Origin: Coriobacteriia bacterium
Lineage (GTDB): Bacteria > Actinomycetota > Coriobacteriia > Anaerosomatales > Anaerosomataceae
Assembly: GCA_016938135.1 (NCBI GenBank)
Contig: JAFGVD010000009.1
Location: 1 to 45,878, forward strand
DNA: 45,878 nucleotides
Direction of reading: 5' to 3'
The notes beneath the pieces are model-generated. The model did not search any database, was not told where the DNA came from, and saw only the letters and a program-made list of their open reading frames with translations. Every line of letters starts with the position of its first letter. Position 1 is the first letter of the stretch. A program made the position numbers and the translations under genes. This document shows, piece after piece, positions 1 through 45,878 of the stretch.

Positions 1-1
1 C

Positions 2-607
2 ACCGTGAACCGCAAGGTGGGCGTTATCGGGACAGTGGGAACCGTGGAGTCCGGCGCCTATAGCCGCGCAGTGCGGCAGATGGACGCGGGAGCAACGGTG
101 TTCTCGGTGGCGACGCCACGCTTCGTCGATGTTGTCGAGCAGGGATTGCGCATGGGGCCGGGCACTCTTGAAGACTGGCTTTCCCAGTCCTCTGACGTGT
201 TCATCCGTCCGTCCTTCTACGAGATGGCGCGCGACTATCTCGACCCGCTCAAGCGAAACGGCGTGGATACGCTTGTTCTCGGATGTACGCACTTCCCGCT
301 CCTCTCTGCGGCGATTCAGCAGGTTGTCGGCTTCAATGTCCGGTTGATCTGGTCCGCCGAGGAGACCGCGCGCGAGGTTGCCGACATGCTGGCGGCGCGC
401 GGTCAGCTTGCCGGGACGTCGGCACGATACGAGCGCTTTGCGACCACCGGCGACGAAGGGGAGTTCGCGCTGCTGGGTGGCCGAGTCCTTCGGCATCGCA
501 TCGAGGACATCATTCATGTCGGTCTCGATGAGCTGGAACCGCTCGTGGATGTGCGCCTCGAAGAAGCGTTGCGGGAGTCCGAGGCAGCGAGCCGGTCATG
601 CGACTGA
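2..607 (+). CDS. murI: glutamate racemase, 3' part (5' end outside window)
   Basis: Interconverts L- and D-glutamate in the cytoplasm to supply D-glutamate for peptidoglycan. The reading frame is open from the first complete codon, and the visible product begins inside the family's KVGVIGT...TVESGAY segment, so roughly the first quarter of the protein lies upstream. The motif LGCTHFPLL near the middle of the fragment carries the second catalytic cysteine. The GTG at 5 is an internal codon, not a start. The stop overlaps the next gene by 10 bases, which suggests translational coupling. The order murI, MBL hydrolase, rph, rdgB matches the mycobacterial arrangement as I remember it. Confidence 0.93.
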   Translation, partial: TVNRKVGVIGTVGTVESGAYSRAVRQMDAGATVFSVATPRFVDVVEQGLRMGPGTLEDWLSQSSDVFIRPSFYEMARDYLDPLKRNGVDTLVLGCTHFPLLSAAIQQVVGFNVRLIWSAEETAREVADMLAARGQLAGTSARYERFATTGDEGEFALLGGRVLRHRIEDIIHVGLDELEPLVDVRLEEALRESEAASRSCD

Positions 608-1347
608 CGGTCCTCGGCTCGGCGGCGAGCTACCCGGATGCCGGTAGGGCGTGCGCCGGACACCTGGTCCGCACGGATGACACAGCGGTGCTGCTGGACT
701 GCGGCAACGGCGTGCTCTCTAACCTGGGGAAGGTGATGGACCCGCTGGAGTTGGACGCCGTCTTCATCACACACGAGCACGTCGACCACTTCGCGGACAT
801 CTACGCCCTTCAGTCTGCGCTGCGGTACGCCCCGGATGGGCCGATGCCTCCCGTGCCGCTCTATGTGCCGGCCGGCCTCTTCTCGCGAATAGGTGCGGTC
901 CTCTCGGAGCGTGGACGCACGGAGCTCGCCGAGGCGTTCGTGGTGCACGAGATGTTGGAGAGCGATACCATCGTCGTCGGGGACCTCACGGTACGCCCGT
1001 TCGAAGTGCACCACGTCGAGCCCACATATGCTCTGGTCGTGATGGATGAGGCCGGCATCCTCTGCTACACCTCAGACACCGCGCCCGATGAACGCGTGGT
1101 TACGGCGGCTCACGGAGCGGACGTGCTGCTTGCCGAAGCGACCCTTCCCGCCGAGTATCAGGGAAAGGTCGCGCATATGACGGCGGGGGAGGCAGCGGAG
1201 CTTGCGGTGAGGGCGGACGTGAGTACGCTTGTGCTTACGCACCTGTGGCCTTCGGTGGATCGGGCCTCGGCCGCGCACGAGGCACGTGAGATATTCAACG
1301 GCCGTGTTATCGTGGCCGATGAGCTTTTTGACTTGACGTTCCCATAA
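598..1347 (+). CDS. MBL-fold metallo-hydrolase (Rv1339-like)
   Basis: A 249-residue metallo-beta-lactamase-fold hydrolase. The metal motif HEHVDH is at residues 59-64, and further ligand-type histidines and aspartates occur in EVHHVEP, TSDTAP and LTHLWP. The fold resembles RNase Z and class II cyclic-nucleotide phosphodiesterases. The gene occupies the position of mycobacterial Rv1339, between murI and rph; Rv1339 has been reported to act as an atypical cAMP phosphodiesterase. That function is carried over by family and context only. The ATG overlaps the end of murI. An RNA nuclease or other phosphodiesterase activity is an equally open alternative. Confidence 0.85.
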   Translation: MRLTVLGSAASYPDAGRACAGHLVRTDDTAVLLDCGNGVLSNLGKVMDPLELDAVFITHEHVDHFADIYALQSALRYAPDGPMPPVPLYVPAGLFSRIGAVLSERGRTELAEAFVVHEMLESDTIVVGDLTVRPFEVHHVEPTYALVVMDEAGILCYTSDTAPDERVVTAAHGADVLLAEATLPAEYQGKVAHMTAGEAAELAVRADVSTLVLTHLWPSVDRASAAHEAREIFNGRVIVADELFDLTFP

Positions 1348-1360
1348 GGAGGACTAGCCC

Positions 1361-2104
1361 ATGCTGCGCAGTTCTGGACGCGCGAATGACGAATTGAGAC
1401 CGATCCGGCTTACACGAGGCTACCTGAAGCATGCGCATGGGTCGTGCTTGTTCGAGCTGGGTGACACCCGGGTGCTGTGTGCAGCGAACATGTCCGAGAA
1501 CGTCGCCGGCTGGCGACGCGGCTCAGGCATGGGATGGGTGACGGCCGAGTACTCCATGCTCCCGGCATCCACTCACACCAGGTCCCGTCGAGAGATCAAC
1601 CAGGGCGCTCCCGGTGGCCGCACGCATGAGATCCAGCGGCTGATAGGACGTTCGTTGCGCACCGTCGTGGATATGGGCGGCATGGGCGGCGAGTACACGA
1701 TGAACGTCGATTGCGACGTGATCCAGGCTGATGGCGGCACGCGTACCGCCGCTATCACCGGCGCGCTATTCGCCGTTCACGACGCGTTCAAGCGCTGGCA
1801 GGACGCCGGCCGCATCGAGTCTCTGCCGCTGATCGACTTCGTGGCCGCGACGTCGGTGGGTATGGTCGACGGAGAGCTGCTGCTGGACCTGGAGTACTCC
1901 GAGGACAGCGTGGCCGAGATAGACATGAACGTGGTTGTCGACGGCAAAGGACGCCTCATCGAGATCCAGGGCACAGGGGAGCGCACTCCTTTCGATCGCG
2001 CACGTCTCAATGACATGCTCGATCTCTCCCTCGGGGGTACAGGACGCCTCATCGAGATGCAGCGCAAGGTCATCGCCGAGGGACTTCAGACCTATGCCGA
2101 CTAA
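1361..2104 (+). CDS. rph: ribonuclease PH
   Basis: Phosphorolytic 3'-5' exoribonuclease that trims tRNA 3' ends and helps degrade structured RNA; the family forms hexamers. The 247-residue length is standard. Family hallmarks visible are the N-terminal RANDELRPI segment, GSGMGWVTAEYSMLP, the RSRREI/GRTHEIQRLIGRSLR stretch and the DCDVIQADGGTRTAAITGA active-site region. A clean AGGAGG is eight bases before the ATG. The 3' end overlaps rdgB by 11 bases, so the two products, one for RNA and one for nucleotide quality control, are probably coupled. Confidence 0.96.
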   Translation: MLRSSGRANDELRPIRLTRGYLKHAHGSCLFELGDTRVLCAANMSENVAGWRRGSGMGWVTAEYSMLPASTHTRSRREINQGAPGGRTHEIQRLIGRSLRTVVDMGGMGGEYTMNVDCDVIQADGGTRTAAITGALFAVHDAFKRWQDAGRIESLPLIDFVAATSVGMVDGELLLDLEYSEDSVAEIDMNVVVDGKGRLIEIQGTGERTPFDRARLNDMLDLSLGGTGRLIEMQRKVIAEGLQTYAD

Positions 2105-2711
2105 GCCTACGCGGGTCATAGTCGCCACCTCCAACCGGGGGAAGCTCGAGGAGATCAGGTCCACGATCGATCTCCCTACTCTGGCGTTCACCACGGCAGC
2201 CGAGCTTGGTTGCGAGTCTCTCGACGTGGAGGAGACGGGTTCGACCTTCCTCGAGAACGCGCGGCTCAAAGCAGTTGCGTATGCCAGGCATTTCAACATG
2301 CCCGCGCTTGCGGACGACAGCGGGCTGCAAGTCGACGCGCTGGGCGGCGCGCCAGGGGTGTACTCCTCGCGCTATGCGGGCACGGACGGCGATGATGCCG
2401 CCAACAACAGAAAGCTGCTTCAGGCGCTGGAGGATGTCGCCGATGAAGACCGCACCGCTCGATTCCGTAGCGTGGTTGTCCTGGCATATCCGGAGGGCGG
2501 GGAGACGGTCGCTGAGGGAGCCTGCGAGGGGTCTATCGGAAGATCGCCGAGAGGGATCGGCGGCTTTGGTTACGATCCGCTGTTCCTGCCGTTCGATGCG
2601 CCCGGTAGATCCATGGCCGAGCTCACGCTCGAGGAGAAGAACGCGATAAGCCATCGTGGTTCGGCCCTTCGCGGTCTGCGTGACGCGCTGCAGGAGCAAG
2701 ACGTCCAGTAG
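2094..2711 (+). CDS. rdgB: dITP/XTP pyrophosphatase (non-canonical purine NTP)
   Basis: House-cleaning enzyme (Ham1/RdgB family) that hydrolyses dITP, XTP and similar deaminated nucleotides to monophosphates before they enter DNA or RNA. The frame stays open upstream into rph, but the ATG at 2094 gives the family N-terminus, with the phosphate-binding ATSNRGKLEEI at residues 11-21, and a 205-residue product of normal size. Other hallmarks are ADDSGLQVDALGGAPGVYSSR, GFGYDPLF and the C-terminal SHRGSALRGL. It overlaps rph by 11 bases; GAGGGA upstream can serve as ribosome binding site. Confidence 0.95.
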   Translation: MPTKPTRVIVATSNRGKLEEIRSTIDLPTLAFTTAAELGCESLDVEETGSTFLENARLKAVAYARHFNMPALADDSGLQVDALGGAPGVYSSRYAGTDGDDAANNRKLLQALEDVADEDRTARFRSVVVLAYPEGGETVAEGACEGSIGRSPRGIGGFGYDPLFLPFDAPGRSMAELTLEEKNAISHRGSALRGLRDALQEQDVQ

Positions 2712-2727
2712 CTGTTCAGACTTGTGG

Positions 2728-2756
2728 TTGTGCGCGTTACGGTGCGCCTCTATACT
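2728..2756 (+). promoter_or_regulatory. sigma70-type promoter of the tRNA array
   Basis: TTGTGC (2728-2733), 17-base spacer, TATACT (2751-2756), 46 bases before tRNA-Pro. The -10 is close to consensus. Confidence 0.6.
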
Positions 2757-2802
2757 GTTCTTCGCTCCTGCAGCCCGAGGACATGGGTCTGAAGAGTACT
2801 GT

Positions 2803-2879
2803 CGGGCCGTAGCGCAGTTTGGTAGCGCACCTGCTTTGGGAGCAGGGGGCCGCCGGTTCGAATCCGGCCGGCCCGACCA
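2803..2879 (+). tRNA. tRNA-Pro(TGG)
   Basis: The acceptor stem CGGGCCG pairs with CGGCCCG, the D arm is GCGC/GCGC, and the anticodon loop TTTGGGA gives anticodon TGG. The T arm is GCCGG/CCGGC, the discriminator is A, and CCA is encoded. First gene of a five-tRNA array. Confidence 0.96.
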
Positions 2880-2883
2880 GGAT

Positions 2884-2959
2884 GCGGCCGTAGTTCAATT
2901 GGTAGAGCATCAGCCTTCCAAGCTGATTGTTGCGGGTTCGAGTCCCGTCGGCCGCTCCA
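2884..2959 (+). tRNA. tRNA-Gly(TCC)
   Basis: Acceptor GCGGCCG/CGGCCGC, anticodon loop CTTCCAA with anticodon TCC, T loop TTCGAGT, discriminator T and encoded CCA. Four bases after tRNA-Pro, so certainly co-transcribed. Confidence 0.96.
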
Positions 2960-3020
2960 TTGACAACTAGCACGTCCCGCAGGTACCGTATCGCTTCGGC
3001 ACCTGGGTGGGCGTATATAT

Positions 3021-3097
3021 GCGCCCGTAGCTCAGTTGGATAGAGCGGGAGACTTCTAATCTCTAGGTCGGGGGTTCGAATCCCTCCGGGCGTGCCA
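3021..3097 (+). tRNA. tRNA-Arg(TCT)
   Basis: Acceptor GCGCCCG/CGGGCGT with a terminal G-T pair, anticodon loop CTTCTAA with anticodon TCT, discriminator G and encoded CCA. Cloverleaf complete. A TTGACA at 2960-2965 in the preceding spacer could be an internal promoter -35, but the matching -10 is poor. Confidence 0.95.
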
Positions 3098-3109
3098 AGT
3101 CTTTGACGT

Positions 3110-3187
3110 GGTGGGTGTAGCTCAGTTGGTTAGAGCGCCGGACTGTGGCTCCGGAGGCCGCGGGTTCAAGTCCCGTTACCCACCCCA
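3110..3187 (+). tRNA. tRNA-His(GTG)
   Basis: Acceptor GTGGGTG/TACCCAC, anticodon loop CTGTGGC with anticodon GTG. The extra G(-1) at 3110 faces discriminator C73, as expected for tRNA-His. CCA is encoded. Confidence 0.96.
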
Positions 3188-3218
3188 TTCAAACCATCCG
3201 GTTCTTGAACCGGTGAAC

Positions 3219-3246
3219 TTGCGCTTTTGCACGAAGCAGGTAGAAT
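3219..3246 (+). promoter_or_regulatory. promoter before tRNA-Lys
   Basis: TTGCGC (3219-3224), 16-base spacer, TAGAAT (3241-3246), 15 bases before tRNA-Lys. May give this tRNA independent transcription. Confidence 0.5.
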
Positions 3247-3261
3247 TACCAAGCGTTGCTT

Positions 3262-3337
3262 GGGCCGTTAGCTCAGCTGGTAGAGCAGGGGACTCTTAAT
3301 CCCAAGGTCATAGGTTCGATCCCTATACGGCCCACCA
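3262..3337 (+). tRNA. tRNA-Lys(CTT)
   Basis: Acceptor GGGCCGT/ACGGCCC, anticodon loop CTCTTAA with anticodon CTT, T loop TTCGATC, discriminator A and encoded CCA. The outermost anticodon-stem pair (27-43) reads G-A, a single mismatch in an otherwise regular cloverleaf. Confidence 0.95.
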
Positions 3338-3340
3338 TCG

Positions 3341-3382
3341 ACACAACAAAGGCTCCCGACTCCGGTCGGGGGCCTTTTGTGT
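3341..3382 (+). terminator. terminator of the tRNA array
   Basis: AAAGGCTCCCGAC pairs with GTCGGGGGCCTTTT (one bulge or mismatch), extended by ACACAA/TTGTGT, and followed by a short T run. Lies directly after tRNA-Lys. Confidence 0.85.
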
Positions 3383-3394
3383 TCACGATGCGCC

Positions 3395-3423
3395 TTGACT
3401 CTCGTTCCGTGTGGGTCTAGTCT
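3395..3423 (+). promoter_or_regulatory. promoter of the permease locus
   Basis: TTGACT (3395-3400), 17-base spacer, TAGTCT (3418-3423). It is followed within 15 bases by the first operator-like inverted repeat, a normal position for repression. Confidence 0.5.
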
Positions 3424-3436
3424 GACAATCGTATAG

Positions 3437-3452
3437 TTCGACAAACATCGAA
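3437..3452. promoter_or_regulatory. operator-like inverted repeat O1
   Basis: Perfect inverted repeat TTCGA-N6-TCGAA, embedded in TATAGTTCGA. Two short arms around six bases is an architecture seen in ArsR/SmtB operators. The permease family fits this, but no regulator gene is present in the window. Confidence 0.5.
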
Positions 3453-3563
3453 CAAGCTGCATCACTGTGATGACGGCGACATCGGCTGACATGAAGAGCT
3501 CTCGCCGTTGGACACGCGAAATCCAGAGCCGGGAAGGAGTCCGGCCACAGTGTCGTCTTATAG

Positions 3564-3579
3564 TTCGATGAATATCGAT
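3564..3579. promoter_or_regulatory. operator-like inverted repeat O2
   Basis: TTCGA-N6-TCGAT, one mismatch from O1 in the arms and sharing the same flanking TATAGTTCGA, 127 bases downstream of O1. The TATAGT (3559-3564) overlapping it could be a second -10. It lies three bases before a strong AGGAGG (3582-3587). The roughly 110 bases between O1 and O2 are too short for a regulator gene. Confidence 0.45.
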
Positions 3580-3596
3580 GTAGGAGGAAACAAAGC

Positions 3597-3698
3597 ATGG
3601 AAATGTCGACGCTGGCGCTGGTCGTGGATGGCGAGCTTCGTGTCTTGGGTCGTGCCCTTTCAGTCGATGATCTCGCTGTTCTGCCGGAGAGGGGGTAG
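3597..3698 (+). pseudogene. C-terminal remnant of a small thioredoxin-like protein
   Basis: A 33-codon ORF with a strong ribosome binding site (AGGAGG, 3582-3587), ending six bases before the permease start. The product begins MEMSTLALVVDGELRVLG and ends SVDDLAVLPERG. This resembles the last third of small thioredoxin-like redox proteins (about 80 residues), which typically read MSTPALVVDG...GRVPSVEEI and are often encoded beside such permeases. The N-terminal half with its CxxC active site is absent, and the usual cis-proline position is leucine. I infer a deletion that fused an upstream ribosome binding site to the gene's tail. It may still be translated and couple the permease. A genuine small leader peptide is the alternative. 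Confidence 0.5.
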
Positions 3699-3704
3699 CA
3701 AGGT

Positions 3705-4724
3705 ATGTTCGCTGTCCTCGGCAGTGTACTGGGGTGGCTGAACGAAAGCCTCCTCAAGATGACATGGCTCAACGAGCTGGTTGGCCGATTCGTAGAGAAC
3801 GTGCTGGGGGTGACCCTCACGAGCAAGCTTGGGTCGAGTCTGCAGTTCTTCATCTACGACACCGTCAAGATATTCGTGCTGCTTTCGACGCTGATCTTCG
3901 TTATCTCGTATGTGCAGAGCTACTTCCCACCTGAGCGGACCAAGGCCATCCTCGGCAGATTCAACGGGATCACGGGCATGACCCTTGGTGCTCTACTCGG
4001 TACGATCACGCCGTTTTGCTCGTGCTCGTCTATCCCGTTGTTCATCGGTTTCACCTCGGCGGGTCTGCCACTGGGTGTGACGTTCGCGTTCCTAATCTCG
4101 TCCCCGCTCGTCGATCTCGCCTCGGTGCTGCTCCTTGCAAGCATCTTCAACTGGAGCATCGCGCTCGCGTACGTGGTCGTCGGTCTGGTACTCGCCGTCA
4201 TCGGTGGCTTCATCATCAGCCACTTGAAGCTTGAGCGCTACGTAGAGCCATTCGTGTTCGGCAGCCATCTTGCCGAAGCTGACCTGCCTGAACTGACAAG
4301 GGCTGACCGTCTGGCCTACGCTCGCGACCAGGCCGCTGATGTTGTCAGGAAAGTATGGCTCTACGTCCTGATCGGTGTGGGCATCGGGGCGACCATCCAC
4401 GGTTGGATACCGGACACATTCATCTCGGCAGTGCTTGGCGACAAGAACCCGTTTGCGGTCATCATCGCGGCCGGCGTCGGTGTCCCTATGTATGCAGACA
4501 TCTTCGGCACGCTTCCGATAGCCGAGGCGCTTGTGGGCAAAGGAGTCGGTCTGGGCACGGTGCTCGCCTTCATGATGGCCGTCACCGCTCTGTCCCTGCC
4601 GTCGCTGATCATGCTTAAGAAGGTGGTCAAGACTCCGCTTCTGGCCACTTTCTTCGGTATCGTGGTGACCGGGATCATCATCATCGGCTACACGTTCAAC
4701 GCTGTTGGGCAGCTGTTCATCTAG
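3705..4724 (+). CDS. ArsP/DUF318-family permease (metal or organoarsenical efflux)
   Basis: A 339-residue integral membrane protein of the permease family that includes ArsP and related metal exporters. It has about eight to ten hydrophobic segments in two blocks, separated by a charged loop near residues 175-215. The diagnostic TPFCSCSSIPLF, with Cys105 and Cys107, lies in the first block; this cysteine pair is the presumed metal(loid) site. The second block carries GVGVPMYADIFGTLPIAEAL. The GGGGGTAG...AAGG region gives a modest ribosome binding site. Upstream are two ArsR-type operator-like repeats and a thioredoxin-like remnant, consistent with metalloid- or metal-induced expression. The substrate cannot be read from sequence. 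Confidence 0.8.
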   Translation: MFAVLGSVLGWLNESLLKMTWLNELVGRFVENVLGVTLTSKLGSSLQFFIYDTVKIFVLLSTLIFVISYVQSYFPPERTKAILGRFNGITGMTLGALLGTITPFCSCSSIPLFIGFTSAGLPLGVTFAFLISSPLVDLASVLLLASIFNWSIALAYVVVGLVLAVIGGFIISHLKLERYVEPFVFGSHLAEADLPELTRADRLAYARDQAADVVRKVWLYVLIGVGIGATIHGWIPDTFISAVLGDKNPFAVIIAAGVGVPMYADIFGTLPIAEALVGKGVGLGTVLAFMMAVTALSLPSLIMLKKVVKTPLLATFFGIVVTGIIIIGYTFNAVGQLFI

Positions 4725-4751
4725 ATACGGCTCCGATGATGGACCTCACCC

Positions 4752-4769
4752 TGCATGGCTCACCATGCA
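4752..4769. repeat. short perfect hairpin after the permease
   Basis: TGCATGG-CTCA-CCATGCA, a seven-pair stem with a four-base loop, 28 bases after the permease stop. There is no T run, so it is a poor intrinsic terminator. It could be an mRNA-stabilising hairpin or a binding site. Confidence 0.4.
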
Positions 4770-4835
4770 TATACGAAAAGGTTGGCGGCGATAATGCCCC
4801 ACCTTTTTGTTATAGTTGGTGCTTGGTCTTGCCGT

Positions 4836-4920
4836 GCGGGCGTGGCGGAAATGGCAGACGCGCCGGATTTAGGTTCCGGTGAGGAGACTCGTGGAGGTTC
4901 AAGTCCTCTCGCCCGCACCA
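4836..4920 (+). tRNA. tRNA-Leu(TAG)
   Basis: Class II tRNA. Acceptor GCGGGCG/CGCCCGC, anticodon loop TTTAGGT with anticodon TAG, a long variable arm (about 14 bases), discriminator A and encoded CCA. A TATAGT at 4811-4816 is a plausible -10 hexamer. Confidence 0.96.
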
Positions 4921-4984
4921 TGATAGTTCCCGGGGCTTCTCGCTCCATCGAAACGAACAGTAGCTCTACATGTCAGGAGGACCG

Positions 4985-6361
4985 TTGGAAACCAACGTCG
5001 AGCGTATCGATGAACAGCACGTCAAGATGACCGTCACGGTCAGCGCGGCCGAGGTAGATGAAGTCATCGGCTCCGTCTATACCGAGGCAGCCAAGAGTGT
5101 CAGGATCCCCGGTTTCCGCAAGGGCAAAGCACCTCGCCCCGTGCTGGACAACCATCTTGGCCGGGACGCGATCTTGTCGGATGCCCAGGAGGAGATAATC
5201 TCCACGTACTATGCACGCGCGTTGTCTGACAACGACATCCGTCCCATCGAGTCGCCCGATACCGGTGAGGTCGACGCGGTCGTTGCCGGCGAGCCCTATA
5301 CGTTCACCGCGGAGATACTCACGCGGCCGGAGCTGAAGCTCTCCTCGGCTGATGACTTCACGGTGACGGTGGAGCCTGCCAAGTCCAGCGACAGGGAGAT
5401 CGACGCACAGATCGCCTATAGTCGCGACCGCTTCGCAACGCTCGATACCGTGGACAAAGCCATCGAGGCCGACGACTTCGCACTCGTCTCGTTCGTGGGC
5501 ACCATCGACGGCGAGGAGTATGAGGGCAACAGCGTGGACATGTACCTGTACGAGTTGAACAAGGGACTCATGCCTCCGGAGTTCGACACCGCGATGATCG
5601 GCCACAAGGCCGGCGACGAGGTCGTTGCCACGTTCGACGTGCCCGACACATCTTCCAACCCTGACTTCGTGGGCAAGCAGGCCCGTTTCGTCATCACCAT
5701 CAGCGAGGTCAAGGCCAAGGTTCTGCCCGAGCTGGACGATGAATTCGCCATGAACGTCGGTGGCTTCGAGACGTTCGAGGCGTACCGGGAAGATATTCGC
5801 AAGACCCTGGACGAGAGCAAGGCCGCGGGCCACATGCGCAAGATCGAGGATGCCGCGCGTGCGGCGCTTGCCGAGCGCGTGGAAGGCGATGTTCCTGAGT
5901 CCATGGTGCGTAGTCGTGCCAACAACATGGTCGAGGACTTCTTTGAGAACCTCGAGCAGCGCGGTATGTCCGTTGAGCAGTACATGGAGATGACCGGAGT
6001 GGACGCGGGAAAGATCCGCGCGGACATCGAGGTGGAGGCGGAGCGCCGTCTGCGCACCGACATGGGACTCGAAGCACTCTTCTCGGCGAAGGGTATGGAT
6101 ATATCCGAGGCCGATCTTGAAGAGTCTATCCGCGAGATAGCGGGTGGCCAGGTGGACGCGGGTGAGCGTATGCGCAGTCAGCTACGCGACGCGGGGGCGC
6201 TGCCGGTCGTCAAAGAGCAGATCATGCACCGCAAGGCGCTTCGCTGGTTGATCGATAACGTAGAGGTCATCGAAAGCGACCCTGCACAGGACGACGAAGC
6301 TCCCAAGCCAGCCAAGAAGGCAGTGGGCAAGAAGAAGTCGGCCAAAAGCGAGGAGGAGTAG
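4985..6361 (+). CDS. tig: trigger factor (ribosome-associated chaperone and peptidyl-prolyl isomerase)
   Basis: Binds near the ribosome exit tunnel and shelters nascent chains. The 458-residue product has the ribosome-binding domain with the signature GFRKGKAP at about residues 43-50, an FKBP-type isomerase domain around 150-240 and a long helical C-terminal chaperone domain. It ends in a lysine-rich tail (KKAVGKKKSAK). The ATG at 4970 would add five residues and has no ribosome binding site. TTG at 4985 follows AGGAGG (4975-4980) and yields the family-like N-terminus METNVERIDEQHVKM, so TTG is preferred. It stands first in tig-clpP-clpX, grouping folding with degradation. Confidence 0.93.
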   Translation: METNVERIDEQHVKMTVTVSAAEVDEVIGSVYTEAAKSVRIPGFRKGKAPRPVLDNHLGRDAILSDAQEEIISTYYARALSDNDIRPIESPDTGEVDAVVAGEPYTFTAEILTRPELKLSSADDFTVTVEPAKSSDREIDAQIAYSRDRFATLDTVDKAIEADDFALVSFVGTIDGEEYEGNSVDMYLYELNKGLMPPEFDTAMIGHKAGDEVVATFDVPDTSSNPDFVGKQARFVITISEVKAKVLPELDDEFAMNVGGFETFEAYREDIRKTLDESKAAGHMRKIEDAARAALAERVEGDVPESMVRSRANNMVEDFFENLEQRGMSVEQYMEMTGVDAGKIRADIEVEAERRLRTDMGLEALFSAKGMDISEADLEESIREIAGGQVDAGERMRSQLRDAGALPVVKEQIMHRKALRWLIDNVEVIESDPAQDDEAPKPAKKAVGKKKSAKSEEE

Positions 6362-6367
6362 ACGAGC

Positions 6368-6988
6368 ATGGGTCACACAGAAGCACCCAGGAGCCTTGTC
6401 CCTATCGTCGTCGAGCAGACATCGCGAGGCGAGCGCAGCTTCGACATCTTCTCGAGGCTGCTCAACGAGCGTGTCATCTTCCTTGGCCACGAGATCAACG
6501 ATGACATCGCCAACCTTGTGATCGCCCAGATGCTGCACCTTGAGAGCGAGGATCCCGAGAAGGACATCAACCTCTACATCAACTCGCCCGGCGGGTCGGT
6601 CACTGCTGGTATGGCGATCTATGACACGATGCAGTACATACGCTGCGATGTGTCCACGATCTGCATAGGTCAGTGCGCGTCCATGGCGGCGGTGCTCCTT
6701 GCATCCGGCGCTGCTGGCAAGCGTTTCGCTCTGCCTAACAGTCGAGTGCTCATCCACCAGCCATGGGGTGGCACACAGGGGCAGGTCACTGATATCGAGA
6801 TCCAGGCGCGCGAGATGCTTCGCTTGAGGGATTCACTCGACAAGATACTGGCCAGCCACACCGGTCAGCCGGTAGAGAAGATCCACACAGACACCGAGCG
6901 CGACAACATCATGATCGCCGAGGAGGCCAAAGACTACGGCCTCGTGGACGCCGTGATGGAGAAGCGCCCCACGGAGAGCGGAAAGTAG
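6368..6988 (+). CDS. clpP: ATP-dependent Clp protease proteolytic subunit
   Basis: Serine protease subunit that forms the double-heptamer degradation chamber used by ClpX and other Clp ATPases. The 206-residue length is normal. The catalytic triad is visible: Ser105 in [11 protein letters not shown], His130 in LIHQPWGG and Asp179 in DTERDN, with the same spacing as the E. coli enzyme. The motif has Cys103 where alanine is commoner. Only one clpP is in the window, although actinobacteria often have two. It starts seven bases after tig and ends three bases before clpX, so all three are one operon. Confidence 0.97.
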
Positions 6989-6991
6989 CGT

Positions 6992-8257
<1,266 letters not shown>

Positions 8258-8275
8258 ACTCCGCATGCTTCGGAT

Positions 8276-8310
8276 CACAACGGGCCCCGCAAGGGGCCCT
8301 TCTTGTTGTG
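8276..8310 (+). terminator. terminator of tig-clpP-clpX
   Basis: GGGCCCC-GCAA-GGGGCCC with a GNRA-type loop, extended by outer arms CACAAC/GTTGTG around a small internal loop. The T-rich sequence TCTTGTT follows the inner stem. Confidence 0.85.
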
Positions 8311-8351
8311 TGGCGGTGCCTCACCCGTTCGCCCGTAGCCGGTTTTTCGCG

Positions 8352-8357
8352 TAGAAT
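8352..8357 (+). promoter_or_regulatory. -10 element upstream of valS
   Basis: TAGAAT, 42 bases before the preferred valS start. The -35 region (TTCGCC at 8328-8333) is weak. I see no T-box or other leader structure between the clpX terminator and valS. Confidence 0.4.
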
Positions 8358-8398
8358 CGTCTGTCATCCAGCGGGTGACTGAAGGGATTGCGCAGCAT

Positions 8399-11047
8399 AT
8401 GAGTGAGATGGCAAAAGCGTACGATCCGAAGGCTGTCGAAGGTCCTATCTTTGATGCCTGGACTGCCGGTCGCTACTTCGAGCAGAAGGTCGTCGGTGAC
8501 GCGCCGCCGTTCACTATCGTCATCCCGCCTCCCAACGTGACCGGCTCGCTTCACATGGGTCATGCGCTCAACAACACGATCCAGGACGTCGTCATCAGGC
8601 GGCAGCGGATGACCGGGCGGCCCACGCGCTGGGTCGTCGGCACCGATCACGCGGGTATCGCCACTCAAAACAAGGTGGAGCAGAAGATCGCCGCCGAGGG
8701 GCTCTCTCGCTACGACGTCGGTCGCGAGCGCTTCATCGAGCTGTGTTGGGAGTGGCGTCAGCAGCACGGTTCCACGATCATCGGACAGCTCAAGGCCATG
8801 GGCTGCAGTTGTGACTACTCAGACGAGCACTTCACGATGGACCCCGTGTACCAGACCGCGGTCCGCAAGGTCTTCGTCGACTGGTACAACGCCGGTCTCA
8901 TCTATCGCGGCAAGCGCATCATCAACTGGTGTCCCCGTTGCGCTACGGCGCTCAGCGACATCGAGGTCGAGCACGAAGAGCTTGACAGTCATCTGTGGCA
9001 CATCCGCTATCCGCTCAAAGAAGCGGTTGCCGGAGTCGACCACGTGATCGTTGCGACCACTCGTCCCGAGACGATGCTCGGTGACACGTGCGTGGCGGTG
9101 CATCCGGATGACGAGCGTTACTCGGCGCTTGTAGGTGCCACTGTCGTCCTGCCTTTGCTTGGCCGAGAGATACCCATTGTGGCGGACAGCTATGTCGATC
9201 CCAGCTTCGGGACCGGCGCTGTCAAGGTCACGCCGGCGCACGATCCCAATGACTTCGAGATAGGCGAGCGTCACGACTGCGCCAAGATCAACGTCATGAA
9301 CGCGGACGCCACGATCTCAGCAGAGGGCGGCGTCTACGCCGGTCTGGATCGCTACGAGGCGCGCAAGAAGGTGATCGCGGACCTGGAGGCCCAGGGTCTG
9401 CTCGTAGGTACCGATGATCACGTCCACTCCGTGGGCCACTGCTACCGGTGTCACACCGTGATCGAGCCCTGGCTTTCCGACCAGTGGTTCGTCGACATGA
9501 AGCCTTTGGCCGAGCCGGCCATCGAGGCCGTGCGGGACGGACGTGTCGAGTTCCATCCCAGGCGGTGGGAGAACGTCTACTACCACTGGATGGAGAACAT
9601 CCGTGATTGGTGCGTGTCCCGGCAGCTGTGGTGGGGCCATCAGATTCCCGTGTTCTATTGTGATGCTTGCGGCGAGGCGCACGCGAGTGAGACCGATCTC
9701 ACCGTGTGCCCCGCGTGCGGGGGAGCCGTCCGGCAGGACCCGGACGTCCTGGACACGTGGTTCTCCTCGCAACTGTGGCCGTTCGCGACACTCGGCTGGC
9801 CCGAGAAGACGCCCGAGCTGGACTTCTTCTACCCGACAAACGTGCTGTCGACCGCGCGTGACATCCTGTTTCTGTGGGTTGCCCGTATGGTGATGAGCGG
9901 GATGTACTTCAACGACGGCGAGGTGCCGTTCACTGATGTCATCATCCACCCGACGGTGTTCAACGCCGAGGGTCGCCGCATGTCCAAGTCGCTTGGCACC
10001 GGCGTGGACCCGCTGGACCTCATGGAGCACTACGGCGCGGACGGTATGCGCTTCGGCCTGATGCTCCAGGTGACTGGCAACCAAGACATCAAGTTCGCCG
10101 AGGAGAAGCTCCTTTCCAGCCGCAACTTCGCCAACAAGATCTGGAACGCGAGCCGTTTTGTGATGATGCACGTCGCAGAGGACTATGTCCCCGGCGAGCC
10201 CAAGGCCGAGACGGTCGCGGATGCCTGGATCCTCTCGCGTCTTGCCGATCTTGCTGCCCACGTCGATGAAGGGCTCGATGGCTTCGAGTTCGGCGAGACC
10301 GCTCGCGCCCTCTACGATTTCTTCTGGAACGAGTTCTGCGACTGGTACATCGAGCTGGCCAAGCCCCGGCTCGCGCAAGGCGGAGAGCCCCGGCTGACCG
10401 TGCAGCGAAACCTGGTGTTCGTGCTGGACAAGGCGTTGCGCCTCTTGCACCCTATGATGCCTTTCGTGACCGAGGAGATCTGGGGGAACCTGCCCCTCTC
10501 GGAAGATGACCGCGCTGAGTCGCTCATGATCGCCGCATGGCCCACCGGCCTGGAGCGTTGGCGGGACGAGGACGCCGAGCGCTCCATCGTGCTCGTGCAG
10601 GAGTTCGTCACGGCGGTCCGTGCGATTCGTGCGCGCTACACGGTTCCGCCGCGCACCACCCTGGACGTCGTCGCCCGCATCCCCGCTGCTGAAGGCATGG
10701 TGCTTGAGAACCAGGCGGAGTACTTGCGTGCGCTGGCCGGTATCGCAGGTCTTGCCATGTCCCCTGACGCCGAGAAGCCCCGTCACGCTGCGACCGCGGT
10801 TGCCGCCGGGGGAGAGGTGTTCGTGTCTCTCGAGGGCATCGTCGACTTCGCGCTGGAGCGGCAGAGGGTCGCCAAAGAGCTGGAGAAGGCCCAGGGCGAT
10901 CTGAAAAAGGTGAACGGCAAGCTTGGCAACGAAGGCTTTCTGGCTAAGGCTGCTGCTGAGATCATCGACAAGGAGCGAGCCAAGGCCGCGGAGCTGCTCG
11001 ACACGGTTGAGACGCTCACGGTACAGCTTTCCGAGCTGACCGACTGA
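8399..11047 (+). CDS. valS: valyl-tRNA synthetase
   Basis: Class I synthetase that charges tRNA-Val and edits Thr-tRNA-Val. The 882-residue product has HMGH (residues 52-55), the CP1 editing domain with TTRPETMLGDTCVAVHPDD, MSKS (RRMSKSLGTG), an anticodon-binding domain and a C-terminal coiled coil rich in Glu, Lys and Leu. The frame extends to a GTG at 8375. ATG at 8399 is preferred because GAAGGGA (8381-8387) lies before it and the product then starts MSEMAKAYDP; ATG at 8408 is a further option. The stop is seven bases before folC, the pairing also common in Firmicutes. Confidence 0.96.
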   Translation: MSEMAKAYDPKAVEGPIFDAWTAGRYFEQKVVGDAPPFTIVIPPPNVTGSLHMGHALNNTIQDVVIRRQRMTGRPTRWVVGTDHAGIATQNKVEQKIAAEGLSRYDVGRERFIELCWEWRQQHGSTIIGQLKAMGCSCDYSDEHFTMDPVYQTAVRKVFVDWYNAGLIYRGKRIINWCPRCATALSDIEVEHEELDSHLWHIRYPLKEAVAGVDHVIVATTRPETMLGDTCVAVHPDDERYSALVGATVVLPLLGREIPIVADSYVDPSFGTGAVKVTPAHDPNDFEIGERHDCAKINVMNADATISAEGGVYAGLDRYEARKKVIADLEAQGLLVGTDDHVHSVGHCYRCHTVIEPWLSDQWFVDMKPLAEPAIEAVRDGRVEFHPRRWENVYYHWMENIRDWCVSRQLWWGHQIPVFYCDACGEAHASETDLTVCPACGGAVRQDPDVLDTWFSSQLWPFATLGWPEKTPELDFFYPTNVLSTARDILFLWVARMVMSGMYFNDGEVPFTDVIIHPTVFNAEGRRMSKSLGTGVDPLDLMEHYGADGMRFGLMLQVTGNQDIKFAEEKLLSSRNFANKIWNASRFVMMHVAEDYVPGEPKAETVADAWILSRLADLAAHVDEGLDGFEFGETARALYDFFWNEFCDWYIELAKPRLAQGGEPRLTVQRNLVFVLDKALRLLHPMMPFVTEEIWGNLPLSEDDRAESLMIAAWPTGLERWRDEDAERSIVLVQEFVTAVRAIRARYTVPPRTTLDVVARIPAAEGMVLENQAEYLRALAGIAGLAMSPDAEKPRHAATAVAAGGEVFVSLEGIVDFALERQRVAKELEKAQGDLKKVNGKLGNEGFLAKAAAEIIDKERAKAAELLDTVETLTVQLSELTD

Positions 11048-11054
11048 CCCCGCC

Positions 11055-12410
11055 ATGACTTCGGACCGGGCAATGACCTTCGACGAGGCTCTCGAGTTGC
11101 TGGAGGGCGCGCTGAGCTTCGGCATCCATCCGTCGCTCGATGGCATACGTGCGTTGACGGCGTTGCTGGGCATACCACAGGACTCGTTCTCCTCCATGCA
11201 GGTGACCGGCACCAACGGCAAGACGTCGGTCACGCGTATCGCTGCAGCGCTCCTCTCGGCGCACGGCCATCGCACGGGTGTCTACACCAGCCCGCATCTG
11301 GTCAGCTACTCCGAGCGGATGGTGATCGACGGCGAGCAGGCCTCAGAGGAGGAGTTTTCTGCGGCGCTTGGCGCGGTGGCCGGGGTCGTGGAGGCCGATT
11401 CGGTCCGTCAGGCCCAGACGCTGGGCCTGGATGCGACCTCGCTCGATCTCGCCTATACCGAGTTCGAGCTGCTGACGGCCGCCGCCCTGTGGCTGTTCCG
11501 TGAGCGGTCGTGTGACTGGGCGTGTCTGGAGATAGGGATGGGCGGCAGGTGGGATGCCACCAGTGTCGTCATGCCGAAGGTGTCTGTGGTGACTGGCGTG
11601 GGGCTGGACCATACCGAACGCCTCGGTACGACCCGCGCCCAGATCGCTGCTGACAAGGCGCACATCATCAAGCCCGGATCGGTGGCGGTGTTCGGCCCGG
11701 GATGCGAGGGCGTAGAAGACGTGCTTCTCGCCCGTGCGGTCGAGACAGGCAGCGCCGTGGTGCGGGTGGGACTCGCGGATGAGGACGTCGCCTGGCGTGT
11801 CACCGCTGCGCCGCAGCAGCCCGGAGACCGGACGTGGATGGACGTCTACGGTGTGTACGCCACCTACGATGAGCTTGCAGCCACTGCGCCTTCCTACCAA
11901 GCGCCCAATATCGCCACGGCTATTGCTGCTGCCGAGTGCGCCCTGGGTCGTGCGCTCGAAGCCGACACCGTGAGGGCCACGCTGCTTTCTCTGCCGTTTC
12001 CCGGACGCTTCGAGCTGCTGTGCTCCGAGCCGCCCGTCATCATCGACGGCGCACACAACCCCCAGGCCGCCGCGGTCCTCGCCTCGGCCATCCGGGAAGC
12101 GTTCGGAGAGCGGGGTCCGGTCATCGTGCTGGGTATCCTGCGTGACAAAGACGCCGCTGGCATCATCGAGGCGCTTGCGCCCGTTGCGCGCTCATTCGTC
12201 TGCACTCAAAGCTCCTCGCCCAGGTCTTTGGAGCCCGAAGAGCTTGCGCGGATCGTGGAGGCGATCGTTGGAGTTCGCCCTCCGGTCTACGCTGATCTCT
12301 CCATGGCGCTTCGCTATGCCGAGCAGATCGCAAGCGATGATTCCACGGGTGTCGTGGTGACAGGAAGCCTCTATACCGCTGGTGAGGTGCGCTCGCCCGG
12401 GGTGGGATGA
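11055..12410 (+). CDS. folC: dihydrofolate synthase / folylpolyglutamate synthase
   Basis: Mur-ligase-type enzyme that adds glutamate to dihydropteroate and extends the polyglutamate tail of folates. The 451-residue product shows the ATP-binding VTGTNGKTS near residues 50-58, SYSERM, the CLEIGMGGRWDATSVV block, GLDHTERLG and, in the C-terminal domain, PGRFELL and IDGAHNPQAA. Whether both activities are present cannot be told from sequence. It follows valS after seven bases and is probably co-transcribed with it. Confidence 0.94.
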   Translation: MTSDRAMTFDEALELLEGALSFGIHPSLDGIRALTALLGIPQDSFSSMQVTGTNGKTSVTRIAAALLSAHGHRTGVYTSPHLVSYSERMVIDGEQASEEEFSAALGAVAGVVEADSVRQAQTLGLDATSLDLAYTEFELLTAAALWLFRERSCDWACLEIGMGGRWDATSVVMPKVSVVTGVGLDHTERLGTTRAQIAADKAHIIKPGSVAVFGPGCEGVEDVLLARAVETGSAVVRVGLADEDVAWRVTAAPQQPGDRTWMDVYGVYATYDELAATAPSYQAPNIATAIAAAECALGRALEADTVRATLLSLPFPGRFELLCSEPPVIIDGAHNPQAAAVLASAIREAFGERGPVIVLGILRDKDAAGIIEALAPVARSFVCTQSSSPRSLEPEELARIVEAIVGVRPPVYADLSMALRYAEQIASDDSTGVVVTGSLYTAGEVRSPGVG

Positions 12411-12432
12411 CCCGACGTTTGGACGGGTGTTC

Positions 12433-12441
12433 TGCTATCAT
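12433..12441 (+). promoter_or_regulatory. extended -10 promoter before the zinc-ribbon gene
   Basis: TG-C-TATCAT, an extended -10 (TGnTATCAT) 66 bases before the proposed start, with no convincing -35. Confidence 0.45.
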
Positions 12442-12507
12442 CCCGTTAGTCGTTTCTCGAGCGGATCTGTCGCTCTTGACGAGCCATTCATGCCGGAAGG
12501 GGACAGT

Positions 12508-12951
12508 ATGAGCGATGTGTTGGGTGAGCTGTTCGGTCCGATTCTGTCGAATCCGGCCGTTACCCTTGCGCGTCAATTGTGCGTGCTGTTCTTCGTGGTA
12601 TTCACCTTCGCCCTGATCTTCTGGACTTGGCGCGACGCACAGCGTCGCGGTGCGATGGCCTGGTTCTGGGCGTTGGTCGTGCTGTTGTTCAACCTGGCGG
12701 GATGGGCCATCTACATGGTCGTGCGTCCGCCTGAGCTTGCCGAGGATGCTCGCGAGCGTGAGCTTGAGATCAGGGCACGAGAGGCGGAGTTGCGCAGGAA
12801 TCCCGTCTGCCCGGCATGCTTCACGCCGGTGGACCCCGAGTATCTGATCTGCCCCTCGTGCATGAAGCAGCTTAAGAAGCCCTGCACAAGTTGTCAGAAG
12901 CCTCTCAAGCTTGATTGGGGAGTCTGTCCGTACTGCAGGACCAAGCAGTAG
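12508..12951 (+). CDS. small membrane protein with C-terminal double zinc ribbon
   Basis: A 147-residue protein of unknown role. Two hydrophobic segments (about residues 17-38 and 50-71) flank a short WRDAQRRGAMAW loop. A charged helix (about 76-97) follows, then two CxxC pairs in CPAC...CPSC and two more in CTSC...CPYC, giving two zinc ribbons on the inside or outside of the membrane. The start at 12508 follows GGAAGGGG (12494-12502). ATG at 12490 would add six residues and the open frame extends further up into folC. The reading GAMAWFWALVVLLFNLAGWAIY resembles phospholipase-D-nuclease-type two-helix membrane anchors. It has its own likely promoter and a terminator directly after it. Confidence 0.75.
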   Translation: MSDVLGELFGPILSNPAVTLARQLCVLFFVVFTFALIFWTWRDAQRRGAMAWFWALVVLLFNLAGWAIYMVVRPPELAEDARERELEIRAREAELRRNPVCPACFTPVDPEYLICPSCMKQLKKPCTSCQKPLKLDWGVCPYCRTKQ

Positions 12952-12960
12952 AAAAACGGC

Positions 12961-12986
12961 AGGCCCGCCGTGTGGCGGGCCTTACC
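12961..12986 (+). terminator. hairpin between the zinc-ribbon gene and thrS
   Basis: A perfect nine-pair stem AGGCCCGCC-GTGT-GGCGGGCCT followed by TACCTTCT, a poor T tract. It ends 23 bases before the thrS ATG, leaving no room for a promoter after it. It could be a leaky terminator or part of thrS control. Confidence 0.65.
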
Positions 12987-13005
12987 TTCTGCAAGGAGAG
13001 ATACC

Positions 13006-14922
13006 ATGCCCGACATCTCAGTCAAGCTCCCGGACGGCAGCGAGAGGGCGGTGCCTGAAGGCGCCACCGTGTACGATGTCGCCGCTGCCATCGGGCCCCG
13101 TCTGGCTCAAGCGGCGATCGCTGGCGCCGTCAACGGCAAGCTGGTCGACGTGCGCACGGTCGTCTCGGACGGTGATGAGCTACGGATCATCACCGAGCGT
13201 GACCCCGAGGCGCTCCACATACTGCGTCACTCGGCTGCGCACATAATGGCCGAGGCGGTCAAAGACCTCTTCCCGCTCGCCAGGTTCGGCATCGGTCCGT
13301 CCATCGAGGACGGCTTCTACTACGACTTCGATGTGGATCGTCCGTTCACGCCTGACGACCTGGTTGCCATCGAGGAGCGCATGCTCCAGATCGTGGCCGA
13401 GGAGAAGCGCTTCGACCGGGGCGTGCTGGACAAGCTCGAGGCGTGGGATGCCTTTGACGGTCAGCCCTACAAGCGCGAGCTCATCGAAGAGCTTCCCGAG
13501 GGCGAGATCATCTCGACCTACAACCAGGGCGCCTTCACCGACCTGTGTCGCGGCCCGCATATCCCGCACACCGGCTATCTCAAGGCATTCAAGCTCATGA
13601 AGATCGCAGGGGCGTACTGGCGCGGCGACTCCCAGCGCACGATGTTGCAGCGTATCTACGGCACCGCATGGTTCTCGCAAAAGGACCTCGACGCTTATCT
13701 TGAGCGCATCGAAGAGGCTGAGCGTCGCGACCACCGCAAGCTCGGAAAAGAGCTGGACTTGTTCAGTTTCCACGAGGAAGCGGGCGCCGGCTTGCCGCTC
13801 TACCACCCCAAGGGCGCGCGAGTGCTGCGCCTGCTGCAGGAGTGGTTGCGCGCCGAGCTGTACCGTCGCGGTTATGTAGAGGCGATCACCCCGCACATGT
13901 ACAAGGCCGATGTCTGGAAGATCTCCGGTCACTACGAGAACTACCGCGAGAACATGTACTTCTTCGAGATCGATGAAGGCGAAGGCAAGGTCAACGAGTA
14001 CGGCATCAAGCCGATGAACTGCCCGGGTCACCTCATGATCTACGGCAATGACGTGCGCAGCTATCGTGACCTGCCTATCCGTATGTTCGAGTTCGGCACC
14101 GTGTATCGGCATGAGATGTCAGGTGTGGTGCACGGCTTGATGCGTGCGCGCGGATTCACGCAGGACGATGCGCACATCTTCTGTACCGCCGAGCAGGTGC
14201 ACGACGAGGTCGTCGCCATGCTCGATCTGGTGCACTATGTGATGCACGACGTCTTCGGCTTCGAGTACAGCGCGGAGATCTCAACGCGTCCGGAGAAGTC
14301 CATCGGCGATGAGAGGTTCTGGGACGTCGCCACCAAGTCCCTCATGGGGGCGTGTGAGGCCCGTGGGCTGGAGTACGAGATCAACGAGGGTGATGGGGCG
14401 TTCTATGGTCCCAAGATCGATATCAAGCTCCGTGACGCCATCGGGCGCACATGGCAGTGCTCCACGATCCAGGTGGACTTCAATCTGCCTCAGCGTTTCG
14501 GGCTGACATACCGCACCGCCGAGAACTCCGAGGCGCAGCCCTACATGCTGCACCGCACCATCCTCGGCAGTATGGAGCGCTTCTTCGGCATCCTCATCGA
14601 GCATTACGCCGGAGCTTTCCCCACGTGGCTTGCACCTGTGCAGGCGGTCATCATCCCCATTGCGGACAGGCATCTCGATCACGTTGCTTCTGTGAGGCGG
14701 CGTCTTGAGGCGCAAGGCATCCGCGTCGAGGTGTACGCTGAGCAAGAACCGATGCGCGTGAAGATAGCCAAGGCACAGCAGCAGAAGGTCCCCTATATGC
14801 TGGTAATCGGCGACAAAGAGATAGAGGCCGATGCTGTAGGAGTGCGCGAGCGTACCGAGGGCGATATCGGCGCTATGAGTGTTGAGGATTTCATCGCGAA
14901 GGTGAACGCGGAGAGTCTGTAA
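13006..14922 (+). CDS. thrS: threonyl-tRNA synthetase
   Basis: Class II synthetase that charges tRNA-Thr. The 638-residue product has an N-terminal TGS domain (about 1-62), the editing domain with HSAAHIMAEA (a HxxxH zinc site), and the catalytic core with MNCPGHL, RMFEFGTVYRHE and DDAHIF. The final motif 3 region is QPYMLHRTILGSMERFFGILIEHY, followed by the anticodon-binding domain. The ATG at 13006 follows AAGGAGAG (12992-12999). The upstream extension in frame passes through the terminator hairpin and is rejected. No T-box precedes it. Confidence 0.97.
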   Translation: MPDISVKLPDGSERAVPEGATVYDVAAAIGPRLAQAAIAGAVNGKLVDVRTVVSDGDELRIITERDPEALHILRHSAAHIMAEAVKDLFPLARFGIGPSIEDGFYYDFDVDRPFTPDDLVAIEERMLQIVAEEKRFDRGVLDKLEAWDAFDGQPYKRELIEELPEGEIISTYNQGAFTDLCRGPHIPHTGYLKAFKLMKIAGAYWRGDSQRTMLQRIYGTAWFSQKDLDAYLERIEEAERRDHRKLGKELDLFSFHEEAGAGLPLYHPKGARVLRLLQEWLRAELYRRGYVEAITPHMYKADVWKISGHYENYRENMYFFEIDEGEGKVNEYGIKPMNCPGHLMIYGNDVRSYRDLPIRMFEFGTVYRHEMSGVVHGLMRARGFTQDDAHIFCTAEQVHDEVVAMLDLVHYVMHDVFGFEYSAEISTRPEKSIGDERFWDVATKSLMGACEARGLEYEINEGDGAFYGPKIDIKLRDAIGRTWQCSTIQVDFNLPQRFGLTYRTAENSEAQPYMLHRTILGSMERFFGILIEHYAGAFPTWLAPVQAVIIPIADRHLDHVASVRRRLEAQGIRVEVYAEQEPMRVKIAKAQQQKVPYMLVIGDKEIEADAVGVRERTEGDIGAMSVEDFIAKVNAESL

Positions 14923-14948
14923 GCGCCTAGGACGACGCGAGGTGGCCG

Positions 14949-17081
14949 ATGGCCTGGCTGATCCCTTCGTTTCTTGCGTCTCTTGCCGGCAGCGCTTTGC
15001 TGTCGGTGGTCTTCTGGTATCTGTTCATCGAAGAGCGCGAGTCCTGGATCAGGCTTTGGGCACTGGCATGGACGCTATATACCGCCCGATTCGCAATCGA
15101 GACGATAAACTCGGCGTTTCTGCCCCAGTCGGTGTGGCTGCCGGTTCTGGCCACCGTCCTGGTGTTGGGAACGAGCGGACTGCTGCTGGAAGGCGCCTAT
15201 CACCTTTCGGGCGTTAGCGGGGCCCGCTGGCATCACTGGCTGGGAACCACTATCGCTCTTTGGGTGATAGTGACAACCGCGCTCGGCCTGCCCTATGTCG
15301 TCATAACCGGTCCCGCATGGCTGTATCGTGGGACCGCGAGCCTCCTCTCGGGTCTCATCTGGTATCGCAACACCGGTGACTGGGGTTTGTGGGGTCGCAT
15401 CACCGGTGTCACATTCATACTCTGGGGCCTGCATCACTTCGATTACCCCGTTTTGCGTGGGGTGGAGTGGTTCGCGCCGATCGGTTTCTTGCTGGGGGCG
15501 CTGTTCGAGTATGTGATCGCCCTTGGTGCGCTGATCGCTCACTTCGAGCAGACGCGTGCAAGACTTGCGGTCAGCGAGGCCCGGTACTCGGCCATCTTCG
15601 AGGGCAGTAGTTCCGTGATGCTGCTCATCGATCCATCGTCCGGCGAGATCATGGATGTCAACTCGGCTGCGGTCGAGTTCTACGGATGGTCTCGCGAGCA
15701 GATGTGCTGCATGCGCATCGATCAGGTGAACACCCTTACGGCGGACGAGGTTCGAGCCGAGATGACGCGGGCTTCTGCGCGGGACCGCAATCATTTCCTG
15801 TTCCGCCATCGCCGCGCTGATGGCTCTGTGGTCGACATCGAGTCCTATGCCGGTCCGATCGTCATCGATGGGCGTCAGCTCCTCTACTCCATCGTGCATG
15901 ACATCTCAAAGCGTGTTGAGGCCGAGGCTGCGCTTCAAGAGAGCGAGAGGCGCTACGGAAGGTTGTTTCACGGCAGTCGTTCCGCGATGCTGCTGGTCGA
16001 TCCAGCAGGTGCGCGTATCGTTGATGCGAACACTGCGGCGGAGGAGCTGTACGGGTATCCCGTAGATCAACTGAAGACCATGGGCATCGCGGACCTTGCA
16101 GTGGACACCCAAGACGAGATTGACCGCGTTGTCGCCACCACGATCGAGGATCGCGGGCATATACGGGTATTCCGACACGTGCGTCGTGACGGCACAGAGT
16201 TCGACGTGGAGATTGCGGCTACGCCTATCGTCTTTGCTGGAAAGACCCTGCTCTACACGATCATCAACGACATCACTGAACGCCTTGCGACGGAGCAGGC
16301 GCTCCACCGGCACCGCGGTCACCTTGAAGAGCTGGTCGATGAGCGGACACATGAGTTGACCGACGCGAACAAACAGCTTGAGATAGCGACGCGGGCAAAA
16401 GACGAGTTCATGACAGGCATGAGTCACGAGTTGCGGACTCCTCTGAATTCGGTCATCGGTTTCTCGGATTTGCTCTTGCGGGAGCTGCCCGGTCCGCTGA
16501 ATGAAGAGCAGAAACGTCAGGTGGATATAATCGGACGTTCCGGTCGTCATCTGCTTTCTATCGTTAACGATATACTCGATCTCGCGCGAATCGAGGCGGG
16601 AACCATCGTGGTCAACCGTGAGGTCGTGGATGTCTCGAGTCTCGCTGCGCGACTGATGGACGGCGTGCGTCCGCTGGCGGCGCGCGAAGGGGTGGCACTG
16701 AGGCTTGAGGTGGCCGAGGGGCTGGAGTTGTGGACTGACGAGAGGATGCTGGAGCAGATCTTGTGGAACCTCGTCGGGAATGCGATCAAGTTCACACCGG
16801 GGGGAACGGTGAGCCTGAGTGTCTCCTGTGAGGACGATCGTACGCGTTTCACGGTGTGTGACAACGGTCATGGAATGTCTACCGAGCAGCTCGAGCAGGC
16901 GTTCGACAAGTTTACCCGGTTTGCTGTTCCGGGTGCCGATGAAGGCGGTACGGGTCTCGGTTTGAGTATCAGTACCAGGCTCGCGGAGTACCTCGGCGGC
17001 ACGCTGAGCGCCCAAAGCCAGCTTGGTGAAGGTTCGTGCTTCATGCTTGAACTGCCGTTCTTGTGCGATGAGACAGAATGA
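14949..17081 (+). CDS. membrane sensor histidine kinase with two PAS domains (orphan)
   Basis: A 710-residue hybrid of an N-terminal membrane sensor and a soluble kinase. About seven hydrophobic segments (residues 5-200) form a 7TM-type input domain. PAS domains follow at about 205-325 and 333-450, both with the VNSAA/ANTAA and HDIS/NDIT hallmarks, then a coiled linker. The HisKA motif MSHELRTPLNS carries His493. The ATPase domain has NLVGNAIKFTPGG, DNGHGM and GTGLGLSIS. No response regulator is adjacent, so partner and signal are unknown. Cysteines 253-254 (QMCCM) in the first PAS are notable. It sits between thrS and infC, 26 bases after thrS. Confidence 0.9.
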   Translation: MAWLIPSFLASLAGSALLSVVFWYLFIEERESWIRLWALAWTLYTARFAIETINSAFLPQSVWLPVLATVLVLGTSGLLLEGAYHLSGVSGARWHHWLGTTIALWVIVTTALGLPYVVITGPAWLYRGTASLLSGLIWYRNTGDWGLWGRITGVTFILWGLHHFDYPVLRGVEWFAPIGFLLGALFEYVIALGALIAHFEQTRARLAVSEARYSAIFEGSSSVMLLIDPSSGEIMDVNSAAVEFYGWSREQMCCMRIDQVNTLTADEVRAEMTRASARDRNHFLFRHRRADGSVVDIESYAGPIVIDGRQLLYSIVHDISKRVEAEAALQESERRYGRLFHGSRSAMLLVDPAGARIVDANTAAEELYGYPVDQLKTMGIADLAVDTQDEIDRVVATTIEDRGHIRVFRHVRRDGTEFDVEIAATPIVFAGKTLLYTIINDITERLATEQALHRHRGHLEELVDERTHELTDANKQLEIATRAKDEFMTGMSHELRTPLNSVIGFSDLLLRELPGPLNEEQKRQVDIIGRSGRHLLSIVNDILDLARIEAGTIVVNREVVDVSSLAARLMDGVRPLAAREGVALRLEVAEGLELWTDERMLEQILWNLVGNAIKFTPGGTVSLSVSCEDDRTRFTVCDNGHGMSTEQLEQAFDKFTRFAVPGADEGGTGLGLSISTRLAEYLGGTLSAQSQLGEGSCFMLELPFLCDETE

Positions 17082-17086
17082 TGTAG

Positions 17087-17115
17087 TGGACAAGCCGGGT
17101 AGGCGCGGGTATACT
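17087..17115 (+). promoter_or_regulatory. promoter of infC-rpmI-rplT
   Basis: TGGACA (17087-17092), 17-base spacer, TATACT (17110-17115), a near-consensus promoter just after the kinase stop. It implies a leader of about 210 bases before infC. Confidence 0.7.
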
Positions 17116-17121
17116 CGCGAG

Positions 17122-17290
17122 GCTACAACCGCATAGAGAACAAGTGGGACCCGGGCCGGGCAGGGCCACTGTGGCCCCCACCTTACGGCGCAAGAGGCAG
17201 CTGTCTGGTCATCTGAGAAACGGACTCCTAGCGAGTCTGCTCTTATGACGTACCCGACGGCACCAAGCCGGCGGGTTCTTTTCTTTGGAA
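17122..17290 (+). promoter_or_regulatory. infC leader with intrinsic attenuator
   Basis: The untranslated leader contains a hairpin GGGCCACTGTGGCCC, a second GACTC/GAGTC hairpin near 17222-17239, and a terminator-like stem: ACCCGACGGC (17252-17261) pairs with GCCGGCGGGT (17267-17276) with one mismatch. The last is followed by the T-rich TTCTTTTCTTT. The layout resembles ribosomal-protein autoregulation of infC-rpmI-rplT by L20 in Bacillus. Homology to that leader is not shown here. Confidence 0.65.
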
Positions 17291-17331
17291 GAGCGGTCAA
17301 TGCGACCGCCGATAGTGGAGGTGAGCTGCCC

Positions 17332-17913
<582 letters not shown>

Positions 17914-17941
17914 GACACGCTGCACGAAGAAGGAGCAACAC

Positions 17942-18139
17942 ATGCCGAAGATGAAGACGCACAAGGGAACCGCCAAGCGGTTCAAGCTCACGGGGACCGG
18001 CAAGATCAAGCGCGCCAACGCGTTCAAGAGCCACATCCTCGAGAAGAAGAGCCCGAAGCGCAAGCGTGGCTTCGCTGCGGACTCTCTCGTCCACAAGTCC
18101 GACGAAAACGTGATCAAGAAGAATCTGGGCATCGGTTAG
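17942..18139 (+). CDS. rpmI: 50S ribosomal protein L35
   Basis: A 65-residue basic protein of the large subunit. The N-terminus [15 protein letters not shown] and the [13 protein letters not shown] segment are typical. A strong AAGGAG precedes the ATG. Conserved position between infC and rplT. Confidence 0.98.
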
Positions 18140-18172
18140 TCCGAGCCTGTCAGTCTCGAGGAGTGATCGAAG

Positions 18173-18532
18173 ATGCCTAGAGTTAAGCGTGGAGTCACTG
18201 CGAGGAAGAAGCGTCGTACTGTTCTTGCGCAGGCCAAGGGTTACTACGGCGCCAAGAGCCGTAGCTATCGCGCCGCAAAAGAGCAGGTACAGCACTCGAT
18301 GCAGTATGCGTACCGTGACCGTCGCAACAAGAAGCGCGAGATACGTCGTCTCTGGATCGCCCGCATCAATGCGGCTGCTCGTTTGAACGGGATGTCGTAT
18401 TCGACGTTCATGAACGCACTGAAGAAGGCCGAGATCGGGCTGGATCGAAAGATCCTCTCGGATATGGCCGTCAACGACCCGGCTGGCTTTGCCGCCCTGG
18501 TCGAACAGGTCAAGGACAAGGCCATCGCGTAG
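18173..18532 (+). CDS. rplT: 50S ribosomal protein L20
   Basis: A 119-residue rRNA-binding protein needed early in 50S assembly. The N-terminal [15 protein letters not shown] and the [23 protein letters not shown] block are diagnostic. In Bacillus, L20 represses its own operon through the infC leader; the attenuator here makes the same loop possible. Ribosome binding site CGAGGAG. A strong terminator follows. Confidence 0.98.
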
Positions 18533-18550
18533 CGTCTGGTCTGCTGTATC

Positions 18551-18590
18551 GCAGAAGAGCCCCGCTGTGAAGCGGGGCTCTTCTGCGTTT
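18551..18590 (+). terminator. terminator of infC-rpmI-rplT
   Basis: A perfect 16-pair stem (18551-18566 with 18571-18586), loop GTGA, followed by GTTT. Starts 19 bases after the rplT stop. Confidence 0.92.
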
Positions 18591-18717
18591 CGGGCCTGTT
18601 TTGCGGCTGTTCAGGTTCTGGCGAGTTCGGGTTAGCGGTCGCGTGGGAGTATTCCTGTGGTCGGAGAACCGATCACTGGAATGCCGTTTCCCCTCGGCGG
18701 CCGGAAGAGGGGGAACG

Positions 18718-19200
18718 ATGAAGCGATTTGTGTGGGTGCTTGCGGGTCTGGCGGTCGTGTGGTCCATGAGCGGAGCCGGTGCGTATTTCACAGACAGAGC
18801 AGAGGTTCCGGACAACGTGGTCCGGGCAGGGACGGTGTCGGTGTCTACCGAGCCGACGTCATCGGCGTTGTCTATCGATGCGCTTGCGCCGGGCGAGACC
18901 GTCCAGCGTTCGCTGATCGTGATCAACGACGGGCAGCTGGCCGAGGACGTGGTGGTGACCGGCGCCAAGAAGATGGGCATAACCGACTTCTACAATGCGT
19001 TGACGTGCCGGGTTACCGCAGAAGGTGTCCTTCTGTATGAGGGCCCCATGAACGCGCTGAAGACCGCACCGGTGCGTATCGAACGTGCGGGTCGCGCTGA
19101 ATTGGTGTTTGCTGTCGGACTTCCCGCGAGCGCCGGCAACGACCTGGCGGACGACTACGTGCGTATGACGCTCTATGCGGATGCGGAACAGGCTCACTGA
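18718..19200 (+). CDS. TasA/camelysin-like protein with SipW-type signal peptide
   Basis: A 160-residue secreted protein. The N-terminus MKRFVWVLAGLAVVWSMSGAGAYFTDRAEVP is the pattern of SipW-dependent signal peptides, in which a hydrophobic helix is followed by AYF(S/T)D. The mature part continues with NVVRAGTVSVSTEP and beta-rich sequence, as in TasA/camelysin-type subunits, which build fibres or stay on the cell surface. The ATG at 18718 follows AGAGGGGGA; the frame is open further upstream, but that part lacks a signal sequence. Its stop overlaps the signal peptidase start (TGATG), coupling substrate to processing enzyme. At 160 residues it is shorter than TasA. Whether it polymerises is unknown. 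Confidence 0.72.
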   Translation: MKRFVWVLAGLAVVWSMSGAGAYFTDRAEVPDNVVRAGTVSVSTEPTSSALSIDALAPGETVQRSLIVINDGQLAEDVVVTGAKKMGITDFYNALTCRVTAEGVLLYEGPMNALKTAPVRIERAGRAELVFAVGLPASAGNDLADDYVRMTLYADAEQAH

Positions 19201-19736
19201 TGGAAGGGTCCGATCACCGCTATGTCGGCCTGCGTCGAGCCTGCTCCTGCGTCTTGATGCTCACGATCGGTGTCGTCTCTTTCTTGTACGGCGCAACCTG
19301 CATAAGGGGCTCATCGATGGAGCCGACATTGATGCCGGGTGATGTCGTCATCTACAGGCGGGGATGCAGCGGGATCGTTGAGGGCGACACCGTCTTGTTC
19401 GAGAAGGACGGATGGAGCGGTGGTGTGGTGCATCGGGTCATCTCGATCGAGATGGACGGTTCGTTACGCACGTGCGGCGACGCCAATGAAGCGGCGGATG
19501 TCGAACCGGTCGCACTGCCCAGGGTGCGGGGAGTCGTAGTCGGCGTTCTAGCTTCCGGGAAGACGTGGCGGGGGATGAGAAAGACTGTTTCCGATGTGCT
19601 AAACTCGTCTACCAATCGCATGAACTGCGACGACGGAGAGGCGAACTGCATCAGCGTTTCACCAGGGACGGAGCCCCATCGACTGGAAGGGCTTCGGGAA
19701 CGAGCAGGACGGTTCACTCCATCAGCAGCGACCTGA
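19200..19736 (+). CDS. signal peptidase I, SipW (ER-like) type
   Basis: A membrane-bound serine protease that removes signal peptides, most likely that of the coupled upstream protein. One membrane helix lies at about residues 12-33. The catalytic Ser39 is in GSSMEPTLMPGD. His78 in VVHRVI replaces the lysine of ordinary bacterial enzymes, and CGDANE (Asp94) supplies the acidic site, so this is the Ser-His ER/SipW class. The last 45 or so residues (from about 134) are encoded by the sequence that also forms the pheS T-box stem I and look unlike a conserved domain. The C-terminal membrane helix found in some SipW proteins is absent. Confidence 0.82.
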   Translation: MEGSDHRYVGLRRACSCVLMLTIGVVSFLYGATCIRGSSMEPTLMPGDVVIYRRGCSGIVEGDTVLFEKDGWSGGVVHRVISIEMDGSLRTCGDANEAADVEPVALPRVRGVVVGVLASGKTWRGMRKTVSDVLNSSTNRMNCDDGEANCISVSPGTEPHRLEGLRERAGRFTPSAAT

Positions 19737-19895
19737 ACAGCCGATCAGGCCCAGTAGGCAAGCCGGTGTCCCACCGTTATCGGGAAGGCCGAGTCAGATT
19801 CGGCACAAAGTGGGCGCTATGCGCCAACCGAGGTGGTACCGCGGGAGCCGTTCCCGTCCTTGGATATATCCTGGGACAGGGCGGCTCCCTTTTTG
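19600..19895 (+). promoter_or_regulatory. T-box riboswitch, phenylalanine-specific, controlling pheST
   Basis: Senses uncharged tRNA-Phe and permits read-through into pheS. Stem I is closed by CTCGT (19604-19608) with ACGAG (19700-19704). The specifier codon TTC (Phe) is at 19693-19695, just before the closing strand. The T-box AGGTGGTACCGCGG (from 19831) has UGGU at 19834-19837, able to pair with the ACCA end of tRNA-Phe. The terminator is a GGGAGCCG/CGGCTCCC stem (19843-19850 with 19882-19889) followed by TTTTT. Its 5' part overlaps the signal peptidase gene. Confidence 0.93.
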
Positions 19896-19917
19896 ATGTC
19901 GACGAAGTGAGGGATGC

Positions 19918-20979
19918 ATGAGCATCGCAGAAGAACTTTCAGCATTGCGCGACGAAGCGCTCGATGCGGTCGTGTCCGCGACGGACCTGGACTCGCTCGA
20001 GGCCGTCCGTATCGCTTATCTCGGTAAGAAGGGCTCGCTGACAGCAGTGCTGCGCGGGCTTGGTTCCCTTTCGGCCGAGGAGCGACCGGCGGCCGGGAAG
20101 CTCTCCAACGAGGTTCGGATTGCGTTGGAGGAAGCTCTCACGCAGAAGCGCTCCCGTCTTGAGTCAGAAGCCCTGGCTTCGCGTATCAGCGCACAGGCCG
20201 TTGACGTGACTCTGCCCGGGAGACAGCGCATGCCCGGCAAGCGGCACGTCATACATCAGGTCGTCGATGAGATCGTCCAGACTTTCGTAGGACTTGGATA
20301 TGAGATCGGCGAAGGCCCTGAGGTGGAGCTGGACTACTACAACTTCACCGCGCTCAACCACCCCGCGGACCATCCCGCCCGTGCGCTTCAAGACACCTTC
20401 TACGTGCGTGACCTCTCGGGCGACCGCGCGGTGGTCGAAGGTGAGTCGGACGTGCTGCTCCGCACGCATACCAGTCCCGTGCAGGTGCACACGATGGAGA
20501 CCAAGAAACCTCCCATCTATGTGCTGGCTCCGGGCAAGGTCTATCGCCGGGATGTGGCCGATCCAAGCCATTTGCCGCAGTTCACGCAGATAGAAGGCCT
20601 CGTAGTCGACGAGGGGATCACGTTCGGAGACCTGAAGGGTACCCTCGAGCACTTCGTGAAGCGGATGTTCGGGGATGTGAGTCGTGTGAGGCTGCGGCCC
20701 CACTTCTTCCCGTTCACCGAGCCATCGGCCGAGGTCGACATCTCCTGCGGCATCTGCGGGGGAGAGGGCTGTCGTTCATGCGGCGGCGAAGGATGGCTTG
20801 AGATCTTGGGGTGCGGCATGGTCGATCCCAACGTCTTCCGCCACGTAGGCATCGACCCGGAGCGCTACTCCGGCTTTGCCTTCGGCATGGGTGCAGAGCG
20901 CATAGCCGCACTCAAGTACGGGATACCCGATCTGCGTCTGTTCATCGAAGGCGATATGCGGTTCCTTCGCCAGTTCTGA
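19918..20979 (+). CDS. pheS: phenylalanyl-tRNA synthetase alpha subunit
   Basis: Catalytic subunit of the alpha2-beta2 enzyme that charges tRNA-Phe. The 353-residue product has an N-terminal coiled coil and the class II core: motif 1-like HVIHQVVDEIVQTFVGLGYEI, HTSPVQVHTM, the motif 2 KVYRRDVADPSHLPQFTQIEG and motif 3 GFAFGMGAERIAALKYGI. A CGICGGEGCRSCGGEGWLEILGCG insertion has cysteine pairs typical of some PheS lineages. ATG at 19918 follows GTGAGGG. Expression is controlled by the T-box upstream. Confidence 0.97.
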   Translation: MSIAEELSALRDEALDAVVSATDLDSLEAVRIAYLGKKGSLTAVLRGLGSLSAEERPAAGKLSNEVRIALEEALTQKRSRLESEALASRISAQAVDVTLPGRQRMPGKRHVIHQVVDEIVQTFVGLGYEIGEGPEVELDYYNFTALNHPADHPARALQDTFYVRDLSGDRAVVEGESDVLLRTHTSPVQVHTMETKKPPIYVLAPGKVYRRDVADPSHLPQFTQIEGLVVDEGITFGDLKGTLEHFVKRMFGDVSRVRLRPHFFPFTEPSAEVDISCGICGGEGCRSCGGEGWLEILGCGMVDPNVFRHVGIDPERYSGFAFGMGAERIAALKYGIPDLRLFIEGDMRFLRQF

Positions 20980-21026
20980 TCTGCTGATACGTTCCGCCCA
21001 TCCGGGCGTGAGAGGAAGGACCTGCG

Positions 21027-23465
21027 ATGCGCGTCTCGCTGAAGTGGCTCTCCGAGCTTGTGGACATCGATGTCGATGTCTCCACGCTGTGCGACCGACT
21101 CGACATGACCGGTACCAAGGTAGAGGCCGTCCATATGACCGGGGCTACGCTTGATGGAGTAGTGGTCGGCCAGGTGCTCACCAAAGACCCGCACCCCGAG
21201 GCAGACAAGCTCTCGTGCTGCACGGTCGATGTTGGCGAGGCAGAAGCGCTGTCCATCGTCTGCGGGGCCACGAACTTCAAGGCAGGTGACAAGGTGCCGG
21301 TCGCTACGGTGGGGGCCACGCTGCCCAACGGGATGACCATAAAGAAGGCCAAGCTCCGCGGGCAGGTCTCTATGGGGATGATGTGCTCTTCCACTGAGCT
21401 GGCCGTTGGCGGCGACGCATCGGGGCTGCTCATCCTTCCCGAGGATGCGCCGATAGGCGTTGCGTACGGGACGTACGCGGGGCTCTCGGATACAGTGCTG
21501 GAACTCGAGGTCACCCCGAACCGCCCCGACTGCCTGTCCATGGTGGGTGTAGCCCGAGAGGTGGGCGCAGTCATGGGGAGTCCTTTCAAGACTCCCGCGT
21601 CGCTGCCCGAAGAGGCCGGCGCTCCTGCCGCCGGGGCGGTCACGGTCCGTGTGGACAATCCGGATCTGTGTCCCCGCTACACCGCGCGAGTGATGCGTGG
21701 TGTGAAAGTGGGGCCGTCGCCTGACTGGCTGGTGCAGCGCATCACCGCTGCCGGTGCTCGGCCCATCAACAATGTGGTCGACGTCACGAACTACATCCTG
21801 TTCGAACTCGGTCAGCCGCTCCACGCGTTCGATCTGGACAAGATCGCAGCCAGCGGGGGCAAGGCCGAGATCATCGTCCGTACTGCGATCGAGGGAGAGG
21901 AACTCAAGACGCTCGACGGGCAGGTACGCCGTTTGGCCGCTGACACTCTGGTCATCGCAGACACCAGGGGTCCTGTCGCACTTGCCGGAGTCATGGGCGG
22001 GGAGGATTCTGAGGTCTCCGACCAGACCGTGGACGTACTGCTCGAGTCCGCGTGTTTCGACACCTCCACCACGAGCCGTACGAGCCGTCGGCTGGGACTG
22101 ATCTCCGAGGCCTCGCTCCGCTTTGAGCGCGGCGTTGACCCCGAGCTGGCCGCCCGCGCGTCTGACCGTGCCGCGCAGTTGCTGGCCGAGGTAAGCGGTG
22201 GAACCGTGGCGCCCGGGATCGTGGACGTCTATCCGGCCGCTCCGGAGCCGTGCGTGCTCCGTTTGCGAGGAGAACGCCTGCGCGCGATCATCGGCGCACC
22301 CATCACCGATGACGAGGCCGCGTCTATCCTCGTCTCGCTGGGATTGACGCTGGAGCCTGCCGAGGACGGCTTCGACGTGACCGTCCCCACCTTCCGCCCC
22401 GACCTTGTGCGCGAGATCGACTTGATAGAGGAGGTCGTGCGTGTTTGGGGGATGGAGCGCGTTCCCTCGACGTTCCCCGGTGGGCGGGAGCGTGTCGGTG
22501 CCCTCACGGCGGGACAGCAGCGTGACCTGTCGATCGGCGTCGCACTGCGCGCTGCCGGTCTCAACGAGCACATAGGCTATGCATTCGCCGATCCCCGCGA
22601 CATGGAGCGTCTGGGTTGGGAACTCGGTCCCGATGAAGTGCCGGTCGAGCTGATCAATCCCATGTCAGAAGAGCAAGCGGTCATGCGATGGACGCTTGCG
22701 GCGGGGTTGCTACGCGCCGTCTCCTACAATCAGCGCCGTGGTGCGGGCGATGTGCACATCTACGAACTTGGCAACGTCTTTGTCACCGCGCCGGGGCGCA
22801 AGCAGCCAAAGCAGCGTCTAATGGTGGGCGGGGTCCTCGCGGGAGCGTGGGAGCGTCCCTCATGGGACCAAGACGCCCGGCCACTGGACTTCTTCGATGG
22901 CAAGGGCGCGGTTGAGACCCTACTGACCGAGCTCGGTGTGGATCGCGTCAAGTTCCGCACTAGCGAGCGCGCCTGGTTGCAGGCCGGGCGCAGCGCGGAT
23001 GTCATCGTGCGTGGCGATGTGGTGGGCTGGATAGGTGAAGTCGCGCCGCAGGTGCTTGATGCGTACGGTGCAACCGGCCCTGTCACGATGTTCGAACTCG
23101 GCGTCGCACCGCTTGGAAAGGCGGGTACCCGGACCCGTGCGTATTCCGAGGTCCCGCGATACCCGTCGGTGAACCTCGATATCGCCCTGGTCGTGGACGA
23201 AGAGGTCACATCCGAGCAGCTTGTGCATGCGATGACCTCTGCAGGTGGCAAGCTGCTTGACGGGATACGTCTGTTCGATGTGTACAGAGACCCGCAGGAC
23301 GCGCCTGCCGGGGAACGCCGTCTCCCCGAAGGCAAGAAGAGCCTGGCGTTCTCGTTATCGTACCGTTCAAATGAGCAGACGCTGAGCGATGAGGTCGTGC
23401 GTCCGGTCCACGAGAAGCTGCTTGCGAAGGTCTGCCGTGCTACCGGAGCAGAGGTGCGCGGATAG
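21027..23465 (+). CDS. pheT: phenylalanyl-tRNA synthetase beta subunit
   Basis: Beta subunit that binds tRNA-Phe and edits Tyr-tRNA-Phe. The 812-residue product has the usual order: N-terminal domain, tRNA-binding EMAP-like domain (about 40-150, with HPEADKL), B3/B4 editing domain (about 210-375), B5 domain (about 400-475) and the catalytic-like core. It ends in an FDX-ACB anticodon-binding domain (about 718-811, beginning YSEVPRYPSVNLDIALVVDE). A strong AGAGGAAGGA precedes the ATG, 47 bases after pheS. No terminator-like hairpin was identified after it. Confidence 0.97.
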   Translation: MRVSLKWLSELVDIDVDVSTLCDRLDMTGTKVEAVHMTGATLDGVVVGQVLTKDPHPEADKLSCCTVDVGEAEALSIVCGATNFKAGDKVPVATVGATLPNGMTIKKAKLRGQVSMGMMCSSTELAVGGDASGLLILPEDAPIGVAYGTYAGLSDTVLELEVTPNRPDCLSMVGVAREVGAVMGSPFKTPASLPEEAGAPAAGAVTVRVDNPDLCPRYTARVMRGVKVGPSPDWLVQRITAAGARPINNVVDVTNYILFELGQPLHAFDLDKIAASGGKAEIIVRTAIEGEELKTLDGQVRRLAADTLVIADTRGPVALAGVMGGEDSEVSDQTVDVLLESACFDTSTTSRTSRRLGLISEASLRFERGVDPELAARASDRAAQLLAEVSGGTVAPGIVDVYPAAPEPCVLRLRGERLRAIIGAPITDDEAASILVSLGLTLEPAEDGFDVTVPTFRPDLVREIDLIEEVVRVWGMERVPSTFPGGRERVGALTAGQQRDLSIGVALRAAGLNEHIGYAFADPRDMERLGWELGPDEVPVELINPMSEEQAVMRWTLAAGLLRAVSYNQRRGAGDVHIYELGNVFVTAPGRKQPKQRLMVGGVLAGAWERPSWDQDARPLDFFDGKGAVETLLTELGVDRVKFRTSERAWLQAGRSADVIVRGDVVGWIGEVAPQVLDAYGATGPVTMFELGVAPLGKAGTRTRAYSEVPRYPSVNLDIALVVDEEVTSEQLVHAMTSAGGKLLDGIRLFDVYRDPQDAPAGERRLPEGKKSLAFSLSYRSNEQTLSDEVVRPVHEKLLAKVCRATGAEVRG

Positions 23466-23523
23466 AGTATCGTTCTGAAACCGAATTAATCGCATAGCGC
23501 TTGGGAAAGAAATACAAAGAAAC

Positions 23524-23563
23524 TGCATATAGGTTGACTAGTATGCAATATGAATCGTAGAAT
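23524..23563 (+). promoter_or_regulatory. arg promoter with ArgR-like half-sites
   Basis: TTGACT (23534-23539), 18-base spacer, TAGAAT (23558-23563). TGCATA (23524-23529) and TATGCA (23542-23547) form a perfect inverted repeat flanking the -35, and TATGCA is followed by ATA and TGAAT, a second imperfect palindrome. TGCATA/TGAAT are typical ARG-box half-sites, and argR lies in the operon. Binding here would cover the -35 and spacer. This AT-rich stretch stands out in a GC-rich region. Confidence 0.65.
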
Positions 23564-23600
23564 CACTTCAGGCCGTCTGTCGACTCTGAGGTGATGTCCA

Positions 23601-24635
23601 GTGGTTTCCGTTGCGATCGTAGGCGCTGCAGGTTATGCAGGCGCTGAGTTGACCCGACTCGTGTTGGGTCACCCACTCATGGAACTCGCGATGGTGACCT
23701 CCTCGGCGGACGCCGGTCGGCGCGTGTCACAGCTCTATCCCGCATTGGCGGGGTGTGATCTGGTGTATGTCCCGCATGACGCCGCACGGGTATCTCAAGT
23801 TGCGCAGGTCGCGTTCCTTGCCGTCCCGCACACGGCCGCCATGGCCATCGCCCCGGGATTGCTGGAAGCGGGGCTCACGGTGATCGATGCCAGCGCGGAC
23901 TTCAGGCTTCGCGACCCCGGGGTATTCTCGGCGTGGTACGGGACGGAGCATGCGTGCCCGGATCTGTTGTGCGATGCCGTATATGGTCTCCCCGAACTGT
24001 GGCGTGACGCCATTCCGAAGGCCCGGCTCGTCGCCTGTCCGGGGTGCTATCCTACCGCCACTCTGCTGGCTGCCGCGCCTGCGATAGAGGCGGGCATCGT
24101 CACCTCGGGTCACGTGATCGTCGATGCGAAGTCCGGGGTCTCGGGAGCCGGGCGGACGCCCACCAGCGGTACTCACTTCGTGGCAGCCGCCGAGTCGGTC
24201 ACCGCATACAAGGTGGGCGCGCACCGGCACACTCCGGAGATCGCGCAGGGCCTTGAGGACCTTGGGCTCACAGATGTCCGGGTGACGTTCAGCCCACATC
24301 TGGTTCCCATGTCACGGGGCCTGCTCTCAACCGTGTACCTGGATATCGTGGCGGGCATGCCGGTTGAGGATGCTCACGCGGTCTATGCGGAGTACTACGC
24401 CGATGAGCTGTTCGTGACTGTTCATCCGCCCGGAGTCATGCCTTCGACCTCTGAGGTGCGCGGTTCGAACCGTGCCCACATCGGAGTCACTGTTGACGGG
24501 GCGGGCACTCTGGTTGTCTCGGCGGCTATCGACAATCTAGTGAAGGGTACCGCAGGGCAGGCGATCCAGTGTGCGAACCTCGCCCTCGGGTACGAAGAGA
24601 CGACGGGACTCGACCGGCCTGCGCCGGTCTTCTAG
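23601..24635 (+). CDS. argC: N-acetyl-gamma-glutamyl-phosphate reductase
   Basis: Third step of arginine synthesis: NADPH reduction of N-acetylglutamyl phosphate to the semialdehyde. The 344-residue product has the Rossmann motif VGAAGYAGAEL at residues 7-17, catalytic Cys149 in ACPGCYPTA and the later HRHTPEI. The GTG start follows GAGGTGAT (23588-23595). First gene of an eight-gene arginine cluster behind the ArgR-like promoter. Confidence 0.97.
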   Translation: MVSVAIVGAAGYAGAELTRLVLGHPLMELAMVTSSADAGRRVSQLYPALAGCDLVYVPHDAARVSQVAQVAFLAVPHTAAMAIAPGLLEAGLTVIDASADFRLRDPGVFSAWYGTEHACPDLLCDAVYGLPELWRDAIPKARLVACPGCYPTATLLAAAPAIEAGIVTSGHVIVDAKSGVSGAGRTPTSGTHFVAAAESVTAYKVGAHRHTPEIAQGLEDLGLTDVRVTFSPHLVPMSRGLLSTVYLDIVAGMPVEDAHAVYAEYYADELFVTVHPPGVMPSTSEVRGSNRAHIGVTVDGAGTLVVSAAIDNLVKGTAGQAIQCANLALGYEETTGLDRPAPVF

Positions 24636-24647
24636 GGACGGGATCTC

Positions 24648-25874
24648 ATGGAAACGGGTACTGAAACCGGGTTCTCTTATGCCGAAGGCGGTGTCACCGC
24701 GCCTTTCGGCTTTCTTGCGGCCGGTGTGAGCGCAGGTATCAAGAAATCGGGCAAACGCGATGTCGCGCTGCTGATCTCCGAGGAGCCCTGTCCCGCGGCG
24801 GCCGTCTATACACGCAACAGCATGGCGGCGCCGCCGGTGCAACTGACGCGTGAGAACCTCTCGGCGGGTGTGCTCCGCGCCATCGTCGTGAACTCGGGCA
24901 ACGCGAATGCGTGCACTGGCCCGCAGGGACTGGCGGATGCGCAGGCTATGGTGGATGCAACCGCGGATGCTGTGGGCTGTGAACCTTCGCAGGTGGCTGT
25001 CGCGTCCACCGGCGTCATCGGGGCACCGATGCCGATGGAGCTCGTTCTCGCAGGAATCAGGGAAGCGGCATCCAGGCTCGACAGCGCGGCGGGCACGTGC
25101 GCCGCTGAAGCCATCATGACCACCGACACCTTCCTCAAGGAGATTGCGGTCGGCGTGGATGTGGAGGGCACGCGGTACACGGTGGGCGGGATGACCAAAG
25201 GCAGCGGCATGATCATGCCGAACATGGCCACCATGTTGGCGTTTGTGACGACCGATGCGCCCCTGACGAGTGCCGCGTGCGACCGGGTGCTTCGCTCGGC
25301 TGTTGATGTGACCTTCAACCGGGTCACGGTTGACAGCGACACCTCCACTAACGACACGTGTGTGCTCATGGCGAGCGGCGCGGCGGGTGGAGAGCCGATC
25401 GATGTGGGGGACGCGCGTCTGACGCCGGTGTCCGACGCGATCCACGCGGTCTGTGGGGAGCTCGCCCGCATGATCGTGCGCGACGGTGAAGGTGCCACCA
25501 AGTTCATCGAGGTCACCGTGCGGGGTGCCGCCTGCGACGCGGACGCACGTGACGCGGCCATGTCCATCGCCAATTCGCCGCTTTTCAAGACGGCGATCTT
25601 CGGTAGAGACGCCAACTGGGGTCGCGTGGCCATGGCGGTAGGCAAGTCCACCGCTCGGGTCGACCCCCTTAAGCTGGAGGTCATCTTTGCCGGCATCACG
25701 ACCTGTCTGGACGGGACCGCTGTGGCTTTTGATGAGGATGCGGCCTCGGCAGCGCTTGCCCTTAATGACATCGAAGTCATCGCCGATCTGCATCTGGGCG
25801 AAGGTATCGCCACCGTGTGGACCTGTGATCTCAGTTACGAATACGTGCGGATAAACGGGGAGTATCGCTCATGA
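24648..25874 (+). CDS. argJ: glutamate N-acetyltransferase / amino-acid acetyltransferase
   Basis: Recycles the acetyl group from N-acetylornithine to glutamate; bifunctional members also use acetyl-CoA. The 408-residue precursor should self-cleave before Thr195 in PNMATMLAF, whose threonine becomes the N-terminal nucleophile of the beta chain. TTDTFLKE (158-165) and VNSGNANACTG (81-91) are also typical. No argA was seen in the window, in line with the bifunctional type. The stop overlaps argB by four bases (ATGA). Confidence 0.96.
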   Translation: METGTETGFSYAEGGVTAPFGFLAAGVSAGIKKSGKRDVALLISEEPCPAAAVYTRNSMAAPPVQLTRENLSAGVLRAIVVNSGNANACTGPQGLADAQAMVDATADAVGCEPSQVAVASTGVIGAPMPMELVLAGIREAASRLDSAAGTCAAEAIMTTDTFLKEIAVGVDVEGTRYTVGGMTKGSGMIMPNMATMLAFVTTDAPLTSAACDRVLRSAVDVTFNRVTVDSDTSTNDTCVLMASGAAGGEPIDVGDARLTPVSDAIHAVCGELARMIVRDGEGATKFIEVTVRGAACDADARDAAMSIANSPLFKTAIFGRDANWGRVAMAVGKSTARVDPLKLEVIFAGITTCLDGTAVAFDEDAASAALALNDIEVIADLHLGEGIATVWTCDLSYEYVRINGEYRS

Positions 25875-26800
25875 GGCCTGAGATGCTGGAAGAACTGCTG
25901 GCCAAGGCAGGCACGCTTATGGAGGCCCTCCCGTGGATCAAACGCACGTGGGGTGGCACTGTCGTCATCAAATACGGTGGCTCGGCTATGACTGATCCCG
26001 AGCTTCGCGATTCGGTTGCCGCAGATATCGTCCTCATGAAGCTCGTGGGTATCAACCCCGTGATCGTGCACGGTGGCGGTCCGGAGATCACCTCGTACAT
26101 GGAGCGTCTTGGCATGGCGGTCGAGTTCTACCAGGGCTTGCGGGTGACCGATGACGCCGCTATGGAGGTCGTGAAGATGGTGCTCGTCGGCAAGGTCAAC
26201 AAGGAGCTTGTCTCGGCCATCAACCAGCACGGGAGACTTGCGGTGGGACTTGCAGGCGACGACGGGAACCTGATTAAGGCCAAGCAGCTTGACGCACGCC
26301 TGGGGCGAGTAGGAGAGGTCACGCGCGTTGACACCACCGTGGTCGAGAATCTGATCGCTGACGGGTTCATCCCGGTCATCGCATCGGTGGCGGCGGGTGA
26401 CGACGCAGGGAGCTACAACATCAACGCCGACCTGGTGGCCGGTGAGATCGCGTCAGCTCTGGATGCGGACAAGGTGATTTTCCTCACCGATGTCGATGGC
26501 CTTTATGCCGACTTCGCCGATAAGGACTCGCTGATCAGTGCACTCTCACTTGAAGAGGCCGAGGCGATGGTCAGCGGCGGGACTCTTTCAAGCGGCATGA
26601 TCCCCAAGGTGGATGCCTGCATCCATGCGCTGCACGCTGGCGTAGAGCGCGCTCACATCCTCAACGGCACTTCGCCGCACGCGTTGCTGCTTGAGGTCTA
26701 CACCGACGCGGGTGTCGGGACGATGATCACCCGTGACGGCAGCCTGGGGCTGCCTGACGACGAGATGTACGCTGCCTATGAGGGAGAGGTGACGCTGTGA
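25871..26800 (+). CDS. argB: acetylglutamate kinase
   Basis: Second step of arginine synthesis: phosphorylates N-acetylglutamate. The 309-residue amino-acid kinase has Lys34 in VIKYGGSAM, the substrate loop IVHGGGPEI (65-73), YQGLRVTD (87-94) and GLAGDDGNLI. An N-terminal helix precedes the core (about residues 1-25), as in arginine-inhibited members, so feedback inhibition is plausible. ATGA overlap with argJ, and overlap or near-overlap with argD. Confidence 0.96.
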   Translation: MRPEMLEELLAKAGTLMEALPWIKRTWGGTVVIKYGGSAMTDPELRDSVAADIVLMKLVGINPVIVHGGGPEITSYMERLGMAVEFYQGLRVTDDAAMEVVKMVLVGKVNKELVSAINQHGRLAVGLAGDDGNLIKAKQLDARLGRVGEVTRVDTTVVENLIADGFIPVIASVAAGDDAGSYNINADLVAGEIASALDADKVIFLTDVDGLYADFADKDSLISALSLEEAEAMVSGGTLSSGMIPKVDACIHALHAGVERAHILNGTSPHALLLEVYTDAGVGTMITRDGSLGLPDDEMYAAYEGEVTL

Positions 26801-28002
26801 TGGGAGAGCTTCTTGAGGCTACGGGCGCTCTGGATGCCACTTATCACATGGGGACCTATGCCCGAAAGCAGGTCATGTTCGTCCGCGGTGAGGGTATGCG
26901 CCTCTACGATGATGACGGCCGAGAGTACCTTGACTTCATCGCGGGGATAGGCGCCGTCAACCTGGGTCATGCACATCCGGCCGTCACTGAAGCGGTCGCG
27001 GCACAGGCGGCGAAGCTGGTGCACGTCTCCAACCTGTTCCACGTCGAGCATCGGGCGCATCTGGCCGAGGTCATAGCCACGCTGGCCGGCGGCGGCCGGA
27101 AGGTGTTCTTCGCGAACTCCGGTACCGAGGCCGTTGAGGGAGCGATCAAGCTTGCGCGTCGCTGGGGCAAGCTCAACAAGGGGCCGGAGTGCTACAGGAT
27201 CATCACTGCGGAGCGCAGCTTCCATGGTCGCACGCTAGGCGCGCTCACTGCCACGGCGCAACCGTCCAAGCAAGAGGCGTTCGCGCCGCTCCTTCCGGGG
27301 TTCGGCCATGTCCCGCTCAACGACATGGCCGCACTTGAGGACGCGATAGACGACACGGTGTGTGCAGTGATGCTCGAGGTCGTTCAGGGCGAGGGTGGCG
27401 TCTACCCATGCACGCCCGAGTACCTTACGTCAGTCCGCCGACTTTGCGACGAACGCGGAGTGTTGTTAGTGCTCGACGAGGTCCAGACGGGGTTCTTCCG
27501 CACCGGGACGGCCTTTGCGCATCAGTCCTTCGGCATCCGCCCCGATATCATGGCGCTCGCCAAGGCGATGGCCAACGGTCTGCCTATAGGCGCTGTGGTC
27601 GCAACCGACGAGGTCGCTGCTGCGTTCAAGCCGGGAGATCACGGGTCCACGTTCGGCGGAGGACCTGTCGTGTGTGCCGCCGCGCTCGCTACCGTCGGTG
27701 CGCTCCATAGCGAACGTCTGGGCGATAACGCCATTGCGATGGGCGAGTACCTCAGAGACGGTCTTGCCGGTCTTGCCGAGAAGACCGGAGAAGTGGCTGT
27801 TGTCCGGGGGATCGGTCTCATGGCAGCGGCGGAGCTTTCGCGTCCTATTGCGGCCGCCGTGGCGGCTGGGGCCCTTGCCCGCGGTCTCGTTCTCAACAAC
27901 ATCGGAGATTCGATAATACGTTTCTTGCCTCCTTTGGTATGCAAAGAGGCGGAAATTGATACACTTCTTGAGACACTTGAAGCAGTCGTAGGGGAGGTCT
28001 GA
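26800..28002 (+). CDS. argD: acetylornithine aminotransferase
   Basis: PLP enzyme converting N-acetylglutamate semialdehyde to N-acetylornithine. The 400-residue product has NSGTEAVEGAIK (106-117), FHGRTLGAL, LDEVQTGFFRTG (225-236) and the PLP lysine 255 in LAKAMANGLPIGAV. Either GTG 26797 or ATG 26800 could start it; ATG is preferred, with AGGGAGAGG ten bases upstream. The TGATG junctions with argB and argF indicate coupling on both sides. Confidence 0.95.
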   Translation: MGELLEATGALDATYHMGTYARKQVMFVRGEGMRLYDDDGREYLDFIAGIGAVNLGHAHPAVTEAVAAQAAKLVHVSNLFHVEHRAHLAEVIATLAGGGRKVFFANSGTEAVEGAIKLARRWGKLNKGPECYRIITAERSFHGRTLGALTATAQPSKQEAFAPLLPGFGHVPLNDMAALEDAIDDTVCAVMLEVVQGEGGVYPCTPEYLTSVRRLCDERGVLLVLDEVQTGFFRTGTAFAHQSFGIRPDIMALAKAMANGLPIGAVVATDEVAAAFKPGDHGSTFGGGPVVCAAALATVGALHSERLGDNAIAMGEYLRDGLAGLAEKTGEVAVVRGIGLMAAAELSRPIAAAVAAGALARGLVLNNIGDSIIRFLPPLVCKEAEIDTLLETLEAVVGEV

Positions 28003-28934
28003 TGCAAAACCTCGTGGGACGTGACCTACTGACCCTTGGTGACCTGACGCCGGATGACCTTCAGGCGGTGCTCATCCGGGCAAAGGCGCAGAAGCTCGCA
28101 CATCGAAATGCCAACAAGGCTCCTGTCGCCACAGGCAAGTCCGCAGCGCTGATCTTCATGAAGCCATCCTTGCGGACTCGCGTCTCTTTCGAGCTGGCCT
28201 GCCGCGATCTGGGTGTCCATCCGATCGTCATGGGCCCCCAGGACGCCTTCTCTCGAAGTGAGACCGTGCATGATACCGTCAAGGTGCTTGAGCGCTACGT
28301 CCAAGTGATCGTCTTGCGGACGTTCGCACACTCACACATCGAGGAGGTTGCCAAGCACGCCTCGGTGCCCGTGGTCAACGCGCTTACCGACGACTACCAT
28401 CCCTGTCAGGTGTTGGCGGATCTGCTCACCATCAAGGAGCATAAGGGTTCGCTCGCCGGGATCAAGATGGCGTATGTGGGCGATGGCAACAACATGACGC
28501 ATTCGCTGATGCTGGGCGGTGCGCTTGCCGGGATGCATGTGACCGTCGCCACGCCTGTCGGCTATGAGCCGCGTGCCGATGTCGTCACCCGAGCGCAGCA
28601 GATAGCCGCTACGTACGGCACGGGGGCGAGCATCACGCTCCATAACGACCCCAGAGAGGCCGTTGCGTCTTGTGACGTGGTCGTCTCGGACACATGGGCG
28701 TCGATGGGGCAGGAAGCAGAGCATGCGCAGCGCGTGCAGGCCTTCTCGGGCTATACGGTGGACCCGTCGCTCATGGAGCGCGCTGATTCCCGTGCGATAT
28801 TCATGCACTGTCTCCCTGCGCACCGCGGCGAAGAGGTGCTTGACGAGGTCATCGACGCTCCGTACTCCGTGGTGTTCGATGAAGCCGAGAACAGACTTCA
28901 CGCGCAGCGCGCGTGGCTTTCGTTGGTACTGTGA
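28002..28934 (+). CDS. argF: ornithine carbamoyltransferase
   Basis: Forms citrulline from ornithine and carbamoyl phosphate. The 310-residue product has the carbamoyl-phosphate loop SLRTR (56-60), HPCQ (133-136), DTWASMGQE for ornithine and MHCLPAHRGEEV near the C-terminus. The start overlaps the argD stop by one base (TGATG). Confidence 0.96.
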   Translation: MQNLVGRDLLTLGDLTPDDLQAVLIRAKAQKLAHRNANKAPVATGKSAALIFMKPSLRTRVSFELACRDLGVHPIVMGPQDAFSRSETVHDTVKVLERYVQVIVLRTFAHSHIEEVAKHASVPVVNALTDDYHPCQVLADLLTIKEHKGSLAGIKMAYVGDGNNMTHSLMLGGALAGMHVTVATPVGYEPRADVVTRAQQIAATYGTGASITLHNDPREAVASCDVVVSDTWASMGQEAEHAQRVQAFSGYTVDPSLMERADSRAIFMHCLPAHRGEEVLDEVIDAPYSVVFDEAENRLHAQRAWLSLVL

Positions 28935-28962
28935 TGACGGATCGCGATCACTGGATGGGGCA

Positions 28963-29394
28963 ATGAGGAAAAGAATCGAGCGGCAGGAAGCCATACGCAA
29001 GATCGTCCGACGAGACCGCGTGCGGACTCAGCGTGAACTCGTGGACCGGCTCAAGCAACACGGCTACGAATGCACGCAGGCGACTGTCTCCAGGGATATC
29101 GCCGACATGGGTCTGCGCAAACTGGCCGAGGGCGTCTACGTCCTTGCAGAAGACCTGCACCTTCAGCGGATGATCGCAGAGCTGGTCACAAGTGTCGTGA
29201 AGTCGGGCCAGCTGGTGCTCATCAAGACGACCGCAGGCGCAGGGCAGGGTGTGGCTGCTGCCATGGACGCCGCTGAACTCGACGAGATCCTCGGTTCGAT
29301 CGCGGGCGATGACACGATCTTGGTGATTGCACGTGGTGAGACCGACGCGGAGCTCGTCATGGACAACATCAATAAGTTCCGGGGCCAGTTCTAG
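28963..29394 (+). CDS. argR: arginine repressor
   Basis: Arginine-responsive hexameric DNA-binding protein that represses biosynthesis. The 143-residue product has a winged-helix N-terminal domain (RTQRELVDRL...CTQATVSRDIADMGLRKL). The C-terminal oligomerisation and arginine-binding domain carries the GAGQGVAAAMD and GSIAGDDTILVIAR motifs; the aspartate pair contacts arginine in the family. The frame is open back to 28663 inside argF, but ATG 28963 after GGATGGGG gives the normal length. Being inside the operon with ARG-box-like sites at its promoter, it should be autoregulated. Confidence 0.95.
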   Translation: MRKRIERQEAIRKIVRRDRVRTQRELVDRLKQHGYECTQATVSRDIADMGLRKLAEGVYVLAEDLHLQRMIAELVTSVVKSGQLVLIKTTAGAGQGVAAAMDAAELDEILGSIAGDDTILVIARGETDAELVMDNINKFRGQF

Positions 29395-29425
29395 GCCTCG
29401 TTGCAAACGGAGAGGAAGCAGCAAA

Positions 29426-30652
29426 GTGTCTAAAGAGAAGGTCATACTCGCGTATTCCGGCGGTCTGGACACATCGGTAGCCATCCGCTGGCTGATGGAT
29501 GAGAAGAACGTCGACGTCATCGCACTTGCGGTAGACGTGGGTCAGGAGCGTCAGGACCTTGAGGTCGTTCGCACCAAGGCACTGGGCATCGGCGCCGTGG
29601 AGTCCATCGTCAAAGACGTGCGCGAAGAGTATGTGGAAGACTTCATCACCAAGGCCCTGATGGCAAACGCCCTGTACGAGAACAAGTATCCGCTTGTCTC
29701 GGCGATGAGCAGGCCTATCATCGTGAAGCACCTTGTCGAGGAAGCGCATAAGCATGGCGCCAGCTACATCGCGCATGGTTGCACCGGCAAGGGCAACGAC
29801 CAGGTCCGCTTCGAAGTAGGCATTGCGGCGCTCGATCCCGACATCCATGTGCTCGCTCCGGTGCGCGAGTGGGATCTCAAGACGCGTGAGCAGGAGATGG
29901 ACTACGCGTTGGAGCGCGGCATCCCGGTTCCCACCACCAAGAAGAGCCCGTACTCCATCGATGACAACCTGTGGGGCCGTGCGATCGAGTGCGGCATCCT
30001 CGAGGACCCGTGGGTAGAGCCTCCCGCGGATATCTACACGCTGACGGGGGATGCTCGCGGTGAGCAGTGCAGCGAGGCCGAGTACGTGGAGTTGAGCTTC
30101 GAGCAGGGCATACCGGTCGCGCTCAACGGCCGCAAGATGAGCTTCCACGAGATCATCGACCACATGAATGAGCTCGCGGGCAAGCACGGCTTCGGCCGCA
30201 TCGACATGGTCGAGAACCGGCTCATCGGCGTGAAGAGCCGTGAGATCTACGAAGTGCCGGGCGCGTTGACTCTGATCACTGCCCACAAGGCGCTTGAGGA
30301 CCTCTGCCTGGAGCGCGATTTGCTGCACTACAAACTGCACATCGAGCAGAAGTGGGCAGAGCTCGTTTACAACGGCATGTGGTTCTCGCCGCTCAAAGAG
30401 GCATTGGACGGCTTCATCGAGACCACGCAGCAGCTGGTCACCGGTGACGTGCGTCTGCGCTTCTTCAAAGGCAGCTGCGTCACCGTAGGCCGTCGTTCGC
30501 CTTACTCGCTCTACGACTACAACCTTGCGACCTATGACGCCTCCGACAGCTTCGACCACAAGGCCGCGAAGGGCTTCATCGATCTGCACGGCCTGCCTAC
30601 CAAAGTCTGGGCGCGTCAGCGCCGCAAGGTGGGCAAAGAAGGGGAAGTGTAG
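29426..30652 (+). CDS. argG: argininosuccinate synthase
   Basis: ATP-dependent joining of citrulline and aspartate. The 408-residue product has the N-type PP-loop AYSGGLDTS (9-17), HGCTGKGNDQVRFE and NLWGRAIECG. The GTG start at 29426 follows GAGAGGAAG (29411-29418) and gives the family N-terminus MSKEKVILAYSGG. Upstream in-frame extension overlaps argR and is rejected. Two bases separate its stop from argH. Confidence 0.97.
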   Translation: MSKEKVILAYSGGLDTSVAIRWLMDEKNVDVIALAVDVGQERQDLEVVRTKALGIGAVESIVKDVREEYVEDFITKALMANALYENKYPLVSAMSRPIIVKHLVEEAHKHGASYIAHGCTGKGNDQVRFEVGIAALDPDIHVLAPVREWDLKTREQEMDYALERGIPVPTTKKSPYSIDDNLWGRAIECGILEDPWVEPPADIYTLTGDARGEQCSEAEYVELSFEQGIPVALNGRKMSFHEIIDHMNELAGKHGFGRIDMVENRLIGVKSREIYEVPGALTLITAHKALEDLCLERDLLHYKLHIEQKWAELVYNGMWFSPLKEALDGFIETTQQLVTGDVRLRFFKGSCVTVGRRSPYSLYDYNLATYDASDSFDHKAAKGFIDLHGLPTKVWARQRRKVGKEGEV

Positions 30653-30654
30653 GC

Positions 30655-32073
30655 GTGAGCAATGCCAAGAAGCCATGGGGCGGTCGCTTTGAGAGCTCAG
30701 GAGACGCATTTGCCGAGGAGTTCGGAGCATCGCTACCGGTAGACAAGCGGATGGCCGAGCAAGACATCCGCGGGTCGATCGCACACGCCAGGATGCTCGC
30801 TGCCCAGGGCATCGTCCCTGTTGATGAGGCGACGGCTATCGTCGAGGGGCTCTTGCAGGTGCGCGCAGAGATAGAGAGCGGTTCTTTCGTCTTCGACACC
30901 GCCGATGAAGACATCCATATGGCGGTCGAGCGCAGGCTAACGAGCATCGTCGGCAATGTTGGCGGCAAGCTGCATACCGCGCGCTCCCGTAACGACCAGG
31001 TAGCGCTTGATGCCAGGCTCTACGCTAAGGATGCGACCCTGCGTCTGGTCGGTGCGGGCAACGCTTTGCGCGCCACTCTGATAGAGCGTGCGGGCGAGCA
31101 TATGGGTGCCGTGATGCCGGGCTATACGCACCTGCAGAAGGCGCAGCCGGTGTTGCTTAGCCATCATCTCCTCGCATATTCATGGATGCTCTCCAGGGAC
31201 ATCACGCGCATGCGTCATGCGTTCGAGGCGGCGGATGTCCTGCCGCTTGGCAGTGCGGCGCTGGCAGGGACCACGTTCCCACTGGATCGCCAGGCCGTCG
31301 CTGACGATCTTGGCTTCTCGGCTGTCTCAGCCAACTCGATGGACAGCGTGAGCGATCGCGACTTCTTGTTGGATGTCACCTACGCATGCGCGGTCGCGCA
31401 GATGCACCTCTCGCGCCTGTGCGAGGAACTCATCTTGTGGTCTACCGAGGAGTTCGGGTTCATAACCATGGACGACGCGTGGTCCACAGGCTCGAGCATC
31501 ATGCCGCAGAAGAAGAACCCGGACTTCGCGGAACTCGTCAGGGGTAAGACCGGTCGAGTCATCGGTGACCTGACAGCGCTGCTCGTGACCCTCAAGAGCT
31601 TGCCTCTCGCCTACAACAAGGACATGCAGGAGGATAAAGAGCCTGCATTCGACGCTATCGACACGCTGGCGGACTCGCTGCGCGCCGTTGATGGCATGAT
31701 CGCCACGATGAGCGTCAATGTGGACGTCATGCGTCAGGGCGCCGGCGGCGGGTTTATGGCGGCAACCGACCTTGCAGACTACCTTGCGGCGCACGGGATG
31801 CCCTTCCGGGAGGCCCACGAGGTCGTCGGTAGGCTGGTCCTGGCTTGCGAGCGGGAGGGTAAGACGCTGCAAGAGCTCTCGGTGCAAGACCTTGAAGACG
31901 CGTCGTCTGTCTTCGGTAGCGATGCGCTGGAGGCCGTCGACCTGGACAAGATCGTCGCTCGTCGCGTGACAGCAGGTGGCACCGGCCATGAGCGTGTGGC
32001 CGAGCAACTCGCGCAGGCCGCAGAGGCGCTTGAGGCCGACGTCATCTGGTTGAGCGAACGGTCCGCCGAGTAG
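30655..32073 (+). CDS. argH: argininosuccinate lyase
   Basis: Last step: cleaves argininosuccinate to arginine and fumarate. The 472-residue member of the fumarase/aspartase superfamily has HTARSRND (107-114), GYTHLQKAQP around His159 and the signature GSSIMPQKKNP (279-289) with the catalytic serine. GTG start two bases after argG. Confidence 0.97.
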   Translation: MSNAKKPWGGRFESSGDAFAEEFGASLPVDKRMAEQDIRGSIAHARMLAAQGIVPVDEATAIVEGLLQVRAEIESGSFVFDTADEDIHMAVERRLTSIVGNVGGKLHTARSRNDQVALDARLYAKDATLRLVGAGNALRATLIERAGEHMGAVMPGYTHLQKAQPVLLSHHLLAYSWMLSRDITRMRHAFEAADVLPLGSAALAGTTFPLDRQAVADDLGFSAVSANSMDSVSDRDFLLDVTYACAVAQMHLSRLCEELILWSTEEFGFITMDDAWSTGSSIMPQKKNPDFAELVRGKTGRVIGDLTALLVTLKSLPLAYNKDMQEDKEPAFDAIDTLADSLRAVDGMIATMSVNVDVMRQGAGGGFMAATDLADYLAAHGMPFREAHEVVGRLVLACEREGKTLQELSVQDLEDASSVFGSDALEAVDLDKIVARRVTAGGTGHERVAEQLAQAAEALEADVIWLSERSAE

Positions 32074-32083
32074 GACGAGAGCG

Positions 32084-32575
32084 ATGCAGCACTACATCAC
32101 CGTAGTGGAACGAGTCGATCCCGTCGCGCTGGACGATGTGCGGCGACTGTTCGAGGAGTATCAGCGGTTGCTCGGCGAGCAGATGTTCTCGCACACGCTT
32201 CCGGGTGAGATCGCTTCGCTGCCCGCTCCCTACGAGCGCCCCACGGGTGTCCTGTTACTCGCGCGTGACGAATCCGGCGAGGCCCTGGGATGCGTGGGCG
32301 TTCGCTAGCACATGCCGCAGACCTGCGAGGTCAAGCACCTGTTCGTTCGTCCCGATGTCCGGGGGCATGGGCTTGGTCGCGCTCTGATGCGGGCTGCGCT
32401 GGATCATGCGCGTGTCATCGGCTATATCGAGGCAAGGGTGACCACGTTGCCTGATTCCATGGTTGCGGCTCTGCGGTTGTATCGCACTCTTGGCTTCCGG
32501 GAAGCCGAGCCACCCGAGGGCTTCGACCGAACTCAGGACGATTCGTTTCTTGCATTCATGAGCAGGCGTCTCTGA
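32084..32575 (+). pseudogene. GNAT acetyltransferase interrupted by in-frame TAG
   Basis: One reading frame holds a GNAT-family N-acetyltransferase of about 163 residues, split by TAG at 32306-32308 (codon 75). Before the stop: MQHYITVVERVD...ALGCVGVR. After it, in the same frame, HMPQTCEVKHLFVRPDVRGHGLGRAL, which contains the acetyl-CoA loop (RGHGLG). The stop falls between two consecutive strands of the fold, so neither half should be a complete enzyme. TAG ends several intact genes here, so read-through is not expected. A single CAG-to-TAG change would explain it. A ribosome binding site GAGAGCG precedes the first ATG. Sequencing error is possible. Confidence 0.8.
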
Positions 32576-32599
32576 CTCCTCCATGTGCCCGGGTATCAT
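32572..32599 (+). promoter_or_regulatory. possible promoter of the PolX gene
   Basis: CTGACT (32572-32577), 16-base spacer, TATCAT (32594-32599), 34 bases before the gene. Confidence 0.35.
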
Positions 32600-32633
32600 G
32601 GTTGGAGCGCTCGCGATCATAGGGAGTATCCGC

Positions 32634-34370
32634 ATGCCCGAGTACGATAACCCCTCGGTAGCCAAGATCCTCGACACCGTGGGTGACTTGCTTGAGATAT
32701 CCGGCGCGGACAAGTTCCGGTTCCTCAGCTACCACAAGGCTGCCCATGCGCTGCGTGCGTTTCCCGAGGAGGTCATGACTCTTGCTCGCGACGGACGCCT
32801 GACCGAGGTTCCGGGGGTTGGCAGCAAGCTGGCGGCATCCATCATCACGCTCACCCAGACCGGGAGCTTTCCGGAACTGGATGCCATCACGGACCGGCTG
32901 CCGGGGACATTGGTCGACCTTACACGCATTCCCGGCCTCGGGCCCAAGAAGGTCAAGGTCCTCTACGAGCAGCTGGATGTCACCTCCGTCGATGCGCTGG
33001 AGGCCGCCATCGAGGAAGGCAGGCTTGCCGGCCTGGCAGGCTTCGGTGCCAAGACCATCGACAATCTCGCCGAAGGCATCGTAGCGTACCGGCGGCACAG
33101 CGAGCGGAGGTTGATGGCGGACGTACTGCCCTTGGCCGAGAGGATCGTCGCGGCGATGCGTGATGTCGCCGGCGTCACGGATATCGCATACGCCGGTAGC
33201 CTTCGGCGACGCCGTGACACCGTGGGTGACATCGACGTGGTGGTCGCCTCCGGGGACCCGGAGTCGGTCATGGAGGCGGCAAGAACGCTGCCTCGGGTCG
33301 AGCGCGTGCTGGTGAGCGGGGACACGAAGACCAGCATCGCTACTGCCGACGGACTCCAGATAGACGTCCGGGTGGTGTCACCCGACCAGTACGGGGCGGC
33401 CCTGCAGTACTTCACCGGTTCAGCGGAGCACAACTCACGCCTGCGCGAGCTGGCCAAGCGTTCCGGTTTGAAGGTCAACGAGTACGGCGTGTTCAGGCTC
33501 GCCGATGATGCAGCCATCGCTTCAGCCACAGAAGCTGACGTCTATACAGCCCTGGGTATGGACGTGCCGGTACCGGAGCTCAGGGAGAACGCCGGTGAGA
33601 TCGAGGCTGCGCTGGCAGGTGACTTGCCCGGGTTGCTCGAAGGTCGTGACATCCGCGGTGACTTGCACATGCACACGGTCGCCACGGACGGGAAGTCGAC
33701 CGCCCGGCAGAATCGGGCCAAGGCCGCAGCCCTCGGCTACGAGTACATAGCGATCACCGACCACGCCGTGAACCTTCACATGGTGGGCGGGCTTGGACTG
33801 GACGCGCTTGAGCGGCAGTGGGAAGAGATCGACGAGCTGAACTCCACTGGCGACGGACCGCACGTCCTCAAGGGCGTGGAGCTCAATATCGATGACGACG
33901 GGCAGGTGGACTACGACCTCGACGTGTTGGCGCGCTTCGACATCGTCCTCGCCTCGCTGCACTCAGGCTGGGGTCAGAGCCGGGAGGTCGCGACCCGCCG
34001 TGTGCTGCGTGCCATGGACAACCCGTTCATCGACGTCATAGCGCACCTCACCGGCAGAATCCTGTGCCGTCGTGACCCGATCGACCTGGATATCGAAGCG
34101 GTGATGCAGAAAGCCGCCCAGACGGGTACCGCTCTGGAACTCAACAGCTATCCGGATCGCCTCGATCTCAGCGATGTGCATCTGCGCATGGCGAAGCGCA
34201 CGGGCGTCGCTATTACCCTGGGGACCGACTCTCATGATGCTGCGCAGCTTGACTACATGTCCTACGGTGTCGGGCAGGCCAGACGTGGATGGATCGAGCC
34301 CGGTGACGTGCTCAACACACTGCCGCTGCACGAGCTAAGGCTACGTTTGAAGAGGGCCCGATCGCTGTGA
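32634..34370 (+). CDS. polX: DNA polymerase X family protein with PHP domain
   Basis: A 578-residue repair polymerase. The N-terminal 8-kDa and HhH region includes EVPGVGSKLAASI (58-70) and RIPGLGPKKVKVLYE (98-112). The polymerase palm has AGSLRR (187-192), the metal pair Asp199/Asp201 in GDIDVVVA and a third carboxylate at Asp244. The C-terminal PHP domain starts near 341 with RGDLHMHTVATDG (His345, His347) and ITDHA. It should fill short gaps in base excision repair, with the PHP domain adding 3'-5' exonuclease or AP-site activity as in Bacillus PolX. The ATG follows AGGGAG. The glycosylase gene lies 39 bases downstream. Confidence 0.93.
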   Translation: MPEYDNPSVAKILDTVGDLLEISGADKFRFLSYHKAAHALRAFPEEVMTLARDGRLTEVPGVGSKLAASIITLTQTGSFPELDAITDRLPGTLVDLTRIPGLGPKKVKVLYEQLDVTSVDALEAAIEEGRLAGLAGFGAKTIDNLAEGIVAYRRHSERRLMADVLPLAERIVAAMRDVAGVTDIAYAGSLRRRRDTVGDIDVVVASGDPESVMEAARTLPRVERVLVSGDTKTSIATADGLQIDVRVVSPDQYGAALQYFTGSAEHNSRLRELAKRSGLKVNEYGVFRLADDAAIASATEADVYTALGMDVPVPELRENAGEIEAALAGDLPGLLEGRDIRGDLHMHTVATDGKSTARQNRAKAAALGYEYIAITDHAVNLHMVGGLGLDALERQWEEIDELNSTGDGPHVLKGVELNIDDDGQVDYDLDVLARFDIVLASLHSGWGQSREVATRRVLRAMDNPFIDVIAHLTGRILCRRDPIDLDIEAVMQKAAQTGTALELNSYPDRLDLSDVHLRMAKRTGVAITLGTDSHDAAQLDYMSYGVGQARRGWIEPGDVLNTLPLHELRLRLKRARSL

Positions 34371-34372
34371 TG

Positions 34373-34401
34373 CATACATGAGGGGCTGCTTCGCATAGAA
34401 T
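34373..34401 (+). promoter_or_regulatory. promoter placing the transcript start at the glycosylase ATG
   Basis: CATACA (34373-34378), 17-base spacer, TAGAAT (34396-34401). The -10 ends eight bases before the ATG, so the expected transcript would have almost no leader. Confidence 0.45.
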
Positions 34402-34409
34402 TCACTGAT

Positions 34410-35024
34410 ATGGAGTACTCAGACCTTGATGACGCGGCCCTGCTGCCGCCATCGTTTTACGAGCGCGGTGCCGCGTGCGTCGCCCGTGCGCTTTTGGGAG
34501 CGGTGCTGGTGAGTACTGCCGAAGGGGCGATCACGGCCGGACGCATCGTTGAGACCGAGGCCTATCTGGGTTCGGACGATCCCGGCTCACACGCGGCGAC
34601 AAAGGGCATCACAGAACGCAATAGTGTGATGTACGGGCCGGCGGGATGCACGTACGTGTACTTCACCTACGGGGCCCACTACATGCTGAATGTCGTGACG
34701 GATACCGAAGGCGTTGCGGGTGCGGTGCTCATCCGTGCACTCGAGCCACTGGTGGGTCAGGAGACCATGGTGAGGCGTCGCGGGAGGGAGACGTCGCTCA
34801 CGGACGGCCCCGGCAAGCTTGCTCAAGCGCTGGGCGTCGATCTTGACGACAACGGGGTGCGCCTGGGTAGCGGTAGGCTGGCGATCTACGAGGGGACAAA
34901 GCCCGTAGGGCCTATCGAGCGGAGCGGGCGTATCGGCCTTTCTGCTGGTCATGACCTCCAGTTGCGATTCTATGAGAACGGGAGCAAGTACGTTTCGAAG
35001 GCCAGGATAGGGCGACGTCTGTAA
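34410..35024 (+). CDS. DNA-3-methyladenine glycosylase, AAG/MPG type
   Basis: Removes alkylated and deaminated purines as the first step of base excision repair. The 204-residue product shows the family hallmarks ARALLGAVLV, GRIVETEAYLG (with the catalytic Glu), RNSVMYGPAGCTYVYFTYGAHYMLNVV, AVLIRALEP and TDGPGKLAQALG. No ribosome binding site precedes the ATG, and a TAGAAT lies only eight bases upstream, so leaderless translation is suggested. It stands next to PolX, another base-excision enzyme. Confidence 0.93.
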   Translation: MEYSDLDDAALLPPSFYERGAACVARALLGAVLVSTAEGAITAGRIVETEAYLGSDDPGSHAATKGITERNSVMYGPAGCTYVYFTYGAHYMLNVVTDTEGVAGAVLIRALEPLVGQETMVRRRGRETSLTDGPGKLAQALGVDLDDNGVRLGSGRLAIYEGTKPVGPIERSGRIGLSAGHDLQLRFYENGSKYVSKARIGRRL

Positions 35025-35049
35025 CATACGCTGGACAAGGAGTGGGCAT

Positions 35050-36000
35050 ATGAAGCTTGGAGACATCTACAAGACAGCGGTCGACAGGGGGATCTCAAAC
35101 GATGGCCGTTCCGCCGAGGAGATCGAACGCCAGCTGGCGACCGTCAAGAAGTCCTACGACGGGATGGACGAGGATGAGAAGGAGTTCTTCGACCTCGAGC
35201 GCCTCACCAACCCCTACGATGACACCCGTATTTGCGTGGGTGATCCGGACATGGACGTGCGCGGACTCGTCGCCGGGATCGACATGGAGGTCGGCGAGGT
35301 CTTGCTGGCTGACCGGATGCGCGAGAAGGGGACGCCGGTCGACCTCGTACTGGCGCACCATCCCGAGGGACCCGGCTATGCCAATCTGCACCGCGTGATG
35401 TATATGCAGGCCGATTTGTGGGCGGCCCAAGGTGTGGGAATCGGCCTGGCCGATGCGCTCATCGCCCCACGTGCCGAGGAGATCCAGCGAAAAATCATGC
35501 CTGCGAACCACTACCGTGCCATCGATGCGGCGCGTGTGCTCGGTCTGTCAATGATGTCGTGTCATACGCCGGCGGACAACTGCGTGAACCGTTTCGTGCA
35601 AGAGGCCATTGCCGAGGCTGACCCTCGCACCCTTGACGATCTCGTCAAGATGCTGCGTACGATCCCCGAGTACAATGACGCTGCCAAGAAGGGGTATGGC
35701 CCCATCCTGGTCCAGGGCAAGGGCGGGGGACGTTGCGGCAAGATGCTCGTCGATATGACGGGCGGTACCGAGGGCCCGGCGGCCGCGCTCGACAGACTGT
35801 CCGCGGCTGGCGTGGACACGCTTGTGGGCATGCACTACTCCGAGGAGCATCGCAAGCATGCCGAGGAGATCGGGCTCAACCTGGTGATAGCCGGGCACAT
35901 CTCATCGGATACTCTTGGCATGAACCTGGTGCTGGATGCCATCGAGACGCAGGGTGTCGAGGTCCACTGCGTATCCGGCATGATCAGGGTGCGCCGCTAG
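35050..36000 (+). CDS. NIF3-family (NGG1p-interacting factor) dinuclear-metal protein
   Basis: A 316-residue protein of the widespread NIF3/YbgI/YqfO family, which forms toroidal hexamers with two-metal sites; the activity is uncertain. Ligand-type motifs are LAHHPEG (His103, His104) and, near the C-terminus, GMHYSEEHRKHAEEIG and IAGHISSDTLG. The N-terminal 65 residues are charged and helical (AEEIERQLATVKKSYDGMDEDEKEFFD), unlike the short N-terminus of E. coli YbgI. Ribosome binding site AAGGAG, 25 bases after the glycosylase. Confidence 0.75.
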   Translation: MKLGDIYKTAVDRGISNDGRSAEEIERQLATVKKSYDGMDEDEKEFFDLERLTNPYDDTRICVGDPDMDVRGLVAGIDMEVGEVLLADRMREKGTPVDLVLAHHPEGPGYANLHRVMYMQADLWAAQGVGIGLADALIAPRAEEIQRKIMPANHYRAIDAARVLGLSMMSCHTPADNCVNRFVQEAIAEADPRTLDDLVKMLRTIPEYNDAAKKGYGPILVQGKGGGRCGKMLVDMTGGTEGPAAALDRLSAAGVDTLVGMHYSEEHRKHAEEIGLNLVIAGHISSDTLGMNLVLDAIETQGVEVHCVSGMIRVRR

Positions 36001-36015
36001 GCCGTTGCCGCGCAA

Positions 36016-36056
36016 TGAAAAACGCCCGACCCGAGGCTTTCGGGTCGGGCGTTCGT
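36016..36056. terminator. bidirectional terminator between NIF3 gene and PBP
   Basis: AACGCCCGACCCGA (36021-36034) pairs with TCGGGTCGGGCGTT (36040-36053), 14 perfect pairs. The T tract is good on the minus strand (reverse complement ends GGGCGTTTTTC) and poor on the plus strand, so it mainly ends the minus-strand PBP transcript. Confidence 0.88.
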
Positions 36057-36060
36057 GTTG

Positions 36061-38268
36061 CTACGGCGTGGGCGTGCTGGTGGGGGGCACCGTACTGGTC
36101 GGGTCTGGTTCCGGCGGCTCCACCGGTTCCGGTGGGGTGCTGGGGTCGATGCCCTTCGAGACCACGCACGTCACCACCTCGGCCGGCTTCACCTTCGTGC
36201 CGGCAGCAGGGCTTTGGCTGATGACTCTGCCCGCCTCAACGGTGGGGCTGTAGGCTGACGTGAACGCCGCCTCCAGTTTCGCCTCGGTGATCACCTTCTC
36301 GGCATCCGCCTGCTTCATGTCCTTGACGTCCGGCACGGCGATGTCGGGAACATCCCATTCGCTCTTCCAGGTGTACTTGGGAGCCGGCGCGGACTTGAAG
36401 TCTGTCTTGGGCGTGTCAGCCAACGCGTTCTTCATGAACTCGGCCCAGATCATCGCGGGGAACGTCCCACCGAACACAGTGATCCCATGCACATTGCGCA
36501 TCGGCTTCTCGGGCGTGTAACCCATCCAGACGGCGCATGCAAGTTGCGGTGTGTAGCCGCAGAACCAGGCGTCTCTGTAGTCCTGGGTCGTCCCCGTTTT
36601 GCCTGCCGCAGGGCGCCCTATGTTGGCGCGAGTCGCCGTCCCGCCACTGATCACACCCTTGAGTATCTGAGTGGTGGCGTACGCAACGGAAGCGCTGATC
36701 GCCTGAGTCCCCGTATGGTCAGCCTCAAAGATCGTCTCGCCGCTTGAGTCGAGCACCTTCTCGATGGCAACCGGCGGGATATGGCGTCCTTCATTGGCGA
36801 GGGTCGCGTACGACGCGGTCATCTCCAAGGGGGTCACTTCCTGGCTTCCAAGCGTTATTGAGAGGTAGGGCTCGATGTCGGTCGTAATACCCATGTCGTG
36901 GGCGGTCTCCACCACGGGTTCGGCACCCATTTCAGCGATCAGCCTCGCGAACGCCGCATTGACCGAGCCCACGGTGGCCTGCTTGAGCGTGATATAGCCC
37001 TTGCTTCCGCCGGTGACGCGCCACGGTGTGCCACCGGTCTGGATCACTGCGGGAGAGGAGGAGTCTATCTTGCGAGTAGGCGGCATGCCTTGCTTGAGGG
37101 CGGTCACCAGGGTGAACATCTTGAACGATGACCCCGGCTGTCTTTTGGCCTGTGTGGCGAAGTTGAACTTGTTGGTGTCCCAGTCCCTGCCGCCCACCAT
37201 TGCCTTGATCTTGCCGCTCTCCGGCTCTATGGCCACCAGGGCGTAGTCCGGGTCTGAGTCCTTGTTCATGATCTTGCGGCATGCGGCCTCAGCCTGATCC
37301 TGGGTCGTGGTGTCCAGCGTGGTGTAGACAGTCAGACCGCCCTGGAACACAAGCCCGGTGCCGTACTCGTCTTGCAGAAGCTTCTTCACGTGAGCTACGA
37401 AGTACGGCGCCGAGTAGACCCCGGACTTGTCCAGCTGCGCCGCTCGTCCAAGTGAGAGTTCTTCGACCTTGGCCGCCTCGTACTCCTCGTCGGTGATGTA
37501 CCCTTGTTCGTGCATCTTGCTGAGAACCCACTGCCGACGCGAGACGGCGCCTTCGGCGTTGTCGTACGGGGACAGGTTGCTGGGTGACTGCACAAGGCCG
37601 GCCAGAAGGGCCGCCTCAGCGATAGTGAGCTCGGACGCATGTTTGCTGAAGAACGTGAGGGCGGCTGATTCAGCTCCGTACGCGCCCTCCCCGAAGTAGA
37701 CGGTGTTGAGGTACATGCTCAGCACTTCGTCTTTGGACATCCTCTGCTCAAGCTCGTATGCGAGGTATGCCTCACGGACTTTGCGACGGTATGAGATGTC
37801 GTAGCGCTCGTCGGCCAAGATCGTGTTGCGGATGTACTGCTGCGTGATCGTGGAAGCGCCTTCCGAGACACCACCTGCAACGAGGTTCGTCATGAATGCA
37901 CGCACGATGCCCACAGCATCGAAGCCGTTGTGCTGGTAGAAGCGTTCATCCTCGACCGCCACCAGCGCATGCTGCATGTATGGGGAGATCTCATCAAGAT
38001 CGACCACCTGGCGGTTCTCCAGGTACAGGTTGGCGATGAGCTTGTTGTCTGCCGAGTAGACCTTCGTCGCCTGGGCCACGCTGAATGCCGTAGGGTCATC
38101 CAGGTCGGGCAGGTCTACAAGCCATCCGGAGAACATGCTGAAAGCCGCAGCTGCACCTACACCCGTGAGGAGCACCGTGAGGGCAACAAGCATCGCGATG
38201 CCGCCAAAGATCACTCGGATCGCAGTATTGGACTTTCTTGTGCGGTGAAGCCGCGTGCGCCGTGACAT
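36061..38268 (-). CDS. class A penicillin-binding protein with one PASTA domain
   Basis: Bifunctional transglycosylase/transpeptidase that polymerises and cross-links peptidoglycan. The 735-residue product has a short basic cytoplasmic N-terminus and one membrane helix (about 17-43). The GT51 domain has catalytic Glu106 in VEDERFY and STITQQ. The transpeptidase has SSFK (Ser380-Lys383), SVN (435-437) and KTGT (557-560). One PASTA domain (about 632-697) is followed by a Pro/Thr-rich tail. The start at 38268 follows AAGGGAGCC; the open frame continues 47 codons upstream without family similarity. It is divergent from the U32 gene. Confidence 0.94.
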   Translation of the reverse strand: MSRRTRLHRTRKSNTAIRVIFGGIAMLVALTVLLTGVGAAAAFSMFSGWLVDLPDLDDPTAFSVAQATKVYSADNKLIANLYLENRQVVDLDEISPYMQHALVAVEDERFYQHNGFDAVGIVRAFMTNLVAGGVSEGASTITQQYIRNTILADERYDISYRRKVREAYLAYELEQRMSKDEVLSMYLNTVYFGEGAYGAESAALTFFSKHASELTIAEAALLAGLVQSPSNLSPYDNAEGAVSRRQWVLSKMHEQGYITDEEYEAAKVEELSLGRAAQLDKSGVYSAPYFVAHVKKLLQDEYGTGLVFQGGLTVYTTLDTTTQDQAEAACRKIMNKDSDPDYALVAIEPESGKIKAMVGGRDWDTNKFNFATQAKRQPGSSFKMFTLVTALKQGMPPTRKIDSSSPAVIQTGGTPWRVTGGSKGYITLKQATVGSVNAAFARLIAEMGAEPVVETAHDMGITTDIEPYLSITLGSQEVTPLEMTASYATLANEGRHIPPVAIEKVLDSSGETIFEADHTGTQAISASVAYATTQILKGVISGGTATRANIGRPAAGKTGTTQDYRDAWFCGYTPQLACAVWMGYTPEKPMRNVHGITVFGGTFPAMIWAEFMKNALADTPKTDFKSAPAPKYTWKSEWDVPDIAVPDVKDMKQADAEKVITEAKLEAAFTSAYSPTVEAGRVISQSPAAGTKVKPAEVVTCVVSKGIDPSTPPEPVEPPEPDPTSTVPPTSTPTP

Positions 38269-38293
38269 CAGGCTCCCTTCATTCAACGACCCA

Positions 38294-38322
38294 TTATGGC
38301 GGCTTGTGCCGTATGATGCCAG
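38294..38322 (-). promoter_or_regulatory. promoter of the PASTA-domain PBP
   Basis: Reading the minus strand: CTGGCA (38322-38317), 17-base spacer, CATAAT (38299-38294), 25 bases before the ATG. Confidence 0.5.
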
Positions 38323-38352
38323 GTCGGGGCGTTGGGCTAGGCTCCGGCACTG

Positions 38353-38358
38353 TATACT
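38353..38358 (+). promoter_or_regulatory. -10 element upstream of the U32 gene
   Basis: TATACT 49 bases before the proposed start. The best -35 candidate, TTGGGC (38332-38337), is only 15 bases away. Confidence 0.4.
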
Positions 38359-38407
38359 CGGTCGATGCGATAGCTTGTTACCCTCGATGTACCGAAGGCG
38401 AACCGTC

Positions 38408-40834
38408 ATGCACCAGCCTCAAAAGGCGACGATAGAAACACCTGAACTTCTGGCTCCCGCCGGCTCACCGGCTGCGCTCATCGCCGCGGTCAACGGCGGT
38501 GCGGATGCCGTGTACCTTGGTATGGGCGAGCTGAATGCCCGCCGGGGAGCGGAGAACTTCACACTTGAGACGCTCGCTGAGGGCGCACGGTTCGCGCATC
38601 TTAGGGGCGCAAGAGTCTATCTGACCGCGAACATCGTCGTGCTGCCCGATGAGATGCGACGTGCTGTCGACCTTATCGACGGAGCCTGGGCGGCCGGCGT
38701 TGATGCGGTCATCGTTCAAGACCTCGGACTCTTGCGTGTGCTGCGCAGCGTCCTGCCGCACGTGCGCATCCACGCTTCTACGCAGATCGACGCCCACAAT
38801 GCGGCGTCCGTGCGGACGCTTGCCGAGCTTGGCTGTTCGCGGGTGACGTTGGCCCGCGAACTCTCGGTTGCAGAGATCGGGCGCATCGCGCGCTCCGTGG
38901 ACGTAGAGGTGGAATCGTTCGTTCACGGGTCGCTGTGCTACTGCTATTCGGGCCAATGCCTCATGTCCTCGGTGATAGGAGGGCGCTCGGCCAATCGCGG
39001 TCTGTGCGCCCAGCCATGCCGTATGCCCTACTCGCTCGTCCGAGACGCTTCCGAGGTCGTCGAAGTGGACGGGCGCTATCTGCTCAGTCCTCGAGACCTT
39101 GCCGGGATCGGTCAGCTTCCCGCGCTTATACGCAGCGGCGCCAGCGCTCTGAAGATCGAAGGCCGTATGAAGGCCCCCGAATACGTCTCGGTCGTCGTTG
39201 GCGTCTACCGTGCGGCACTGGATCGTGCTGCGGCTGACCCTGACGGGTATCAGGTGCTCGACGCTGAGACGCAACTGCTTGAAGAGGCGTTCAACAGGGG
39301 CTTCAGCGAGGCGTATCTTGCCGGTATCAGCGACGGTCGGATGATGAACACGAGTCGACCGAACAACAGGGGTGTTCTCATCGGCCGCATCTCGGCGGTG
39401 AACGGCGGTGTCGCCGAGGTGGCGCTGGACCGTGCGTTGGACGCTGCGGATACCATAGAGTTCTGGACGGGCAAGGGACGTTTTGCCCAGAGAGCAGGCG
39501 AGCTGCGCGTGCGTGACGTGACCGTCAGTCGTGCCGGGGCGTCCGAGCGCGTCAGTATCCTTCTGGAGGGTGCCGCCGGGCCGGGCGACCGGGTGTTCCG
39601 CGTTGCGAACGCGACGATGCTCGAGGCCGCGCGCGCCACTTTCGAAGGTCGCGATGCGCTGGAGTATCGAGCCACCGCTGTCCGGTTCGAAGTGCGCATG
39701 CATATCGGCGAGCCGCTCACGGTGACAGCCAGCGGGGGAGGGTTCCAGTCGCAGGCCGTCGGTCCGGTGGTGGAACCCGCGCGCACCAGGGCTGTATCGG
39801 CCGAGGATGTCTCGGAGCACGTAGGCCGTGTTGGCGGTTCGGGTTACTTCGTGAGCGAGTGCGATGTCGACCTGGAACAGGGTGCCGGTATCGGCTTCTC
39901 GGTCCTTCATTCTCTCCGCCGAGAAGTCCTTGAGTCCTTGGATGGCCTTCGTCTTGCCCGGTGGCAGGACCGTCAGAGACATGAGCCGGTCGTTGTCGCC
40001 GTTCAGGGTCTTGATGCCACCCGGCGACCTCCGGTGGAGCTGGTTGCCTGTGTGACCGATCCGCAGTTGGCTTCCGCTTGCCTTGCTGCTGGTGCCGATC
40101 GGGTACTGGTGCGGGTCACCCCTGAAGACGACGCTTCCGCTGTTCCTTCGGGGACCAGTGCGCTCCTTCCGCGCATAGCGCATGAGGAAGAGATGGATAC
40201 GCTGGTGTCATTTGCGTCCCCCGGTCTCCCGCTCGCCGCAGGCAACCTGGGCGTGCTGGCCGAGACGATCGGTTCAGACGCTGACGTTTCCGCCGACTGG
40301 CCCCTCAATATCGTCAACCCGTGGGCAGCGCAGACGGTGTGCGACATAGGAGCATCATCGCTCTGGGCGTCTCATGAGCTGACCGCCTCACAGCTGACCG
40401 CACTTGCTGTAGGTTCACCGGTTCCGGTTGGAGCGGTGGTTTACGGCAGGGTGGAGCTCATGGTGGCCGAACGCTGTGTCTTGCAGAACGCAGGGGGCTG
40501 TACCAGGAGATGCGTTACATGCGAGCACCGGCAGCGAACATGGCTGTTGCGTGACGAGAAAGGCTACGAGTTCCCTGTCCTGACTGACGCGACCGGTCGT
40601 AGCCACATATATAATGCCGTCACTCTCGACCTCTCGCGGGCGCTGCCTGACGTGTTGGCAACCGGTGTCACTTCTTTGCGGCTGGACTTCTCCGTTGAGG
40701 ATGCGCAGGAGCACGTCCGTGTCGTCTCGGCCTACCGTGCGGCATTGAATGCGGCAGTGGCAGGAGAGACGCCTCCGGTGGATCCGGTCGTCTCACCTGC
40801 CACAAGTGGTCATTTCTTCCGAGGGGTGCGCTAG
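38408..40834 (+). CDS. U32 family protein with long C-terminal region (RlhA-like)
   Basis: An 808-residue member of peptidase family U32, now known largely as prephenate- or iron-sulfur-dependent RNA hydroxylases (RlhA, TrhP) and ubiquinone hydroxylases (UbiU/V). The TIM-barrel N-terminus reads ELLAPAGSPAALIAAVNGGADAVYLG. The cysteine set Cys177, Cys179, Cys184, Cys200 and Cys204 in the family segment (HGSLCYCYSGQC to GLCAQPCRMPY) could hold a 4Fe-4S cluster. The length, with a domain inserted after about residue 310 and a C-terminal Cys-rich CVLQNAGGCTRRCVTCEH stretch, suits the RlhA branch, which modifies 23S rRNA. Activity is inferred. The ATG at 38408 has a weak AAGGCG; an alternative start at 38387 lacks any. 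Confidence 0.82.
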   Translation: MHQPQKATIETPELLAPAGSPAALIAAVNGGADAVYLGMGELNARRGAENFTLETLAEGARFAHLRGARVYLTANIVVLPDEMRRAVDLIDGAWAAGVDAVIVQDLGLLRVLRSVLPHVRIHASTQIDAHNAASVRTLAELGCSRVTLARELSVAEIGRIARSVDVEVESFVHGSLCYCYSGQCLMSSVIGGRSANRGLCAQPCRMPYSLVRDASEVVEVDGRYLLSPRDLAGIGQLPALIRSGASALKIEGRMKAPEYVSVVVGVYRAALDRAAADPDGYQVLDAETQLLEEAFNRGFSEAYLAGISDGRMMNTSRPNNRGVLIGRISAVNGGVAEVALDRALDAADTIEFWTGKGRFAQRAGELRVRDVTVSRAGASERVSILLEGAAGPGDRVFRVANATMLEAARATFEGRDALEYRATAVRFEVRMHIGEPLTVTASGGGFQSQAVGPVVEPARTRAVSAEDVSEHVGRVGGSGYFVSECDVDLEQGAGIGFSVLHSLRREVLESLDGLRLARWQDRQRHEPVVVAVQGLDATRRPPVELVACVTDPQLASACLAAGADRVLVRVTPEDDASAVPSGTSALLPRIAHEEEMDTLVSFASPGLPLAAGNLGVLAETIGSDADVSADWPLNIVNPWAAQTVCDIGASSLWASHELTASQLTALAVGSPVPVGAVVYGRVELMVAERCVLQNAGGCTRRCVTCEHRQRTWLLRDEKGYEFPVLTDATGRSHIYNAVTLDLSRALPDVLATGVTSLRLDFSVEDAQEHVRVVSAYRAALNAAVAGETPPVDPVVSPATSGHFFRGVR

Positions 40835-40836
40835 GG

Positions 40837-43527
40837 TTATTTGACTTCCACCACGATAGGCAGGCTGGAGACGAGTCCGTCTTCATCGGTCACCCAGAGG
40901 GTGACGGTGTACTTGCCCGCGGTCGTGAACTTATGCTTGACGATTGCCCCCTCCACCAGAGGTGAAGAGTCCCCAAACTCCCATGCGTACTTCGCGATAC
41001 CGCCATCGGCTTCCGACTCAGAGGCGTCGAACGTGATCTCCTCGTTCGCGCTCGGGGTCTTGGGCGTATAGGTGAAAGTCGCCACCGGTGGCTCGTTTAC
41101 AGGCGCGCCCTTTGATACGTAGAGCGTCACCACCGTCTCGGTCGTGACCGTGCTCGGATAGCGCGGATCCTGGTCTCCCACGATGCCCGCCGAGACGCCA
41201 TACATTTCCTGCTCCTCGACCTTGAACGCCAGCAGGAGCTTGTTGAGGAGCGTTATAGCGGCTTCCTTGGTCATCCCGATGAAGTTGGGAAGCTCGATCT
41301 CGGTCGGGCCTGTATGTATCTCGCATTCCCCGGGCAGGTGGCCCGAGAGGAAGAGGGCCGAACCCGTCTTCTCACAGTACTCAGTGGGAATCTGGCCCGA
41401 CTCCAGGCAGATCGTCGCCGACGTCAGACCCTTGGGGCGCTCGAAGTCCTCTTTGGGTTGTCCGTCCAATGCGGCCTTCATGAAGCGCGCCCAGATTTCT
41501 GCCGGGAAGGAGCCGCCGGTGACCTTGCGGCCGTGGACGTTCGTCATCTCGATCTGACCCTCTACATGGCCCACCCATACCGAGGCGGCGATTTGCGGTG
41601 TATAGCCACAGAACCATGCGTCACGATACTGCTGGGTGGTGCCGGTCTTGCCCGCGGCCGGTCGGCCTATTTGGGCAGCAGTACCGGTCCCCTTCGAGAT
41701 GACGCCTTTTAGTATGTCTGTGGTGAGATATGCGACCGCCGGCGAGATGGCTTCAACGCCCTCGGCGTCAGCAGTGTGCAAGACCTCACCGTCGCTGTCT
41801 TTCACCTCAAGGATGCCGTAGGGCGGTATATAGGTGCCTGCATTGGCCAGGGTTGCATACGCTGAAGCCATCTCCAGCGGTGTCACACCGTTCTTGAGCC
41901 CGCCCAGTGCGATCGCGGGAACGGCTTCGACATCGGTGGTTATACCAAGGCGTTGTGCGGTCTCGACCACGGTGTCGGCGCCTACCTCCAAGATGAGCTG
42001 CGCGAACACGGAGTTGACGGACTTCTCGGTGGCTTGGCGCAGTCGCATCAGCCCTCCGGCCGAGGTGCCGGTGACCTTCCAGACCTGACCGCCTGGGATG
42101 TCCAGACGTGCAGCGCTCGACTCGTACGTCTGCTCGGGTAGCACGCCGTTCTCCAGGCCTGCCACCAACACGAAGGGCTTGAACGCGGAGCCGGGCTGTC
42201 GGTGCCCTTGTACCGCCACGTTGTACTGCTGGGTCGCGAAGTCCTTGCCGCCCACCATGGCCAGTACCTCGCCTGTCGAAGGTTCTACGGCCACAAGGGA
42301 GGCCGACGGGTCGTCTTCCTGGTCAAGCTCAGCGGCGATCGCATCTTCGGCGGCCTGTTGCATAGTGAGATCGATGGTGGTGGTGATGTGAAGTCCGCCT
42401 TTGAACACCTGGTCGGGGCCGTACTCATCGATGAGCGTCTGCTTTATCCACTCCACGAAATAGGGAGCTGGCGTGGTGGTGTCCACATCCACCTGCGCGA
42501 GCGCGAACTCCTCGGCCACCGCAGCGTCGTGTTCGGCCTGCTCGATGTAGCCTTCCGAGAGCATCTGACCCAGAACGGTGTCGCGTCTGTCTTTTGCGGC
42601 ATCGGGGTCGATACGCGGCGAGTAGTTGCCAGGCGACTTGATGACGCCGCCGATCATCGCGCATTCGGCCAGCGACAGCTCGCTCACGTCTTTGCCGAAG
42701 TAGGTCTCGGCAGCGGACTGGACGCCATAGGCGCCGTGTCCGAAGTAAATGGTGTTGAGATACATCGTCAAGATCTCGTCTTTGGTGTACTCCTTCTCAA
42801 GTTTGTACGCCAAGATCGCTTCCTTGATCTTCCGGGTTATCGTGCCCTCGCGCTCGACAAAGGTGTTGACCACGTACTGCTGCGTGATGGTAGAGCCCCC
42901 GTGGCGCTTGTTCTGAGTGATGTCCACCCACAGGGCTCGTGCGATGCCGAGAGGGTCGACCCCTTTGTGCTCGTAGTAGCGCTGGTCCTCAGTGGAGATG
43001 ACGGCTTGCCGCAATTGCACGGGTATCTGCTCGAAGGCGACATCGGTGCGGTTCTGCTCCGCGTACAGCTCAGTGAGCACATCGCCGTTGCGGTCATATA
43101 TGACCGAGGTCTGGTCGCGACCCTTCGTGGGGTTCTGCAGGTCGGGAAGGTCCTTGCTGACCGACGCGTAGACGACTCCCACAGCGATAAGCCCGCCCAC
43201 AATGCCCAATCCTGTGGCGATCGCGGCGATCCGAAGCACCTTGCGCCAGACGCTGCGTGGCTTCCTGGCCGGTTTGCGCGCGGGGCTCTTCTGCCCGGAG
43301 GGTCGGCGCTTGACTGCCCCCGCCTGGCGGTTGGGTGTCTTGCGGACGGGCCGCTGGGTCGCCTGTCCGGAAGAACCCGCGCCGGCGCGGGGTGCCCGCT
43401 TACGAGGCGTAGGCTGAGCGTTTGTGCGTTGCCGCTGACGCGGAGCCGGGTTCTTACGGTTGCTCGCCGAGGAGCGATTCCCGGCGGAGGACCGGTTGCG
43501 GCGGGGATTGCTATTGAAGTCGTCCAT
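40837..43527 (-). CDS. class A penicillin-binding protein with PASTA and PKD domains
   Basis: A second bifunctional peptidoglycan synthase, 896 residues. The cytoplasmic N-terminus (1-93) is very basic and Arg/Lys/Pro/Ser-rich, followed by a membrane helix (about 97-121). The GT51 domain has Glu180 in STEDQRYYEH and STITQQ. The transpeptidase has SAFK (447-450), SVN (503-505) and KTGT (627-630). A cysteine-bearing linker (Cys707, 718, 735) leads to one PASTA domain (about 744-807) and a C-terminal PKD domain (about 812-896, with AWEFGDSSP and YTVTLWVTDEDG). PKD on a class A PBP is unusual. The ribosome binding site is weak and distant (AGAGGATG). The 3' end lies two bases from the convergent U32 gene. 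Confidence 0.93.
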   Translation of the reverse strand: MDDFNSNPRRNRSSAGNRSSASNRKNPAPRQRQRTNAQPTPRKRAPRAGAGSSGQATQRPVRKTPNRQAGAVKRRPSGQKSPARKPARKPRSVWRKVLRIAAIATGLGIVGGLIAVGVVYASVSKDLPDLQNPTKGRDQTSVIYDRNGDVLTELYAEQNRTDVAFEQIPVQLRQAVISTEDQRYYEHKGVDPLGIARALWVDITQNKRHGGSTITQQYVVNTFVEREGTITRKIKEAILAYKLEKEYTKDEILTMYLNTIYFGHGAYGVQSAAETYFGKDVSELSLAECAMIGGVIKSPGNYSPRIDPDAAKDRRDTVLGQMLSEGYIEQAEHDAAVAEEFALAQVDVDTTTPAPYFVEWIKQTLIDEYGPDQVFKGGLHITTTIDLTMQQAAEDAIAAELDQEDDPSASLVAVEPSTGEVLAMVGGKDFATQQYNVAVQGHRQPGSAFKPFVLVAGLENGVLPEQTYESSAARLDIPGGQVWKVTGTSAGGLMRLRQATEKSVNSVFAQLILEVGADTVVETAQRLGITTDVEAVPAIALGGLKNGVTPLEMASAYATLANAGTYIPPYGILEVKDSDGEVLHTADAEGVEAISPAVAYLTTDILKGVISKGTGTAAQIGRPAAGKTGTTQQYRDAWFCGYTPQIAASVWVGHVEGQIEMTNVHGRKVTGGSFPAEIWARFMKAALDGQPKEDFERPKGLTSATICLESGQIPTEYCEKTGSALFLSGHLPGECEIHTGPTEIELPNFIGMTKEAAITLLNKLLLAFKVEEQEMYGVSAGIVGDQDPRYPSTVTTETVVTLYVSKGAPVNEPPVATFTYTPKTPSANEEITFDASESEADGGIAKYAWEFGDSSPLVEGAIVKHKFTTAGKYTVTLWVTDEDGLVSSLPIVVEVK

Positions 43528-43644
43528 GTGTGCTCGGTGTCCATCCTCTGCGACTTGGGGATGTTGCAGTTATATATACAGTAAGAAACGGCTCACGTTC
43601 CCCGGAATACTCTACCTGATGGCCGAGGAGGGCGCCGTTCTTCG

Positions 43645-43653
43645 TGCTAGTAT
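43645..43653 (+). promoter_or_regulatory. extended -10 promoter of tyrS
   Basis: TG-C-TAGTAT fits the extended -10 pattern TGnTAnnnT. It lies about 100 bases before tyrS. The leader contains GAGCC/GGCTC arms that could form a hairpin, but no T-box motif. Confidence 0.5.
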
Positions 43654-43755
43654 GACCTGCAAACAGTGAGCCAGGCACCCGCATGGCAGTCACGGTTCGG
43701 TAACGGGCCGGATGCGTTGTGCGGGCTCCCGCGCAAGAAGGAGGGACGACCCCAC

Positions 43756-44961
43756 GTGGCAACCGCCGCAGATCAACTCCGCGTCATCAAGAGTGGTACA
43801 GCAGACCTGGTCCCGGAGCAAGACCTGATCAAGAAGCTAGGGGATGGGCGTCCGCTCACCATCAAGCTCGGCGTGGATCCCACTGCGCCGGACCTGCATC
43901 TGGGACATGCCGTTCCGCTGCGCAAGCTGCGTCAGTTCCAAGACCTTGGGCACCGTGTCGTTCTCATCATCGGTGACTTCACTGCTCTGATCGGGGATCC
44001 ATCAGGCCGAAGCGCTACCCGTCCTCCTCTGACACCCGAACAGGTAGAGGCACACGCTACTACTTATATAGAGCAGGCGTATAAGATACTGGATCCCGAG
44101 AAGACCGAGATGCGCAGGAACTCCGAGTGGCTGGCGCCGCTCGGTTTCGAGGAGCTCTTAAGACTCACCAGTCGGTTCACAGTGGCCCGTATCCTAGAAC
44201 GCGACGACTTCTCGAAGCGATATCAAGAGGGTATCGGCATCTCGCTGCATGAGCTGCTCTACCCGGTGGCCCAGGCGTACGACTCAGTCGCGATAGAGGC
44301 AGATGTCGAACTGGGAGGCACCGATCAGCTGTTCAATCTTCTGGCAGGCCGTGAGCTAATGGAGAAGATGGGCCTGGAACCGCAGGTCTGTCTTACGTTG
44401 CCTTTGCTGGAAGGTACGGACGGCGTACAGAAGATGAGCAAGAGCTACGGCAACTACGTCGGCCTGACGGATGCACCGGACGACATGTTCGGGAAGGTGA
44501 TGTCGGTTCCGGATGAACTGATGGTCAAGTACTACCGTCTCTGCACCCCGCTGTCATTGGATGAGGTGGAGGCGATAGAGGCCGGTCTCTCGGATGGATC
44601 GATGCATCCCAATCTCGCGAAACGCAGACTTGCCCGTGAGATCGTGGCGCTCTACCACTCTATCGACGACTCGACCGCCGCCGAGGCGGCATTCGACCGC
44701 GTGTTCAAGCAGCACGCGGTACCCGATGACGTTCCTCAGATCACCGTCGATCTGGATGAGTCGGTGCACGTCCCCGCGCTTCTCTCGACACTGAAGCTCG
44801 TTGCTTCCAATTCCGAGGGTCGCCGGATGATCGATCAAGGTGCCGTGCGCGTGGATGGCGAGCTTCTTGCCCCCGGTACCTATGACTTGGACCAAAGCGC
44901 CGTCCTGGGCTTGGTCGTGCAGGTCGGAAAGCGCCGATTTGCCCGCCCCGTGCGCCCCTGA
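43756..44961 (+). CDS. tyrS: tyrosyl-tRNA synthetase
   Basis: Class I synthetase that charges tRNA-Tyr. The 401-residue product has HLGH (48-51), GDFTALIGDPSGRS, the tyrosine pocket QAYDS, GGTDQLFN and KMSKS, then a C-terminal S4-type RNA-binding domain (LLSTLKLVASNSEGRRMIDQGAVRVDG). GTG at 43756 follows AAGGAGGG (43738-43745); the frame is open to 43666 but the added residues look like leader sequence. The dispersed HLGH/KMSKS pattern and S4 tail place it in the TyrZ-like group. Confidence 0.96.
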   Translation: MATAADQLRVIKSGTADLVPEQDLIKKLGDGRPLTIKLGVDPTAPDLHLGHAVPLRKLRQFQDLGHRVVLIIGDFTALIGDPSGRSATRPPLTPEQVEAHATTYIEQAYKILDPEKTEMRRNSEWLAPLGFEELLRLTSRFTVARILERDDFSKRYQEGIGISLHELLYPVAQAYDSVAIEADVELGGTDQLFNLLAGRELMEKMGLEPQVCLTLPLLEGTDGVQKMSKSYGNYVGLTDAPDDMFGKVMSVPDELMVKYYRLCTPLSLDEVEAIEAGLSDGSMHPNLAKRRLAREIVALYHSIDDSTAAEAAFDRVFKQHAVPDDVPQITVDLDESVHVPALLSTLKLVASNSEGRRMIDQGAVRVDGELLAPGTYDLDQSAVLGLVVQVGKRRFARPVRP

Positions 44962-45025
44962 GCTGGGGTTCTGTGTTTCGAATCGCGCTTGATGAGCGAT
45001 ATATCAGAAAGGTCGCAAAAGGTGC

Positions 45026-45054
45026 TTGCGCCGGTATAGGGCGAGTGGTAGAGT
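45026..45054 (+). promoter_or_regulatory. upstream promoter before rrn
   Basis: TTGCGC (45026-45031), 17-base spacer, TAGAGT (45049-45054). Predicted transcript start about 45061. Confidence 0.55.
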
Positions 45055-45060
45055 ATCTAA

Positions 45061-45205
45061 GCTGCTTCCCGAGCGTATCAACGAGTGGAGCGCGATCTTG
45101 AAAAGCAAGATTTCGGGTGGGTTAACAGGATAGGGTAGACGGCCATCATCATGGCGGCCGTGAGCCCGCCTGACGCCTCCGAAAAGTACATCCGGGGGCG
45201 TTTTC
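45061..45205 (+). ncRNA. candidate small RNA or attenuated rrn leader
   Basis: About 145 bases bounded by a promoter and an intrinsic terminator, without a credible ORF. It can form ATCTTG/CAAGAT and CGGCC/GGCCG hairpins before the terminator stem. No match to a known RNA class was recognised (not 6S, SRP, RNase P or a riboswitch I know). Confidence 0.35.
45172..45205 (+). terminator. terminator upstream of the rrn promoter
   Basis: ACGCCTCCG (45173-45181) pairs with CGGGGGCGT (45193-45201) with one G-T pair, followed by TTTTC. It ends transcription from the upstream promoter or from tyrS. Confidence 0.75.
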
Positions 45206-45269
45206 ATTGCCCGAACAAGTGTTCCGGATGAAGGTCGCAAAGAACGTTGAAAAAGGTCGGGAATAGCCG

Positions 45270-45298
45270 TTGACAGCGAGACGGAAGACACGTAATGT
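45270..45298 (+). promoter_or_regulatory. main rrn promoter
   Basis: Consensus TTGACA (45270-45275), 17-base spacer, TAATGT (45293-45298). Transcript start near 45305, about 220 bases before mature 16S. Confidence 0.65.
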
Positions 45299-45304
45299 AA
45301 CCCC

Positions 45305-45528
45305 TCGCTGCACCTGAACCTTGAAAACTGGATACTGTGATGAAGCCAAGTAAGGTCTGTAAAACAGACCACATGAACCCGTCGTATCGAGAGGGCCAGT
45401 CAAAAGGCCAATCCGATGCGATCGTAATGATTCAAACCACATCGGTTTCCTTACCGATGCAGGTGAATCACTCCGGATCTTCCAGGTCCGATTCTTCTGT
45501 AGAACACAGAGCTTGCTCTGTGACATCT
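45305..45528 (+). other. 16S rRNA precursor leader
   Basis: Holds CCTTGAAAACTG (45319-45330), like the antitermination-linked leader motif of Gram-positive rRNA operons, and a series of hairpins: GGTCTGT/ACAGACC (45354-45370), ATCGGT/ACCGAT near 45441-45460, and CACAGAG/CTCTGTG (45505-45522). Part of this normally pairs with the 16S 3' flank for RNase III processing; the partner lies outside the window. Confidence 0.6.

Positions 45529-45878
<350 letters not shown>

Follow-up and report, generated by a model that had tools for sequence, protein, structure and literature searches.

A probable pheST T-box overlapping the 3' coding end of a signal peptidase gene in a Coriobacteriia bacterium

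In this study we describe a stretch of DNA in which a regulatory RNA and the end of a neighbouring gene use the same bases. The window, by which we mean the whole 45,878-nt stretch that was analysed, carries an RNA before pheS that looks, by its sequence, like an ordinary transcription-attenuating pheST T-box, and the stem I of this RNA lies inside the open reading frame of a signal peptidase. We consider it probable (about 0.8) that this is a compact junction, with promoter and RNA under selection and the peptidase tail as unselected read-through. As read from the sequences of relatives, the most novel point is that a triplet of the T-box K-turn doubles as the stop codon of the neighbouring gene in 17 genomes.

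RESULTS

Locus layout and identity of the T-box

The window corresponds to contig C25 of genome G000; 69 genomes of its order and 396 of its class were searched. The list of open reading frames and profile searches gave the gene order infC, rpmI, rplT, TasA/camelysin-like gene, signal peptidase, T-box, pheS and pheT, where the gene that we take to be rpmI was recognized from its translation without a profile match. The first 141 residues of pheS find their closest match among titled records in a Coriobacteriia MAG (L096, 75% identity), a comparison that may omit the window's own records. The TGA of the TasA-like gene overlaps the ATG of the peptidase gene in TGATG (19198-19202), which suggests that translation of both genes may be coupled. 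All features are collected in Table 1.

Table 1. Features at the junction of the signal peptidase gene and pheST (positions in the window)
Feature	Positions	Strand	Basis
TasA/camelysin-like secreted protein ORF	18601..19200	+	Pfam PF12389 2.3e-7; coordinates of the longest ORF (start uncertain)
Signal peptidase, SipW/archaeal-ER type, 178 aa	19200..19736	+	ORF, PF10502
Putative extended -10 promoter box TGCTAAACT, within peptidase gene	19597..19605	+	scored scan of loci
T-box stem I, wholly within peptidase ORF	19625..19728	+	Rfam, fold, model R1, family covariation
K-turn 5' side, GACGAC in window	19629..19634	+	aligned loci
Apical T-loop 1, AGGGA	19664..19668	+	sequence
Apical T-loop 2, UGGAA	19684..19688	+	sequence
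Specifier UUC (Phe), then A; in peptidase frame	19713..19715	+	sequence; tRNA-Phe (GAA) in same genome
Peptidase stop UGA, part of CUGAA directly 3' of stem I	19734..19736	+	family alignment
Antiterminator, T-box bulge UGGU 19834-19837	19828..19863	+	fold, sequence
Intrinsic terminator hairpin + U run, exclusive with antiterminator	19843..19894	+	fold, z -6.0
pheS, phenylalanyl-tRNA synthetase alpha	19918..20979	+	TIGR00468 335.7 bits, cut-off 237.45
pheT, phenylalanyl-tRNA synthetase beta	21027..23465	+	Pfam B3_4, tRNA_synthFbeta, FDX-ACB, tRNA_bind, B5

The occurrence of a T-box at this place is far beyond chance. Rfam model RF00230 matched positions 19621-19864 with 45.9 bits (E 7.1e-9 in a search of 701 bases); its curated gathering score is 93, and a scan at the gathering threshold left the T-box of the window out of its matches. 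Our own model R1, which describes the stem I of the family and was built from 26 training sequences, matched positions 19619-19738 with E 1e-20, the window itself being one training row. The minimum-energy fold pairs CUGC (19625-19628) with GCAG (19725-19728) at the base of stem I. Taken for the window alone, the fold energy of stem I is not unusual (z -1.1); for the stretches folded as terminator and antiterminator, z was -6.0 and -0.5, respectively. The K-turn place could be aligned and reads GACGA in the window. For the apical interlocked T-loops PMC7583486 gives the consensus AGAGA and UGxRA, from which the AGGGA of the window is one base off and which its UGGAA fits. Among 30 tRNA loci scanned, out of 45 genome matches, is one tRNA-Phe (GAA) with the 3' end ACCA, and the UGGU bulge is complementary to this acceptor end. 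Four more T-boxes were noted on contigs C19, C7, C31 and C42 of the same genome (L001-L004), three of them above the Rfam cut-off.

The signal peptidase and its tail

An earlier, sequence-only reading of this DNA had reported that the peptidase frame stays open to 19736, and this was confirmed: no stop was found from ATG 19200 to TGA 19734-19736. The same reading had let the T-box begin by 19604, with CTCGT (19604-19608) as the closing strand of stem I, and had counted about 45 codons shared by protein and RNA. The matches to RF00230 and R1 bear out the overlap, and the fold moves its start. CTCGT overlaps the -10 hexamer described below and was rejected as a strand of stem I. With stem I beginning at 19625, protein and RNA have about 36 codons (142-177) in common rather than 45. 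In the frame of the peptidase, the specifier UUC happens to be read as a codon for Phe. At the end of the frame, the UGAA of the CUGAA that holds the peptidase stop is invariant in 26/26 family sequences, and the C is nearly invariant.

The peptidase scored 25.4 bits against Pfam PF10502, over the cut-off of 22.9, and below the cut-offs of three NCBIfam models: TIGR02228 with 50.1 bits (cut-off 51.85), TIGR02227 with 34.3 (47) and the SipW model NF046067 with 26.2 (190). Ser39 and His78 of the S26 domain, presumably its catalytic residues, are invariant in the seven aligned sequences. An AlphaFold2 model made from seven sequences gave block means of pLDDT of 79-93 for residues 11-130, 70 for residues 131-140 and 46-51 from residue 141 on. 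The tail encoded by stem I is thus predicted to be disordered; the low values are weak evidence and would be expected anyway, as such a tail is missing from all six relatives in the alignment.

A candidate promoter before stem I

TAAACT at 19600-19605 forms, together with the preceding TG, an extended -10 box (TGCTAAACT). Across the order, 53 of 61 loci had a box of this kind with a score of 10 or more, versus none of 732 control windows further upstream; the score was devised after the motif had been seen. The gap between the best box and stem I measured 18-22 nt in 58 of the 61 loci; the scan put the box wrongly in G006 and gave no good box in G034. Outside the order, a TGTGCTA-type box was seen by eye before most of 20 T-boxes. 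A sigma-70 scan requiring a -35 box gave no promoter, and there was little sign of -35 boxes in the 61 loci, with a mean best match of 2.87 of 6 versus 2.57 expected. Because no -35 box supports it, the claim of a promoter rests on the extended -10 box. The conservation of this box in the order and its fixed spacing to stem I make it probable that the T-box is transcribed from a promoter of its own within the last part of the peptidase gene, just where the sequence-only reading had proposed to look for one. Transcripts would then start near 19612.

Peptidase stops and T-boxes among relatives

Matches to R1 were found in 61 of the 69 genomes of the order (26 of these 61 being the training set) and in 302 of the 396 genomes of the class. 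Eight genomes of the order had no match, of which five were looked at and three (G063, G065, G068) left out. A T-box was absent at the pheS locus of G032, G045, G048 and G058, whose loci were read, and G024 lacked a pheS match. The four genomes whose locus was read (L092, L091, L088, L070; G032, G045 and G058 belong to one family, G048 to another) keep the peptidase without a T-box match. By eye, they show a long hairpin before pheS, and the TGCTACACT box is kept in three. To judge by these sequences, it looks like the T-box has been replaced there by another attenuator.

The position of the peptidase stop was compared with that of the K-turn UGA in all 61 T-box loci, the window included. In 30 loci it precedes the UGA by more than 25 nt and in 6 by 6-21 nt; in 17 it coincides with the UGA, and in 5 it comes later. 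In two of the six, G029 and G054, the peptidase gene ends at base 1 or 2 of stem I. The remaining three loci (G034, G028 and G043, i.e. L071, L084 and L094) have no peptidase within 330 nt. They belong to the same order and carry a pheS T-box without an adjoining peptidase; in G034 the same contig carries a peptidase match about 2.6 kb upstream, in G043 there is only a weak match elsewhere, and G028 has none. The sequence-only reading had named well-separated genes in relatives as an argument against the overlap, and the answer is a mixed one: of 58 peptidases, 36 end ahead of stem I or within its first two bases, 17 reach about 7 nt into it and stop at the K-turn UGA, and 5 go further. Stops past the K-turn were located at +103 in the window, +107 in G041 and G050, +101 in G053 and +50 in G039, and these four other genomes come from three other families. 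On a pheS tree with 58 rows, which held four of the five read-through genomes and was given a midpoint root for drawing only, mapping the read-through state against the K-turn group takes at least two changes, corresponding to at least two origins of read-through.

Within the window's own family (f1), 19 of the 25 other members have the peptidase stop within the -10 box or immediately ahead of it, e.g. TGATGCTAGACT, five have it on the K-turn UGA and the genus-mate G001 has it 14 nt before stem I; in none does it lie further on. The K-turn place itself reads UGA in 53 of the 61 loci, UAA in 2 and CGA in 6, with the window among the latter. Where the peptidase stops there, the sequence is AUGA in 15 of 17 loci, GUGA in G036 and CUGA in G046; the window has ACGA. 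In AUGA, stop and start codon overlap, so that a ribosome terminating there could reinitiate and enter stem I.

We also sampled 20 T-box loci outside the order, picked among the better matches and with 16 of them from one family. The peptidase profile was found upstream in none of the 20, and a pheS match downstream in 19. The pheS T-box is therefore spread wider than its neighbourhood with the peptidase.

Past the K-turn, the window reads stem I in phase 1, and G039, G041, G050 and G053 read it in phase 2; the 17 K-turn stops are in phase 0. Since the five read-through loci use two phases, no common peptide is kept, and the same RNA, being read in different phases, yields different peptides, or none. 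An open frame through the T-box is not beyond chance: an open stretch of at least 95 nt occurs in phase 1 of 50 and in phase 2 of 46 of the 61 T-boxes, and after mononucleotide shuffling of 104-nt stem I sequences 45% of the frames (8168/18300) remain without a stop. As these two phases are so commonly open, a long frame through stem I needs no explanation. Of the 22 loci with a frame reaching stem I, 17 share the frame of the K-turn UGA, a hint that read-through is not entirely neutral. The bias could stem from selection for ribosomes to be released ahead of stem I, or shared descent of the frame may explain it instead.

Selection on the RNA and on the peptide

Among the 26 sequences of the family, 94.0% of stem I pairs are standard and 15 of 25 pairs have changed on both sides; these scores are favoured by a structure that was derived largely from the same 26 sequences. 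None of 500 shuffles scored as high in any of five measures, and with slid partners the pairing dropped to 37-48%. The window genome G000 differs from G001 at 8 of 37 third positions in stem I, compared with 78 of 123 third positions in the core (p 9e-6); for the pair G041/G050 the values are 2 of 37 versus 38 of 125 (p 0.001). First and second positions gave no significant difference between stem I and core in the two genome pairs (p 0.10 and 0.26). The lower number of third-position differences means that silent sites in stem I are constrained, as constraint on the RNA predicts. Counted by codon position, G000 and G001 differ at 7/6/8 sites in stem I and 36/31/78 in the core. The share of third positions among the differences (10/25 in stem I versus 116/199 in the core) has the expected direction without being significant (p 0.09), and hence the loss of the coding signature rests on few changes.

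Seven stem I pairs differ between G000 and G001. Six of them are standard in both genomes, two via changes on both sides, and the seventh is a broken A-A in the window versus U-A in G001. The window keeps 23 of 25 pairs, its broken ones being A-A at stem I alignment columns 28/100 and A-G at 29/99, and the other 25 family members keep 21-25. With two pairs broken the RNA of the window is slightly poorer than that of most relatives. Between the K-turn and the stop, G041 and G050 show five base differences in an alignment read by eye, three of which change an amino acid. Together, these comparisons of sequences suggest that evolution has kept the RNA and that the extra protein tail is a by-product.

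DISCUSSION

The compact junction that we favour would consist of a self-contained unit, with an extended -10 promoter, a Phe T-box with terminator and pheST, directly 3' of the signal peptidase gene. Uncharged tRNA-Phe would pair with UUC and UGGU, so that the antiterminator is favoured and transcription passes into pheST. Throughout the order the packing would be so tight that the promoter comes to lie in or beside the last peptidase codons, and the peptidase would end at the first in-frame stop, be it in the -10 region, at the K-turn UGA or else within or after stem I. In the species of the window the frame meets neither of the first two, and the protein would thereby have gained about 36 residues that derive from stem I. 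Promoter and RNA would be under selection and the tail would be tolerated. The anatomy, the conservation, the covariation and the use of frames are observed; from them we infer the activity of the promoter, the response to tRNA and the harmlessness of the tail.

The sequence-only reading had left a choice between unconstrained read-through into a leader and selection on both products. Our data agree with the former and not with the latter, in which the tail would be a functional C-terminus and the same bases would be kept for protein and RNA. As such a double function might predict, G041 and G050 likewise have a frame without stops through stem I, and their tails are nearly identical. However, the window crosses stem I in another phase than the other read-through loci do, the genus-mate G001 stops before stem I, three of the five base differences between G041 and G050 alter the protein, and the tail, which is not conserved, is predicted to be disordered, so that we regard a double function as highly improbable. 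Somewhat less improbable, although still very unlikely, is an error in the metagenome assembly, i.e. a missed base that masks a normal stop. The window is a single assembly, and a length difference of one base from G001 adjoins the -10 box. Against this, four other genomes from three other families also stop after the K-turn, and the separate assemblies of G041 and G050 are identical over 38 bases before stem I.

It might also be possible that ribosomes finishing the peptidase on transcripts started further upstream unfold or cover stem I and thereby affect attenuation of pheST, with the K-turn UGA kept in frame for timely release. Such coupling would fit the finding that 53 of 58 peptidases end at or before the K-turn UGA and that 17 of the 22 reaching stem I use the one frame that ends there. 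A promoter belonging to the T-box would give transcripts without the peptidase start, though, and the frame bias may be inherited; on balance we think that coupling is unlikely. A wider form of this idea, which we find similarly doubtful, would hold for the whole order: the K-turn UGA might be kept in frame as the peptidase stop, one trinucleotide serving as motif of the RNA fold and as translation stop, and release at this point would protect stem I. In a lineage that has lost the frame, such as that of the window, T-box function would come to depend on translation of the peptidase, sometimes with loss of the T-box as the outcome.

Our search of the literature covered mostly papers available without subscription, and by title and start of abstract none describes a T-box or riboswitch over the coding end of an upstream gene. 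Passages of PMC1262725, PMC7583486 and PMC2494555 report no such overlap of a T-box with a coding end either. Nearest to our case, by the same criterion of title and start of abstract, are two papers on riboswitches and small upstream ORFs of M. tuberculosis (PMC11260477, PMC12810186).

The compact junction would show how tightly regulatory RNA and neighbouring coding sequence can be packed and which of them yields: RNA and promoter stay and the end of the protein drifts. As the stops lie variously ahead of, on and beyond the base of stem I, the loci could serve as natural replicates for testing if a T-box is disturbed by ribosomes that pass over it. As a caution, annotated C-terminal tails on genes of this kind may be RNA read as protein.

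Compared with known systems, the RNA shares with transcription-attenuating T-boxes (RF00230) the stem I, the place of the K-turn, the UUC specifier, the two apical T-loop motifs, an antiterminator with UGGN, a terminator, pheST downstream and a tRNA-Phe (GAA, ending in ACCA) in the same genome. It differs in its score of 45.9 bits against a gathering score of 93, in GACGA at the K-turn and in having stem I within the coding sequence of a neighbour. The peptidase resembles SipW/archaeal-ER signal peptidases that stand beside a TasA/camelysin-like gene, having the S26 domain with its invariant Ser and His and the overlap of stop and start, and differs by about 36 C-terminal residues whose codons lie in an RNA element. 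Same-strand overlaps that place a promoter or leader in the 3' end of the preceding gene form a general kind, to which the probable pheST promoter and its regulatory leader in the peptidase 3' end would belong. The present case stands apart in that the overlap covers the tRNA-binding domain of a T-box and in that the K-turn UGA is the stop codon of the neighbour in 17 of 61 loci.
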